In this document: positions 1-50,333 of the stretch, piece after piece
How the letters are laid out: each line of letters starts with the position of its first letter
Position numbering within the stretch: the first letter of the stretch is position 1
DNA from: an uncultured Lachnospiraceae bacterium
Lineage (GTDB): Bacteria > Bacillota > Clostridia > Lachnospirales > Lachnospiraceae
Length of the DNA stretch: 50,333 bases
Direction of reading: 5' to 3'
Assembly (NCBI GenBank): GCA_949738465.1
Contig: CATJBQ010000230.1
Location: 1-50,333 of the forward strand
Notes under the pieces: generated by a model
Databases searched by the model: none
Told to the model about the DNA's origin: nothing
What the model saw: only the letters and a program-made list of their open reading frames with translations
Made by a program: the position numbers and the translations under genes

Positions 1-10
1 AATGATGTCT

Positions 11-36
11 TTTACATGGTGCTAGCACCATGTAAA
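11..36. repeat. 26-bp perfect palindrome TTTACATGGTGCTAGCACCATGTAAA
   Basis: Both arms read directly; fully self-complementary around CTAG. Confidence 0.9.
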
Positions 37-296
37 TAAAGTCGATAAGGAAAATTGTGGTCTTGGTGCCAAAACGGTGCCAAGAAATCATGCAAATAAA
101 AATACGCCACACAAAAACAACGATTTTATGCTGTTTTTCGCAATAAAAAGCATAAAAAATACTACAAAAAACGCTATTCAAATACCGTGAGGGTGGTAGA
201 GCAGTAGGTTCTGGAAGGGTTGCAACAATCATTATCGAGTAATACTGAAGAAATGTAAAGTGGTGCCAGGAAAATTTGTGAACTTCGAAAAAAGTA

Positions 297-324
297 TTGA
301 AGAAATCCATAAATTTGATATAAT
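297..324 (+). promoter_or_regulatory. sigma-A-like promoter upstream of the GrpB-family gene
   Basis: TTGAAG (297-302), 16-nt spacer, TATAAT (319-324) with extended TGa. Confidence 0.65.
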
Positions 325-385
325 CAAAAAGACAAAATTGGCTGTCCTTTTTTTGGGGTAGAAGTGAGATTGAGAGGTAAGGGTT

Positions 386-985
386 ATGCTGGAATTTAAC
401 CCGGAGATTAAGGGAAAGAAGGATTTGTCGGAAATGACATTGGAGGAATTGTGGCAGTTGTTCCCGATCATCCTTTCGGAGCATAAGGATTATTGGCGTG
501 GATGGTTTGAGGAAGAAAAGGAGAGTATCACAGCACTTTTTTCAAGTGAATCATTTGCTGGGGATATTCAGATTCATCATATAGGAAGTACAGCCATTGA
601 GGGAATCTGGGCCAAGCCCATCGTGGATCTTCTTGTGGAGATCCCGGGGAGTACTTCCATGGAGGATTTGAAAGAGAGGCTTGTAAATGGCGGCTATCGG
701 TGTATGTCTGAGACGGAGAACAGAAAGTCCTTTAACAAGGGGTATACCGAAGAAGGCTTTGCAGAGCGGGTATTTCATTTGCATCTACGGTATGCGGGCG
801 ACCGGGATGAGGTGTATTTTCGGGATTATCTGAACGCGCAGCCTGCGCTTGCGGCGGAATATGAGCGGCTGAAGCTCTCGCTCTGGAAAAAATATGAACA
901 TGACCGGGACGGTTATACAGAGGCGAAGGGAGCCTTTGTGGAAAAATATACAAAATGTGCTTGCTGTTCCAGTAGGGTAAAATAA
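386..985 (+). CDS. GrpB family protein (nucleotidyltransferase-like)
   Basis: Motif HIGSTAIEGIWAKPIVDLLVEI typical of GrpB/UPF0157; ORF with upstream promoter and RBS. Confidence 0.85.
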   Translation: MLEFNPEIKGKKDLSEMTLEELWQLFPIILSEHKDYWRGWFEEEKESITALFSSESFAGDIQIHHIGSTAIEGIWAKPIVDLLVEIPGSTSMEDLKERLVNGGYRCMSETENRKSFNKGYTEEGFAERVFHLHLRYAGDRDEVYFRDYLNAQPALAAEYERLKLSLWKKYEHDRDGYTEAKGAFVEKYTKCACCSSRVK

Positions 986-996
986 GTTGTTCGCGA

Positions 997-1530
997 ATGG
1001 AGAATGATAAAATGCGTATTTTATTTGAAATGGATAAAAAAGATTATATTCCTGATGGAAACGTTTATAAAAGACCTTCAGCAAGAGCGATCATTATTAA
1101 GGATGGCAAAATAGCAATGGTACATAGTAAGAAATATAATTACTACAAATTTCCGGGCGGCGGAATAGAAAGCGATGAAAATATAGAGGAGGCTTTGATC
1201 AGGGAAGTCTTAGAAGAAACCGGTTTATGTGTTATTAAGAATTCTATTCGGGAATATGGACAGGTACATCGGGTTCAGAAAGGAACAAAAGAAGATATAT
1301 TCGTACAAGATAATTATTACTTCTTCTGCTGCGTGAAAGAGGATTCAGTGGGACAAAATCTGGACGCCTATGAAGCGGAAGAAGGTTTTAGGCTTACATT
1401 TTTGAAACCGCAGCTTGCTATAGATGTAAACAGAAAGACGAAAGTGGATGATTTTAATCAGACAATGTTAGAACGAGAGGCACTTGTGTTAGAATTACTG
1501 GTACAAGAGGGCTATTTTGGTGATAAATGA
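997..1530 (+). CDS. NUDIX hydrolase
   Basis: Nudix box-like GGGIESDENIEEALIREVLEETG. Confidence 0.9.
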   Translation: MENDKMRILFEMDKKDYIPDGNVYKRPSARAIIIKDGKIAMVHSKKYNYYKFPGGGIESDENIEEALIREVLEETGLCVIKNSIREYGQVHRVQKGTKEDIFVQDNYYFFCCVKEDSVGQNLDAYEAEEGFRLTFLKPQLAIDVNRKTKVDDFNQTMLEREALVLELLVQEGYFGDK

Positions 1531-1537
1531 AAAAATC

Positions 1538-1577
1538 AGAACCGCAATCCGTTGATAATGCAAGGAATTGCGGTTCT
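1538..1577. terminator. bidirectional terminator-like hairpin between convergent genes
   Basis: AGAACCGCAAT / ATTGCGGTTCT inverted repeat flanked by A-rich and T/A-rich sequence. Confidence 0.7.
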
Positions 1578-1595
1578 AATAAAATTAAACCAAAC

Positions 1596-3416
1596 TTAAC
1601 TATTTGGAATCCGCAGCACCTGCCCAATGGACAGCAAGTCGCTGGTCAATCCGTTTAAATTCATGATCGCGCTGACGGTCGTGCCAAATCGCTGCGCCAG
1701 CAGCCAGAGGGTATCTCCCGGGCGGACAACATACTCAAAATAGGATCCCCCGCCGGGATTTGTTGTGGGAATCCGCAGCACCTGCCCGATATGCAGCAGA
1801 TCGCTGGTCAATCCGTTCAGCCGCATAATCGCGTCAACCGTGGTATGGAATCGCTGGGCGAGGAGCCAGAGGGTATCGCCGGAACGAACCACGTATTCCA
1901 TAACGCTGGTATCGCCACTGGGTGGAATAGCATCATTGACTCCCAGGTAGGTATTGTACAGCGCCTGCCATGTGAGCGGTCCCACAATGCCGTCGGGGAC
2001 AAGATCTGCCGCACGCTGGAAGGCGGCAACCGCCTGCTGGGTTTGGCTTCCGAAGATTCCGTCCTGTCCCGGAGCCGGAATGGCAGAATTAAATTCCGCC
2101 GCCACATTCAGAAGATATTGCAATGTAATGACATCCTGCCCCCTGGAGCCCAGGCGCAGGACAGAGCTGGGCGGGATCGTTCCAATTCCCAGGGAAGTCC
2201 CCTCGCTGTCCAGCTCGGCAAGCCTTGTCACGGAAGTATACAGATAGGAAAGCTTATTCCAGGTGGATTTTCCGACAATGCCGTCGGACAGCAGATTAAA
2301 AATTTGCTGGAATTTGGTGACGGCCGCCCTTGTACTTTCTCCGAAAACCCCCTCCTGGTCCGTGATTGCAGGAATTGCAGGGTAGTTGCGCCGGACCCTG
2401 CCCAGATAAGTCTGAACCGTCAGTACGTCCAGACCCGTACTTCCTTTTCTTAATGCGGTGCCGGGATAGGAGGAGAGGACGCCGGTAATAATGTTGGTCT
2501 CCGCAATCTCAATATCTTTTGGATAATAAGAACGCAGGATCTGTAAGGGATTCAGGCCCTGATCTGCCAGCGTGACCGTTCCCCACTGGGACAGACCCGG
2601 ACAGGTGGCAGTGGTTCCGTTGCAGAACGACGTAAAATAGGGCGCAGTCTGCCACTGCCGGCGGATAAATTCATTGAAAATTTCGTCAACAATCCGATTG
2701 ATGGACTCATAGGTATTCCGCCCATTTATAAAATATTGATCGTAGGCAGTGCTATTTGTGATATCAAAGCTGTAGCCACGGCTCCTGTACCATTCGGTAA
2801 AAACCCTGTTCAGCGCAAAAGTGATAATGGCATAAATATTTGCCCGCAGAGCGGCCTGTGGCCAGGTAGGGTAAATTTCACTGCTGGCAACATTTTTTAT
2901 ATAATCGGGAAAAGATACCTGGACATTTGCTGCCGACGCATTGGGAGTGCCCAGGTGCACCGTAATCGGGTTTGGAATGACCACCTGGCGAAGCACCCGG
3001 GATTCCGCATCGGGTCCTTCCTGATCACGATTTCCCGTCATGGAGACGGCGGGCATGCCGATCTGGATCTCTGTCACGTCCGGGGTACGCTGCAGCCTCT
3101 GCATAGGAATAAATTCTATTGTCTGGATGGCCGTTTCCCCGTCCAGAATCGGGATGCCGGTAATGTGAACGGAATTGAAACCGTTTGCAAGGGCAAGCAC
3201 GTTATAGCTAAGATAAGGCGTTCCGGAAAAATTGGGATCCAGGGACAGGGATCCATCCAGCGTTTCCAAAGGAATGCGTTCTGTTTCTCCGCTTTCATCC
3301 GTTGTCACATAATACGTATGCTGCTCCTGCTGATCCATGATCCAGATCTGTACCCCGCTTAAGGGAAGCGCGTCGTGTGCCGTCCGCGCCTGTAGGATTA
3401 AATAACCCGTAGCCAT
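1596..3416 (-). CDS. SpoIID-like domain protein with two peptidoglycan-binding domains and two C-terminal LysM domains
   Basis: WPQAALRANIYAIITFALNR...NSTAYDQYF region, two PG_binding_1-like repeats (GIFGSQTQQAVAAFQ...), two LysM (YVVRSGDTLWLLAQRF...). Start placed at ATG 3416, preceded by GGAGGAAC. Confidence 0.8.
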   Translation of the reverse strand: MATGYLILQARTAHDALPLSGVQIWIMDQQEQHTYYVTTDESGETERIPLETLDGSLSLDPNFSGTPYLSYNVLALANGFNSVHITGIPILDGETAIQTIEFIPMQRLQRTPDVTEIQIGMPAVSMTGNRDQEGPDAESRVLRQVVIPNPITVHLGTPNASAANVQVSFPDYIKNVASSEIYPTWPQAALRANIYAIITFALNRVFTEWYRSRGYSFDITNSTAYDQYFINGRNTYESINRIVDEIFNEFIRRQWQTAPYFTSFCNGTTATCPGLSQWGTVTLADQGLNPLQILRSYYPKDIEIAETNIITGVLSSYPGTALRKGSTGLDVLTVQTYLGRVRRNYPAIPAITDQEGVFGESTRAAVTKFQQIFNLLSDGIVGKSTWNKLSYLYTSVTRLAELDSEGTSLGIGTIPPSSVLRLGSRGQDVITLQYLLNVAAEFNSAIPAPGQDGIFGSQTQQAVAAFQRAADLVPDGIVGPLTWQALYNTYLGVNDAIPPSGDTSVMEYVVRSGDTLWLLAQRFHTTVDAIMRLNGLTSDLLHIGQVLRIPTTNPGGGSYFEYVVRPGDTLWLLAQRFGTTVSAIMNLNGLTSDLLSIGQVLRIPNS

Positions 3417-3630
3417 AAATGAAAAGTTCCTCCTTCCAATCGTTTCGGGAAATTGTTTCTGGGTCGGCAGGAGATGCTGCCATTTGACCGCCGCAGGCAT
3501 TACGGCACAATTCCCTATATATTACAGTATGAAAAAAAAGCGATACGGTTACTACGCCATAAACTTTATGGTGGAAAAGGCGGGCGTGAAATGGTATAAT
3601 CGAAACTGTAAAGCGGGAAGGAGGATCCAT

Positions 3631-4848
3631 ATGGAGAACTGGAGCCGGGAGGCAGAAAAAATAATGATTGAGCGTTTTGGCAGGGATACGCTCCTTGCAC
3701 TGGCAACCACAGAAAACGGAGTGCCCTCTGTGCGGAACGTGAACGCTTATTATGAGGACGGCGCATTTTATATTATCACATACGCACTGTCAAATAAAAT
3801 GAGGCAGATCGAAAGCAATCCCACCGTTGCCATTACCGGCGAGTGGTTCACCGCCCATGGAAAAGGCGTGAATCTTGGCTACTTCGGAAAAGAGGAGAAC
3901 CGGGTGATTGCGGAGAAGCTCCGGCATGTTTTTGCAGCGTGGATTGATAACGGGCATAATAACTTTGAAGATCAAAATACCATCCTTTTGCGCGTGGATC
4001 TGACAGACGGCGTGCTGTTTTCCCATGGAACACGGTACGAATTCGGCGAGCCGGGCGGGGCCGTATCTCGTATATGGAAGGGAAGCCTGATTGCGGCGTT
4101 TCGGGCACTTCCGATTCCGGGGCTTGAGGAGCTTAAGGAGCTGCACGAACTGAAAGGCTCTTTTATTAACCTGGAATATCCTTTGCCGGGCGGGCAGAGG
4201 GTAAGGCTTTGGGACGACAATCAGATTTATCTGGGAAACCAGTTACATAAAAAGGGCTGCGACAGATGCTATGGAATTGCCGCGGATGATAAATATCTCA
4301 TGGTGTCAGAGTACGGCGAGAATGGTTCGGATGCCGAACTGGTTCTTTTTCAGCGCTGGGCGTCCAGGTATCGGATCAAAGGTCTGGGAAAAAATGAGGT
4401 TGCGGAGGTTTTTGCCCTTTGTGCGCAGAATACCACCTTCTACCAGTATCATCCGCCCTTTGTGACGGAGGAAAGCATTTTGGAGGATATGCAGGCCCTG
4501 CCGCCGGGAAAGGAGCCTTCGGATAAAGCGTATGTCGGCTTCTATGAAGAAAGCAGGCTGGTTGCGGTTCTGGATCTGATTTTTGATTATCCGCAAAAGG
4601 ATACCGCATACATTGGTTTCTTTATGATGGATATGGGATATCAGGGCCGGGGGATCGGAACGGCAATTATCAGTGAATGTGCCGCGGCGCTGGCGGGGGC
4701 GGGAATGAAGAAGCTCCGGCTGGCAATTGACAAGGGCAATCCCCAGAGCGAGGCGTTCTGGAGCAAGAACGGGTTTGTGAAAACGGGGGAGGAAATCCCC
4801 AATGATCATTCGGCGTATGTTCCGATGGAGCGGGAACTATTTGAATGA
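3631..4848 (+). CDS. fusion of pyridoxamine 5'-phosphate oxidase-like domain and GNAT N-acetyltransferase
   Basis: N-terminus LLALATTENGVPSVRNVNAYYEDGAFYIITY (PNPOx-like); C-terminus MGYQGRGIGTAIISECAAAL (GNAT motif A). ATG 3631 preceded by GGGAAGGAGG. Confidence 0.75.
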   Translation: MENWSREAEKIMIERFGRDTLLALATTENGVPSVRNVNAYYEDGAFYIITYALSNKMRQIESNPTVAITGEWFTAHGKGVNLGYFGKEENRVIAEKLRHVFAAWIDNGHNNFEDQNTILLRVDLTDGVLFSHGTRYEFGEPGGAVSRIWKGSLIAAFRALPIPGLEELKELHELKGSFINLEYPLPGGQRVRLWDDNQIYLGNQLHKKGCDRCYGIAADDKYLMVSEYGENGSDAELVLFQRWASRYRIKGLGKNEVAEVFALCAQNTTFYQYHPPFVTEESILEDMQALPPGKEPSDKAYVGFYEESRLVAVLDLIFDYPQKDTAYIGFFMMDMGYQGRGIGTAIISECAAALAGAGMKKLRLAIDKGNPQSEAFWSKNGFVKTGEEIPNDHSAYVPMERELFE

Positions 4849-4944
4849 TTTGTGCAAATGATTGAAAAATATAATATAGAATATATAATTTTTTATTTAT
4901 TTGTGTAAAATAAGCAAAGAGTAGAAATGAAATGGAGTCTTTTC

Positions 4945-4973
4945 TTGAATATAAAAATAAAATTTGTTATAAT
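4945..4973 (+). promoter_or_regulatory. sigma-A-like promoter of the YwgA-like/HD gene pair
   Basis: TTGAAT, N17, TATAAT in an AT-rich intergenic region. Confidence 0.7.
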
Positions 4974-5017
4974 AAATATTCAGAGTTGAAAGTAATTGGG
5001 AAGGCAGGAGGCGTCAT

Positions 5018-5488
5018 ATGGCAAAAGAATTACTAAAACCTATTTACGAACAGATTTATGGTGAGAAATTTAACGCATATTCTTTTGAACCCCGAATGGA
5101 AATGCAGAAGGCGATTTACATTTTGCAAGAAGCTGGAATCAGAGTGGGAGATTATGATTTCCTGTGGTATAAGCATGGACCTTACTGCCAGAATTTGCAG
5201 GATGATATATTGTGTCTGAACAAAACATCTGATATCACAATCAGATATTCCGAGGATGCAAAAGAAGTAATTGAGCGGGTAAAAGAAGTGTTTCATATGA
5301 AAGTGGAATATTCAAGAAGTGCCTGGGTAGAATGTCTGGCATCTCTTCAATATTTGCGTGCGAATATATTTTCGTGGAATTCGACGAAGGAGGATATTGT
5401 CCGTGATTTAATGTCCAAAAAACCACATTTGGATAAAGTGGAGACAAATCTATTGGCATTGGACAAACTGGATTATATTCTTGGCTAA
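5018..5488 (+). CDS. YwgA/SocA(Panacea)-like protein of unknown function
   Basis: Small alpha-helical protein with YDFLWYKHGPYCQNLQDDI, resembling the (Y/H)GP(Y) core of YwgA/SocA-like proteins; gene overlaps or abuts the downstream HD gene. Confidence 0.5.
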   Translation: MAKELLKPIYEQIYGEKFNAYSFEPRMEMQKAIYILQEAGIRVGDYDFLWYKHGPYCQNLQDDILCLNKTSDITIRYSEDAKEVIERVKEVFHMKVEYSRSAWVECLASLQYLRANIFSWNSTKEDIVRDLMSKKPHLDKVETNLLALDKLDYILG

Positions 5489-5489
5489 A

Positions 5490-6998
5490 ATGGGTGTATA
5501 TATGAGCGCTTCAAAAGATATTTTTTTTACTGGCCGTGTTTTGGATAATGTGCATGGTTTTATATATTATACAGAAGCGGAAGAACGTATTATGAATACG
5601 CTTTTGTTTAAACGATTGCAGAGCATTAAGCAGTTAAGTATTGTTAATTGGGTATTTCCCGGATCAGAACATACGCGGTATATTCATTCATTAGGTGTAA
5701 TGTATATTGCTGATAAGATGGCCTTGCAGTTGAAACTGCCAGTTGAGCAAAGGAAAGTAGTCAGGCTTGCAGGATTACTGCATGATATAGGCCATTATCC
5801 GCTTTCGCATGTATGTGAATATCCCTATAAAGAGAGTTTGCAGGACTTTCCGGATAGCAGCTATTGTAAATCTATTAATAAAAAAGTGAAAAATGATATT
5901 GACGAATTAAAAGAAAGATCTGGCCATGTATATATGAAAAAATCAAACGGCTGCCATCATGAGCAGATCGGTGCGGATATTGTTTGTCACAATGAAGAAA
6001 TCCGGAATATTATAATTAACGAGTGTGGTGAAAATGCGGTTGAAACTATAGCGGATATGATTATTGGAAATGTGGAAAGAACAAATCCGCTTCTGGTCCA
6101 GATATTACATTCTGAGTTAGATGCAGACGGAATTGATTATTTAATGCGGGATGCGATGTTTTCCGGCACCAGTTTTGGCGCATTTGAATTAGAACAATTG
6201 ATTGGATGCATGTGTATTGGTAACTATAAGGAGAAAGAGATTCTCTGCATATCGCCAAAAGGGATTGCTGCGGCCGATCAATATTTAATAAATAAATTTT
6301 TTTCATATTCTCAAGTAGTATTTAACAAGCATATTAGCGTTACTGAATGGATGGCAGAGCAGATTGTGAACTGGATGCAAAGAAATAATGCATATTTTCC
6401 ACGCAGTTCACAATTAAAGAAGTGGGTTATGAACCCGGAGACCGAAGATAGATATATTGATTTTACAGATAATTATTTTTGGGCGTCACTACAGAATCTG
6501 CTTGCAAATCCGCTGGCGGATACAGAACCGTCTTTTATAAAATATTTTTGCAGACAACTACTGCATCATAGTGAACTTCGATTTGAAGATAATAGTGAGG
6601 TAAGAATTGTATCGACAGATATACAAGTTATAAAACAGGAATTACAAAAATCTAACTATTATGAAAGATTAGAAGGCTGGGAGGATAGAATAGGGATTTT
6701 AAATGTCAGGCCGATTAGCAAGCAGGTCCGGCAGAAAGATTTTGACAAAATGCTGCAAACGAAGATAGAAGAAGGCAATAGGCATCCGAACGAGTTGGAC
6801 ATTGTTACGGAAGAAGATAGTTTCATGCTGCAGGCAAGGCGGTTAATGGAGTGTATTTGTGTAAAAGAGGGAGACGAGTTACATCTTTTATGTGATGACA
6901 AAAGATCCATGATGCAGTCAATGTATAATTTGAAGCTTGCAATCTTTAGAACCTATCAATGCAGGCCAGAGCATGAATGCGCTGGAAAGAGAAGATGA
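5490..6998 (+). CDS. HD-domain phosphohydrolase (dNTPase/SAMHD1-like, YwfO-like)
   Basis: HTRYIHSLGV...LAGLLHDIGHYPLSH...LHSELDADGIDYLMRDAMFSGTSFG. ORF opens at TTG 5481; ATG at 5490 or 5502 also possible. Confidence 0.85.
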   Translation: MGVYMSASKDIFFTGRVLDNVHGFIYYTEAEERIMNTLLFKRLQSIKQLSIVNWVFPGSEHTRYIHSLGVMYIADKMALQLKLPVEQRKVVRLAGLLHDIGHYPLSHVCEYPYKESLQDFPDSSYCKSINKKVKNDIDELKERSGHVYMKKSNGCHHEQIGADIVCHNEEIRNIIINECGENAVETIADMIIGNVERTNPLLVQILHSELDADGIDYLMRDAMFSGTSFGAFELEQLIGCMCIGNYKEKEILCISPKGIAAADQYLINKFFSYSQVVFNKHISVTEWMAEQIVNWMQRNNAYFPRSSQLKKWVMNPETEDRYIDFTDNYFWASLQNLLANPLADTEPSFIKYFCRQLLHHSELRFEDNSEVRIVSTDIQVIKQELQKSNYYERLEGWEDRIGILNVRPISKQVRQKDFDKMLQTKIEEGNRHPNELDIVTEEDSFMLQARRLMECICVKEGDELHLLCDDKRSMMQSMYNLKLAIFRTYQCRPEHECAGKRR

Positions 6999-7074
6999 GA
7001 TGAATAAAAAGAGAAGACAGTGGTAACTGGAAATTCTGCTGCACACAATACAAAAGAGATAGGAGGGAAGCGCC

Positions 7075-7596
7075 ATGATTCGTCCCGACAGAATCCAGGA
7101 GGCGGCTAATAAAAAGGAAAACGAGAATTTCCGTTTCCGTACATTTTTGAAAAGATACGGGGATGAGGAAGAAGTGGATCGCCAGTTTCTGCGTCTTCAT
7201 GAGGAGTTATTTGCGGACTACGATTGCAGCAAATGCAGAAATTGCTGTAAGATGTACCGGGGCTGCATTCCGAAGAAGGATATCAAAAAGGACGCCGCCC
7301 ACCTTGGAATTTCGCCAGAACAGTTTGTGGATTTCTTTCTGGAGGAGGATCCTGGCGGCGATTATCAGACGAAGCATATGCCCTGTGATTTTCTGCAGGA
7401 GGATGGCGGCTGCCGTCTGGGGGATTGCAAGCCGGAGTCCTGTAAAAAGTATCCGTATACCGATCAGCCGGAGCGTTTGTGGAGCATGCTGAGCCTGATC
7501 GAGGCGGCAGGGGTCTGCCCGGTGGTCTATGAGATGTTCGAGCGGCTGAAAAAGGAGTATAAGCAGAGAAGGAAGCAGAAAATGCCGGTAAAATAA
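7075..7596 (+). CDS. YkgJ-family cysteine cluster protein
   Basis: CSKCRNCCKMYRGC...CDFLQEDGGCRLGDCKPESCKKYPY. Confidence 0.8.
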   Translation: MIRPDRIQEAANKKENENFRFRTFLKRYGDEEEVDRQFLRLHEELFADYDCSKCRNCCKMYRGCIPKKDIKKDAAHLGISPEQFVDFFLEEDPGGDYQTKHMPCDFLQEDGGCRLGDCKPESCKKYPYTDQPERLWSMLSLIEAAGVCPVVYEMFERLKKEYKQRRKQKMPVK

Positions 7597-7631
7597 AAAT
7601 CTGCCCGGCTTAGAATAGGAGGGAACTGATT

Positions 7632-8615
7632 ATGACACAAAGAGAAGCGGTATTCGCAATGATGCGGGGAGAAAAGCCCGACATCATCGTCAATGGCTGG
7701 GAGCCTTTTCAGATTGTATTTGATGATCTTCTGATGCATACGTCGCCGGCCCGGCCCGGGGTGAAGATTGTGGACGCATGGGGCGTTACCATGGACTGGT
7801 CCGATCCCACCCAGCCCGGATCCATGCCGGTGGAGGATCCCGAGCTTCTGGCCTGTCCGGACGTGACGGAGTGGAAGAAGTATCTGACGCCGCCGGATGT
7901 ACGCAATATGGAGCTTGACTGGGGATCTGCCTTCGGTCAGAGGGCGGCGGCCGAGGCGGAGGGGAAGATTGCCCTGGCCTTTATGCCGGTGGGAGTATTT
8001 GAGCTCTGCCACAATATTCTGGGATTCGAGGAAACGCTGGTGAATTTCCTGCTGGAGCCGGAGAGCATGCATGAGCTGATCGACGCCATCTTCGACTATA
8101 AGCTGGCCTGTATTGAGAGGCTGGCGGAAGGATGGCATCCGGAAGGAATTCTGTTCCACGATGACTGGGGATCCAAGGACAGCCTGCTGATGCAGCCGGA
8201 GGTATGGCGGGAATTTTTCAAGCCGGGCTACACAAAGCTTTATGAGTACGCCCACCAGCAGGGGATTTTCATTATGCACCACTCCGACAGTAACAATGAA
8301 CTGATCGGGAAGGATATGGAAGAAATGGGTGTGGACATCTGGCAGGGGGCCCTTCCCCAGTGTGACCTGGCCGGGCTTCAACGGGAGCTTCCGGGCAATA
8401 TGCTGTTTATGGGCGGCCTGGATGCGGCGGTGATCGACCATGAGGGCATTGATCCCGAAATTGTGCGCAAGGAAGTGTTTCGGGCCTGCGAGGAGTACCT
8501 GCCGGGCGGAAAGTTCATTCCCTGCATCACCTACGGCGCGCCCAACGCGATCTTTGCAGGCGTAGATGAAGCGATTGCGTCGGCGGTCCATGCGTTGAAT
8601 GAGAAGAAAGCTTAG
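7632..8615 (+). CDS. uroporphyrinogen decarboxylase (URO-D) family protein, MtaA-like
   Basis: ILFHDDWGSKDSLLMQPEVWREFFKPGYTKLYEYAHQQGIFIMHHSDSN and GKFIPCITYGAP. Confidence 0.85.
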   Translation: MTQREAVFAMMRGEKPDIIVNGWEPFQIVFDDLLMHTSPARPGVKIVDAWGVTMDWSDPTQPGSMPVEDPELLACPDVTEWKKYLTPPDVRNMELDWGSAFGQRAAAEAEGKIALAFMPVGVFELCHNILGFEETLVNFLLEPESMHELIDAIFDYKLACIERLAEGWHPEGILFHDDWGSKDSLLMQPEVWREFFKPGYTKLYEYAHQQGIFIMHHSDSNNELIGKDMEEMGVDIWQGALPQCDLAGLQRELPGNMLFMGGLDAAVIDHEGIDPEIVRKEVFRACEEYLPGGKFIPCITYGAPNAIFAGVDEAIASAVHALNEKKA

Positions 8616-8652
8616 CCGGTAAGGCATGGAACGGGTGAAAGGGAGGAGATTT

Positions 8653-9525
8653 ATGCGGGATCCGGGAATCAGGGAATATCTGGCCCAGGTGGGCATCCGC
8701 AGGATCACAGAGCTTGATACGGCGTTAATCGAAGCCTTTGGTCAGACGGAAGGCGTCCGGCATATCGAAAAGCTGACAGAATTGTATGAACAGTCAGAGA
8801 GGCGGCTGTTGTACGGTGCAGAAGATACGGTTTATCTCCGCCGCCAGGAGGCCCTTGTGGACTATCTGAACCAGAGTATGGCGATGAGTCTTCTGGCATC
8901 CTCCTTTTACGACCGTGTATTTTTCCGGAAGGTTATGGAGTATCTGTCGGAATATAACCGCTATTGGGAAGGGGATATTCTGGACATTGGCTGCGGGAAC
9001 GGGATTCTGACCTGTTTTCTTGCGCTGAGGCGCCCGGCCTTTGCGGTCACGGGGCTGGAGCTTTCTGCCAATGCCGTTTCCGTGGCGGAGGAGCTTGCCG
9101 GCCGCCTGGGGGTGGGAAACGTGCATTTTGTCAGCAGCTCAGTGAGGAACAAAAGCACGAACGCCAGTTCTGGAAAAATCTGGCGGAAGAAATGCGACAC
9201 ACTGTTTTCCTGTCGTACGGTTCATGAAAATGTTGCCTGCAGGCCGCTTCTGGAAAAAAAGGATACGTTGTCTGCCGGGGAACAGGCCGTACCGCAGGAA
9301 GGATATGCCAGGGAGCTCTCGGCGCTGGTAAAGCCCCAGGGGTATTTCATCAGCGTGGAACGGTGGGAGGACGACAATGCATCCGCCGGTCTGATCTGCG
9401 CGCTGGAGCGTGCGGGCTTTGCGCGGATACGCGGAACGCAGGTACAGTTTTCCTGCAGGAACGGGGATGAGAATGCGGCATTCGAGGCCATGATTTTTCA
9501 AAAAACAGGACCCGGGGAGAAATAA
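8653..9525 (+). CDS. class I SAM-dependent methyltransferase
   Basis: Motif I ILDIGCGNGILTCFLALRRPAFAVTGLELS; ATG 8653 preceded by GGGAGGAG. Confidence 0.75.
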   Translation: MRDPGIREYLAQVGIRRITELDTALIEAFGQTEGVRHIEKLTELYEQSERRLLYGAEDTVYLRRQEALVDYLNQSMAMSLLASSFYDRVFFRKVMEYLSEYNRYWEGDILDIGCGNGILTCFLALRRPAFAVTGLELSANAVSVAEELAGRLGVGNVHFVSSSVRNKSTNASSGKIWRKKCDTLFSCRTVHENVACRPLLEKKDTLSAGEQAVPQEGYARELSALVKPQGYFISVERWEDDNASAGLICALERAGFARIRGTQVQFSCRNGDENAAFEAMIFQKTGPGEK

Positions 9526-9528
9526 GAT

Positions 9529-9568
9529 AAGCAGGAGGCTGGCCAGATAACTGACCAGCCTCCTGCTT
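9529..9568. terminator. bidirectional terminator, 14-bp stem
   Basis: AAGCAGGAGGCTGG / CCAGCCTCCTGCTT between convergent genes. Confidence 0.85.
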
Positions 9569-9573
9569 TATAG

Positions 9574-11247
9574 TTAGAAGGGGCTGCGGAATTCCAGCTT
9601 CACTTCGTCTCCCACCCGCTGGATGGTCTGGAATTTTCCGTTCAGAAGGAGATTGGTATAGGTATAATCCACACGCTTATGCATCCCTCTGGTTTCCTTC
9701 CGGTTCCGTGCCATAATCATCAGGGCCTCGCCCACCTCCATCAAGTCCAGGGTCTCCAGGACGCGCATGAACTCATGGGAATTGGTGGCGTACAGGTGCT
9801 TTAAGGATTCCTCCTTCAAGGTTGCCAGATACGCCAGGCCGGCGGCGAACAATGACTCGGAGCGGACGTTGGCTCCGGCATAGTCGTTCATGATGTTTTG
9901 CAGGGTCGCGCCGGCTTCCTTCCAGTGAGCTCCGGATTCCCGCTCCAGAATCTCGCTGTAAAAGGCGATTTTCTCGGCGATCAGCGGATGATTTTCTACG
10001 GATACCTCATCCACCGTTTTCACATAATCGGCAGCCGATTCACCGGCCACCATGCCGATGACCACAGCGCCCGCCAGGCTGCCCTTGACGTTTCCTACGC
10101 TGCCTGCGGCAAAGATGCCGGGAACATTGGACATGGCGTGGGTATCGATGTCTACGCCCTGGGAGCCGATGCCGATGTTGTAGGAACCAAATTCAATCAT
10201 TTCCTTCCGAAGGTCGATGTTCCGCTGGGCAAGCTGGTCGGTGATGGAGTCGATTCCCTCGCTGACCATAGCGGTATGCAGCATGTAATCCAGATCCTCG
10301 TCGGTGGTCTGGGTACAGTTCATGTACGTGGGCCCCTGGCCGCACTGCATCCGGTCCCGGTAAGAGCCGGGCCAGATATCCGAAGCGATATCGCCGTTTT
10401 CGCGGGAGGGCTTATCCTGGTAGGGGGTGATGCAGGTTCCGTTGATGTCGCTGGTGAGGCCGATCCAGGTACCCTTGCCGCCCCGGGCAAAATAGCGGGG
10501 GCCGGCGTGACCGGCAGCCATATCCAGGTTCGCAAGCTTTACGCCGGCCCTGAGGGCCATGGCGTGGCCGGCTCCGGTATTGGCCGGGCAGCCGCAGTCG
10601 TTAAACATATACTGGGGAGTGATGCCCGGATAGAGCCGGGAAGCGCCGCCGGTGGCCAGCAGCACCGCTTTGGCCTGGAAAATCACAACCTCCGGCTGGG
10701 TGTCGGAAATATCGATACCGATGGCGCCCACCACACGGCCCTGGTCAAGAAGCAGCTCATTGACCACCATCTTGTTCATAATCTTGACGCCCTTGGCCTT
10801 GGCTTCCTTTGTCAGAGCCATTTTCTGGTTGGTTCCGTCGTACTTCAAATGGTATCTCTGGTTTCCGGGCACCGAATGTCCCTCAAAGTTCCATTTTCCC
10901 GTGGGCCGCATGTTGATGCCGATGGCCTCCCACTTCTGTACCACCTCGAAGCTTCTGGAAACCCACAGCCGCAGCATGGTGGGATCCTGGAAGGGGCCGC
11001 CGTCCATGGTCATATCAATCTGGCGGATCACCAGTTCAAAATCATCGCCGTGGCATTCCGGAATATAGCAGGCAAAATGGTCGTTGCCGTTGGCGCCGCT
11101 TCCGGACCGGCGGGTATCGGCCTTTTCCGCGATCACCACGTCGATGCCCTTTTCGCCGGCAGCGATGGCCGCCTGCATACCGGCAGAACCGCCGCCGACA
11201 ATGAGAAAATCAGTTTTTATAATCTCGTTTCTAATTTTAATCGACAT
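9574..11247 (-). CDS. FAD-dependent oxidoreductase, AprA/fumarate reductase flavoprotein-like
   Basis: FLIVGGGSAGMQAAIAAGEKGIDVVIAEKAD; GNDHFACYIPE; C-terminal NVPGIFAAGSVGNVKGSLAGAVVIGMVAGESAA. Confidence 0.85.
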   Translation of the reverse strand: MSIKIRNEIIKTDFLIVGGGSAGMQAAIAAGEKGIDVVIAEKADTRRSGSGANGNDHFACYIPECHGDDFELVIRQIDMTMDGGPFQDPTMLRLWVSRSFEVVQKWEAIGINMRPTGKWNFEGHSVPGNQRYHLKYDGTNQKMALTKEAKAKGVKIMNKMVVNELLLDQGRVVGAIGIDISDTQPEVVIFQAKAVLLATGGASRLYPGITPQYMFNDCGCPANTGAGHAMALRAGVKLANLDMAAGHAGPRYFARGGKGTWIGLTSDINGTCITPYQDKPSRENGDIASDIWPGSYRDRMQCGQGPTYMNCTQTTDEDLDYMLHTAMVSEGIDSITDQLAQRNIDLRKEMIEFGSYNIGIGSQGVDIDTHAMSNVPGIFAAGSVGNVKGSLAGAVVIGMVAGESAADYVKTVDEVSVENHPLIAEKIAFYSEILERESGAHWKEAGATLQNIMNDYAGANVRSESLFAAGLAYLATLKEESLKHLYATNSHEFMRVLETLDLMEVGEALMIMARNRKETRGMHKRVDYTYTNLLLNGKFQTIQRVGDEVKLEFRSPF

Positions 11248-11248
11248 T

Positions 11249-11473
11249 TTATTTTCCTCCCAAAGGTTTCATGTTTAACATCAGGTGGGACAGGGGATAA
11301 CGCATCGTGATCGCGTTTTTGGGGCAGTCCTTCTCGCAGGCCCGGCAGTGCCAGCATTCGTCCGGGTATTTCACGACGGCCTCCTTATGTTCCATTTTGA
11401 TAACGTCCACCGGGCAGATCTGGGCACAGTAGCCGCAGGAGACACATTTTTTCTTATTAATAATGGGTGGCAT
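11249..11473 (-). CDS. 4Fe-4S dicluster ferredoxin, AprB-like
   Basis: CVSCGYCAQICPVDVIK...CWHCRACEKDCPKNAI. Confidence 0.9.
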   Translation of the reverse strand: MPPIINKKKCVSCGYCAQICPVDVIKMEHKEAVVKYPDECWHCRACEKDCPKNAITMRYPLSHLMLNMKPLGGK

Positions 11474-11514
11474 TGGGCATTTCCTCCTTTTCTTTGCTAA
11501 AATTAAGATAAGAT

Positions 11515-12381
11515 TTAACCTTTTACGGCGCCTGCCGTAATACCGCGGACAAAGTACTCCTGGAAGAACGGGTAGGCGATAATGATGGGGAGAGCGCCAA
11601 TTACGGCCGCGGCCATACGGGCTGTTTCCGTGGGCAGGGACGCCCCGCCGCCGGAGCCCTGCATCAGATACTGGGAGCTCTCGTTGATGGCATTCAGGAT
11701 ACTCTGGATGCTGTAAAGCTTCTGGTCGTCGATATAGTACATGGCGTTCTGCCAGTCGTTCCAGTAATTCACACCCACCAGCAGCGCCAGGGTGGCGATG
11801 ATGGGCTTTGATAAGGGCATTACGATCTTGATAAAAATGCCGAACTCGGAGGTTCCGTCAATTCGGGCCGCCTCCACCAGCTCCTCGGGGATGTTGGAGT
11901 TAAAATAATTCTTTACCATGATGATGAAAAATGCATTTGTCAGAAGGTTCGGTATAATCAGGGCCCACAGGGTATTTTTGATATGGAACACCTGGGAGTA
12001 CATGATGTATGTGGAAACAATACCGCCGTTGAACAGCATGGTAAAAATTATAATAAAATTAAACAATTTCCCGCAGGGCAGCTTTGGCCGGGAGAGCATG
12101 TAGGCCAGCATCATTGTAATCACCAGGCAGAGCAGCACGCCGATCACCGTGACGGCGATGGTAATCAGATAGCCCCGGCCGAAGATCTGCCATTTCTGAA
12201 GGAGAAACTGGTAGGCGCTTAAGGACCATTTTTTCGGGATAAAGGAATACCCGTTTTTTACCGCATAGCTCTCCTCTGACAGGGAGGCAGTGACCAGCAG
12301 CCAGAAAGGTGCGATACAAAGAATCGAACCAAAAATCAGGAAAGCATGGGATAATGCTAAAAATTTCTTATGACCTCTCAT
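11515..12381 (-). CDS. carbohydrate ABC transporter permease (LplC/YtcP-like)
   Basis: EELVEAARIDGTSEFGIFIKIVMPLSKPIIATLALL permease loop; PFFQEYFVRGITAGAVKG C-terminus. Confidence 0.9.
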   Translation of the reverse strand: MRGHKKFLALSHAFLIFGSILCIAPFWLLVTASLSEESYAVKNGYSFIPKKWSLSAYQFLLQKWQIFGRGYLITIAVTVIGVLLCLVITMMLAYMLSRPKLPCGKLFNFIIIFTMLFNGGIVSTYIMYSQVFHIKNTLWALIIPNLLTNAFFIIMVKNYFNSNIPEELVEAARIDGTSEFGIFIKIVMPLSKPIIATLALLVGVNYWNDWQNAMYYIDDQKLYSIQSILNAINESSQYLMQGSGGGASLPTETARMAAAVIGALPIIIAYPFFQEYFVRGITAGAVKG

Positions 12382-12396
12382 CTTATTTTACCTCCG

Positions 12397-13332
12397 TCAG
12401 AATAATGCGTCTTCCGAACTTGATTTCCGGATTACATAGTTGAAGATGATAATTGTAACGAAGCAGACAATGGACTGATAAAATGCGGCAGCCGAGGACA
12501 AGCCGATATTGCCGTCCTGTAGTAAGGCCCGGAATACATAGGTATCGATGGTATCCGTCACATTGTACAAAAGTCCCTGATTTCTGGGGATCTGGTAAAA
12601 CAGGCCAAAGTCTGAACGGAAGATATTTCCAACAGACATGGTAGCAACCATAATGGTGGTGGGCTTCAGCAAGGGCAGGGTGACATAGTGGATCTGCTTC
12701 CACTTGGAGGCTCCGTCCAGCTCCGCCGCCTCATAATATGTATCATCGATTCCCACCAGGGTAGCCAGAAACAGGATGCTCCCGTAGCCCACCTGCCGCC
12801 AGAGATACACGAAGGTAAGGATAAAGGGCCAGTACTGCTTTGACATATAAAAAGTAATGGACGGCTTTCCCAAGGCATTCAGCAGACTGTTAATCAGACC
12901 GGTGCGGTCGCCTAAGAATGCATAGGCCAGGTAGGAAACAACTACCATGGACATCAGATAGGGAAGCAGAATCACCGTCTGGTAAAATTTCTTCGACCGC
13001 TTGCTCCGCACCTCGTTCAGGAAGATTGCAACAGCGATTCCCAGGATGATTTTTAAAATGATAAATGCAATGTTATAAGCCAGGGTGTTCCGGGTAATGA
13101 TCCAGGCGGCGTCGTTTTTAAACAGATATTCGAAATTCTTGAAGCCGCACCATTCGCTTCCGGTGATTCCCAGAGAGTAATTGTAATTTTTAAACGCGAT
13201 GATCAGTCCGTATAACGGAACGTAGTTGTTGATGATCAGATAGATTAATCCGGGCAGTCCCATCAGAATAATCGGGACCCACTTTCTATATTGCAGGTTA
13301 CGTTTTTTTCTGCCAGCGCTCTTTGCCTGCAT
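12397..13332 (-). CDS. carbohydrate ABC transporter permease (LplB/YteP-like)
   Basis: YYEAAELDGASKWKQIHYVTLPLLKPT permease motif. Confidence 0.9.
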   Translation of the reverse strand: MQAKSAGRKKRNLQYRKWVPIILMGLPGLIYLIINNYVPLYGLIIAFKNYNYSLGITGSEWCGFKNFEYLFKNDAAWIITRNTLAYNIAFIILKIILGIAVAIFLNEVRSKRSKKFYQTVILLPYLMSMVVVSYLAYAFLGDRTGLINSLLNALGKPSITFYMSKQYWPFILTFVYLWRQVGYGSILFLATLVGIDDTYYEAAELDGASKWKQIHYVTLPLLKPTTIMVATMSVGNIFRSDFGLFYQIPRNQGLLYNVTDTIDTYVFRALLQDGNIGLSSAAAFYQSIVCFVTIIIFNYVIRKSSSEDALF

Positions 13333-13354
13333 GGAATCGTCCTCCTTATCTTTT

Positions 13355-13392
13355 AAATACGGAGATATTTCAGTTGAAACATCTCCGTATTT
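13355..13392 (-). repeat. inverted repeat in SBP-permease intergenic region
   Basis: AAATACGGAGAT / ATCTCCGTATTT, 12-bp perfect arms with additional pairing inside. Confidence 0.85.
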
Positions 13393-13405
13393 TCATAAAA
13401 TCCGA

Positions 13406-15001
13406 TTAGTTTTGCGTAGCCAGCCAGTCATTCAACTGCTTCTGGTTTTCCTCGATGATCTTGTCCATGCCGGCTGCTTCCAGTTCAGCCGTAAACTGGG
13501 GGATCATTTCTTCCGGATCCACAATGCCGCACTCTAAGGCAGGCGCATACTTGTTGATAATTGCGGTCACAGCGGAAATCTCTGTGGATACATTGGTGGT
13601 GTCAAAGGTATAGCCAAGGTACTTGGAGGCTTTTGCGTTGCCAAATGCAAACTTGGAAACAGTCTCGGTAAACTCGTCGGTCAGCGGCTCCCTTACGTAA
13701 ATGTTCATGTTATCGCAGGGAATGCCCAGGAAGTTACCATAACCGCAGGTGCTGGGATCAACGCCTTCCGGATAGCCGATTACGTTGCTGCCTTCCGTTG
13801 TGGTGTAATGTACGCCTTCAATACCAAAGTTCATCAGGTTAATAAAATCAGTGTCGCTGTAAAGCAGCTCTAAGAACTTGATGGCCTTCTCCGGATTCTC
13901 ACAGGTTGCGGAGATACCGTAGCTCATGGCGGTTACGTTTGCAGACTGGATGATAATGTCGCTGGTGGGGATCACGCCAAGTGTCTTGCCGGTGGTACGG
14001 TTCAGGTTACCTTCGTTCATACCGGAGCCGTGGTTGTTAAGAATACCAAACACCATGCCCTGCTTTAAGGAATCTGTGGTAGTATAGCCGTTGCTGATGG
14101 AATCCGGTACGCAGTATCCCTTCTCATACCAGTCTCTGTGCATTTTACATTTTTCCATATAGAGATCGGAGGAATAAAGGTTTACAATGGTGTCGGTGGT
14201 GTCGTCATTCATGATGACGCCGTAGGAGAAGAAGGACTTATCTCCCAGACAGTCAAAGGCATATCCGGTAGATGTGGCTTCCGCCTTGCATCCGTCGCCC
14301 AAAGAGATTCCGTATGCGTCCATGCCGCTGTCCTTGATCTGGGAAAAGAGTGCGTCCCAGTCCTCGGCTGTCTCAAGCTTGTCGGGAAGCTTGATATTGT
14401 ACTGTTCTGCAAGCTCTTTGTCATAATAGAAGGCTGTCTCGATGCCGGCCGCTGTTACGCCGGGAACCGCATAGATTTCGCCTTTGTATTTGCAGGCTTC
14501 GATCACGCCCTCGGTGGCCTTTGAGAGGATCTCGGAATTCTCCACATATTCGGTGATAGGCATCAGGGAACCTTCTGCGGCCAGCTTGGCGGGATAGGTG
14601 GTCAGACCGGTGCAGACAAGATCCATCTGCTCACCGCCGGAAATCATCAGACCCAGCTTGGTACCCATCTCACCGATCGGTACGGTCAGGAACTCAACCT
14701 CTACGCCGATTTCCGGAATGGTACGCTCATTGACCTTATCCTGTACCATCTTAATGTCGGGGTCGTCAAAACCAAAGTTTACAATTTCCATGACCATGTG
14801 ATAAACTTCGCCGGAATCGGCATTGCCATTGTCGCCAGAGCCCGCTGCGTCATCTTTAGGGGTCTCCGTATTGCCGGCAGAATCGCCATCCTCCGTCTGG
14901 TTTCCGGCGTCGGTTTTGTCGGTTGCGCTGTCGCCGCACCCGGCCAGCAGACCGGTGGTCATACCCAGTGCCAATAAAACTGCAATCCATTTCTTTTTCA
15001 T
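13406..15001 (-). CDS. ABC transporter extracellular solute-binding lipoprotein
   Basis: Lipobox LLAGCGDS; acidic linker; SBP-like body; directly upstream of two permeases. Confidence 0.9.
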   Translation of the reverse strand: MKKKWIAVLLALGMTTGLLAGCGDSATDKTDAGNQTEDGDSAGNTETPKDDAAGSGDNGNADSGEVYHMVMEIVNFGFDDPDIKMVQDKVNERTIPEIGVEVEFLTVPIGEMGTKLGLMISGGEQMDLVCTGLTTYPAKLAAEGSLMPITEYVENSEILSKATEGVIEACKYKGEIYAVPGVTAAGIETAFYYDKELAEQYNIKLPDKLETAEDWDALFSQIKDSGMDAYGISLGDGCKAEATSTGYAFDCLGDKSFFSYGVIMNDDTTDTIVNLYSSDLYMEKCKMHRDWYEKGYCVPDSISNGYTTTDSLKQGMVFGILNNHGSGMNEGNLNRTTGKTLGVIPTSDIIIQSANVTAMSYGISATCENPEKAIKFLELLYSDTDFINLMNFGIEGVHYTTTEGSNVIGYPEGVDPSTCGYGNFLGIPCDNMNIYVREPLTDEFTETVSKFAFGNAKASKYLGYTFDTTNVSTEISAVTAIINKYAPALECGIVDPEEMIPQFTAELEAAGMDKIIEENQKQLNDWLATQN

Positions 15002-15104
15002 AACAAAATTCTCCTTCCTGTTTCGTTTTCTTTGATGTGCTTATTCTAGCAATTCTTACGAAACAAAAAAAGGAGAATAATGACGTGGGCTTGGATAAAA
15101 ATGA

Positions 15105-15890
15105 CTAGTCTCTCTTTTTGGTGCGGAAATAGCTGGGGCTGTAGCCGGTTTCCTTTTTGAATACCCTGGTAAAATAGGCGTAATCGGAGTAGCCCACCAT
15201 GTGGGCGATTTCCTGGATGGAGAGATTGGTTTCCTCCAGAATCTTTTTCGCCAGCTCCAGCCGCGTGCTTGTGATGTATTCCACGATGGACATATCGGTT
15301 TTTTTCTTAAAGGTCCGCATCAGGTACTGGGGGTTAAAGTGAAGGGCCCCGGCAATATCGCTGACGGTAATGTTATCTACCAGATGTTCCCGGACATACT
15401 TTTTCACTTCCAGCTCCACATCCCGCTTTTCGTCGGACAGGGGAGCCTTCAGGATGGTTTCGGGCGTATTCTTCTCCCAGTCCCTGGCAGAGGTCATTTC
15501 AATGACGCCGTCGGACAGCTCCATCTTGCCGATCAGCCCGGTAAGCACACGGACAAATTCCTCGTAGCGGATGGGCTTTAGGATATAATCGTAGCAGCGG
15601 AGCTGGATTGCTTTTCGCATATAATCGAATTCCGGGTGGCAGGTCAGGAAAATGCAGTTGATCTGCCGGTGGTTTTTCCGGAACCATTCCAGAAGCTGGA
15701 TGCCGTTTCCGCCGGGCATCTCAATGTCGCAGATCATAATCTCGATTTTTTCCTGATCCACATACCGGATGGCCTCCGCCATGCCGCAGGCCTTAAAAAC
15801 CTTGCGGATCCCGCATTTGCGCCAGTCGATATTCCGTTCCAGCGCGTCAATGGTTCTGGGTTCATCATCTACAAGCAGTACATTATACAT
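15105..15890 (-). CDS. response regulator with AraC-type DNA-binding domain (YesN-like)
   Basis: VLLVDDEPRT...MICDIEMPGGNGIQLL...ILKPIRYEEF; C-terminal SIQEIAHMVGYSDYAYFTRVFKKETGYSPSYFR. Confidence 0.95.
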   Translation of the reverse strand: MYNVLLVDDEPRTIDALERNIDWRKCGIRKVFKACGMAEAIRYVDQEKIEIMICDIEMPGGNGIQLLEWFRKNHRQINCIFLTCHPEFDYMRKAIQLRCYDYILKPIRYEEFVRVLTGLIGKMELSDGVIEMTSARDWEKNTPETILKAPLSDEKRDVELEVKKYVREHLVDNITVSDIAGALHFNPQYLMRTFKKKTDMSIVEYITSTRLELAKKILEETNLSIQEIAHMVGYSDYAYFTRVFKKETGYSPSYFRTKKRD

Positions 15891-15907
15891 CTATGGTCAC
15901 CGGCCTT

Positions 15908-17611
15908 TCATGAATGTGTATCCTTTTTCAGGATGGGAAGGTAAAGTTCAACTACGGCTCCGCCGGATAAGGCATTGCGGAAGCGGACCGTCTCGGTTCT
16001 GTCATATAAAAGGTCCATACGCTCAATGGCATTTTCGATGCCCACGCCCAGGCCTTCCTGATGCTCCCGCGTTTCCAGAAAATGGGCAAGCTTCTGCATG
16101 GTCGCTTCGTCGTAGCCGCTGCCGGTATCCGCGATCATGAGCTTCAGCCGGTCATCTTCGATGCTGGCAAGGACGAAGATATAGAGGATCCCCCGGGTAT
16201 GCAGGGCGTATTTGATACTGTTCTCCACAAAGGTCTGGATAATCAGGGGCGGGATCTGCAGCCTGGCCGTCTCGATTTCCCATTCCACGATAAACTCAAA
16301 GCCGTCCATGTACCGTTCCTTTTGAATGTACAAATAATTCTGGACATGGTGCATTTCCTGCTCCAGATCCAGGAAATTAACTCTTAAATTAACAATATAG
16401 CGGAAGTAATCCGTCAGATGGAGCACCATTTTTTTCACCAGGTCGAATTCGGTCACATCGTAGGTATAGATGATGTTGAGGGCGTTGAGGATGAAATGGG
16501 GCCGGATCTGCTGGCTGATATACTTTAATTCGATCTGCTGTTCCCGGATCTTGGATTCGTACAGCTTAAAGCCCAATTCGTTGATCTCGTCCATCATTTC
16601 ATTAAAACGGCGGATCAGCCGGTCAATTTCATCGGTTTTTTTCTGGACCGGATGCTCGATGCGGTAGTCCATATTGCCCTCGCCGATCATGGTCATGGCG
16701 TCGTCGATGGCCCGTAAGGGCCTTGCTATTTTTTTCTGGAGCCAGGATATGATCAGGGGTACGCAGAGCAAGGTGAGGACCAGCAGCACAAAAATTACCC
16801 GGATTCCAATGGGAAAGGAAGTGATAAGCTGCTTTCGCGGGATCAGGATCCCCATGTGAATGGAATTGTCCTTGCCTCTGGCAATCTTATTATAATAGGT
16901 CAGATCTTCCACCCGGAGGGTGCTGTCGTCGGAGGTTTCTTCTGCAATCGCCTGGTTCAGCGCCGGGTCGGGGAGGGTATTGTTCATTTGCTGGTCGCAG
17001 AAATAGACCCTGCCCAGGTAGGCGTCGTCTGACAGACGCAATTGCCGTTCCAGGTCGGAAACGGGAATCCAGGCGGCGGCCAGGAGCTTTCCGTATTTAT
17101 AGACATTGAGCAGATAATAGTGGTTGTGGACCTGCACCACCTTCCAGGTATTGTAGTCCCCGGTCTGGCGGGAAATCCGCTCACGCAGATATTGGTGCAT
17201 CTCAAAGTTGCTGACGCCGCGGAACATGAAGTGGTCGATGTTTTCATAATAGATCATAATTCCCTGGAGGTCCTGGTGGACGCTTACGTTCATGGTCATC
17301 CAGGCTGACGCCTCGCTTTCATAGATGGCGTATTTCTTCTGGGCGGTGCCCGGCCGGAAGCTTGCCAGCAGCTGGTTTGCCTCGTTGCTGTCCCAATATT
17401 CCCAGAAGGAGCTGTCAATCTGTTCCATCTGATACGCGAGCTGGTTCTGGGAGATCTGGACAGAGCTTAAGTTGCTGTTTAAGATTTCGTTTTTCATATG
17501 GATGTATACAAAGAAGCATGCCACAAAGGATACAACGGTAAATAACCCCATGACAGACATGGGCAAAATCACAATTTTTTTGACAACGGACCGGAATCGC
17601 TCTTTTTCCAT
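15908..17611 (-). CDS. sensor histidine kinase (YesM family)
   Basis: HAMP-like LRAIDDAMTMIGEGNMDYRI; LKYISQQIRPHFILNALNIIY; VENSIKYAL...DTGSGYDE. Confidence 0.95.
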   Translation of the reverse strand: MEKERFRSVVKKIVILPMSVMGLFTVVSFVACFFVYIHMKNEILNSNLSSVQISQNQLAYQMEQIDSSFWEYWDSNEANQLLASFRPGTAQKKYAIYESEASAWMTMNVSVHQDLQGIMIYYENIDHFMFRGVSNFEMHQYLRERISRQTGDYNTWKVVQVHNHYYLLNVYKYGKLLAAAWIPVSDLERQLRLSDDAYLGRVYFCDQQMNNTLPDPALNQAIAEETSDDSTLRVEDLTYYNKIARGKDNSIHMGILIPRKQLITSFPIGIRVIFVLLVLTLLCVPLIISWLQKKIARPLRAIDDAMTMIGEGNMDYRIEHPVQKKTDEIDRLIRRFNEMMDEINELGFKLYESKIREQQIELKYISQQIRPHFILNALNIIYTYDVTEFDLVKKMVLHLTDYFRYIVNLRVNFLDLEQEMHHVQNYLYIQKERYMDGFEFIVEWEIETARLQIPPLIIQTFVENSIKYALHTRGILYIFVLASIEDDRLKLMIADTGSGYDEATMQKLAHFLETREHQEGLGVGIENAIERMDLLYDRTETVRFRNALSGGAVVELYLPILKKDTHS

Positions 17612-17654
17612 GAAAGCTGCCCCCCTTCAGGCTGATGGTGTGTTGCAGGTATGG

Positions 17655-17683
17655 ATTATAGCATAGATCGGGGATTTTGTAAA
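17655..17683 (-). promoter_or_regulatory. promoter of the histidine kinase-led operon
   Basis: On the minus strand: TTTACA, N17, TATAAT upstream of the ATG at 17611. Confidence 0.65.
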
Positions 17684-17763
17684 ATATTTTCCATATTTTC
17701 CATATTGTCATTTTTTTCACATTATTTATCACGATTTTCCTATCTTCAAAAGAATTTCTCTGG

Positions 17764-17769
17764 TATAAT
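17764..17769 (+). promoter_or_regulatory. extended -10 TGGTATAAT of the divergent glycosidase gene
   Basis: TGG-TATAAT 38 nt before the ATG at 17807; -35 weak. Confidence 0.5.
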
Positions 17770-17806
17770 GATTAGGAATATATTATATAGAAAGAAGGGG
17801 TATTCT

Positions 17807-20455
17807 ATGAATTACATATTACCATTTTTATGGATGAAGGGTGAATCCATGGAGGTAATTGCCAGGGAGATTGAGAAGATTGCGGAAGGCGGCATCGGGG
17901 CTGTCTGTGTGGAGTCCCGTCCCCATCCGGATTTTGCAGGACCGCAATGGTGGGATGACATGGCGTTTATTATCGAAGAGTGCAAGCGCAGGGACATGAA
18001 GGTGTGGATTCTCGACGATGCCCATTTTCCTACCGGCTATGCCAACGGTCTGATCAAAAGCAAATACCCGGAGCGGAAAAAGCATTATCTCAGATATAAT
18101 ATGGTCCATGTGTGGGGCAAGCAGGGGAAGGTGTCAGTGAATGTGGGCGATATGATCCGGCCGCTGGTCAGCTTTCTGGATATCGGAAAGCCTATGGATC
18201 TGGAGGAGCGGGCGAAGAACAAGCTGGTGGCGGTGCTGGCCTATCCGCTGCGGGACGGCGACTGCCTGCTGGAGGAAGGGGCCATGGATCTGACGGACCA
18301 GGTGCAGGGAGATCTTCTGGAGTATGCGTTCCCTAAGGACAATTACCGTGTTTTCGTGGTATACGATACCTGTACCGACGGCGGCAATCCGGAATACATC
18401 AATATGATGGATTTTGAGTCGGTGAGTACGCAGCTTGAGGCGGTGTATGAGCCTCATTATGCCCATTTTAAGGAGGAATTCGGCAAGACCATTGCGGGCT
18501 TTTTCTCGGACGAGCCGCCCATTGGCAATATGAACGGCTTTGACAGCGACGCCCAGATCGGGAATCCCCAGATGCCGCTGCCCTGGAGCGGGATGCTGGA
18601 GGAGCGGCTTATGTCGGAATATGGAGAAAACTGGCGAATTTATCTGCCTTACCTGTGGAACGAGACGGTGGAGATGGAGCGCTGCCCCCAGGTCCGCTAT
18701 GAATTCATGAACCTGGTGACCCAGCTTTACCGGGATAATTTCAGCCGGCAGTTGGGAGAGTGGTGCGCGGCCCACGGTGTGGAATACATCGGCCATATTG
18801 TGGAGGACGGAAATCTCCACCAGCGTCTGGGAAGCGGCATCGGCCATTTTTTCCGTGCCATGGAGGGGCAGCATATGTCCGGAATCGACGTGATCAGCGA
18901 CCAGGTTACGGTGGGGGACGACGGCTATGTCAGAAGCGGCGCCATCCGCCGGGACGGCGGGTTTTTCCATTATGCCCTGGCGAAAATGGGGGCGTCTGCG
19001 GGACATCTGGATCCCAAGAAAAAGGGACGTACCATGTGCGAGCTTTTCGGCGCCTCCGGCTGGGAGACTGGTGTACGCAATATGCGTTTTATTTTGGATC
19101 ATCTGCTGGTGCGGGGGATTAATTATCTGGTACCCCATGCCTTTTCCATGAGCGAATATCCGGATTGGGACTGCCCGCCTCATTTTTATGCCAGGGGGAA
19201 TAATCCCCAGTTCCGGTATTTTGCAAAGCTGATGAAGTATGCCAACCGTATGTGCCATCGGCTGCAGGGGGGGAGGCATCTTGCCAATGTGGCGGTGCTC
19301 TACCCCGGCGACTGCGAGTGGGGCGGAAAGGCCATGGAGCTTCAGATTGTCGCCAAGGTGCTGCAGCAGGCCCAGATTGAGTTTGATGTGGTGCCAGCGG
19401 ACCTTCTGGCAGAGGCGGTTATCCCGGAAGATAAGGAACAGTTTACCCTCAATGGACAGAGCTTTTCCTGGCTGGTGGTACCGGAATGCGAAGGAATCCC
19501 GGCCGGTGTGGCCGCTTTTGCCGGAAAGTATGATGAGGAGCGGGTGCTTTTTGTGAACCGCAAGCCCTACCGGATTCTGGGTCTGCTGCCGGATTCTGTG
19601 AAGGATGCGGAACGTGGAGACAGGGAAGCTTTCGGACAGGGGAGCGTGCCGGGACAGGCCGTAGCCCTTGGGGCGCTGGCATCTTATCTTGCAGAGCGCC
19701 ATGCAGAAGCCGTAATGCTGCCTGAGTCCTTCAAGGATCTGGTGTATTATCACTACCAGGGAGAGCAGGAATTGTTTATGTTCCATAATGAGTGCGCCTT
19801 CGATACCTTCCGGGGGGAGATCGCGCTGCCCTTAGCCTGTGGCGCCGTTTATTATGACGGCATGGAGGATGTTTTTTATGAGCTTCCTGTCCGAAAGGAA
19901 AACGGCCAAAGCTATGTGGAGATCGAGCTTGCACCCTGCCAGTCCTGTCTGATTCTGGACCAGAAGGGCGGGGGACTTCCGGTTTACGAGATGCTGTCTG
20001 CGAAACTGTCCGCCTGTGACGGACAGATCATTTCGGATGGTCCCTGGAGCTATGCGCTGGCAACGGAGAAGCAGTTCCCCAATACCACGGATGCCGGGGA
20101 GATGGAGAAGCTTGCGCCTGTTTCGGATTTCCTGCCGAAGTTTGCCGGGCATGTCTTCTACGAGAAGACATTTGAACTGTCAGGGAAGCCGGAAAAAGTG
20201 TACCTGGAATTTACGGAGGTACATGAGTGCATGGAGTTGTACGTGAATGAGGTGCGCATCGGCGATGCGCTGGGGATGCCTTATGTATTTGAGGTGACAG
20301 AGGCTTTGTATGCGGGAACCAACCGGATCCGCGCCATCGTTACCTCCACGCTGGACCGGGATCAGGCCAACTATCCGGAGCACCCCTATAAGCTGGACCA
20401 TCATGTGACGGAGCCTGTGGGGCTTGGCGGGGAAGTGCGGCTGTATCAAAGGTAA
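17807..20455 (+). CDS. large glycoside hydrolase-like protein (GH2/GH106-like architecture)
   Basis: N-terminal barrel-like region with WILDDAHFPTGYANGLIKSKYPE; C-terminal galactose-binding-like jelly roll (FYEKTFELSGKPEKVYLEFTEVHECMELYVNEVRIG). ATG 17807 after AAAGAAGGGG. Confidence 0.65.
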   Translation: MNYILPFLWMKGESMEVIAREIEKIAEGGIGAVCVESRPHPDFAGPQWWDDMAFIIEECKRRDMKVWILDDAHFPTGYANGLIKSKYPERKKHYLRYNMVHVWGKQGKVSVNVGDMIRPLVSFLDIGKPMDLEERAKNKLVAVLAYPLRDGDCLLEEGAMDLTDQVQGDLLEYAFPKDNYRVFVVYDTCTDGGNPEYINMMDFESVSTQLEAVYEPHYAHFKEEFGKTIAGFFSDEPPIGNMNGFDSDAQIGNPQMPLPWSGMLEERLMSEYGENWRIYLPYLWNETVEMERCPQVRYEFMNLVTQLYRDNFSRQLGEWCAAHGVEYIGHIVEDGNLHQRLGSGIGHFFRAMEGQHMSGIDVISDQVTVGDDGYVRSGAIRRDGGFFHYALAKMGASAGHLDPKKKGRTMCELFGASGWETGVRNMRFILDHLLVRGINYLVPHAFSMSEYPDWDCPPHFYARGNNPQFRYFAKLMKYANRMCHRLQGGRHLANVAVLYPGDCEWGGKAMELQIVAKVLQQAQIEFDVVPADLLAEAVIPEDKEQFTLNGQSFSWLVVPECEGIPAGVAAFAGKYDEERVLFVNRKPYRILGLLPDSVKDAERGDREAFGQGSVPGQAVALGALASYLAERHAEAVMLPESFKDLVYYHYQGEQELFMFHNECAFDTFRGEIALPLACGAVYYDGMEDVFYELPVRKENGQSYVEIELAPCQSCLILDQKGGGLPVYEMLSAKLSACDGQIISDGPWSYALATEKQFPNTTDAGEMEKLAPVSDFLPKFAGHVFYEKTFELSGKPEKVYLEFTEVHECMELYVNEVRIGDALGMPYVFEVTEALYAGTNRIRAIVTSTLDRDQANYPEHPYKLDHHVTEPVGLGGEVRLYQR

Positions 20456-20494
20456 TGTGAGTGTCATCGAAGGAACTTCAGGAGGCGGAGAAGT

Positions 20495-20857
20495 GTGTGT
20501 GAGGATCAGGCTGTATTATTAGCAAGGCTTCGGGAACAGATTGCATTGTGTGAGGCGGAGCACCAGCGTCATATCAATGACTCCTTCCTTTCCCATGTAC
20601 TATCAAGCAAGCGGGAAACCTTACGGTCCTTTCAACGCTGCCTGCTGGAGGGGCAGCGGGCGCAGGAGCTTGGGGCGCGTTTGACAGAAGAATTACCCAG
20701 GCTCCTGGCAGACCGGGAGGACGAAGCGCAGCATCCCAGCTTTGACTGGTACGATGAGCATTATCTTTACAAAATACTGGACGGAAAATGTGAGGCGTAC
20801 CAGTGTATGCTAAGGCTGCTGGATGCTGCTGCCGGTGGGCTCGACAGGAAGGATTGA
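20495..20857 (+). CDS. hypothetical small alpha-helical protein
   Basis: 120-aa ORF starting with GTG, in-line with flanking genes; no recognisable domain. Confidence 0.5.
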   Translation: MCEDQAVLLARLREQIALCEAEHQRHINDSFLSHVLSSKRETLRSFQRCLLEGQRAQELGARLTEELPRLLADREDEAQHPSFDWYDEHYLYKILDGKCEAYQCMLRLLDAAAGGLDRKD

Positions 20858-20895
20858 GGGGTTGAGAGAAAAATAAGAGAAAAAACAGAAAATCG

Positions 20896-20923
20896 TTGAC
20901 TTCTGAAATTTTTATGTTATACT
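20896..20923 (+). promoter_or_regulatory. promoter of tRNA-Ala
   Basis: TTGACT, N16, TATACT immediately upstream of the tRNA. Confidence 0.75.
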
Positions 20924-20933
20924 TAGTAGTGAT

Positions 20934-21006
20934 GGGGCATTAGCGCAGTTGGGAGCGCGCCACACTGGCAGTGTGGAGGCCACGGGTTCGAGTCCCGTAT
21001 GCTCCA
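20934..21006 (+). tRNA. tRNA-Ala(GGC)
   Basis: Acceptor GGGGCAT/ATGCTCC, anticodon loop CTGGCAG, T-loop GGGTTCGAGTCCC. Confidence 0.95.
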
Positions 21007-21168
21007 TTTTCAGGAAGGATGGGATTTTGTATTCAACAGAGGATACAAGGTTTCCAGCCTTTTTTTCATTCCTGTGTGTAATGAAGAAAAGAGCCATGCC
21101 TGCATGGATCTTTGACGAATGACGCGGGGGATCTGACTTTGATAAAAATTTGACAAGGAGGTTTGGGG

Positions 21169-23745
21169 ATGAAGCTGCATTTTCTGGGAGGCGCCATGGA
21201 GATTGGCGGGAGCTGCATTTATATACGGGCAGCAGGGAAGGGGATTCTCTTGGACTGCGGGATCCGGCAGAGCGGATCGAAGGATCCGATACCGGATTTC
21301 CATACGATACAGCAGCAGGGTGGACTGGATGCCATTTTCATCAGCCATGCCCATATGGATCATATCGGAACGCTGCCCGTCATCAGCAAGGCGTATCCCC
21401 AGGCACGGATCTATATGACGGCCATGACGGCGGATCTGACCCGTGGGCTTTTGTATGACAGCTTAAAGATCATGGATCAGAGGGAGGGGGAGATCCCGCA
21501 TTATACGGAACAAGATGTGCTGGTCATGCTGAGCCGGGTTACGCCGCTCAGGTATCAGGCGGCGGTTTCCCTGTGGGAGAATGTGACGCTGACCTTTTAT
21601 CCGGCGGGGCATATTGCAGGGGCTGCCTGCATCTATCTGGTTACGGAGGAAGGAACGCTGTTTTATTCCGGGGATTTTGCCGGGTTTTCCCAGCGGACCA
21701 TAGAGGGAATCCGGATTCCGAAGCTGCGTCCGGACATTGCCATTGTGGAGTCCACCTATGGGAACCGGCTTCACGGAAACCGTCAGGTGGAGGAGCGGCG
21801 TCTGGTGGAACTGGTGGCGGAATGCATCCGGCAGCAGCAGAAGATCCTGATCCCCGCGTTTGCCTTGGGGAGGGCCCAGGAGGTGCTCCTGATCCTGCGG
21901 GCGGCGATCCAGAATGGCCAGATCCCGGCAGTTCCAGTGCATGTAGACGGCATGGTGCGCGACATTAACACCATGTATACAAGAAATCCTGTATTTTTGA
22001 AAAATTCTCTGGGAAAACGGATTTTAAAGGGGAATGAGCCCTTTTACACAAAGGAGATCCAGCCGGTTGCACCTGCCCAGAGGCGGGAGGATCTGTTAAA
22101 GGGGCCGGAGCCGGTGATTCTGGTATCCAGCTCCGGTATGCTTACAGGCGGGCCCAGCGCGCAGTACGCCCGGCTTCTGGCGCCTTCAGAAAAAGGCTGC
22201 ATCATTATTACCGGGTACCAGGATGAGGAATCCCCGGGCCGCCAGTTACTGAATCTGCTGGACGAAGAAACCGGGGAGGAAGGCGGAGAGGCGGGGCATT
22301 CCGTGGGCGGACGGCGTCTCGTGCTGGAGGGGGCAGAGGTTTTGGTAAACTGCCGGGTTGCCCAGGTGGGGCTGTCGGCCCATGGGGACAAGTCGGAGAT
22401 TCTGGCGCTTTTGGACCGCATTTCGGCCCGGCATATTTTCCTGGTGCATGGGAACGAGGATTCCATCCAGGAGCTGGGCAGAGAAGCAGCATCCGGGGAT
22501 TACCGGCGACAGGTGTATCTGCCGGAATGCGGCCAGGAATACGAGATCCTTCTCCGCACAAAACGGAAGCAGCTTTCCTTTGAACTGCCTTATACCATGC
22601 AGAAAACGAAAGACTTTGCGGAAGATGGAGAGAAGCTTCTGTGGGATTACTGGCAGGCCCATTACCCGGGAAAACGATTGACGGTGGAGCAGATTGCGCG
22701 GGTCTGGTATGGCAAGGACGGCGCAGAGGAGGAAGTGCTTCAGGCCATGCAGGAGCGGCTTTTAAAAAGCGTTTATTTTTCACCCTGCGCCCGTCAGATG
22801 TTTTTGTTTGAGGCGGTATCCGGGGAGGCCGTTGCCCAGGCGCTGGCCCAGGGAGAGCTGACCCAGCAGGAGCTGCTGGAAAGGGCGCAGGAATGCTTTG
22901 CTGCTTACGCATATCGTAAGATCGGGTATCACCGGGAAAAGAAGGAAATACAACTGCAGTTTGATTTTCCGGGCAGCCTGGATGTGGAGGAGTTTGAAGA
23001 GAAAGCGGCAGCCTTTGCGGAGCAGACCGGCTTCTTTGTGAGCATTCACCCGGCTATGAATCACAATGCGGCAGGAACGCTGCTTTACCAGATGTTTCCG
23101 GGCAGGCTTCGGAAAACCTCTTATTTTGTGGAACAGCAGGTTTATGCTGTTACGCTTTCAGAGGACCAGGAAGGGGATTGGGAGGCGGCAAAGGAATTTT
23201 ATAAGGTAACGGGCTGGAAGCTTAAGGTCAACGGACGCTTTCTGGAGGATGATAACGAAGCTGGGGTGGCGCATGGTTTGGGCGGGCCGGAAAAACCGGG
23301 GCATCCGGGAGAATTTTTTCCCCAGAATCCGGACGCACAGCCCCTGGAGCAGAACCTGGCTCTCTCCTGTGCGGAGCAGGAATTTATGGACTGCCCGCAG
23401 GCGCCGGAGAAAAAGAGCGTGAAACGGGACGGAGCGGGAAGATACTTAGAGCTTGCTTTTATTTCTCCGGCCATCGGCCAGAGGTACGGGGAACAGCTAC
23501 AGTCCCTGGCCAATCAGACCGGCTGGCGGATCCGGATTGCCGACAAGGTGAATCAGAATGCGTTGTTTCAAATCGCTGATCTGCTGTGTACCAGGCAGGG
23601 GATATCTCTTCTGAAAAATCCGTCGTTCCAGCCGCAACAGAAAAGAGTAATGCTGAAGACGGAGGCAGAAGCATCCAGGCTGGCGTTAGAGGCAGTGACC
23701 GCAGCCTTTGTGGAAAGTACCGGATGCACATGCGAATTTATTTAA
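21169..23745 (+). CDS. beta-CASP metallo-beta-lactamase RNase-like protein with long C-terminal extension
   Basis: FISHAHMDHIGTLP, STYGNRLHGNR, VSSSGMLTGGP, GLSAHGDKSEIL, FLVHGNEDSI; about 400 aa beyond the nuclease core. Confidence 0.8.
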   Translation: MKLHFLGGAMEIGGSCIYIRAAGKGILLDCGIRQSGSKDPIPDFHTIQQQGGLDAIFISHAHMDHIGTLPVISKAYPQARIYMTAMTADLTRGLLYDSLKIMDQREGEIPHYTEQDVLVMLSRVTPLRYQAAVSLWENVTLTFYPAGHIAGAACIYLVTEEGTLFYSGDFAGFSQRTIEGIRIPKLRPDIAIVESTYGNRLHGNRQVEERRLVELVAECIRQQQKILIPAFALGRAQEVLLILRAAIQNGQIPAVPVHVDGMVRDINTMYTRNPVFLKNSLGKRILKGNEPFYTKEIQPVAPAQRREDLLKGPEPVILVSSSGMLTGGPSAQYARLLAPSEKGCIIITGYQDEESPGRQLLNLLDEETGEEGGEAGHSVGGRRLVLEGAEVLVNCRVAQVGLSAHGDKSEILALLDRISARHIFLVHGNEDSIQELGREAASGDYRRQVYLPECGQEYEILLRTKRKQLSFELPYTMQKTKDFAEDGEKLLWDYWQAHYPGKRLTVEQIARVWYGKDGAEEEVLQAMQERLLKSVYFSPCARQMFLFEAVSGEAVAQALAQGELTQQELLERAQECFAAYAYRKIGYHREKKEIQLQFDFPGSLDVEEFEEKAAAFAEQTGFFVSIHPAMNHNAAGTLLYQMFPGRLRKTSYFVEQQVYAVTLSEDQEGDWEAAKEFYKVTGWKLKVNGRFLEDDNEAGVAHGLGGPEKPGHPGEFFPQNPDAQPLEQNLALSCAEQEFMDCPQAPEKKSVKRDGAGRYLELAFISPAIGQRYGEQLQSLANQTGWRIRIADKVNQNALFQIADLLCTRQGISLLKNPSFQPQQKRVMLKTEAEASRLALEAVTAAFVESTGCTCEFI

Positions 23746-23792
23746 AATGGATTTAATTTTTTGATTTAATTATAAAAAGGAAATGGACAATC

Positions 23793-24554
23793 ATGGAACA
23801 CATATTTTCAAGGACGAAACAATTGCTGGGGGAGCGGGCCCTGGAAAAATTAAGGGTCTCCCGGGTGGCGGTTTTTGGCATTGGCGGCGTGGGCGGCTAC
23901 GTGTGCGAGGCTTTGGTGCGAAGCGGCGTCGGAGCCTTTGACCTGGTTGACAGCGATACCGTCAGCCTCACCAATATCAACAGGCAGATCATCGCCACCC
24001 ACCGCACCCTTGGGAGATATAAAACGGAGGTCATGAAGGAGCGAATGCTGGAGATTAACCCTTCGGTGGAGGTACGCGTCCACAATTGCTTTTTTCTTCC
24101 GGAAAATGAGGGGGACTTTTCCTTTGAAGAATACGATTACGTTGTGGATGCCGTGGATACGGTGGCGGCCAAGCTGGCCCTGGTGATGAAGGCCGAGAAG
24201 AGCGGGACCCCCATCATCAGCAGCATGGGGGCGGGGAATAAGCTGGATCCCGGAGCCTTCCAGGTAGCGGATCTTTACGATACCAGGGTCTGCCCGCTGG
24301 CCCGGGTGATGCGCCGGGAGCTGAAAAAGCGCGGCGTGAAGCGGTTGAAGGTGGTGTATTCCCAGGAGGAGCCCATTTCGCCCCTGGAACCGCTTAGGTC
24401 CCGGGGAAGGAGCGGGCCGGAAGGGAACGGGTCCCGGGAACCGGAGGAGGGCGTGCGGAAAAGCGTACCGGGCAGCGTGGCCTTTGTGCCTTCCGTGGCG
24501 GGCCTTATGATTGCCGCAGAGGTGGTGAAGGATCTGATCGGCGCATGTCTGTAA
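23793..24554 (+). CDS. tcdA: tRNA threonylcarbamoyladenosine dehydratase
   Basis: ThiF/HesA family: VAVFGIGGVGGYVCEALVRSGVGAFDLVDSDTVSLTNINRQIIA. Confidence 0.9.
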   Translation: MEHIFSRTKQLLGERALEKLRVSRVAVFGIGGVGGYVCEALVRSGVGAFDLVDSDTVSLTNINRQIIATHRTLGRYKTEVMKERMLEINPSVEVRVHNCFFLPENEGDFSFEEYDYVVDAVDTVAAKLALVMKAEKSGTPIISSMGAGNKLDPGAFQVADLYDTRVCPLARVMRRELKKRGVKRLKVVYSQEEPISPLEPLRSRGRSGPEGNGSREPEEGVRKSVPGSVAFVPSVAGLMIAAEVVKDLIGACL

Positions 24555-24606
24555 AAACGCCGGAACGCCATAAGGAGAGATCTGACAGCGGAAGGAAGGT
24601 ATTTAT

Positions 24607-25443
24607 ATGGAAGAAACAGCATACAGCCGCAGGGTGGAGCAGAGCCTGCAGAAGAAGTTCCGCAAGGATATATTAAGCCGTTTTACCAAAGCGGTTAAGG
24701 ATTATGAGCTGGTGGGAGAGGGGGACCGGATTGCCGTCTGTATCTCCGGCGGCAAGGATTCCATGCTGATGGCAAAGCTTTTTCAGGAGCTTAAGCATTA
24801 TAAGGAGCGCCATTTTGAAGCGGAATTCCTGGTGATGGATCCCGGCTACAGCCCGGCCAACCGCAGGCGGATTGAGGAAAACGCCCGGAAGCTGGATGTG
24901 CCCATCCGGATCTACGAATCGGATATTTTTTCTTCGGTGTACCATGTGGAGAAATCGCCCTGCTATCTCTGCGCCAGGATGCGCCGGGGCTACCTGTACA
25001 GCTACGCCAGAGAGCTGGGCTGCAATAAAATTGCCCTGGGCCACCATTACGATGACGTGATTGAGACGATTCTGATGGGAATGCTCTACGGCGGGCAGGT
25101 ACAGACCATGATGCCCAAGCTGCACAGCACCAATTTTAAAGGAATGGAGCTGATCCGGCCCATGTACCTGATCCGTCAGGAGGATATCATTGCCTGGCGG
25201 GATTACAACGGGCTGGAATTTCTCCAGTGCGCCTGCCGCTTTACCGAAAGCTGCGGCAGTGACAACCAGGAAAACCGCTCCAAACGGATGGAGATCCGGG
25301 AACTGATCCGCCGCCTGAAGGAGACCAACCCCTTTGTGGAGAGCAATATTTTCCGGAGCGTGGAAAATGTCAATCTCGACACGGTGATTGCCTATAAAAA
25401 ACGGGGGGAGCGCCATCATTTTCTGGAAGAATATGATGAATGA
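24607..25443 (+). CDS. TtcA-like tRNA 2-thiolation protein (PP-loop ATPase)
   Basis: SGGKDSMLMAKLF PP-loop; CYLCARMRRGYLYSYARELGCNKIALGHHYDD. Confidence 0.85.
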   Translation: MEETAYSRRVEQSLQKKFRKDILSRFTKAVKDYELVGEGDRIAVCISGGKDSMLMAKLFQELKHYKERHFEAEFLVMDPGYSPANRRRIEENARKLDVPIRIYESDIFSSVYHVEKSPCYLCARMRRGYLYSYARELGCNKIALGHHYDDVIETILMGMLYGGQVQTMMPKLHSTNFKGMELIRPMYLIRQEDIIAWRDYNGLEFLQCACRFTESCGSDNQENRSKRMEIRELIRRLKETNPFVESNIFRSVENVNLDTVIAYKKRGERHHFLEEYDE

Positions 25444-25461
25444 GCGGCAAAAATATACGTT

Positions 25462-26130
25462 TTAAAGGTCCCGGATCCTTTCGTACAGCTCCGCTGTATT
25501 TTCTGCGAAAACGGAAGCTCCGTGGGCTTTTAGGAATTCCCTGCTGCGGAAGCCCCAGGTTACACTGATGCAGGGAATGCCGGAATTGCGGGCAGTCTCG
25601 ATATCCACGTCCGAATCGCCCACATAGACGCAGGAGGCAGGAGTAACGCCAAGCTGCTCCATGGCGGCAAGGACCGTATCCGGCGCCGGCTTTTTTGCAA
25701 TGCCCGCAGCCTCATGTTCCCCGATGGCAACCGGAAGGAGGCTGCCAAAGTATTGATGGCACAGTGCCTTGACGGCAGCGTCGAATTTGTTGGAAACCAC
25801 GGCCAGGTGAAAGCCTTCTCCGGAAAGCCGCTCAAGCAGAGGGAGGACGCCGGGGAACGGCCCGGTCTGGTCCTGCATATGAAGCTTGTAATGCTCCTGG
25901 AATTCTGCGACGCATTTGTCAAAGTCCGGCTGTTTCCGCCCGCCGGGGATGGCCCGTTCCATCAGCACGTAAATGCCGTTGCCCACCATACGGCGCACCT
26001 GGTCGGCGGTGTAGGTGGGAAAATGATGCAGCGCCATGACATGGTTGACGCTGGCAGTAAGATCCTTTAACGTATCCAATAACGTTCCGTCCAGATCAAA
26101 AATGACAGTATTTTTGTGTTCCATATACAT
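25462..26130 (-). CDS. HAD-family hydrolase, phosphoglycolate phosphatase-like
   Basis: VIFDLDGTLLDTLKDL; VYVGDSDVDIETARNSGIPCISVTWGFR. Confidence 0.9.
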   Translation of the reverse strand: MYMEHKNTVIFDLDGTLLDTLKDLTASVNHVMALHHFPTYTADQVRRMVGNGIYVLMERAIPGGRKQPDFDKCVAEFQEHYKLHMQDQTGPFPGVLPLLERLSGEGFHLAVVSNKFDAAVKALCHQYFGSLLPVAIGEHEAAGIAKKPAPDTVLAAMEQLGVTPASCVYVGDSDVDIETARNSGIPCISVTWGFRSREFLKAHGASVFAENTAELYERIRDL

Positions 26131-26216
26131 ATCTCCTGATAATATATTTTCAACAGAGATTATACCATAGAATTCAAGCTTGTGTACGATAAAATCACGA
26201 AAAAAGGAGGGCCCAT

Positions 26217-27545
26217 ATGATAATCACATTACCGGAAAAGGTTAAAACAATCATTAATAATTTGGAAAGATGCGGATTTGAAGCCTTTGCTGTGGGGGGG
26301 TGTATCCGGGACAGCATTCTGGGGCGCGATCCCCAGGACTGGGATATTACCACTTCGGCCAGGCCGGACCAGGTAAAGGCGCTTTTTGAACGGACCATCG
26401 ATACCGGGATCCAGCACGGGACAGTAACGGTTTTGCTGGAGCGGGAAGGCTTTGAGGTGACCACCTACCGGATCGACGGAGCCTATGAGGACGCCCGGCA
26501 TCCCAGCCAGGTGACCTTTACCGGGAACCTCAGAGAGGATTTAAGACGCCGGGATTTTACCATCAACGCCATGGCCTATAATGAACGGCAGGGGCTGGTG
26601 GATGTATTTGACGGTGTGGGGGACCTTCAGCGTGGAGTGATCCGCTGCGTGGGAAGCGCCGGGGAACGCTTCCGGGAAGACGCCCTGCGTTTGCTGCGGG
26701 CGGTCCGCTTCTCGGCACAGTTGGGATTCACACTGGAGACAGAGACGCGGGAGGCCATTGTGCGGCTGGCGCCCAGTCTTTCGAAGATCAGCGCGGAGCG
26801 GATCCAGGTGGAGCTGGTGAAGCTTCTGACCTCTCCCCATCCGGAGGAGATCTTCACCTTGAAAGACACCGGCATTGCCCGGGTGCTGTTTCCCTGGCTG
26901 GAGGCCATGTTTGAGACGCCCCAGAAGAATCCTCACCACTGTTACAACGTGGGGGAGCATACGGTTCATGCGTTGATGGAGGTTCCCGCCGATCGGGTGC
27001 TTCGCCTTACCATGCTGCTCCACGACGTGGCCAAGCCTTGCTTGCGGACCACGGATGAGACGGGGGAGGATCACTTTAAGGGGCATCCTGCAGAAGGGGC
27101 GTCTATGGCGCGTAAGATCCTGCGGAAGCTGAAATTTGACAATGATACCATCGACCGGGTCTGCAGCCTGATCCTGTGGCACGATGACAACCCCGCCGTG
27201 ACCCCCAGGAATATCCGACGGGCCATGAACCGGGTGGGGCTTCGGCAATATCCGGAACTTTTCGCGGTAAAACGGGCGGATGCCCGTGCAAAAGCGCCCC
27301 GTTTTTTGCAGGAATTTCTGGATTATGTGGATGCTTACCAGCGCCAGTACCAGGAGATTCTGGATGAAGGGCAGTGTATTTCCCTGAAAGAGCTTGCCGT
27401 GGGCGGGGCAGACCTTATTGCCGCGGGCATGAAGCCGGGGAAGGAGCTTGGCGCGGTGCTTTCGCAGATGCTGGAGCTGGTGTTAGAGCATCCGGAATGC
27501 AATACAAAAGAGATTTTGCTGGAAAAATGGTTTCCCAGGGGATAG
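26217..27545 (+). CDS. cca: CCA tRNA nucleotidyltransferase with HD domain
   Basis: AVGGCIRDSILGRDPQDWDITTSA; RRDFTINAMAYN; HDVAKP...HPAEGASMA. Confidence 0.95.
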   Translation: MIITLPEKVKTIINNLERCGFEAFAVGGCIRDSILGRDPQDWDITTSARPDQVKALFERTIDTGIQHGTVTVLLEREGFEVTTYRIDGAYEDARHPSQVTFTGNLREDLRRRDFTINAMAYNERQGLVDVFDGVGDLQRGVIRCVGSAGERFREDALRLLRAVRFSAQLGFTLETETREAIVRLAPSLSKISAERIQVELVKLLTSPHPEEIFTLKDTGIARVLFPWLEAMFETPQKNPHHCYNVGEHTVHALMEVPADRVLRLTMLLHDVAKPCLRTTDETGEDHFKGHPAEGASMARKILRKLKFDNDTIDRVCSLILWHDDNPAVTPRNIRRAMNRVGLRQYPELFAVKRADARAKAPRFLQEFLDYVDAYQRQYQEILDEGQCISLKELAVGGADLIAAGMKPGKELGAVLSQMLELVLEHPECNTKEILLEKWFPRG

Positions 27546-27636
27546 AAGAAAATTTCCGGAAAAGTTGTCCCGGCGGGCATAGATGCGGATTTCCTTTCAT
27601 AAGATAGAGAGACAGCGAAAATATGGAGGGGTTTAC

Positions 27637-28629
27637 GTGTATCATCGGGTGAATCAGATTTTAGAACAATATCCATTTGAAGTGACCGAGACCGGAAAAG
27701 CCCGGGGCGCAGTTCTGTGCGTGACCGACCAGGGGCTGCGGCTCCTAAAGGAATACCGGGGCTCCGAGGCGCGGGCAGATTTTTTATATAAGGTACTTAA
27801 TTATCTGAGGGAAGAGCATCATCAGCGGGTTGACTGTATTGTGCGGACCATAGAGGACCGGCCGGTGGCGGTGGATGTGGACGAGACGGCCTATTACGTG
27901 CGGGAATGGTATGAGGGCCGGGAATGCGACACCAAGAACCGGGATGACATTTTAAAGTCCATCCGCCAGTTGGCCCGGCTGCATACGGATCTTCGGGCCT
28001 ATCAAGGGCAGGTGCCGGATTATCTCGTACAGCAGAAGGACAATCTGCTCCTGGAAAATCAGAAGCACAGCCGGGAGCTTCGGAAAATAAAAAATTACAT
28101 TGCCGGCAAGCGGAAGCGCAACGAGTTTGAGACGGCTTACTTAAAGGAATACAACCGGTTTGCCCACCAGGCGGACGCCATCCTGAAGCTGCAGGAGCGC
28201 AAGCTCCAGGAGGCGGTGGAAACAGAACTTTACGGCCTCTGCCATGGGGACTTTAACCAGCATAACGTACTGTTTTCCAGGGAAGGATGCGCCATTGTCA
28301 ACTTTGAGAAGGCCTGCTTTGACGTGCAGGCGGGGGATCTGGGGAATTTCATGCGCAAGATTTTAGAGAAGCATAACTGGAGCCTGGGGCTTGGCATGGA
28401 TATGTTAGACGCTTACCAGAAGATCCGCAGGCTTTCCGACAGCGAGCTGTCCCAGTTGTACATACGCCTGGCCTATCCGGAAAAATTCTGGAAGATTTCC
28501 AATCATTACTACAACAGCGGAAAAGCCTGGGGCTGTGGAAGAAGCATGGAAAAATTGAAAAAAGTAGTGGAACAGGAGGAGGCCAAAGAATCCTTCCTGC
28601 AGTTGATTTCCCACAATCTTTTGTTTTAA
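27637..28629 (+). CDS. CotS-family spore coat / kinase-like protein
   Basis: YYVREWYEGRECDTKNRDDI; GLCHGDFNQHNVLFSREGCAIVNFEKACFDVQAGDLGNFMRKIL (APH-like fold). GTG 27637 follows GGAGGGG. Confidence 0.8.
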   Translation: MYHRVNQILEQYPFEVTETGKARGAVLCVTDQGLRLLKEYRGSEARADFLYKVLNYLREEHHQRVDCIVRTIEDRPVAVDVDETAYYVREWYEGRECDTKNRDDILKSIRQLARLHTDLRAYQGQVPDYLVQQKDNLLLENQKHSRELRKIKNYIAGKRKRNEFETAYLKEYNRFAHQADAILKLQERKLQEAVETELYGLCHGDFNQHNVLFSREGCAIVNFEKACFDVQAGDLGNFMRKILEKHNWSLGLGMDMLDAYQKIRRLSDSELSQLYIRLAYPEKFWKISNHYYNSGKAWGCGRSMEKLKKVVEQEEAKESFLQLISHNLLF

Positions 28630-28727
28630 TTTTGAAAAAAATATGATACAATAAAGGAGCGGCGGGCCGTTCCGCTGCCCAGACGAAGCGAAGCGGAAGA
28701 ATAAGAAAGAATACATGAGGTGACAAC

Positions 28728-29858
28728 TTGACTACAATGCGAAGAAGAAAGGCCCGGCCTGGCCGGCTTCTGCCTTTCCTGCTCCTGCTGCTGGCCCTGG
28801 CCGGCTGCAAAGAGACACAGAAGGAGCAGGACGGCAAGGAGGAGGCGGCGCAGGAGGAGACCGCTCCGGAGGCGGAGGAGGAGAGCGGCAGTGCCCAGGA
28901 TCCGGAGCTTTATATACTGTTATACAGCAATCCCGACACAAAACGACTGTTTTTGCAGAGCGCGTCCACCGGACGCCAGGAGGAATTTTCCTACAACGGC
29001 GGCACCTATATTTATGACCGCTTTGGCGAAAGCACCACTATTTCCAGGATCCCGGTGGGGACGCTGGTGTATCTTGCCTATACGGATAAGATGCTTCTGA
29101 CCAGCCTGAAGGAAGCTACGGATACCTTCTTATACGAGGACATTACCAATTACAGCCAGAATCCGGAGAAATCCATGTTTACCATTCTGGGGAACAACTA
29201 TTACTACGATAAAGATCTGAAGGTGTTTTCCCAGGAGGATCTGATTGCCTTAAACGAGGTGGGCAGCCAGGACGCGCTGACCATCCGGGGCATGGGAAAG
29301 CGGATCGTATCCATTGTGGTAAGCCGGGGACACGGCGCCATAGCTTTGAAGAATACGGAGCTTTTCGAAGGCGGGATGGTTGTGGTGGGCAATGTGGAGG
29401 CACAGGTCATCACGGCAAATATGAAGCTTGAGGTTCCCGAAGGAACCTACAGCCTTTCCGCAGCCAATGACGGATACGGCGGAAGCTGCGAGGTTACGGT
29501 GAAGCGCAATGAAGAGGTGGAAGTGGACTTAGAGCCCCTCAAGGGCGAGGGGCCCAAGTACTGCCAGTTGAAGATCGACGTGGAGCCGGACGACACCATC
29601 ATTACCCTGGACGGAACCGAGATCGACTGCTTTGCGGTCCAGCAGTTAAAATATGGCGTCTATGCCATAAAAGCCAAGGCTCCGGGCTATCAATCCTGGT
29701 CCGGCCGGCTGGTGGTCAACTCCGAGGAGGCGGTGATGGACGTTTCTCTGATCCCGCTGGGAGACGTTAAGGAGGAAGAAGCTGAGGAGAAGGATGAGGA
29801 GGAAGAGACGCCGGAGGAGGGCAATGCGTCCGGCGAGACGGTGACCACAGGTGGTTAG
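28728..29858 (+). CDS. PEGA-domain lipoprotein
   Basis: Signal peptide and lipobox LLALAGCKE; GMVVVGNVEAQVI...VPEGTYSLSAANDGYGG and TIITLDGTEI...GVYAIKAKAPGYQSW PEGA-like segments. TTG start. Confidence 0.7.
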   Translation: MTTMRRRKARPGRLLPFLLLLLALAGCKETQKEQDGKEEAAQEETAPEAEEESGSAQDPELYILLYSNPDTKRLFLQSASTGRQEEFSYNGGTYIYDRFGESTTISRIPVGTLVYLAYTDKMLLTSLKEATDTFLYEDITNYSQNPEKSMFTILGNNYYYDKDLKVFSQEDLIALNEVGSQDALTIRGMGKRIVSIVVSRGHGAIALKNTELFEGGMVVVGNVEAQVITANMKLEVPEGTYSLSAANDGYGGSCEVTVKRNEEVEVDLEPLKGEGPKYCQLKIDVEPDDTIITLDGTEIDCFAVQQLKYGVYAIKAKAPGYQSWSGRLVVNSEEAVMDVSLIPLGDVKEEEAEEKDEEEETPEEGNASGETVTTGG

Positions 29859-29946
29859 CCGCAGCTAATATCCGTTGGGGGACATAAAAAGTATGTACAG
29901 GGACAATTCCCTTACATATAGAAAAAAGAAGTACAGGAGGAAAAAT

Positions 29947-31683
29947 ATGGGTTATCAAGAGGTATATCAGGAATGGTTGGACAATCCCTATTTTGACGAA
30001 GCTACCAAAGAGGAGCTTCGTGGAATTGCCGGCAATGAGAAGGAGATCGAGGAACGCTTCTACACAGAGCTGGAATTCGGTACGGCGGGGCTCCGCGGCG
30101 TGATCGGAGCAGGCATCAACCGTATGAATATTTATACGGTCCGCAAAGCCACCCAGGGCCTTGCTAATTATATCCTGGGGATTGGCAATGAGAAGAAGGG
30201 CGTTGCCATTGCTTATGACTCCAGAAGAATGTCTCCGGAATTTGCGACAGAATCCGCACTCTGCTTAGCGGCCAACGGAATCAAGGCTTATGTGTTCGAG
30301 TCCCTGCGCCCCACGCCGGAGCTGTCATATGCGGTCCGCAGGCTGGGATGTACCGCGGGAATCAATATTACGGCCAGCCACAACCCGCCGGAATACAACG
30401 GCTACAAGGTATACTGGGAGGACGGCGCCCAGATCACACCGCCCCATGACGGCGGCATTATGGCAGAGGTAAAGAAGATCACCGATTTAAGCTCCGTGAA
30501 GACCATGTCCCTGGAGGATGCCAAAGCACAGGGGCTGTATCAGGTAATCGGGGCAGATATTGACGATCCCTATATCGCCGAGCTGAAAAAGCTGGTGCTT
30601 CATCAGGACGCCATCGACGCCGTGAAGGACGAGCTTAAGATCGTTTACAGCCCCCTGCATGGAACCGGCAATATCCCGGTGCGCCGGGTGCTTTCCGAGC
30701 TGGGCTTTACCCAGTTATACGTGGTGCCCCAGCAGGAGCTGCCGGACGGGGAATTCCCCACCGTCAGCTACCCGAATCCGGAAGCGGAAGAAGCCTTTGC
30801 CCTGGGTCTTGCCCTCGGAAAAGAAATAAATGCTGATTTAATTTTGGCCACAGACCCGGATGCAGACAGGCTCGGCGTGTATGTGAAGGATTCCGAGACC
30901 GGCGAGTATCACCCGCTGACCGGGAATATGTCCGGCTGCCTGATCGGTGAATATGTCATCGGCCAGCGCAAGGAACGGGACGGCTCCCTGCCGCCGGACG
31001 GCGCTTTGGTGAAGTCGATCGTGACCACCAACATGGCGGATGCCATTGCCAGATACTATGGCATCGAGCTGATCGAGGTGCTGACCGGTTTTAAGTTTAT
31101 CGGCCAGAAGATCCTGCAGTTTGAGACGGAGGGCAAGGGAACCTACCTCTTTGGCTTAGAGGAGAGCTACGGCTGTCTGCCGGGAACCTATGCCCGTGAC
31201 AAGGATGCAGTGGTGGCTTCCATGGTGCTCTGCGAGGCGGATGCCTACTATAAGACCAAGGGCAAGACCCTGTGGGATGCCATGATCGATGCCTATGAGC
31301 GTTACGGCTACTACAAGGACGATGTGAAATCCATTACCCTGAAGGGGATCGAAGGACTTTCCAAGATCCAGGCCATCATGGACACCCTGCGGAAGGATAC
31401 GCCCAAGGAGATTGGCGGGGATCCGGTAATTTCTGCCAGGGACTACAAGCTGGATACCGTTACCGATACGAAGACCGGAGAAGTGCGGCCCACAGGTCTG
31501 CCCTCCTCCAACGTGCTTTACTACGATCTGCCCGATGATGCATGGGTGTGCGTAAGGCCCTCCGGAACGGAGCCCAAGGTGAAGTTTTATTACGGTGTAA
31601 AAGGTGCCTCCATCGAAGATGCGGCCGCCAAATCGGAGGCTTTGGGCCGGGAAGTTCTGGCAATGGTGGAAAGCATGCTGTAA
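29947..31683 (+). CDS. pgcA: phospho-sugar mutase (phosphoglucomutase, PgcA-like)
   Basis: FGTAGLRGVIGAGINRMN; GINITASHNPPEYNGYKVYWEDGAQ; ATDPDADRLG; RPSGTEPKVKFY. Confidence 0.95.
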   Translation: MGYQEVYQEWLDNPYFDEATKEELRGIAGNEKEIEERFYTELEFGTAGLRGVIGAGINRMNIYTVRKATQGLANYILGIGNEKKGVAIAYDSRRMSPEFATESALCLAANGIKAYVFESLRPTPELSYAVRRLGCTAGINITASHNPPEYNGYKVYWEDGAQITPPHDGGIMAEVKKITDLSSVKTMSLEDAKAQGLYQVIGADIDDPYIAELKKLVLHQDAIDAVKDELKIVYSPLHGTGNIPVRRVLSELGFTQLYVVPQQELPDGEFPTVSYPNPEAEEAFALGLALGKEINADLILATDPDADRLGVYVKDSETGEYHPLTGNMSGCLIGEYVIGQRKERDGSLPPDGALVKSIVTTNMADAIARYYGIELIEVLTGFKFIGQKILQFETEGKGTYLFGLEESYGCLPGTYARDKDAVVASMVLCEADAYYKTKGKTLWDAMIDAYERYGYYKDDVKSITLKGIEGLSKIQAIMDTLRKDTPKEIGGDPVISARDYKLDTVTDTKTGEVRPTGLPSSNVLYYDLPDDAWVCVRPSGTEPKVKFYYGVKGASIEDAAAKSEALGREVLAMVESML

Positions 31684-31708
31684 AAATGCGAGAAATATAC
31701 GATTGTTC

Positions 31709-31737
31709 TTGACAAACCCGCCAAAAACAAGTATAAA
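31709..31737 (+). promoter_or_regulatory. promoter of hup
   Basis: TTGACA, N17, TATAAA. Confidence 0.75.
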
Positions 31738-31814
31738 TATGTTTGTAGGCAATCAAGAAGTGTAAAACACTAAAATAAAAAGAACAAAAACAAACCCAGA
31801 GGAGGAATTTTGTC

Positions 31815-32090
31815 ATGAACAAAGCAGAATTAGTAGCAGCAATTGCTGACAAAGCAGAATTATCCAAGAAAGACGCAGAGAAGGCTCTGAAGGCTTTTAC
31901 AGACGTTGTAGCAGAAGAACTGAAGAAGGGTGAGAAGATCCAGTTGGTAGGTTTTGGTACCTTTGAGGTATCCGAGAGAGCCGCAAGAACCGGCAGGAAC
32001 CCCCAGACTGGCAAGGAGATGAAGATTGCTGCATCCAAGGCTCCCAGATTCAAGGCCGGCAAGGCTTTAAAGGACATGGTGAACGCATAA
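31815..32090 (+). CDS. hup: HU-family DNA-binding protein
   Basis: [25 protein letters not shown]...[21 protein letters not shown]. Confidence 0.97.
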
Positions 32091-32106
32091 TCATCTGAGT
32101 GGGATT

Positions 32107-32346
32107 ATGAGATTAGATAAGTTTTTAAAGGTATCCCGTCTGATCAAGCGCAGAACCGTGGCCAATGAAGCCTGCGATGCAGGCCGCGTATCCGTCAATG
32201 GGAAGCCGGCCAAGGCGTCTGTCAATGTGAAGGTTGGAGACGAGATTGAGATCATGTTCGGTACGAAGAACGTGAAGGTAGAGGTCCTGGATATCCAGGA
32301 TACTACCAAAAAGGATGAGGCGAAGGAACTATTCCGTTATATTTAG
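32107..32346 (+). CDS. rqcP: S4-domain RNA-binding protein (RqcP/YabO)
   Basis: MRLDKFLKVSRLIKRRTVANEACDAGRVSVNGKPAK; synteny with yabP. Confidence 0.9.
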   Translation: MRLDKFLKVSRLIKRRTVANEACDAGRVSVNGKPAKASVNVKVGDEIEIMFGTKNVKVEVLDIQDTTKKDEAKELFRYI

Positions 32347-32369
32347 CCTTAATTTTAGTCATAATGAGG

Positions 32370-32428
32370 AGCACCTCCTAATATACTTTAGATGGGACGA
32401 ACTTTCGTCTAAAGGAAAAGGAGGTGCT
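32370..32428 (+). promoter_or_regulatory. hairpin whose 3' arm contains the yabP Shine-Dalgarno, followed by a T6 run
   Basis: AGCACCTCCT (32370-32379) / AGGAGGTGCT (32419-32428), then TTTTTT up to the ATG at 32434. Confidence 0.8.
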
Positions 32429-32433
32429 TTTTT

Positions 32434-32715
32434 ATGGAAGAAAAGACCCTGCAGAAGGTACATAAAGTGATGCTGTCCAACCGCAGAAGCGGTGTTTTGA
32501 ACGGAGTAATAGATGTATTGTCCTTTGATGTGGGAGAGATCCTGCTGGAGACAGAGCAGGGGATGCTGATGATTAAGGGCAGCGACCTGCATGTAAACCG
32601 TCTGAACCTGGAAAAAGGGGAGATTGACCTGGAGGGCAGAATCGACAGTCTGGCATATTCCGACGTGAACACTCCCAAGAGCGGCGAGTCCTTCCTGGGA
32701 AGATTGTTTAAGTGA
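32434..32715 (+). CDS. yabP: sporulation protein YabP
   Basis: HKVMLSNRRSGVLNGVIDVLSFDVGEILLETEQGMLMIKGSDLHVNRLNLEKGEIDLEG; synteny. Confidence 0.92.
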   Translation: MEEKTLQKVHKVMLSNRRSGVLNGVIDVLSFDVGEILLETEQGMLMIKGSDLHVNRLNLEKGEIDLEGRIDSLAYSDVNTPKSGESFLGRLFK

Positions 32716-33188
32716 TGCAGGTCAGCGAATCCATTTTCCGGGAAACCAATATCCTGCTGGTGGCCATGGCTACGGGGGCGCTGCTGTTCTTTGTGTACGA
32801 CCTCTTGCGGATCATGCGCAGGATTATCCCCCACGGCACGTTTTTCATCGCCCTGGAAGATGTCCTGTTCTGGCTGGGAAGCGCCGCGGTTATCTTTACG
32901 ATGCTGTATCGGGAAGCGTACGGAAGCCTGCGGGGCTTCTCCATCGGCGGCGTGGTGATTGGAATGCTGCTCTATGCATGCATCTTAAGCCGTTTTGTAG
33001 TAAAAGGAAGCGTTTTTCTGCTGGAAAAGATTCTTTATGTGCTGCTGCGGCCGCTTGTGTGGCTGGGCAGGCTGATCCGGCGTCCCATAAGGGCCTTGGG
33101 GCGAAAAGGAAGAAAAGGCGCAGGTTTTTTCAAAAAACGATTGAAAAAGCTATGGAAAACAGTTAAAATATGTTTGAGTAAACAGTAA
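32715..33188 (+). CDS. yabQ: spore cortex biosynthesis protein YabQ
   Basis: Multi-TM protein with FFVYDLLRIMRRI; located between yabP and divIC. Confidence 0.85.
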   Translation: MQVSESIFRETNILLVAMATGALLFFVYDLLRIMRRIIPHGTFFIALEDVLFWLGSAAVIFTMLYREAYGSLRGFSIGGVVIGMLLYACILSRFVVKGSVFLLEKILYVLLRPLVWLGRLIRRPIRALGRKGRKGAGFFKKRLKKLWKTVKICLSKQ

Positions 33189-33238
33189 CAGTGGACGAGT
33201 AAAAGTTAAATGTAGATTAAAGTTTCGAGGAGAGAAGA

Positions 33239-33598
33239 ATGGATGAACGCAGGGCAAAGCAGCGTCAGGCCCGGGTCAGAAGGGCCGGCCAGAGAAGGCA
33301 GCGCTATCATAACAAACAGAATAAGACAGGCATGATCTGCGTCACCTTTGTGGTGCTGTGCCTGCTGGTGGGTGTTTCTACGCAGATTGTCCGTCTTTAC
33401 CATAAGAATGAGGCTTATAAGATCCGGGAGGAGCAGCTTGTGAACCAGTTGGAGCTGGAACAGGAGCGGCAGGAGGAGCTTGCGGCCTATGAGGAGTATA
33501 TGAATACGCCGGAGTACATCGAAGAGCTGGCCAAGACCAAGTTGGGACTGGTGAACGATAACGAGATTATCTTTAAAGAGGAGAAGAAGGATCCTTAA
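33239..33598 (+). CDS. divIC: septum formation protein DivIC/FtsB-like
   Basis: One TM, coiled-coil, YMNTPEYIEELAKTKLGLVNDNEIIF; synteny. Confidence 0.88.
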   Translation: MDERRAKQRQARVRRAGQRRQRYHNKQNKTGMICVTFVVLCLLVGVSTQIVRLYHKNEAYKIREEQLVNQLELEQERQEELAAYEEYMNTPEYIEELAKTKLGLVNDNEIIFKEEKKDP

Positions 33599-33687
33599 GA
33601 CCTGCCTGAATATCCTCTAATTCTTAAACTCCCTCGAAAGGAGAAAAAGTCCCAAAGCGGCACTGATTTTGCCGAAAAGTTTTTGCC

Positions 33688-33729
33688 AAGGATTCCCTGA
33701 TTTGACAAACATTTCAGGGAATTTTTTTT
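33688..33729 (+). terminator. intrinsic terminator downstream of divIC, overlapping the spoIIE promoter
   Basis: ATTCCCTGA (33692-33700) / TCAGGGAAT (33714-33722), extendable by A-U/G-U pairs, then T8. Confidence 0.75.
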
Positions 33730-33734
33730 ATAAT
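33702..33734 (+). promoter_or_regulatory. Spo0A-dependent-type spoIIE promoter with 21-bp spacer
   Basis: TTGACA (33702-33707), N21, TATAAT (33729-33734); TTTGACAAA (33701-33709) is a reverse 0A-box core overlapping the -35. Confidence 0.8.
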
Positions 33735-33776
33735 GGCCTCTGCCGATTTTGATTGGCGGAAAGGGAGGTCATAAGA

Positions 33777-35618
33777 ATGGACAGAAAAAAATGGAAACAG
33801 CTATTGGTGTATGGACTGACCCTGGGGGCGTCCAGGGTGGCAGTGGCCGGATGCTTTCCCCTGATACCGGGGGTCTTCACCGCGGCCCTTCTGGTGGAGA
33901 TCAATCCCACGCTGCTTCTGATCTTCTCCCTATTTGGCATGGCGTTGTTTCTGCCGGTGCAGGCCATGGCAAAATATGGGATGGCCGTCCTGGTGACGGC
34001 GGTGGCGGTGCAGTTGGTGCGCTGGGCCATGAAAAGCTGCCGCACAATTGTGGGGGCGGTGATCGGCGGCGCAGCCACGCTGATCCTCACGATAGCCGGA
34101 GAGCTTTTAGAGATCAGAAACCGGGGCAGCCTCTGGATGGGAATCTTGGAAAGCATCTTTGTGGGAGCCTTTGTGCTGCTGGCAACACCTCTGCTGTACG
34201 GATTTATGGAGCAGGGACAGGCCCGGCAGTTAAGACGCAGGGTGCGGGCCCCGGAAAACGGCCAGCGTCTGAACTCCTATGCGGAAGCCTTTGGCGGGCT
34301 GTCCCGCCTCTTTTCCCAGATGAGCCATAAAAAGGATCAGTTTGCGGCGGAGGAGATGGGACGGATGCAGCAGGAGATCACGGCCAGAATCTGTATATCC
34401 TGCGACCAGTGCGCACTGTGCTGGGAGCGGGAAAACAGCCCCATGTACGAGATGTTCCACCGGCTGCTGTCCTCCATGGAAACGCTGGGGATGCCCAGGG
34501 AGGAGTTGCAGGAGGAATTCTCCCAGTACTGCGCGTATCCCCAGGTCATCATAGAGGAAGCGCTGGGAGTTTTTGAACGGGCCAGGCTGAATATGTCCTG
34601 GTACAACCGGCTGCTTGAGAACCGGGAGGTTATCGCCCAGCAGTTAGACGCCATGGCCTATATTATGGAGGACTGCGCCAGGGAGTATGTGGACATCACC
34701 AGGGAGCAGGGGAAGCTTCTGGCAGGGGTGCGCTACCGCCTGCGGGAGCGGGGCGGCCAGGTGAGGGAGGTCCATCTCTATGAGAAACAGAACGGACGCC
34801 TCTGCCTGCAGCTTACCCTCAGCGCAAAATGGGGAAGCTGCATTGCCGTCAAGGATCTGGCAAAGGCAGTGTCCGACGGGATGCACAAAACCATGATCCC
34901 GGTCCGGGACAGCAAGACCCTGGTGGGAAAAGAAGAGACGGTCTTAACCTTTGAGGAGCAGCCGCTCTACCGCACCTTACACGGAGTAGCCCGGATCCCC
35001 AAGGACGGCGCCCAGGTCTCGGGGGACAACTTCTCCTTCCTGGAGCTGGAGGGAGGACAGAGCGTGATTACGCTGTCCGACGGCATGGGTTCGGGAATCC
35101 GGGCTTGTAAGGAAAGTGAAATGGTGATAGAGTTAATAGAGAGGTTTCTGGAAACCGGATTCCGCAAGGAGACGGCCATCCAGATGATGAATTCCGCAAT
35201 GGTGATGCAGGGGGAGGACGGGATGTTTTCCACTGTGGACATGGCGGCCATCGACCTTTACACAGGTGTGTGTGAATTTTACAAAATCGGTGCGGCAGCC
35301 ACCTTTATCAAGCGGGGAGACCAGGTGCAGAGCATCTGCGCCGCCAGCCTTCCGGTGGGGATCTATCCCCAGGTGGAGTTAGAACGTAGCAGTGTAAATC
35401 TGAAAGACGGGGATTTTGTGATTCTGGTGTCGGACGGCATTATGGATTTTCTTTCGGTGCCGGATCCGGAGGAAACCATGAAGGAAGTCATTGCGTCGGT
35501 GCAGATCAACAATCCGGAGAAGCTGGCCCGACTGCTGATGGAGCGTGTGCTGCTGTTTACCGGCGGGAAGGCGCCGGATGATATGACGATCCTGGCGGCC
35601 GGGATCTGGGAGCGATAG
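33777..35618 (+). CDS. spoIIE: stage II sporulation protein E, PP2C-type phosphatase
   Basis: N-terminal TM segments; VITLSDGMGSGIRACKESE...VSDGIMDF...DDMTILAAGIWER; synteny. Confidence 0.95.
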   Translation: MDRKKWKQLLVYGLTLGASRVAVAGCFPLIPGVFTAALLVEINPTLLLIFSLFGMALFLPVQAMAKYGMAVLVTAVAVQLVRWAMKSCRTIVGAVIGGAATLILTIAGELLEIRNRGSLWMGILESIFVGAFVLLATPLLYGFMEQGQARQLRRRVRAPENGQRLNSYAEAFGGLSRLFSQMSHKKDQFAAEEMGRMQQEITARICISCDQCALCWERENSPMYEMFHRLLSSMETLGMPREELQEEFSQYCAYPQVIIEEALGVFERARLNMSWYNRLLENREVIAQQLDAMAYIMEDCAREYVDITREQGKLLAGVRYRLRERGGQVREVHLYEKQNGRLCLQLTLSAKWGSCIAVKDLAKAVSDGMHKTMIPVRDSKTLVGKEETVLTFEEQPLYRTLHGVARIPKDGAQVSGDNFSFLELEGGQSVITLSDGMGSGIRACKESEMVIELIERFLETGFRKETAIQMMNSAMVMQGEDGMFSTVDMAAIDLYTGVCEFYKIGAAATFIKRGDQVQSICAASLPVGIYPQVELERSSVNLKDGDFVILVSDGIMDFLSVPDPEETMKEVIASVQINNPEKLARLLMERVLLFTGGKAPDDMTILAAGIWER

Positions 35619-35622
35619 ACCA

Positions 35623-37098
35623 ATGAAAAAAGTGTTATCATTTGTAAAGGAACATCATATGATAGAGAATGGAGACCATGTGCTGGCGGCAGTTTCCGGC
35701 GGAGCGGATTCGGTATGCCTTTTGCTGCTGCTCTTAAAGCTGCGGGAGGTCTTCTCTATGGAGGTGTCGGTGATCCATGTGGAGCATGGGATCCGGGGAG
35801 CGGCCAGCAGGGCGGATGCAGCATTTGTGAAGGCGCTCTGTGAAAGAGAGAAGGTTCCCTGCCGGGTTTACGAGTGCGACGCCGTATCCTATGCCAGAGA
35901 GCGGGGCATGGGACTGGAGGAAGGAGCCAGGGCTCTGCGTTATGAATATTTTGAAAGCTGTCTTAAGGAGCAAAAGGCGGACAAGATTGCAGTGGCCCAC
36001 AATCAGAACGATTGCGCCGAGACGGTGCTGTTCCACCTGGCGAGAGGCGCCGGCTTAAGAGGGCTTGCCGGGATCCGGCCGGTGAGAGGGAACGTGATCC
36101 GACCGCTGCTGTGCCTGAGCCGGCAGGAGATCGAGGCATTTTTGCAGGAGCAGGGGCAGGACTATTGCATCGACGCTACCAATCAGGAGCTTTGCTATAG
36201 CCGCAATAAGATGCGGAGTCAGGTGCTTCCGGTGCTTTCGGAGATCAATTCCGGGGCGGTGGGGCATATCGCCCGGACGGCGGAGCTGATGGCACAGGTC
36301 GACGCGCTGCTAAGACTGCAGACGGCCCAGGCGTGGCAGCGCTGGGTAAAAGCGAAAGGACCCGGGGGTGGGAAACAAACGAAGGTCCTTAAGGAGCCGG
36401 GCGGGAGTTTTCTTCTGTGTGAGGAGATCCGTAAGGAACCGCTTTTGCTTCAGCAGATGCTGGTTTTAGAGCTTCTGGAGGTGTGTGCGGGCAGCCGGAA
36501 GGACCTGAATACAGAACATGTGTTCTTGATGCTGGAGCTTTTCGGGCATCAGACCGGGCATCGGGTCAGCCTTCCCTATGGGATGGAAGCGTACCGTACC
36601 TATGGCGGGGTGGAGCTGGCACAAAGAACGCCTGCAGAGAAGGAAGTGTGGCAGAAGGAGCGCGGACAGCCGGAGGGATCCGGGGCCGGGAACGGATGCT
36701 GCCGGACGCTGCCGCTGGGAGAAACGGTGGTACTTCCCCGGTACGGAATCTCCATTTTTTGCAAAATCATCAAAAAAATGGCGGATTTACAAGAAATTCC
36801 GAAAAAAAAGTATACGAAATGGTTTGATTATGATAAAATAAAAAGCGGTTTATTGCTGAGAAATCCCGGGCCGGATGATTATCTGATTATCGATGCCCAG
36901 GGCAGGCATCAGAGCCTGAAAAAATATTTCGTCAATGAGAAGATTCCTGCCGGGATGCGGGAAAGCCGGCTGGTGCTGGCGGATGGAAATCATATCCTGT
37001 GGGTGCTGGGATATCGGATCAGCGAGGCCTGTAAGGTGACAGAGGATACCACACAGATACTCGAAATACAGATAAACGGAGGAGAAGCGCATGAGTGA
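35623..37098 (+). CDS. tilS: tRNA(Ile)-lysidine synthase
   Basis: AAVSGGADSVCLLLLLLKL; VEHGIRGAASRADAAFV; HNQNDCAETVLFHLARGAGLRGLAGI. Confidence 0.95.
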   Translation: MKKVLSFVKEHHMIENGDHVLAAVSGGADSVCLLLLLLKLREVFSMEVSVIHVEHGIRGAASRADAAFVKALCEREKVPCRVYECDAVSYARERGMGLEEGARALRYEYFESCLKEQKADKIAVAHNQNDCAETVLFHLARGAGLRGLAGIRPVRGNVIRPLLCLSRQEIEAFLQEQGQDYCIDATNQELCYSRNKMRSQVLPVLSEINSGAVGHIARTAELMAQVDALLRLQTAQAWQRWVKAKGPGGGKQTKVLKEPGGSFLLCEEIRKEPLLLQQMLVLELLEVCAGSRKDLNTEHVFLMLELFGHQTGHRVSLPYGMEAYRTYGGVELAQRTPAEKEVWQKERGQPEGSGAGNGCCRTLPLGETVVLPRYGISIFCKIIKKMADLQEIPKKKYTKWFDYDKIKSGLLLRNPGPDDYLIIDAQGRHQSLKKYFVNEKIPAGMRESRLVLADGNHILWVLGYRISEACKVTEDTTQILEIQINGGEAHE

Positions 37099-37618
37099 GA
37101 AGATTCACGTTATGATTTCGGAAGAAGATGTACAGGAAAGGATCCGCCAGATGGGCGGGATCATCAGCAAGGATTACGAGGGCAGGCAGATTCACCTGAT
37201 CTGCGTGCTGAAAGGCGGCGTATTTTTTACCTGTGAGCTGGCAAAGCGTATTACCGTACCGGTATCCTTTGATTTTATGTCGGTGTCCAGCTATGGGAAT
37301 GAGACCAGCTCCAGCGGTGTGGTAAAGATCGTGAAGGACCTGGATGAAAGCATTGAAAACAAAGACGTTCTTGTCGTTGAAGATATTATTGATTCCGGAC
37401 GGACACTGAGCTATCTGATGGAGAATCTCAAGAGCAGGAAGCCGAAGAGCCTCAGGCTCTGCACGCTTCTGGACAAACCGGAGCGCCGGGTGAAGGAAGT
37501 GCAGGTGGATTACACCGGATTTGAGATCCCGGATGAGTTTGTGGTGGGCTATGGGCTGGATTATGCCCAGAAGTACCGCAATCTTCCTTATATCGGGGCC
37601 GTGGAACTGGATGGATGA
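37091..37618 (+). CDS. hpt: hypoxanthine phosphoribosyltransferase
   Basis: VLKGGVFFTCELAKRI; VLVVEDIIDSGRTLSYL; VVGYGLDYAQKYRNLPYIG. Confidence 0.96.
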   Translation: MSEKIHVMISEEDVQERIRQMGGIISKDYEGRQIHLICVLKGGVFFTCELAKRITVPVSFDFMSVSSYGNETSSSGVVKIVKDLDESIENKDVLVVEDIIDSGRTLSYLMENLKSRKPKSLRLCTLLDKPERRVKEVQVDYTGFEIPDEFVVGYGLDYAQKYRNLPYIGAVELDG

Positions 37619-37631
37619 AAGGAGTTAAAAA

Positions 37632-39452
37632 GTGAACAGACAAAATCGAGCATTCGGGATTTATGTTGTCCTGATAATTTTGATCGCGGGATTTCTGATT
37701 TTCAGGACCACCGGGACCAGTTGGCATAATGAGGAATCCTATTCCGAGGTGGCGCTGAAGGCGGATCTGGAGAAAGGCAATGTGAAGTTTGTGAGGATCG
37801 AGCCCAACCATGAGGTGCCCAGCGGCGAGGTACAGGTGACCTTGAACGATTCCGGGGAGAGATGGATGTACACTGCTGATGTGAATGAGGTAGTGAAGAT
37901 CTTGATGGAACATGAGTTCGATAATTATCGGCAGTCGGATGTGCCGGGCGAGAACTGGCTGGTATCGCTGCTCCCTATGCTGCTGGTATTTGGGATTGTA
38001 TTTATCTTTTATATTATGATGACCAGCCAGGCACAGTCTGGCGGCGGTGGCAACAGAATGATGAACTTCGGCAGAAGCCGGGCGAAGATGACCACGGAAG
38101 AGAATAAGAATGTGAATTTTGGCAATGTGGCAGGCCTTCGGGAGGAGCGGGAGGATCTGGAGGAGATCGTGGACTTCCTGAAATACCCCCGCAAGTACAC
38201 GAAGCTGGGAGCCAGGATTCCCAAGGGCGTACTGCTGGTGGGCCCTCCCGGGACAGGGAAGACCCTGCTTGCCAAGGCGGTGGCCGGAGAAGCAGGCGTA
38301 CCTTTTTTCAGTATTTCCGGTTCGGATTTTGTGGAGATGTTTGTGGGTGTGGGAGCCTCCCGTGTTCGGGATCTTTTTGAGGACGCCAAAAGGGCTGCAC
38401 CCTGTATTGTTTTTATCGATGAGATCGACGCGGTAGCCAGACGACGCGGCACCGGTATGGGCGGCGGCCATGATGAGCGGGAACAGACCTTGAACCAGCT
38501 TCTGGTGGAGATGGACGGTTTCGGCGTCAACGAGGGCATTATTGTGATGGCCGCCACCAACCGGGTGGATATTCTGGACCCGGCGATTATGCGTCCGGGG
38601 CGTTTTGACCGGAAGGTTCATGTGGGAAGGCCCGATGTGGGCGGCCGCGAGGAGATTTTGAAGGTCCATGCAAGGAATAAGCCGCTGGGCGATGACGTGG
38701 ATTTGAAGCAGGTGGCCCAGACCACCGCCGGCTTTACCGGTGCGGATCTGGAGAATCTGCTGAATGAGGCGGCCATCCTGGCGGCAAAGGAGGACCGGGC
38801 CTATGTGGAGCAGGGGGATATCAAGCGCTGCTTTGTGAAGGTAGGACTGGGAGCCGAGAAGAAGAGCCGGATTATCAGCGACAAGGAGAAACGGATTACG
38901 GCGTACCACGAAGCGGGGCATGCGATCCTGTTCCACCTGCTTCCGGATGTGGGGCCGGTGTATTCCGTGTCCATTATTCCCACCGGCGCAGGCGCTGCCG
39001 GTTATACCATGCCGCTGCCGGAGAAGGATGAGATGTTCAATACCAAGGGCCGGATGCTGCAGGAGATCGTTGTGGGCCTTGGGGGCCGGGTGGCGGAGGA
39101 ACTGATCTTTGACGATATCACCACCGGCGCATCCCAGGATATTAAGCAGTCCACCGCCATTGCTAAGGCGATGGTGACCAAGTACGGCATGTCGGAGAAC
39201 GTGGGACTGATCAATTACGACAATGAGGACGACGAGGTATTTATCGGCCGGGATCTGGCTCATGCCAGAAGCTATGGCGAGAATGTGGCCGCCAAGATCG
39301 ACGCGGAGATCAAGCGCATCATCGACGAGTGCTACAACAGGGCTAGAGCCCTGCTTCATGAAAATGAAGGGATCCTCCACAACTGCGCCGCGCTCCTTCT
39401 GGAGAAGGAGAAGATCGGCCGGGATGAGTTTGAGACCCTGTTTGAGGGGTGA
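37632..39452 (+). CDS. ftsH: ATP-dependent zinc metalloprotease FtsH
   Basis: [41 protein letters not shown]. Confidence 0.97.
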
Positions 39453-39591
39453 TTGGAGCAGTTTTGTAATGAGATTGTATAAAATGACGTGGGCCAGAAA
39501 AGAATGGGAAATTAGTACTGTATATCTTGTATAGAAAAAAAGTACAAAATTAACTGAAGTTTGTGCACACTTATTCTGGTTCGCGTGGTAT

Positions 39592-39700
39592 TATAATAAC
39601 TGTAAAAACCCCCAATACATTATATAATTTTTACTACACCCCATAGTAAAAATACCTTCTCCTAAAAAAGACAGCAGAACGTAATGGCTGTCTTTTTTTT
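39592..39700 (+). ncRNA. candidate small RNA: TATAAT, internal hairpin, intrinsic terminator
   Basis: TATAAT (39592-39597); hairpin TTTTTACTA-CACCCCA-TAGTAAAAA (39628-39652); terminator AAAAAAGACAGC / GCTGTCTTTTTT. No ORF; weak -35. Confidence 0.35.
39664..39700 (+). terminator. intrinsic terminator
   Basis: GACAGC (39670-39675) / GCTGTC (39687-39692), extended by A6/T6, then further T. Confidence 0.85.
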
Positions 39701-39782
39701 GCAATTTTATGGAATATGCAGACTTAGGGGTAGTCATGGCCCAATCAGTTTGTTATAATAGAAAAACAGGAGGAATTGACAG

Positions 39783-41882
39783 ATGGAAGCACCGAAAGTA
39801 TTTGATTTGAACCAGAAGCTGTTTTATATGATGGGGGTTAGGCCCATCCTTCGGAAGAATGTGCTGTTCAGCGACGGGACGGAGGATTATCGCAGTCCTG
39901 CGGAGCCCAAGGCCGGAGATATGGTTACGATCCGTTTCCGTACGGCGAAGAATAATGTGGACGGCGTATGGCTTTGCATGGACGACAGGAAGATCAGCAT
40001 GGAGATCGAGGAGACAGCGGATGGCTTTGATTATTACGCCTGTAAGATTCTGGTGGGCGGAGAGAATATTCGATATTATTTTAAGATAACGACCGGTTTC
40101 CTGGAATGCTATTATGACAGGCGCGGGGTATCCAGGGAGGTCCGCAATGAATACGCGTTCCGGATTGTGCCGGGATTTTCCACGCCAGACTGGGCCAAGG
40201 GAGCGGTTATGTACCAGCTATTGGTGGACCGTTTTTACAGCGGGGATCCGGTGAATGACGTGCTGGATCAGGAGTACCATTATATTGGCGTTTACAGCCA
40301 GACGGTGAAGAACTGGCATAAGTATCCGGCAGAGTTTGACGTGGCGGAATTTTACGGCGGCGACCTGCAGGGGGTAATTAAGAAGCTGGATTATCTCCAG
40401 GAGCTGGGGGTGGAGGCGATTTATTTTAATCCCCTGTTCGTATCTCCTTCCAGCCACAAATACGATATCCAGGACTACGATTATATTGACCCCCATCTGG
40501 GTGTGATTGTGGAGGATGAAGGGGAGATTTTAAAAGAGGGAGATACCTGCAATGCCCATTCGACCCGGTATATGAACCGTGTGACCAATAAGAAGAATCT
40601 GGAGGCCAGCAACCAGTTGTTTGTGCGGCTGGTGGAGGAGGTACACAGCAGAGGCATGAAGGTGATTCTGGACGGTGTGTTCAATCACTGCGGCTCCTTC
40701 AACAAATGGCTGGACCGGGAGCGCATTTATGAGGGGAAGGAAGGGTATCAGCCGGGCGCTTATGTGTCGGAAGACAGCCCCTACCGGGATTTCTTCCAGT
40801 TCCACAATGAACAGGAGTGGCCCTGTAATGGCTCCTACGACGGCTGGTGGGGGCATGATACGCTGCCCAAGCTGAACTATGAGGGATCCGGGGAGCTTTG
40901 CGATTATATCCTGGGAATTGCCAGAAAATGGGTGTCTCCGCCCTACAATGCGGATGGCTGGCGGCTGGACGTGGCTGCCGATCTGGGCCATTCTGCGGAG
41001 TTTAATCATCAGTTCTGGCGTCGGTTCCGCCAGGTGGTGAAGGAAGCCAATCCGGATGCGATTGTGCTGGCAGAGCATTATGGCGATCCGGTGGAATGGC
41101 TTTGTGGCGACCAGTGGGATACGGTTATGAACTATGACGCTTTTATGGAGCCAATCACCTGGTTCCTGACGGGCATGGAAAAACACAGCGACGAGTACCG
41201 CAGGGATATGAAGGGGAATTTCAAGAGCTTTGAGGAAACCATGGAGCATTTTATGACGCGGCTGATGACGCCGTCCCTGCAATGTGCGATGAACGAGCTG
41301 TCCAACCATGACCATTCCCGGTTCCTGACCAGAACCAACCACAAGGTAGGACGTGCGGCCCAGCTTGGCTGCGAGGCGGCTAGCCAGGATGTGGATAAGA
41401 CGGTGCTGAAGGAGGCGGTGGTGTTCCAGATGACCTGGCCGGGAGCGCCCACGGTTTACTACGGCGATGAGGCCGGCGTCTGCGGCTTTACGGATCCGGA
41501 TAACCGCAGGACCTATCCCTGGGGCAGGGAGGACCTGGAGCTTCTTAGGTTCCACAAGGAGATGATCCGGATTCACAAGAAATACGAGGCGCTCCGTACC
41601 GGTTCCGTGAAGTTTTTGGCGGGCCAGGACGATGTGATTTGCTATACCCGCTTTAACCGCCGGGAGCAGTTTGTGATTATCCTGAATAATGATACGGTTT
41701 CCCGAAGCCTGGATCTTTCCCTGTATCCGGCGGGGATTCCCAAGGAATGCGAGATGGAGCAGGTGATGTACACCACCGGAAGGACCTATTCTACGGTTCC
41801 GGTCCATTATGAGGTGAGTCAGTGGCGCCTGCAGATGTCCCTTCCCGGGAAATCGGCTCTTGTGTTAAAACGGGCAGAATAA
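39783..41882 (+). CDS. GH13 alpha-amylase family glycoside hydrolase (neopullulanase-like)
   Basis: YQLLVDRFYSGD; GVFNHCG; DGWRLDVAADLG; VLAEHYGD; ELSNHDHSRF. Confidence 0.92.
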   Translation: MEAPKVFDLNQKLFYMMGVRPILRKNVLFSDGTEDYRSPAEPKAGDMVTIRFRTAKNNVDGVWLCMDDRKISMEIEETADGFDYYACKILVGGENIRYYFKITTGFLECYYDRRGVSREVRNEYAFRIVPGFSTPDWAKGAVMYQLLVDRFYSGDPVNDVLDQEYHYIGVYSQTVKNWHKYPAEFDVAEFYGGDLQGVIKKLDYLQELGVEAIYFNPLFVSPSSHKYDIQDYDYIDPHLGVIVEDEGEILKEGDTCNAHSTRYMNRVTNKKNLEASNQLFVRLVEEVHSRGMKVILDGVFNHCGSFNKWLDRERIYEGKEGYQPGAYVSEDSPYRDFFQFHNEQEWPCNGSYDGWWGHDTLPKLNYEGSGELCDYILGIARKWVSPPYNADGWRLDVAADLGHSAEFNHQFWRRFRQVVKEANPDAIVLAEHYGDPVEWLCGDQWDTVMNYDAFMEPITWFLTGMEKHSDEYRRDMKGNFKSFEETMEHFMTRLMTPSLQCAMNELSNHDHSRFLTRTNHKVGRAAQLGCEAASQDVDKTVLKEAVVFQMTWPGAPTVYYGDEAGVCGFTDPDNRRTYPWGREDLELLRFHKEMIRIHKKYEALRTGSVKFLAGQDDVICYTRFNRREQFVIILNNDTVSRSLDLSLYPAGIPKECEMEQVMYTTGRTYSTVPVHYEVSQWRLQMSLPGKSALVLKRAE

Positions 41883-41890
41883 AAAATGCT

Positions 41891-41919
41891 TGCATATTGG
41901 AGAAGGTTATGGTATAATC
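41891..41919 (+). promoter_or_regulatory. promoter of tRNA-Tyr
   Basis: TTGCAT, N17, TATAAT with extended TGG. Confidence 0.8.
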
Positions 41920-41949
41920 TATTCCTGTGAGAGCAAATGTTTTCATCAT

Positions 41950-42031
41950 GGATGGATTCCCGAGTGGCCAAAGGGGGCAGACTGTAAATCTGTTGGCAAC
42001 GCCTTCGAAGGTTCGAATCCTTCTCCATCCA
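41950..42031 (+). tRNA. tRNA-Tyr(GTA)
   Basis: Acceptor GGATGGA/TCCATCC, anticodon in CAGACTGTAAATCTG, long variable arm, T-loop GGTTCGAATCC. Confidence 0.95.
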
Positions 42032-42151
42032 TTTTTTAGCAAGGTGAGTCAGAGGGAAAAACCAAAACGGTTCGAATCCTTCTCCATCCATTCTTTAGCA
42101 AGGTGAGTCAGAGGGAAAAACCAAAACGGTTCGAATCCTTCTCCATCCATT
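42010..42151 (+). repeat. 59-bp tandem repeat containing the tRNA-Tyr 3' end (two full units and a partial third)
   Basis: GGTTCGAATCCTTCTCCATCCATT recurs at 42010, 42069 and 42128; the intervening TTTAGCAAGGTGAGTCAGAGGGAAAAACCAAAAC is repeated. Confidence 0.95.
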
Positions 42152-42169
42152 TTTTTTTGAGCAGGCAGT

Positions 42170-42209
42170 GGCATACATTGAATGGTGAATTCGATGTATG
42201 CCTTTTTTT
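42170..42209 (+). terminator. intrinsic terminator downstream of the tRNA-Tyr repeats
   Basis: GGCATACAT (42170-42178) / ATGTATGCC (42194-42202), then T7. Confidence 0.85.
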
Positions 42210-42276
42210 GCAAGAGAGAATAAACATCGCGTATATTTTGCATTTGAAAACGAAATACTAAGTGTTACATACGAAA

Positions 42277-42331
42277 ACCATTAAAATGATGGTAAAATGT
42301 AGTTTACAAACCATCAAAATGATGGTATAGT
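42277..42331 (+). promoter_or_regulatory. promoter with two palindromic operators for the HipBA-like module
   Basis: ACCATTAAAATGATGGT (42277-42293) and ACCATCAAAATGATGGT (42310-42326); TTTACA (42303-42308), N17, TATAGT (42326-42331). Confidence 0.85.
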
Positions 42332-42359
42332 AAGAAAAAGAAGTAGTGGAGAATATGCG

Positions 42360-42902
42360 ATGCAAAAATATGTTTTTTCAACGGAATTGGAAGCGGAGGA
42401 TATCAAGGCGGCGCGTTGCCGGTTGGGGATGACGCAGGCGGAGTTCGCGAAGCTGGTAAACGTATCGAAGCCCACGGTGGAGCGGTGGGAGATGGGGCGC
42501 AGCAGGATTTCCGGCCCGGTGGTACCTTTTATCACCCTGCTGCAGCAGCGGCCCGGACTGGTGGAAGCGATCCAGGTTCCGGCCAGGGATTATCCGCTGC
42601 GGCTCTGGTATCGATACCGGGACCTGCTGTGTACGGTTATCGACGTGGATGAACGCGGGCGCCGTGTACAGATCCACAATTATGTGGAGGATCCCGTTTT
42701 GCGGGCGTTTGGAAGAAGGGAAGATCCTGATTTTGAAGCGTATGAGGAATTTTTAGAATCCAGATGCTTTCCGAGAACCCGGGATAAGCTGAAGCTTGTG
42801 CTTCAGGATCTGGGAATCCCATACTATGATCCCCTGCTGATTGTGGAGAAGACCCAGGGGAGGATGGCGGAGGACGAATTCTGGATCTGTGTGGAGAGGT
42901 GA
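42360..42902 (+). CDS. HTH (Xre-like) regulator with HipA-associated C-terminal region, putative antitoxin
   Basis: CRLGMTQAEFAKLVNVSKPTVERWEMGRSRISGP HTH; stop overlaps the start of the kinase gene; twin operators upstream. Confidence 0.75.
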   Translation: MQKYVFSTELEAEDIKAARCRLGMTQAEFAKLVNVSKPTVERWEMGRSRISGPVVPFITLLQQRPGLVEAIQVPARDYPLRLWYRYRDLLCTVIDVDERGRRVQIHNYVEDPVLRAFGRREDPDFEAYEEFLESRCFPRTRDKLKLVLQDLGIPYYDPLLIVEKTQGRMAEDEFWICVER

Positions 42903-42904
42903 AT

Positions 42905-43717
42905 ATGGTAGAATTATTTGAGCAGGACCAGCGGACAATTGGCCGGCATTCTTCCAAGGGGAATCAACTGAAGTGGGAGAGTCATGGAATCTGGTATAAG
43001 GGGGATTATACCGGTTATGAAGGCCTGGCGGAGCATGTGATTTCCAGGCTGCTTCCGTTTACGGAGCTTAGGCCGCAGGAGTATGTCTGCTATGATACGG
43101 AGGAGATCCGGTATAAGCGTCAGATATACAGAGGGTGCAAAAGCCCCAATTTCCTGCCGGAGGGCTGCAGCCTGATTACGCTGGAACGCTTGTTTGAAAA
43201 TTGCTGCGGAATGGGACTGCATAAGTGCCTTTACCGCATACCGGATCACAAGGAACGGCTGCGCTTTCTGGTGACGCAGACGGAACGCTATACCGGGCTT
43301 CGGGATTTCGGGGTTTACATGAGCCGGCTTCTGACCATCGATACCTTGTTTTTAAATGAGGACCGCCATACCCATAATATTGCGGTTTTGCGGGATCCTC
43401 TGGGGGAGTATCACTATTGCCCGGCCTTCGATCATGGCGCCGGCCTTCTGGCGGATACTACCATGGATTACCCGCTGGGGGAGGATCCCCTGGAGCTTTT
43501 GGAGGAGGCACAGCCTAAGACCTTTTGTGAAAATTTTGACGAGCAGTTGGATATTGCGGAGGAGCTATATGGGCAGAATCTTCATTTTTCCTGTGGGAAA
43601 GGAGAGATGCTGGAGATTCTTGAGGAGGAGCCCTATTACCCTGAGGAGATCCGGCAGCGGGTCCAGGAGATCTTGCTGGCCCGTTACCGGAAGTATCGCT
43701 ATCTTTTTGAAAAATAG
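42905..43717 (+). CDS. HipA-like serine/threonine kinase, single-domain (putative toxin)
   Basis: LFLNEDRHTHNIAVLRD (HipA catalytic loop-like) and YCPAFDHGAGLLAD (metal-binding DxG-like). ORF opens at 42899; GTG/ATG start choices overlap the upstream stop. Confidence 0.75.
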   Translation: MVELFEQDQRTIGRHSSKGNQLKWESHGIWYKGDYTGYEGLAEHVISRLLPFTELRPQEYVCYDTEEIRYKRQIYRGCKSPNFLPEGCSLITLERLFENCCGMGLHKCLYRIPDHKERLRFLVTQTERYTGLRDFGVYMSRLLTIDTLFLNEDRHTHNIAVLRDPLGEYHYCPAFDHGAGLLADTTMDYPLGEDPLELLEEAQPKTFCENFDEQLDIAEELYGQNLHFSCGKGEMLEILEEEPYYPEEIRQRVQEILLARYRKYRYLFEK

Positions 43718-43783
43718 CCGGTGGTACTTTGGGGAAATTTGTGTTATAATCAAAAGCAGTGCAGGAGAAAAGAGGAGATTGCC

Positions 43784-45580
43784 ATGGAAGAAACATTACA
43801 GAACCTGTTGCGGAAGATTGACGGCTATATAGAAGAATCCCTGGATGAGAATTTTGACCGCTTTCTGGAGCACATGAAGAGGATCCTGGCGGAGCATCCG
43901 GAGCAGAAGGAGGATGTGGCCCGCTCTGTGGAGGAGAATATGGAGCGCTACCGCAGGAACCAGGCACATTTGAAGGAAGAACTGGAGCGGAGGGAGAAGG
44001 AGGCCGTGCCCGTGGAGCCGGAGACCGTTTCAGGGGAACCGGAAACCGTGCCCGTGGAGCCGGAGACCGTTTCGGGGGAACCGGAAACCGTGCCTGGGGA
44101 GCCGGAGAGTGTTTCGGGAGAACCGGAAACCGTGCCTGGGGAGCCGGAGAGTGTTTCGGGAGAACCGGAAACCGTGTCCGGAGAGCCGGAGACTGTTTCG
44201 GGAGGGCCGGAGGCTGTGAGACCGGATCCGGCAGCGGGGCGGGCAACGGCGAAGCCCCAGGGAAGCTCTGCGGAATATAAGATCGGAATCGGGGTTTTAA
44301 GCGCCATTGGCGTGCTGTTCGTGCTGGTGGGCCTGGTGATCCTGGTACGCAATTTCCTGCCGGACGTAGTGCAGGGAATGATGATGCTGTGCTTTTTTGC
44401 TCTGGTGTGGATTGCGTCCCAGTTCTGTCTGTCCCGTTTTGGCCACAAGCTGTTTCTGGGAGGGACGGCGGCAGGTATTACCGGGATGTATCTGGCGGTG
44501 ATAATGAATTATTATACCTTTGGCAGCTTTCCGGACTGGCTGACTCTGGGCCTTTTGCTTCTTACCGGGGTTATCGCCTGGGCGGCGGGAAGAACCAGTG
44601 GTTCGGCGGTAATCCAGTGCACAGGAGCGGTGGGATTTTTGTTCTTCTGGCTCTATCTGCCCTGGGGGGACAGCCTCTGGGCTTATCTTGTGATGCTGGC
44701 GGCGGCGGTCCTTTTAAATGTATTATGGCAGATGGGCGCGAAGGGAAAGTATATTTATGTGGTGCGCATGACACATCAGATTGCGTTTGTGATAAGTATG
44801 CTGATTTCTGCCGTTCTGCTGTCGCTGCGGGACATTCCGGGAGAAGAAGGGCCGCTGTTTCTCTACTGTGTTGTGGCGGTGATCCTGCTGAACCTGTTTT
44901 ACCTGGGCAGGGAGGACGTCGGCTTTATGGTGGTGTGGATCTGTGGAACCGTGCTGCTGCTGGCGTATCTGGCCGGCGTGTGGTTTGCAACGATATTTGC
45001 CGGGGACTACTGGTGGAACTGCCTGTTTTTACTGCTGGCGGCAGCCAATGTGGCATTTTTGCTTTTGAAAAAATTCCAGTGGCGCTATCATGTTTTTTAT
45101 TACCAGGCGGCGGGAGTGCTCCTGCTTCTGGCCTGCAGTGACGAGACCTGGTGGGTGGGGCTTTTGGCCACGGTGGCGCTGTTTCTCGTTGGGATCTGGA
45201 AGATCCGGGAGCATTCCCTGCTGCAGGAAATGATTATGCTGGGAGTTTTGACGGTAGAGGTTCTCTCGATTCCGACGGATTTTGCCTTTATGGTCAGCCT
45301 GTTTCTGATGGTGCTGGCGATTCTGGCCATTGTGGCGGGATTTGTACGCTGCCAGATGCCCCTTCGGATTTTTGGCTTATGCCTGTCCCTTTTTGCCTGC
45401 GCCAAGGTGGTGCTGTATGATTTCTGGGACCTGGAGCTTCTGGAAAAGAGCCTGCTGTTTCTGGGGGTCGGACTGATCGCCATCGCCATTGCACTGGTGT
45501 ATGCGGTGCTGGAGCATCAGCAGAAGAAGAAACGGATGGAAAGCGGGGATTCTTTAACGGAATCCAGGGATTTTGATTGA
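43784..45580 (+). CDS. DUF2339-like polytopic membrane protein with N-terminal repeat region
   Basis: Soluble N-terminus, 7-aa repeats, then about 14 or more hydrophobic segments; ATG 43784. Confidence 0.7.
   Translation: MEETLQNLLRKIDGYIEESLDENFDRFLEHMKRILAEHPEQKEDVARSVEENMERYRRNQAHLKEELERREKEAVPVEPETVSGEPETVPVEPETVSGEPETVPGEPESVSGEPETVPGEPESVSGEPETVSGEPETVSGGPEAVRPDPAAGRATAKPQGSSAEYKIGIGVLSAIGVLFVLVGLVILVRNFLPDVVQGMMMLCFFALVWIASQFCLSRFGHKLFLGGTAAGITGMYLAVIMNYYTFGSFPDWLTLGLLLLTGVIAWAAGRTSGSAVIQCTGAVGFLFFWLYLPWGDSLWAYLVMLAAAVLLNVLWQMGAKGKYIYVVRMTHQIAFVISMLISAVLLSLRDIPGEEGPLFLYCVVAVILLNLFYLGREDVGFMVVWICGTVLLLAYLAGVWFATIFAGDYWWNCLFLLLAAANVAFLLLKKFQWRYHVFYYQAAGVLLLLACSDETWWVGLLATVALFLVGIWKIREHSLLQEMIMLGVLTVEVLSIPTDFAFMVSLFLMVLAILAIVAGFVRCQMPLRIFGLCLSLFACAKVVLYDFWDLELLEKSLLFLGVGLIAIAIALVYAVLEHQQKKKRMESGDSLTESRDFD
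44006..44215 (+). repeat. ten 21-bp (7-aa) in-frame repeats, consensus V-(P/S)-(V/G)-E-P-E-(T/S)
   Basis: VPVEPET VSGEPET VPVEPET VSGEPET VPGEPES VSGEPET VPGEPES VSGEPET VSGEPET VSGGPEA. Confidence 0.95.
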
Positions 45581-45649
45581 CTTGTCTGGCTGAAAAAGTT
45601 ATAGTATTTTATGAGATAAGGCTTTTTAGATGGAAAGGAGATTATTTTT

Positions 45650-46450
45650 ATGGGAAATTTTACAGGAAAGACAGTGATTATTACAGGAGCCGGCAGGGCG
45701 GTACTCAGTGACGGCAGATGTGGTTCCATCGGTTATGGGATTGCTACGGCTTATGCCAAGGAGGGCGCCAATCTGGTGATTACCGGACGTAATGTGAAGA
45801 AGCTGGAGGATGCGAAGCAGGAGCTGGAGGAAAAGTACGGCATCCAGGTACTCTGCATCCAGGCGGATGTGAATGCGGGATCGGACAATAAGGCGGTTGT
45901 GGAAAATGTGGTCAGGCAGACGGTGGATACCTTTGGCGGCATCGATGTGCTGATCAACAATGCCCAGGCATCGGCTTCCGGCGTGACGCTTGCGGACCAT
46001 ACCACCGAGCAGTTTGACCTGGCATTGTATTCCGGGCTGTATGCGGCATTTTATTATATGCAGGCCTGCTACCCCTATCTGGCCAAGAGTAAGGGCTCTG
46101 TGATCAATTTTGCTTCCGGGGCCGGGCTGTTTGGCAATTATGGGCAGTGTGCTTATGCGGCGGCCAAGGAGGGCATCCGTGGCCTTTCCCGTGTGGCGGC
46201 TACCGAGTGGGGGAAGGACGGCATCAATGTCAATGTGGTGTGCCCACTGGCCTGGACGGCACAGTTGGAGCAGTTTAAACAGGCGTATCCGGATGCTTAT
46301 GAGAAGAATGTCCATATTCCTCCCATGGGTCATCTGGGAGATTCGGAGCTGGAGATCGGGCGTGTCTGCGTGCAGCTTGCGTCCCCGGATTTTAAGTTCA
46401 TGACCGGAGAGACCATTACGCTGGAGGGTGGTTTGGGATTGCGGCCGTAA
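45650..46450 (+). CDS. SDR-family oxidoreductase
   Basis: VIITGAGRAVLSDGRCGSIGYGIA; LINNAQAS; YAAAKEGIRGLSR. Confidence 0.92.
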   Translation: MGNFTGKTVIITGAGRAVLSDGRCGSIGYGIATAYAKEGANLVITGRNVKKLEDAKQELEEKYGIQVLCIQADVNAGSDNKAVVENVVRQTVDTFGGIDVLINNAQASASGVTLADHTTEQFDLALYSGLYAAFYYMQACYPYLAKSKGSVINFASGAGLFGNYGQCAYAAAKEGIRGLSRVAATEWGKDGINVNVVCPLAWTAQLEQFKQAYPDAYEKNVHIPPMGHLGDSELEIGRVCVQLASPDFKFMTGETITLEGGLGLRP

Positions 46451-46486
46451 GCGCATGATATTTTTGTGAAGATTTATGAGGAAACT

Positions 46487-46535
46487 GCCACCCGGGGCCG
46501 GTGAGAGATCATGGCGGGCCTGGGGTGGCTTTTTT
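46487..46535 (+). terminator. intrinsic terminator downstream of the SDR gene
   Basis: GCCACCC...GGGTGGC followed by TTTTTT. Confidence 0.8.
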
Positions 46536-46576
46536 GATCTGATAAGTCTTGACATCTTCCGGAAAAGCCCGTATGC

Positions 46577-46729
46577 TAAAAAGGTAATAGAAGACTATCT
46601 GGGTGAGCCAGAGGAGGTGCCTGGGATGTATTCGGAAGCATTGAAGATCTTAGACCGGAATACTACGCGGTATATGATAGAGGAGCTGCAGAAGGAGAGG
46701 CAAAGCGGCGGAGAGGAAGCAGAAAAACG
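46577..46729 (+). pseudogene. C-terminal remnant of a Rpn/PD-(D/E)XK nuclease transposase-like protein
   Basis: EDYLGEPEEVPGMYSEALKILDRNTTRYMIEELQKE resembles the C-terminus of Rpn-family proteins; no N-terminal nuclease domain present. Confidence 0.5.
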
Positions 46730-47146
46730 ATGTTTAGCAGTAAGCAGAAATGGCTGCGGATCAGTAAATGGACCTGTGGCGTTGGAATTATAATATTTGT
46801 ATTAATGCTTGCGTTTTACCTGGTGAAGATTTACACCGGGGGGCAGGGAATTCCCGTCTGGGTGCTGGCAGGCATGCTTATCGGGGCGGCGCTGATCCTG
46901 CTGAATGTGACGATACTGGGGATCTTAGAGCTCAGGGAGGAGCTTCTGGCAAAGCCCAAGCGGGCGCTGCTGGTTCTGCTGGCAGAGTTTGCCGTCCTGT
47001 TTTTTATTTATCTGGTGGTGATTGTCGTGTTTCGGGGAGAGGAATTCTCCTGGGTGCAGGCTTTATCCTGGTGCTTGATTATCATTGCGGTGGATAAGAC
47101 GCTGGCTTATTATCAGCGTTACCGTATGGATAAAAAGAAGAAGTAG
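46730..47146 (+). CDS. hypothetical membrane protein
   Basis: Three to four hydrophobic segments; Lys-rich C-terminus. Confidence 0.6.
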   Translation: MFSSKQKWLRISKWTCGVGIIIFVLMLAFYLVKIYTGGQGIPVWVLAGMLIGAALILLNVTILGILELREELLAKPKRALLVLLAEFAVLFFIYLVVIVVFRGEEFSWVQALSWCLIIIAVDKTLAYYQRYRMDKKKK

Positions 47147-47191
47147 GGCGGCCGGGCATTTTAGAAATCACATGGAACAAAGGAGAAGAAA

Positions 47192-48136
47192 ATGAGTAAC
47201 CAAAAAGTGAAGAGTTCACTGCTACTGTTTTTGACGGCGTTTATCTGGGGTGTGGCTTTTGTGGCCCAGAGTGTGGGGATGGATTACGTGCAGCCCTTTA
47301 CCTTCAACTGCGTCCGTTCCCTGATTGGCGGGATCTTTCTGATTCCCTGCGCTCTTTTGCTGGACAGGATCAGCCCGGAGCGGCGCAGGGCCAGGGAGGA
47401 GCTGGCAGCTTTGAATTTTGGGGAACGGAAGAAAAGGAGGAACCAGTTGCTGGCAGGCGGACTGATCTGCGGCGTTATCATGACGGTAGCCAGCAATTTA
47501 CAGCAGTTCGGGATTGTGCATACGACGGTGGGGAAGGCAGGATTTATTACGGCCATGTACATCGTGCTGGTGCCAATTTTTGGACTATTTTTGAAAAAAA
47601 GATGCGGCGCTACCGTCTGGATCGGCGTGTTGTTTGCTGTGGCAGGACTTTATTTTCTGTGCATGACAGGCGGCTTCGTGATCCAGTTGGGAGACGCACT
47701 GGTGTTCTTGTGCGCTCTGGCCTTTGCGGTACATATTATGGTGGTGGACCATTTTACCGTGCTGGTGGACGGGGTGCGGATGTCCTGTATCCAGTTCCTG
47801 ACCTGCGGCGTATTGAGCGGTATCTGTATGCTGTTGTCGGAGCAGCCCCGGATTGACAATATCCTGGCGGCCTGGCAGCCGATCCTGTATGCCGGGATCC
47901 TGTCCTGCGGCGTTGCTTACACCTTACAGATTATCGGGCAGCGTGGACTGAATCCCACGGTTGCCTCTCTGATTATGAGCCTGGAATCTGTGGTTTCCGT
48001 GTTGGCGGGGGCAGTCGTTCTTGGGCAGATGATGAGCGGGAGGGAGATCCTGGGATGTGTCTTGATGTTTATTGCCATTGTTCTGGCGCAGCTTCCCGGT
48101 TTCAACCGGAAAAAGCCGTCAGGTGCAGATGCATAG
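47192..48136 (+). CDS. DMT superfamily (EamA) transporter
   Basis: LLFLTAFIWGVAFVAQSVGMDYVQPFTFNCVRSLIGG; about ten TM; SLIMSLESVVSVLAGAVVLGQ. Confidence 0.92.
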   Translation: MSNQKVKSSLLLFLTAFIWGVAFVAQSVGMDYVQPFTFNCVRSLIGGIFLIPCALLLDRISPERRRAREELAALNFGERKKRRNQLLAGGLICGVIMTVASNLQQFGIVHTTVGKAGFITAMYIVLVPIFGLFLKKRCGATVWIGVLFAVAGLYFLCMTGGFVIQLGDALVFLCALAFAVHIMVVDHFTVLVDGVRMSCIQFLTCGVLSGICMLLSEQPRIDNILAAWQPILYAGILSCGVAYTLQIIGQRGLNPTVASLIMSLESVVSVLAGAVVLGQMMSGREILGCVLMFIAIVLAQLPGFNRKKPSGADA

Positions 48137-48169
48137 AAGCTATGTGAATGATGAAAGGAGTTTTGTAGA

Positions 48170-48850
48170 ATGAGATATGCAATTATCGGAAATACGATGC
48201 CGGCGGTGGAGATCCTGTTTGATGCGCCGGGAGAGACCATGTATACCCAGTCCGGCGGAATGGCCTGGATGAGCGAAGGGATTGAGATGGAGTCCAATAT
48301 GAAGGGTGGTCTGGGGAAAAGCATCGGCCGGATGTTTGGCGGCGAGTCTTTATTTATGGCGACCTACCGTGCACAGCGCGCCGGAGCTAAGATTGCCTTT
48401 GCCTCCACAGTGGCCGGTGAGGTGATGCCCATCGATGTGGGAGCGATCGGCGGTCTGATCTGTCAGAAGGGAGCGTTCCTCTGCGCCCAGAGCAGTGTCA
48501 ATCTTTCCGTTACCTTTACAAAACGGTTTTCAGCGGGGCTGTTTGGCGGGGAAGGATTTATCCTGCAGGATCTGTCGGGTTCCGGAATGGCATTTCTGGA
48601 GATTGATGGCGATAAGGTTGTAAAGGAGCTGCAGCCGGGAGAGGTGCTGAAAGTAGACACCGGCAACGTGGTGGCCTTTGAGCGGTCTGTTTCCTATGAG
48701 ATCGAGATGGTCAAGGGACTGAAAAATATTTTCTTTGGCGGAGAGGGCCTGTTTTTGACCAGGCTGGTGGGGCCGGGGAAGGTGATTCTCCAGACCCAGA
48801 ACTTCCATGAGTTTGCAGGAAGGATCATAGGGATGATTCCGTCAAAATAA
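48170..48850 (+). CDS. AIM24/TIGR00266 family protein
   Basis: MAWMSEGIEMESNMKGGLGKSIGRMFGGESLFMATY; TGNVVAFERSVSYEIEMVKGLKNIFFGGEGLFLTRLVGPGKVILQTQ. Confidence 0.92.
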   Translation: MRYAIIGNTMPAVEILFDAPGETMYTQSGGMAWMSEGIEMESNMKGGLGKSIGRMFGGESLFMATYRAQRAGAKIAFASTVAGEVMPIDVGAIGGLICQKGAFLCAQSSVNLSVTFTKRFSAGLFGGEGFILQDLSGSGMAFLEIDGDKVVKELQPGEVLKVDTGNVVAFERSVSYEIEMVKGLKNIFFGGEGLFLTRLVGPGKVILQTQNFHEFAGRIIGMIPSK

Positions 48851-48912
48851 GAAATTTAGCAAAAATGAGGGGGCTGCGGTGGCAGCCCCCTGTTGCGCTT
48901 GATATTGGAATT

Positions 48913-50088
48913 TTAATACCAGCGTGTCATGGGCAGATCATTGTTGACATCGTTGGTGAAAAGGATCTGGTGCAGGTCGATGATGCCGTTCATGAAGGTG
49001 GCGGCACAAGCGCACAGATACAGCTCCCACATCCGGGCAAATTCCTCATCGAACATAGACACCACCTGGTCCCTGTGCTTCTGGTAATTTTCATTCCAGC
49101 AGCGCAGCGTTTTGCTGTAGTGCCTGCGCATGCTTTCCACGTCCACGGTATAGAAGCGCAGATCGCCTGCGATATGCAGGATCTCCCGCAGGGAGGGGAT
49201 CACGCCGCCTGGAAAGATGTATTTTTTGATCCAGGCGTCCCCGGGATATTCCTTCAGGGCGCTGATATAATGCAGGAGGAACAGTCCGCCGGGCTTCAGG
49301 ATGTTCTTGGCACAGGAAAGGAATTGTTCATAATTGTCCCGGCCCACGTGCTCCACCATGCCCACGCTGACCACCCGGTCAAAGGTAATGTTAAGCTGGG
49401 GCAGATCCCGGTAATCCATCAGCTCTACCCGCAGATAATCCTCCAGGTGCTCCTCCAGGATGCGCTCCTCAAATTTTTTCTTCTGCTGGGAGCTTAAGGT
49501 AATGCCGGCGCCATGAATCTTATAGCGCTTTGCGGCTTCAATCAGAAGAAAGCCCCAGCCGCAGCCGATATCGCACAGCGTCATGCCCTCCTTCAGATAC
49601 AGCTTCTCCAGAATCCGGTCTACCTTATTGCACTGGGCCTGATAGAGGCTGTCTGCCTCATTTTTAAAATAACCACAGGAATAGCTCATGGTTTCGTCCA
49701 GCCACAGGCTGTAAAAGTCATTGCCAATGTCGTAGTGGGAGGAGACCTCCTTCTTCTGATTCTTTTTGGAGCTGGAGGTGAACATCAGTTTTTTCAGGGA
49801 TTTGGTGTCGGTGGAGAATTTCCCCATCTGGCCCATAAAATTGTAGAGGGCATGGTACAAATCGCCCTGGATCTCGATATCGCCCCGCATGTAGGCCTCC
49901 CCCAGCGCAATGGATGTGCTGGTTAAAAGATCGCCCACAGAAGGGACCTTATGAAAGACCACCGTAAAGGCAGGATCGCCCTCCCCGATTAAATGTGTCT
50001 CTCCCCCAATCACCATCTGGAAAGGATGTTCATCAAATTTGCTCATGAATTTGACCAGTTCGTTTTCTACAAGACTCATTTCTAACAC
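48913..50088 (-). CDS. cfa: cyclopropane-fatty-acyl-phospholipid synthase
   Basis: SSHYDIGNDFYSLWLDETMSYSCGYF; LCDIGCGWGFLLIEAA; KYIFPGGVIPSL. Confidence 0.93.
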   Translation of the reverse strand: MLEMSLVENELVKFMSKFDEHPFQMVIGGETHLIGEGDPAFTVVFHKVPSVGDLLTSTSIALGEAYMRGDIEIQGDLYHALYNFMGQMGKFSTDTKSLKKLMFTSSSKKNQKKEVSSHYDIGNDFYSLWLDETMSYSCGYFKNEADSLYQAQCNKVDRILEKLYLKEGMTLCDIGCGWGFLLIEAAKRYKIHGAGITLSSQQKKKFEERILEEHLEDYLRVELMDYRDLPQLNITFDRVVSVGMVEHVGRDNYEQFLSCAKNILKPGGLFLLHYISALKEYPGDAWIKKYIFPGGVIPSLREILHIAGDLRFYTVDVESMRRHYSKTLRCWNENYQKHRDQVVSMFDEEFARMWELYLCACAATFMNGIIDLHQILFTNDVNNDLPMTRWY

Positions 50089-50235
50089 CTCGTTATATTT
50101 TACTATATGATATGGTAATTATTACTATATCTCTCAGTATACCACTTTTGGGTAGAAAATTGCAAAAAAAATTTTTAAAATATATTGACATTTGCCTGTA
50201 AATCAGATAGAATATTACCGTTGCCGAAAGCACAG

Positions 50236-50308
<73 letters not shown>

Positions 50309-50311
50309 TCT

Positions 50312-50333
50312 GCGGGCGTAGTTCAATGGTAGA
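50312..50333 (+). tRNA. 5' part of a tRNA, probably tRNA-Gly, cut by the window edge
   Basis: GCGGGCGTAGTTCAATGGTAGA matches a typical Firmicute tRNA-Gly 5' half; anticodon not in the window. Confidence 0.7.

Follow-up and report, generated by a model that had tools for sequence, protein, structure and literature searches.

How the end of one gene and the start of the next can be written into the same few bases is the question raised by the 178-bp gap between divIC and spoIIE in an uncultured Lachnospiraceae bacterium. The gap lies in a window, by which we mean the whole 50,333-nucleotide stretch of DNA that was analysed, with the gene order hup, an S4-domain gene, yabP, yabQ, divIC, spoIIE and tilS. 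The species is represented by a single 3.9-Mb draft genome (263 contigs, 76% completeness), which encodes a full-length Spo0A that agrees with solved Bacillus Spo0A in its DNA-binding domain, the stretch SRVERAIRHAIEVAWSRG being identical. We consider it likely that positions 33668-33734 form a Spo0A~P-activated sigma-A promoter of spoIIE which, in this species only, is also the terminator of divIC. The features on which the argument turns are as follows.

33239-33598, plus strand: divIC, the upstream gene, for a DivIC/FtsB-type septum protein (Pfam PF04977, E 5.6e-10)
33668-33678, plus strand: forward 0A box TTTGCCGAAAA, with the core TGCCGAA at 33670-33676, recognised by conservation
33679-33690, plus strand: conserved GTTTTT-type tract after the forward 0A box, possibly UP-element-like or a weak second box
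33692-33700, plus strand: 5' arm of the hairpin, ATTCCCTGA, reaching 33688 with two G-U pairs, from folding and found in the window only
33701-33709, minus strand: putative reverse 0A box TTTGTCAAA over the -35, inside the hairpin loop
33702-33707, plus strand: -35 hexamer TTGACA, from direct reading and comparison of loci
33711-33714, plus strand: ATTT directly downstream of the -35, 86-99% conserved
33714-33722, plus strand: 3' arm of the hairpin, TCAGGGAAT, within the promoter spacer, from folding
33722-33729, plus strand: T8 tract, serving as terminator U-tract and last part of the spacer, from direct reading (d-score 18.2)
33729-33734, plus strand: -10 hexamer TATAAT, 21 bp from the -35, from direct reading, comparison of loci and a genome pattern search
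33740-33759, plus strand: leader hairpin CTGCCGAT-TTTG-ATTGGCGG before the Shine-Dalgarno sequence (-9.7 kcal/mol)
33741-33742, plus strand: predicted spoIIE transcription start at a conserved pyrimidine-purine step, from the column profile
33777-35618, plus strand: spoIIE, the downstream gene, for a PP2C phosphatase of 613 aa (PF19732 and PF07228), starting with ATG at 33777

The preliminary description of this DNA had placed the hexamers, the forward box, the stem and the T8 tract correctly to the base, and direct reading gives a spacer (33708-33728) of exactly 21 bp. It had called the forward box imperfect, which has to be corrected, as the core fits TGNCGAA exactly. The element combines near-consensus hexamers and an over-long spacer (21-22 bp in the spoIIE/spoIIG class) with boxes that resemble TGNCGAA, at the sequence level, both upstream of and over the -35, and it stands before spoIIE, which it would drive, in a genome that has Spo0A. 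The reverse box reads TGTCAAA, a 6/7 match to TGNCGAA.

To place this promoter among its relatives, 80 spoIIE relatives were taken from a collection with one genome per species, and for 78 the upstream DNA was set beside that of the window, giving 79 loci that are nearly all from Lachnospiraceae and, being related, yield counts of non-independent events. The sequence TTTGACAAA, which is the forward-strand reading of 33701-33709 and contains the TTGACA, is unchanged in 77 of the 79 loci, and a TATAAT-like hexamer follows exactly 21 bp downstream in 76 (in one further locus, L044, the distance is 22 bp). At L031 (Roseburia inulinivorans) and L057 the arrangement is absent at the expected place, possibly through loss, rearrangement or a start-site error. 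A column profile of 76 aligned loci shows three conserved blocks, namely the 0A box with A and T tracts, TTTGACAAA(C/G)ATTT, and a T-run with the -10, while the spacer keeps its length but not its central bases, which vary freely. The forward box, whose core begins 32 bp upstream of the -35, is among the best conserved parts of the region, with an invariant fourth-base C and first A; the tract behind it (columns -22 to -18) is 80-95% conserved, and the predicted start falls on columns that are a pyrimidine in 99% (column 39) and a purine in 96% (column 40) of loci. A T-rich run before the -10 is likewise common in the relatives (70-74% T in columns 24-26). A broad pattern of the footprint matched 18 times in the family (397 genomes) and never in the reversed control, which shows that the exact footprint is restricted to part of the family; apart from the window, the hairpin arms occur in none of these 18 matches. 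The alignment of divIC-spoIIE spacers that the preliminary description had suggested thus upholds the promoter with its 21-bp spacer and leaves the hairpin to the window alone.

Three independent tests agree in placing the promoter in the Spo0A class, and the same spacing marks the second gene of the class. The two genes known for activation by Spo0A with sigma-A are spoIIE and spoIIG, and at the latter, in B. subtilis, it is established that Spo0A~P acts at a step after polymerase binding and contacts sigma-A. In the 3.9-Mb genome the exact pattern TTGACA-N21/22-TATAAT has five matches (reversed control, none), and the two with N21 lie before spoIIE and before spoIIG, the latter 39 bp before the SpoIIGA domain. 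The three N22 matches were considered as further Spo0A promoters and rejected, as each has an alternative -10 at N17 (5/6, 5/6 and 4/6 to TATAAT). In more distant sets spread over the order and the class, 21 bp is the best-scoring spacing in all 24 spoIIG regions (24 genomes) and in 41 of 58 spoIIE regions (58 genomes), a few of these tied with another spacing, against a distribution that is flat over 15-25 bp in the shuffled sequences used as null. A TGNC motif stands at -32/-33 in 22 of the 41 distant spoIIE promoters. Of the mismatches to TTGACA in the 65 distant promoters, 44 affect TTG and a single one ACA, whereas in ordinary sigma-A promoters TTG is the most conserved part of the -35. 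Because ACA is invariant and the TGT of the box lies opposite it, this argues for a reverse 0A box over the -35. Relatives near and far, together with spoIIG, thereby bear out both the over-long-spacer promoter and the box over its -35, as first proposed. Genome G000 has eight more exact TTTTGNCGAAAA sites (C62, C68, C76, C85, C130, C151, C259; L094-L100, L102) that are possible Spo0A targets; most are probably chance, because the genome-wide total of nine is no higher than the 12 of the reversed control.

A conventional sigma-A promoter, in which another hexamer at 17 bp is the -35 and the TTGACA a coincidence, would suit the normal preference of sigma-A for 17 bp. We give this reading hardly any credence: TTTGACAAA would not be kept almost throughout, nor the spacer held at 21 bp while its middle varies, the best -10-like hexamer 16-18 bp from the window TTGACA matches at only four of six positions, and the same spacing recurs at spoIIG. 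Taken together, these points already contradict it.

The hairpin around this -35 is of a different standing. Its stem has 9 perfect base pairs, or 13 with two G-U pairs, its loop of 13 nt is longer than is usual for terminators, and T33722 is common to stem and T-tract as T33729 is to T-tract and -10. Folding of the RNA gives -17.9 kcal/mol (z -5.3), which none of 200 shuffles equals, and U8 follows directly; with a d-score of 18.2, the hairpin is the sole positive-scoring terminator in the 178-bp gap. No significant Rfam match was found around the site, the one chance match, antisense inside spoIIE (E 0.27), lying below the cut-off. At the sequence level the hairpin is a credible intrinsic terminator, and it probably works. 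An operator for another dimeric regulator, in which ATTCCCTGA-N13-TCAGGGAAT would be an inverted repeat at the -35 with arms about two helical turns apart, would fit the 22-bp arm-to-arm spacing and the position over the -35; it is very improbable, given that the arm pair was found at no other site in the genome and in no relative, and that a terminator, unlike an operator, requires the T8 which comes immediately behind the 3' arm. The search for the pair elsewhere also disposed of a repeat shared with other sites.

Is a terminator, then, part of the promoter's design? Single hairpins were scanned up to 260 bases upstream of the -35, a scan that may miss other terminators and may include the end of divIC in some loci. 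A terminator spanning the -35 was found in the window only, one of 77 loci, with loci of the same genus included, so that the hairpin is not kept at this position in relatives, a feature that would support but does not strictly define an intrinsic terminator; a hairpin belonging to the conserved promoter was accordingly rejected. Elsewhere, 42 of the 76 other loci have a positive-scoring terminator. It lies upstream of the 0A box in 29 of 77 loci, among them the closest relative, L002; its U-tract runs into the upstream 0A box in 11 (about twice that by a looser scan), and it encloses the box in two (L044 and L075). No positive-scoring terminator was found in the stretch scanned in 34 of the 77 loci. 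The nested terminator of the preliminary description thus stands in this sequence as a strong and sole candidate within the gap, and not as a property of any other locus.

Several overlaps of another kind came up in this comparison. Across the whole clade L006-L023 and L079, terminator and Spo0A box have bases in common: a divIC terminator (CCCCTTAGAATCGCC...GGTTCTAAGGGG, about -76 to -34 from the -35) sends its U-tract into the upstream 0A box (TTTTTGTCTAAAAG). In L044 and L075 the 0A box lies inside hairpins (about -56 to -4 from the -35), and in L075 the U-tract enters the -35 directly (TTTTTTTTGACAAA). Upstream of spoIIGA in L112, the T-run of a terminator-like hairpin (GAGTGAACTTAATTTGAGTTCACTC) merges into the TTTACA of the -35, which makes for a comparable overlap at spoIIG.

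The promoter could also be real and the hairpin a neutral accident, with divIC transcripts reading through or ending by Rho or processing. The single occurrence among 77 loci, the 34 loci without a positive-scoring terminator, and the T-rich spacer with TTTCA in relatives, which puts the hairpin a few substitutions away, all favour this. The spacer of L002 already holds TTTCAGAGAATTC and a T-run, so that about two substitutions were enough to give the 3' arm; the 5' arm is less similar. Against it stands the rarity of such a fold: a hairpin across the -35 at or below -15 kcal/mol (observed, -17.3) arose in none of 3000 promoters drawn from column frequencies and in none of 3000 arm shuffles, and a chance below 1 in 3000 per promoter leaves, as a point estimate, fewer than about 0.03 expected in 77. 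The sequence also equals working terminators in quality, and a chance hairpin this strong would probably terminate anyway. We hold the neutral accident to be unlikely, though it is the rival with most in its favour. Chance origin is unlikely per promoter, but the hairpin was noticed post hoc and is one case in 77 loci, so that the argument is not overwhelming. Since not even loci of the same genus share the hairpin, it is not proven to be under selection and may be an accident of the one-in-thousands kind.

The most economical explanation has the terminator drifting freely in position, with the promoter held fixed, until in this species the terminator settled on the promoter core; it would have replaced one that lies nearer divIC in relatives. 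The promoter, as judged from these sequences, is old, fixed and of a known type, and the nested terminator is a lineage-specific superposition outside the promoter design, because it is absent from all other loci, those of the same genus included.

On the reading that we prefer, a Spo0A~P-activated promoter overlaid by the divIC terminator, comparison establishes the promoter type; Spo0A contacts, start site and termination are predictions. RNA polymerase would find TTGACA and TATAAT at 21 bp poorly usable together, and Spo0A~P on the forward box (33668-33678) and the reverse box (33701-33709) would position sigma-A to engage TATAAT. Because the box centres are 31 bp apart, about three helical turns, Spo0A would occupy a single face of the helix, one of its two sites being on the -35. 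At B. subtilis spoIIG, as summarised in PMC12090719, Spo0A~P acts after polymerase binding and contacts sigma-A. In this species, drift in the spacer and immediately upstream of the -35 would have given rise to a hairpin of 9-13 bp with U8 behind it, so that a transcript through divIC would end at the hairpin, with release at about 33725-33730, where the -10 begins or a few bases ahead of it. One stretch of about 45 bp would then act as RNA at the end of the divIC transcript and as DNA at the start of spoIIE.

A working switch would go further: Spo0A~P and sigma-A polymerase at 33668-33734 would block or alter termination of polymerase coming from divIC, or arriving polymerase would clear Spo0A until upstream transcription falls, coupling spoIIE activation to the end of divIC-operon transcription. 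We regard this as distinctly improbable; its evidence is the overlap itself, and Spo0A control of termination, if real, could not be a conserved mechanism. A further hairpin lies where the spoIIE leader is predicted to begin, and the leaders of 74 loci fold better than shuffles (mean z -1.6; 61% below -1), which suggests a 5' stabilising or translation-tuning element.

Comparison shows a fixed 21-bp Spo0A/sigma-A design at both spoIIE and spoIIG over much of the class Clostridia, in which, to our knowledge, few such promoters have been mapped. Its pattern (invariant ACA in the -35, a box at -32/-33 and N21) can guide the search for direct Spo0A targets among spore formers that have not been cultured. 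That a terminator can be free in position where the promoter is not, even to the point of overlapping the promoter core, is clearly illustrated by the nested terminator, which is also a natural test of how far a promoter tolerates an internal terminator. If the terminator works, the polymerase that ends the divIC transcript crosses the 0A box and the -35 before release, and heavy upstream transcription could therefore be predicted to hinder activation of spoIIE.

No precedent for the promoter/terminator overlap was found in the literature searched. Like the Spo0A~P-activated promoters of the Bacillus subtilis class, those described here belong to the same genes, with near-consensus hexamers, an over-long spacer and 0A boxes upstream and over the -35, and both genes of this genome are so arranged. 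They differ in having 21 bp at both genes, in the invariance of the last three -35 bases and, in this species, in a core promoter that can fold as a terminator as well. The Spo0A of C. difficile binds the DNA upstream of spoIIE, spoIIGA and spoIIAA, at spoIIE and spoIIGA with low affinity (PMC3485338), and the spoIIGA promoter mapped in that species carries the boxes GTGACA and TATAAT (PMC3789822); in the portions of these two papers available to us, nothing like the nested terminator of the window is described. With intrinsic (Rho-independent) terminators the hairpin shares a GC-containing stem, the U8 immediately behind it and a location where a transcription unit ends, and it departs from them in its loop, which holds the -35, and in a U-tract that enters the -10 of the next gene. 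Its nearest parallels are the relatives in which terminator and Spo0A promoter have bases in common, by U-tract overlap (L008-L023, L079) or by enclosure of the box (L044, L075); there the overlap falls on the upstream 0A box, and in the window alone it takes in the -35 and the spacer.
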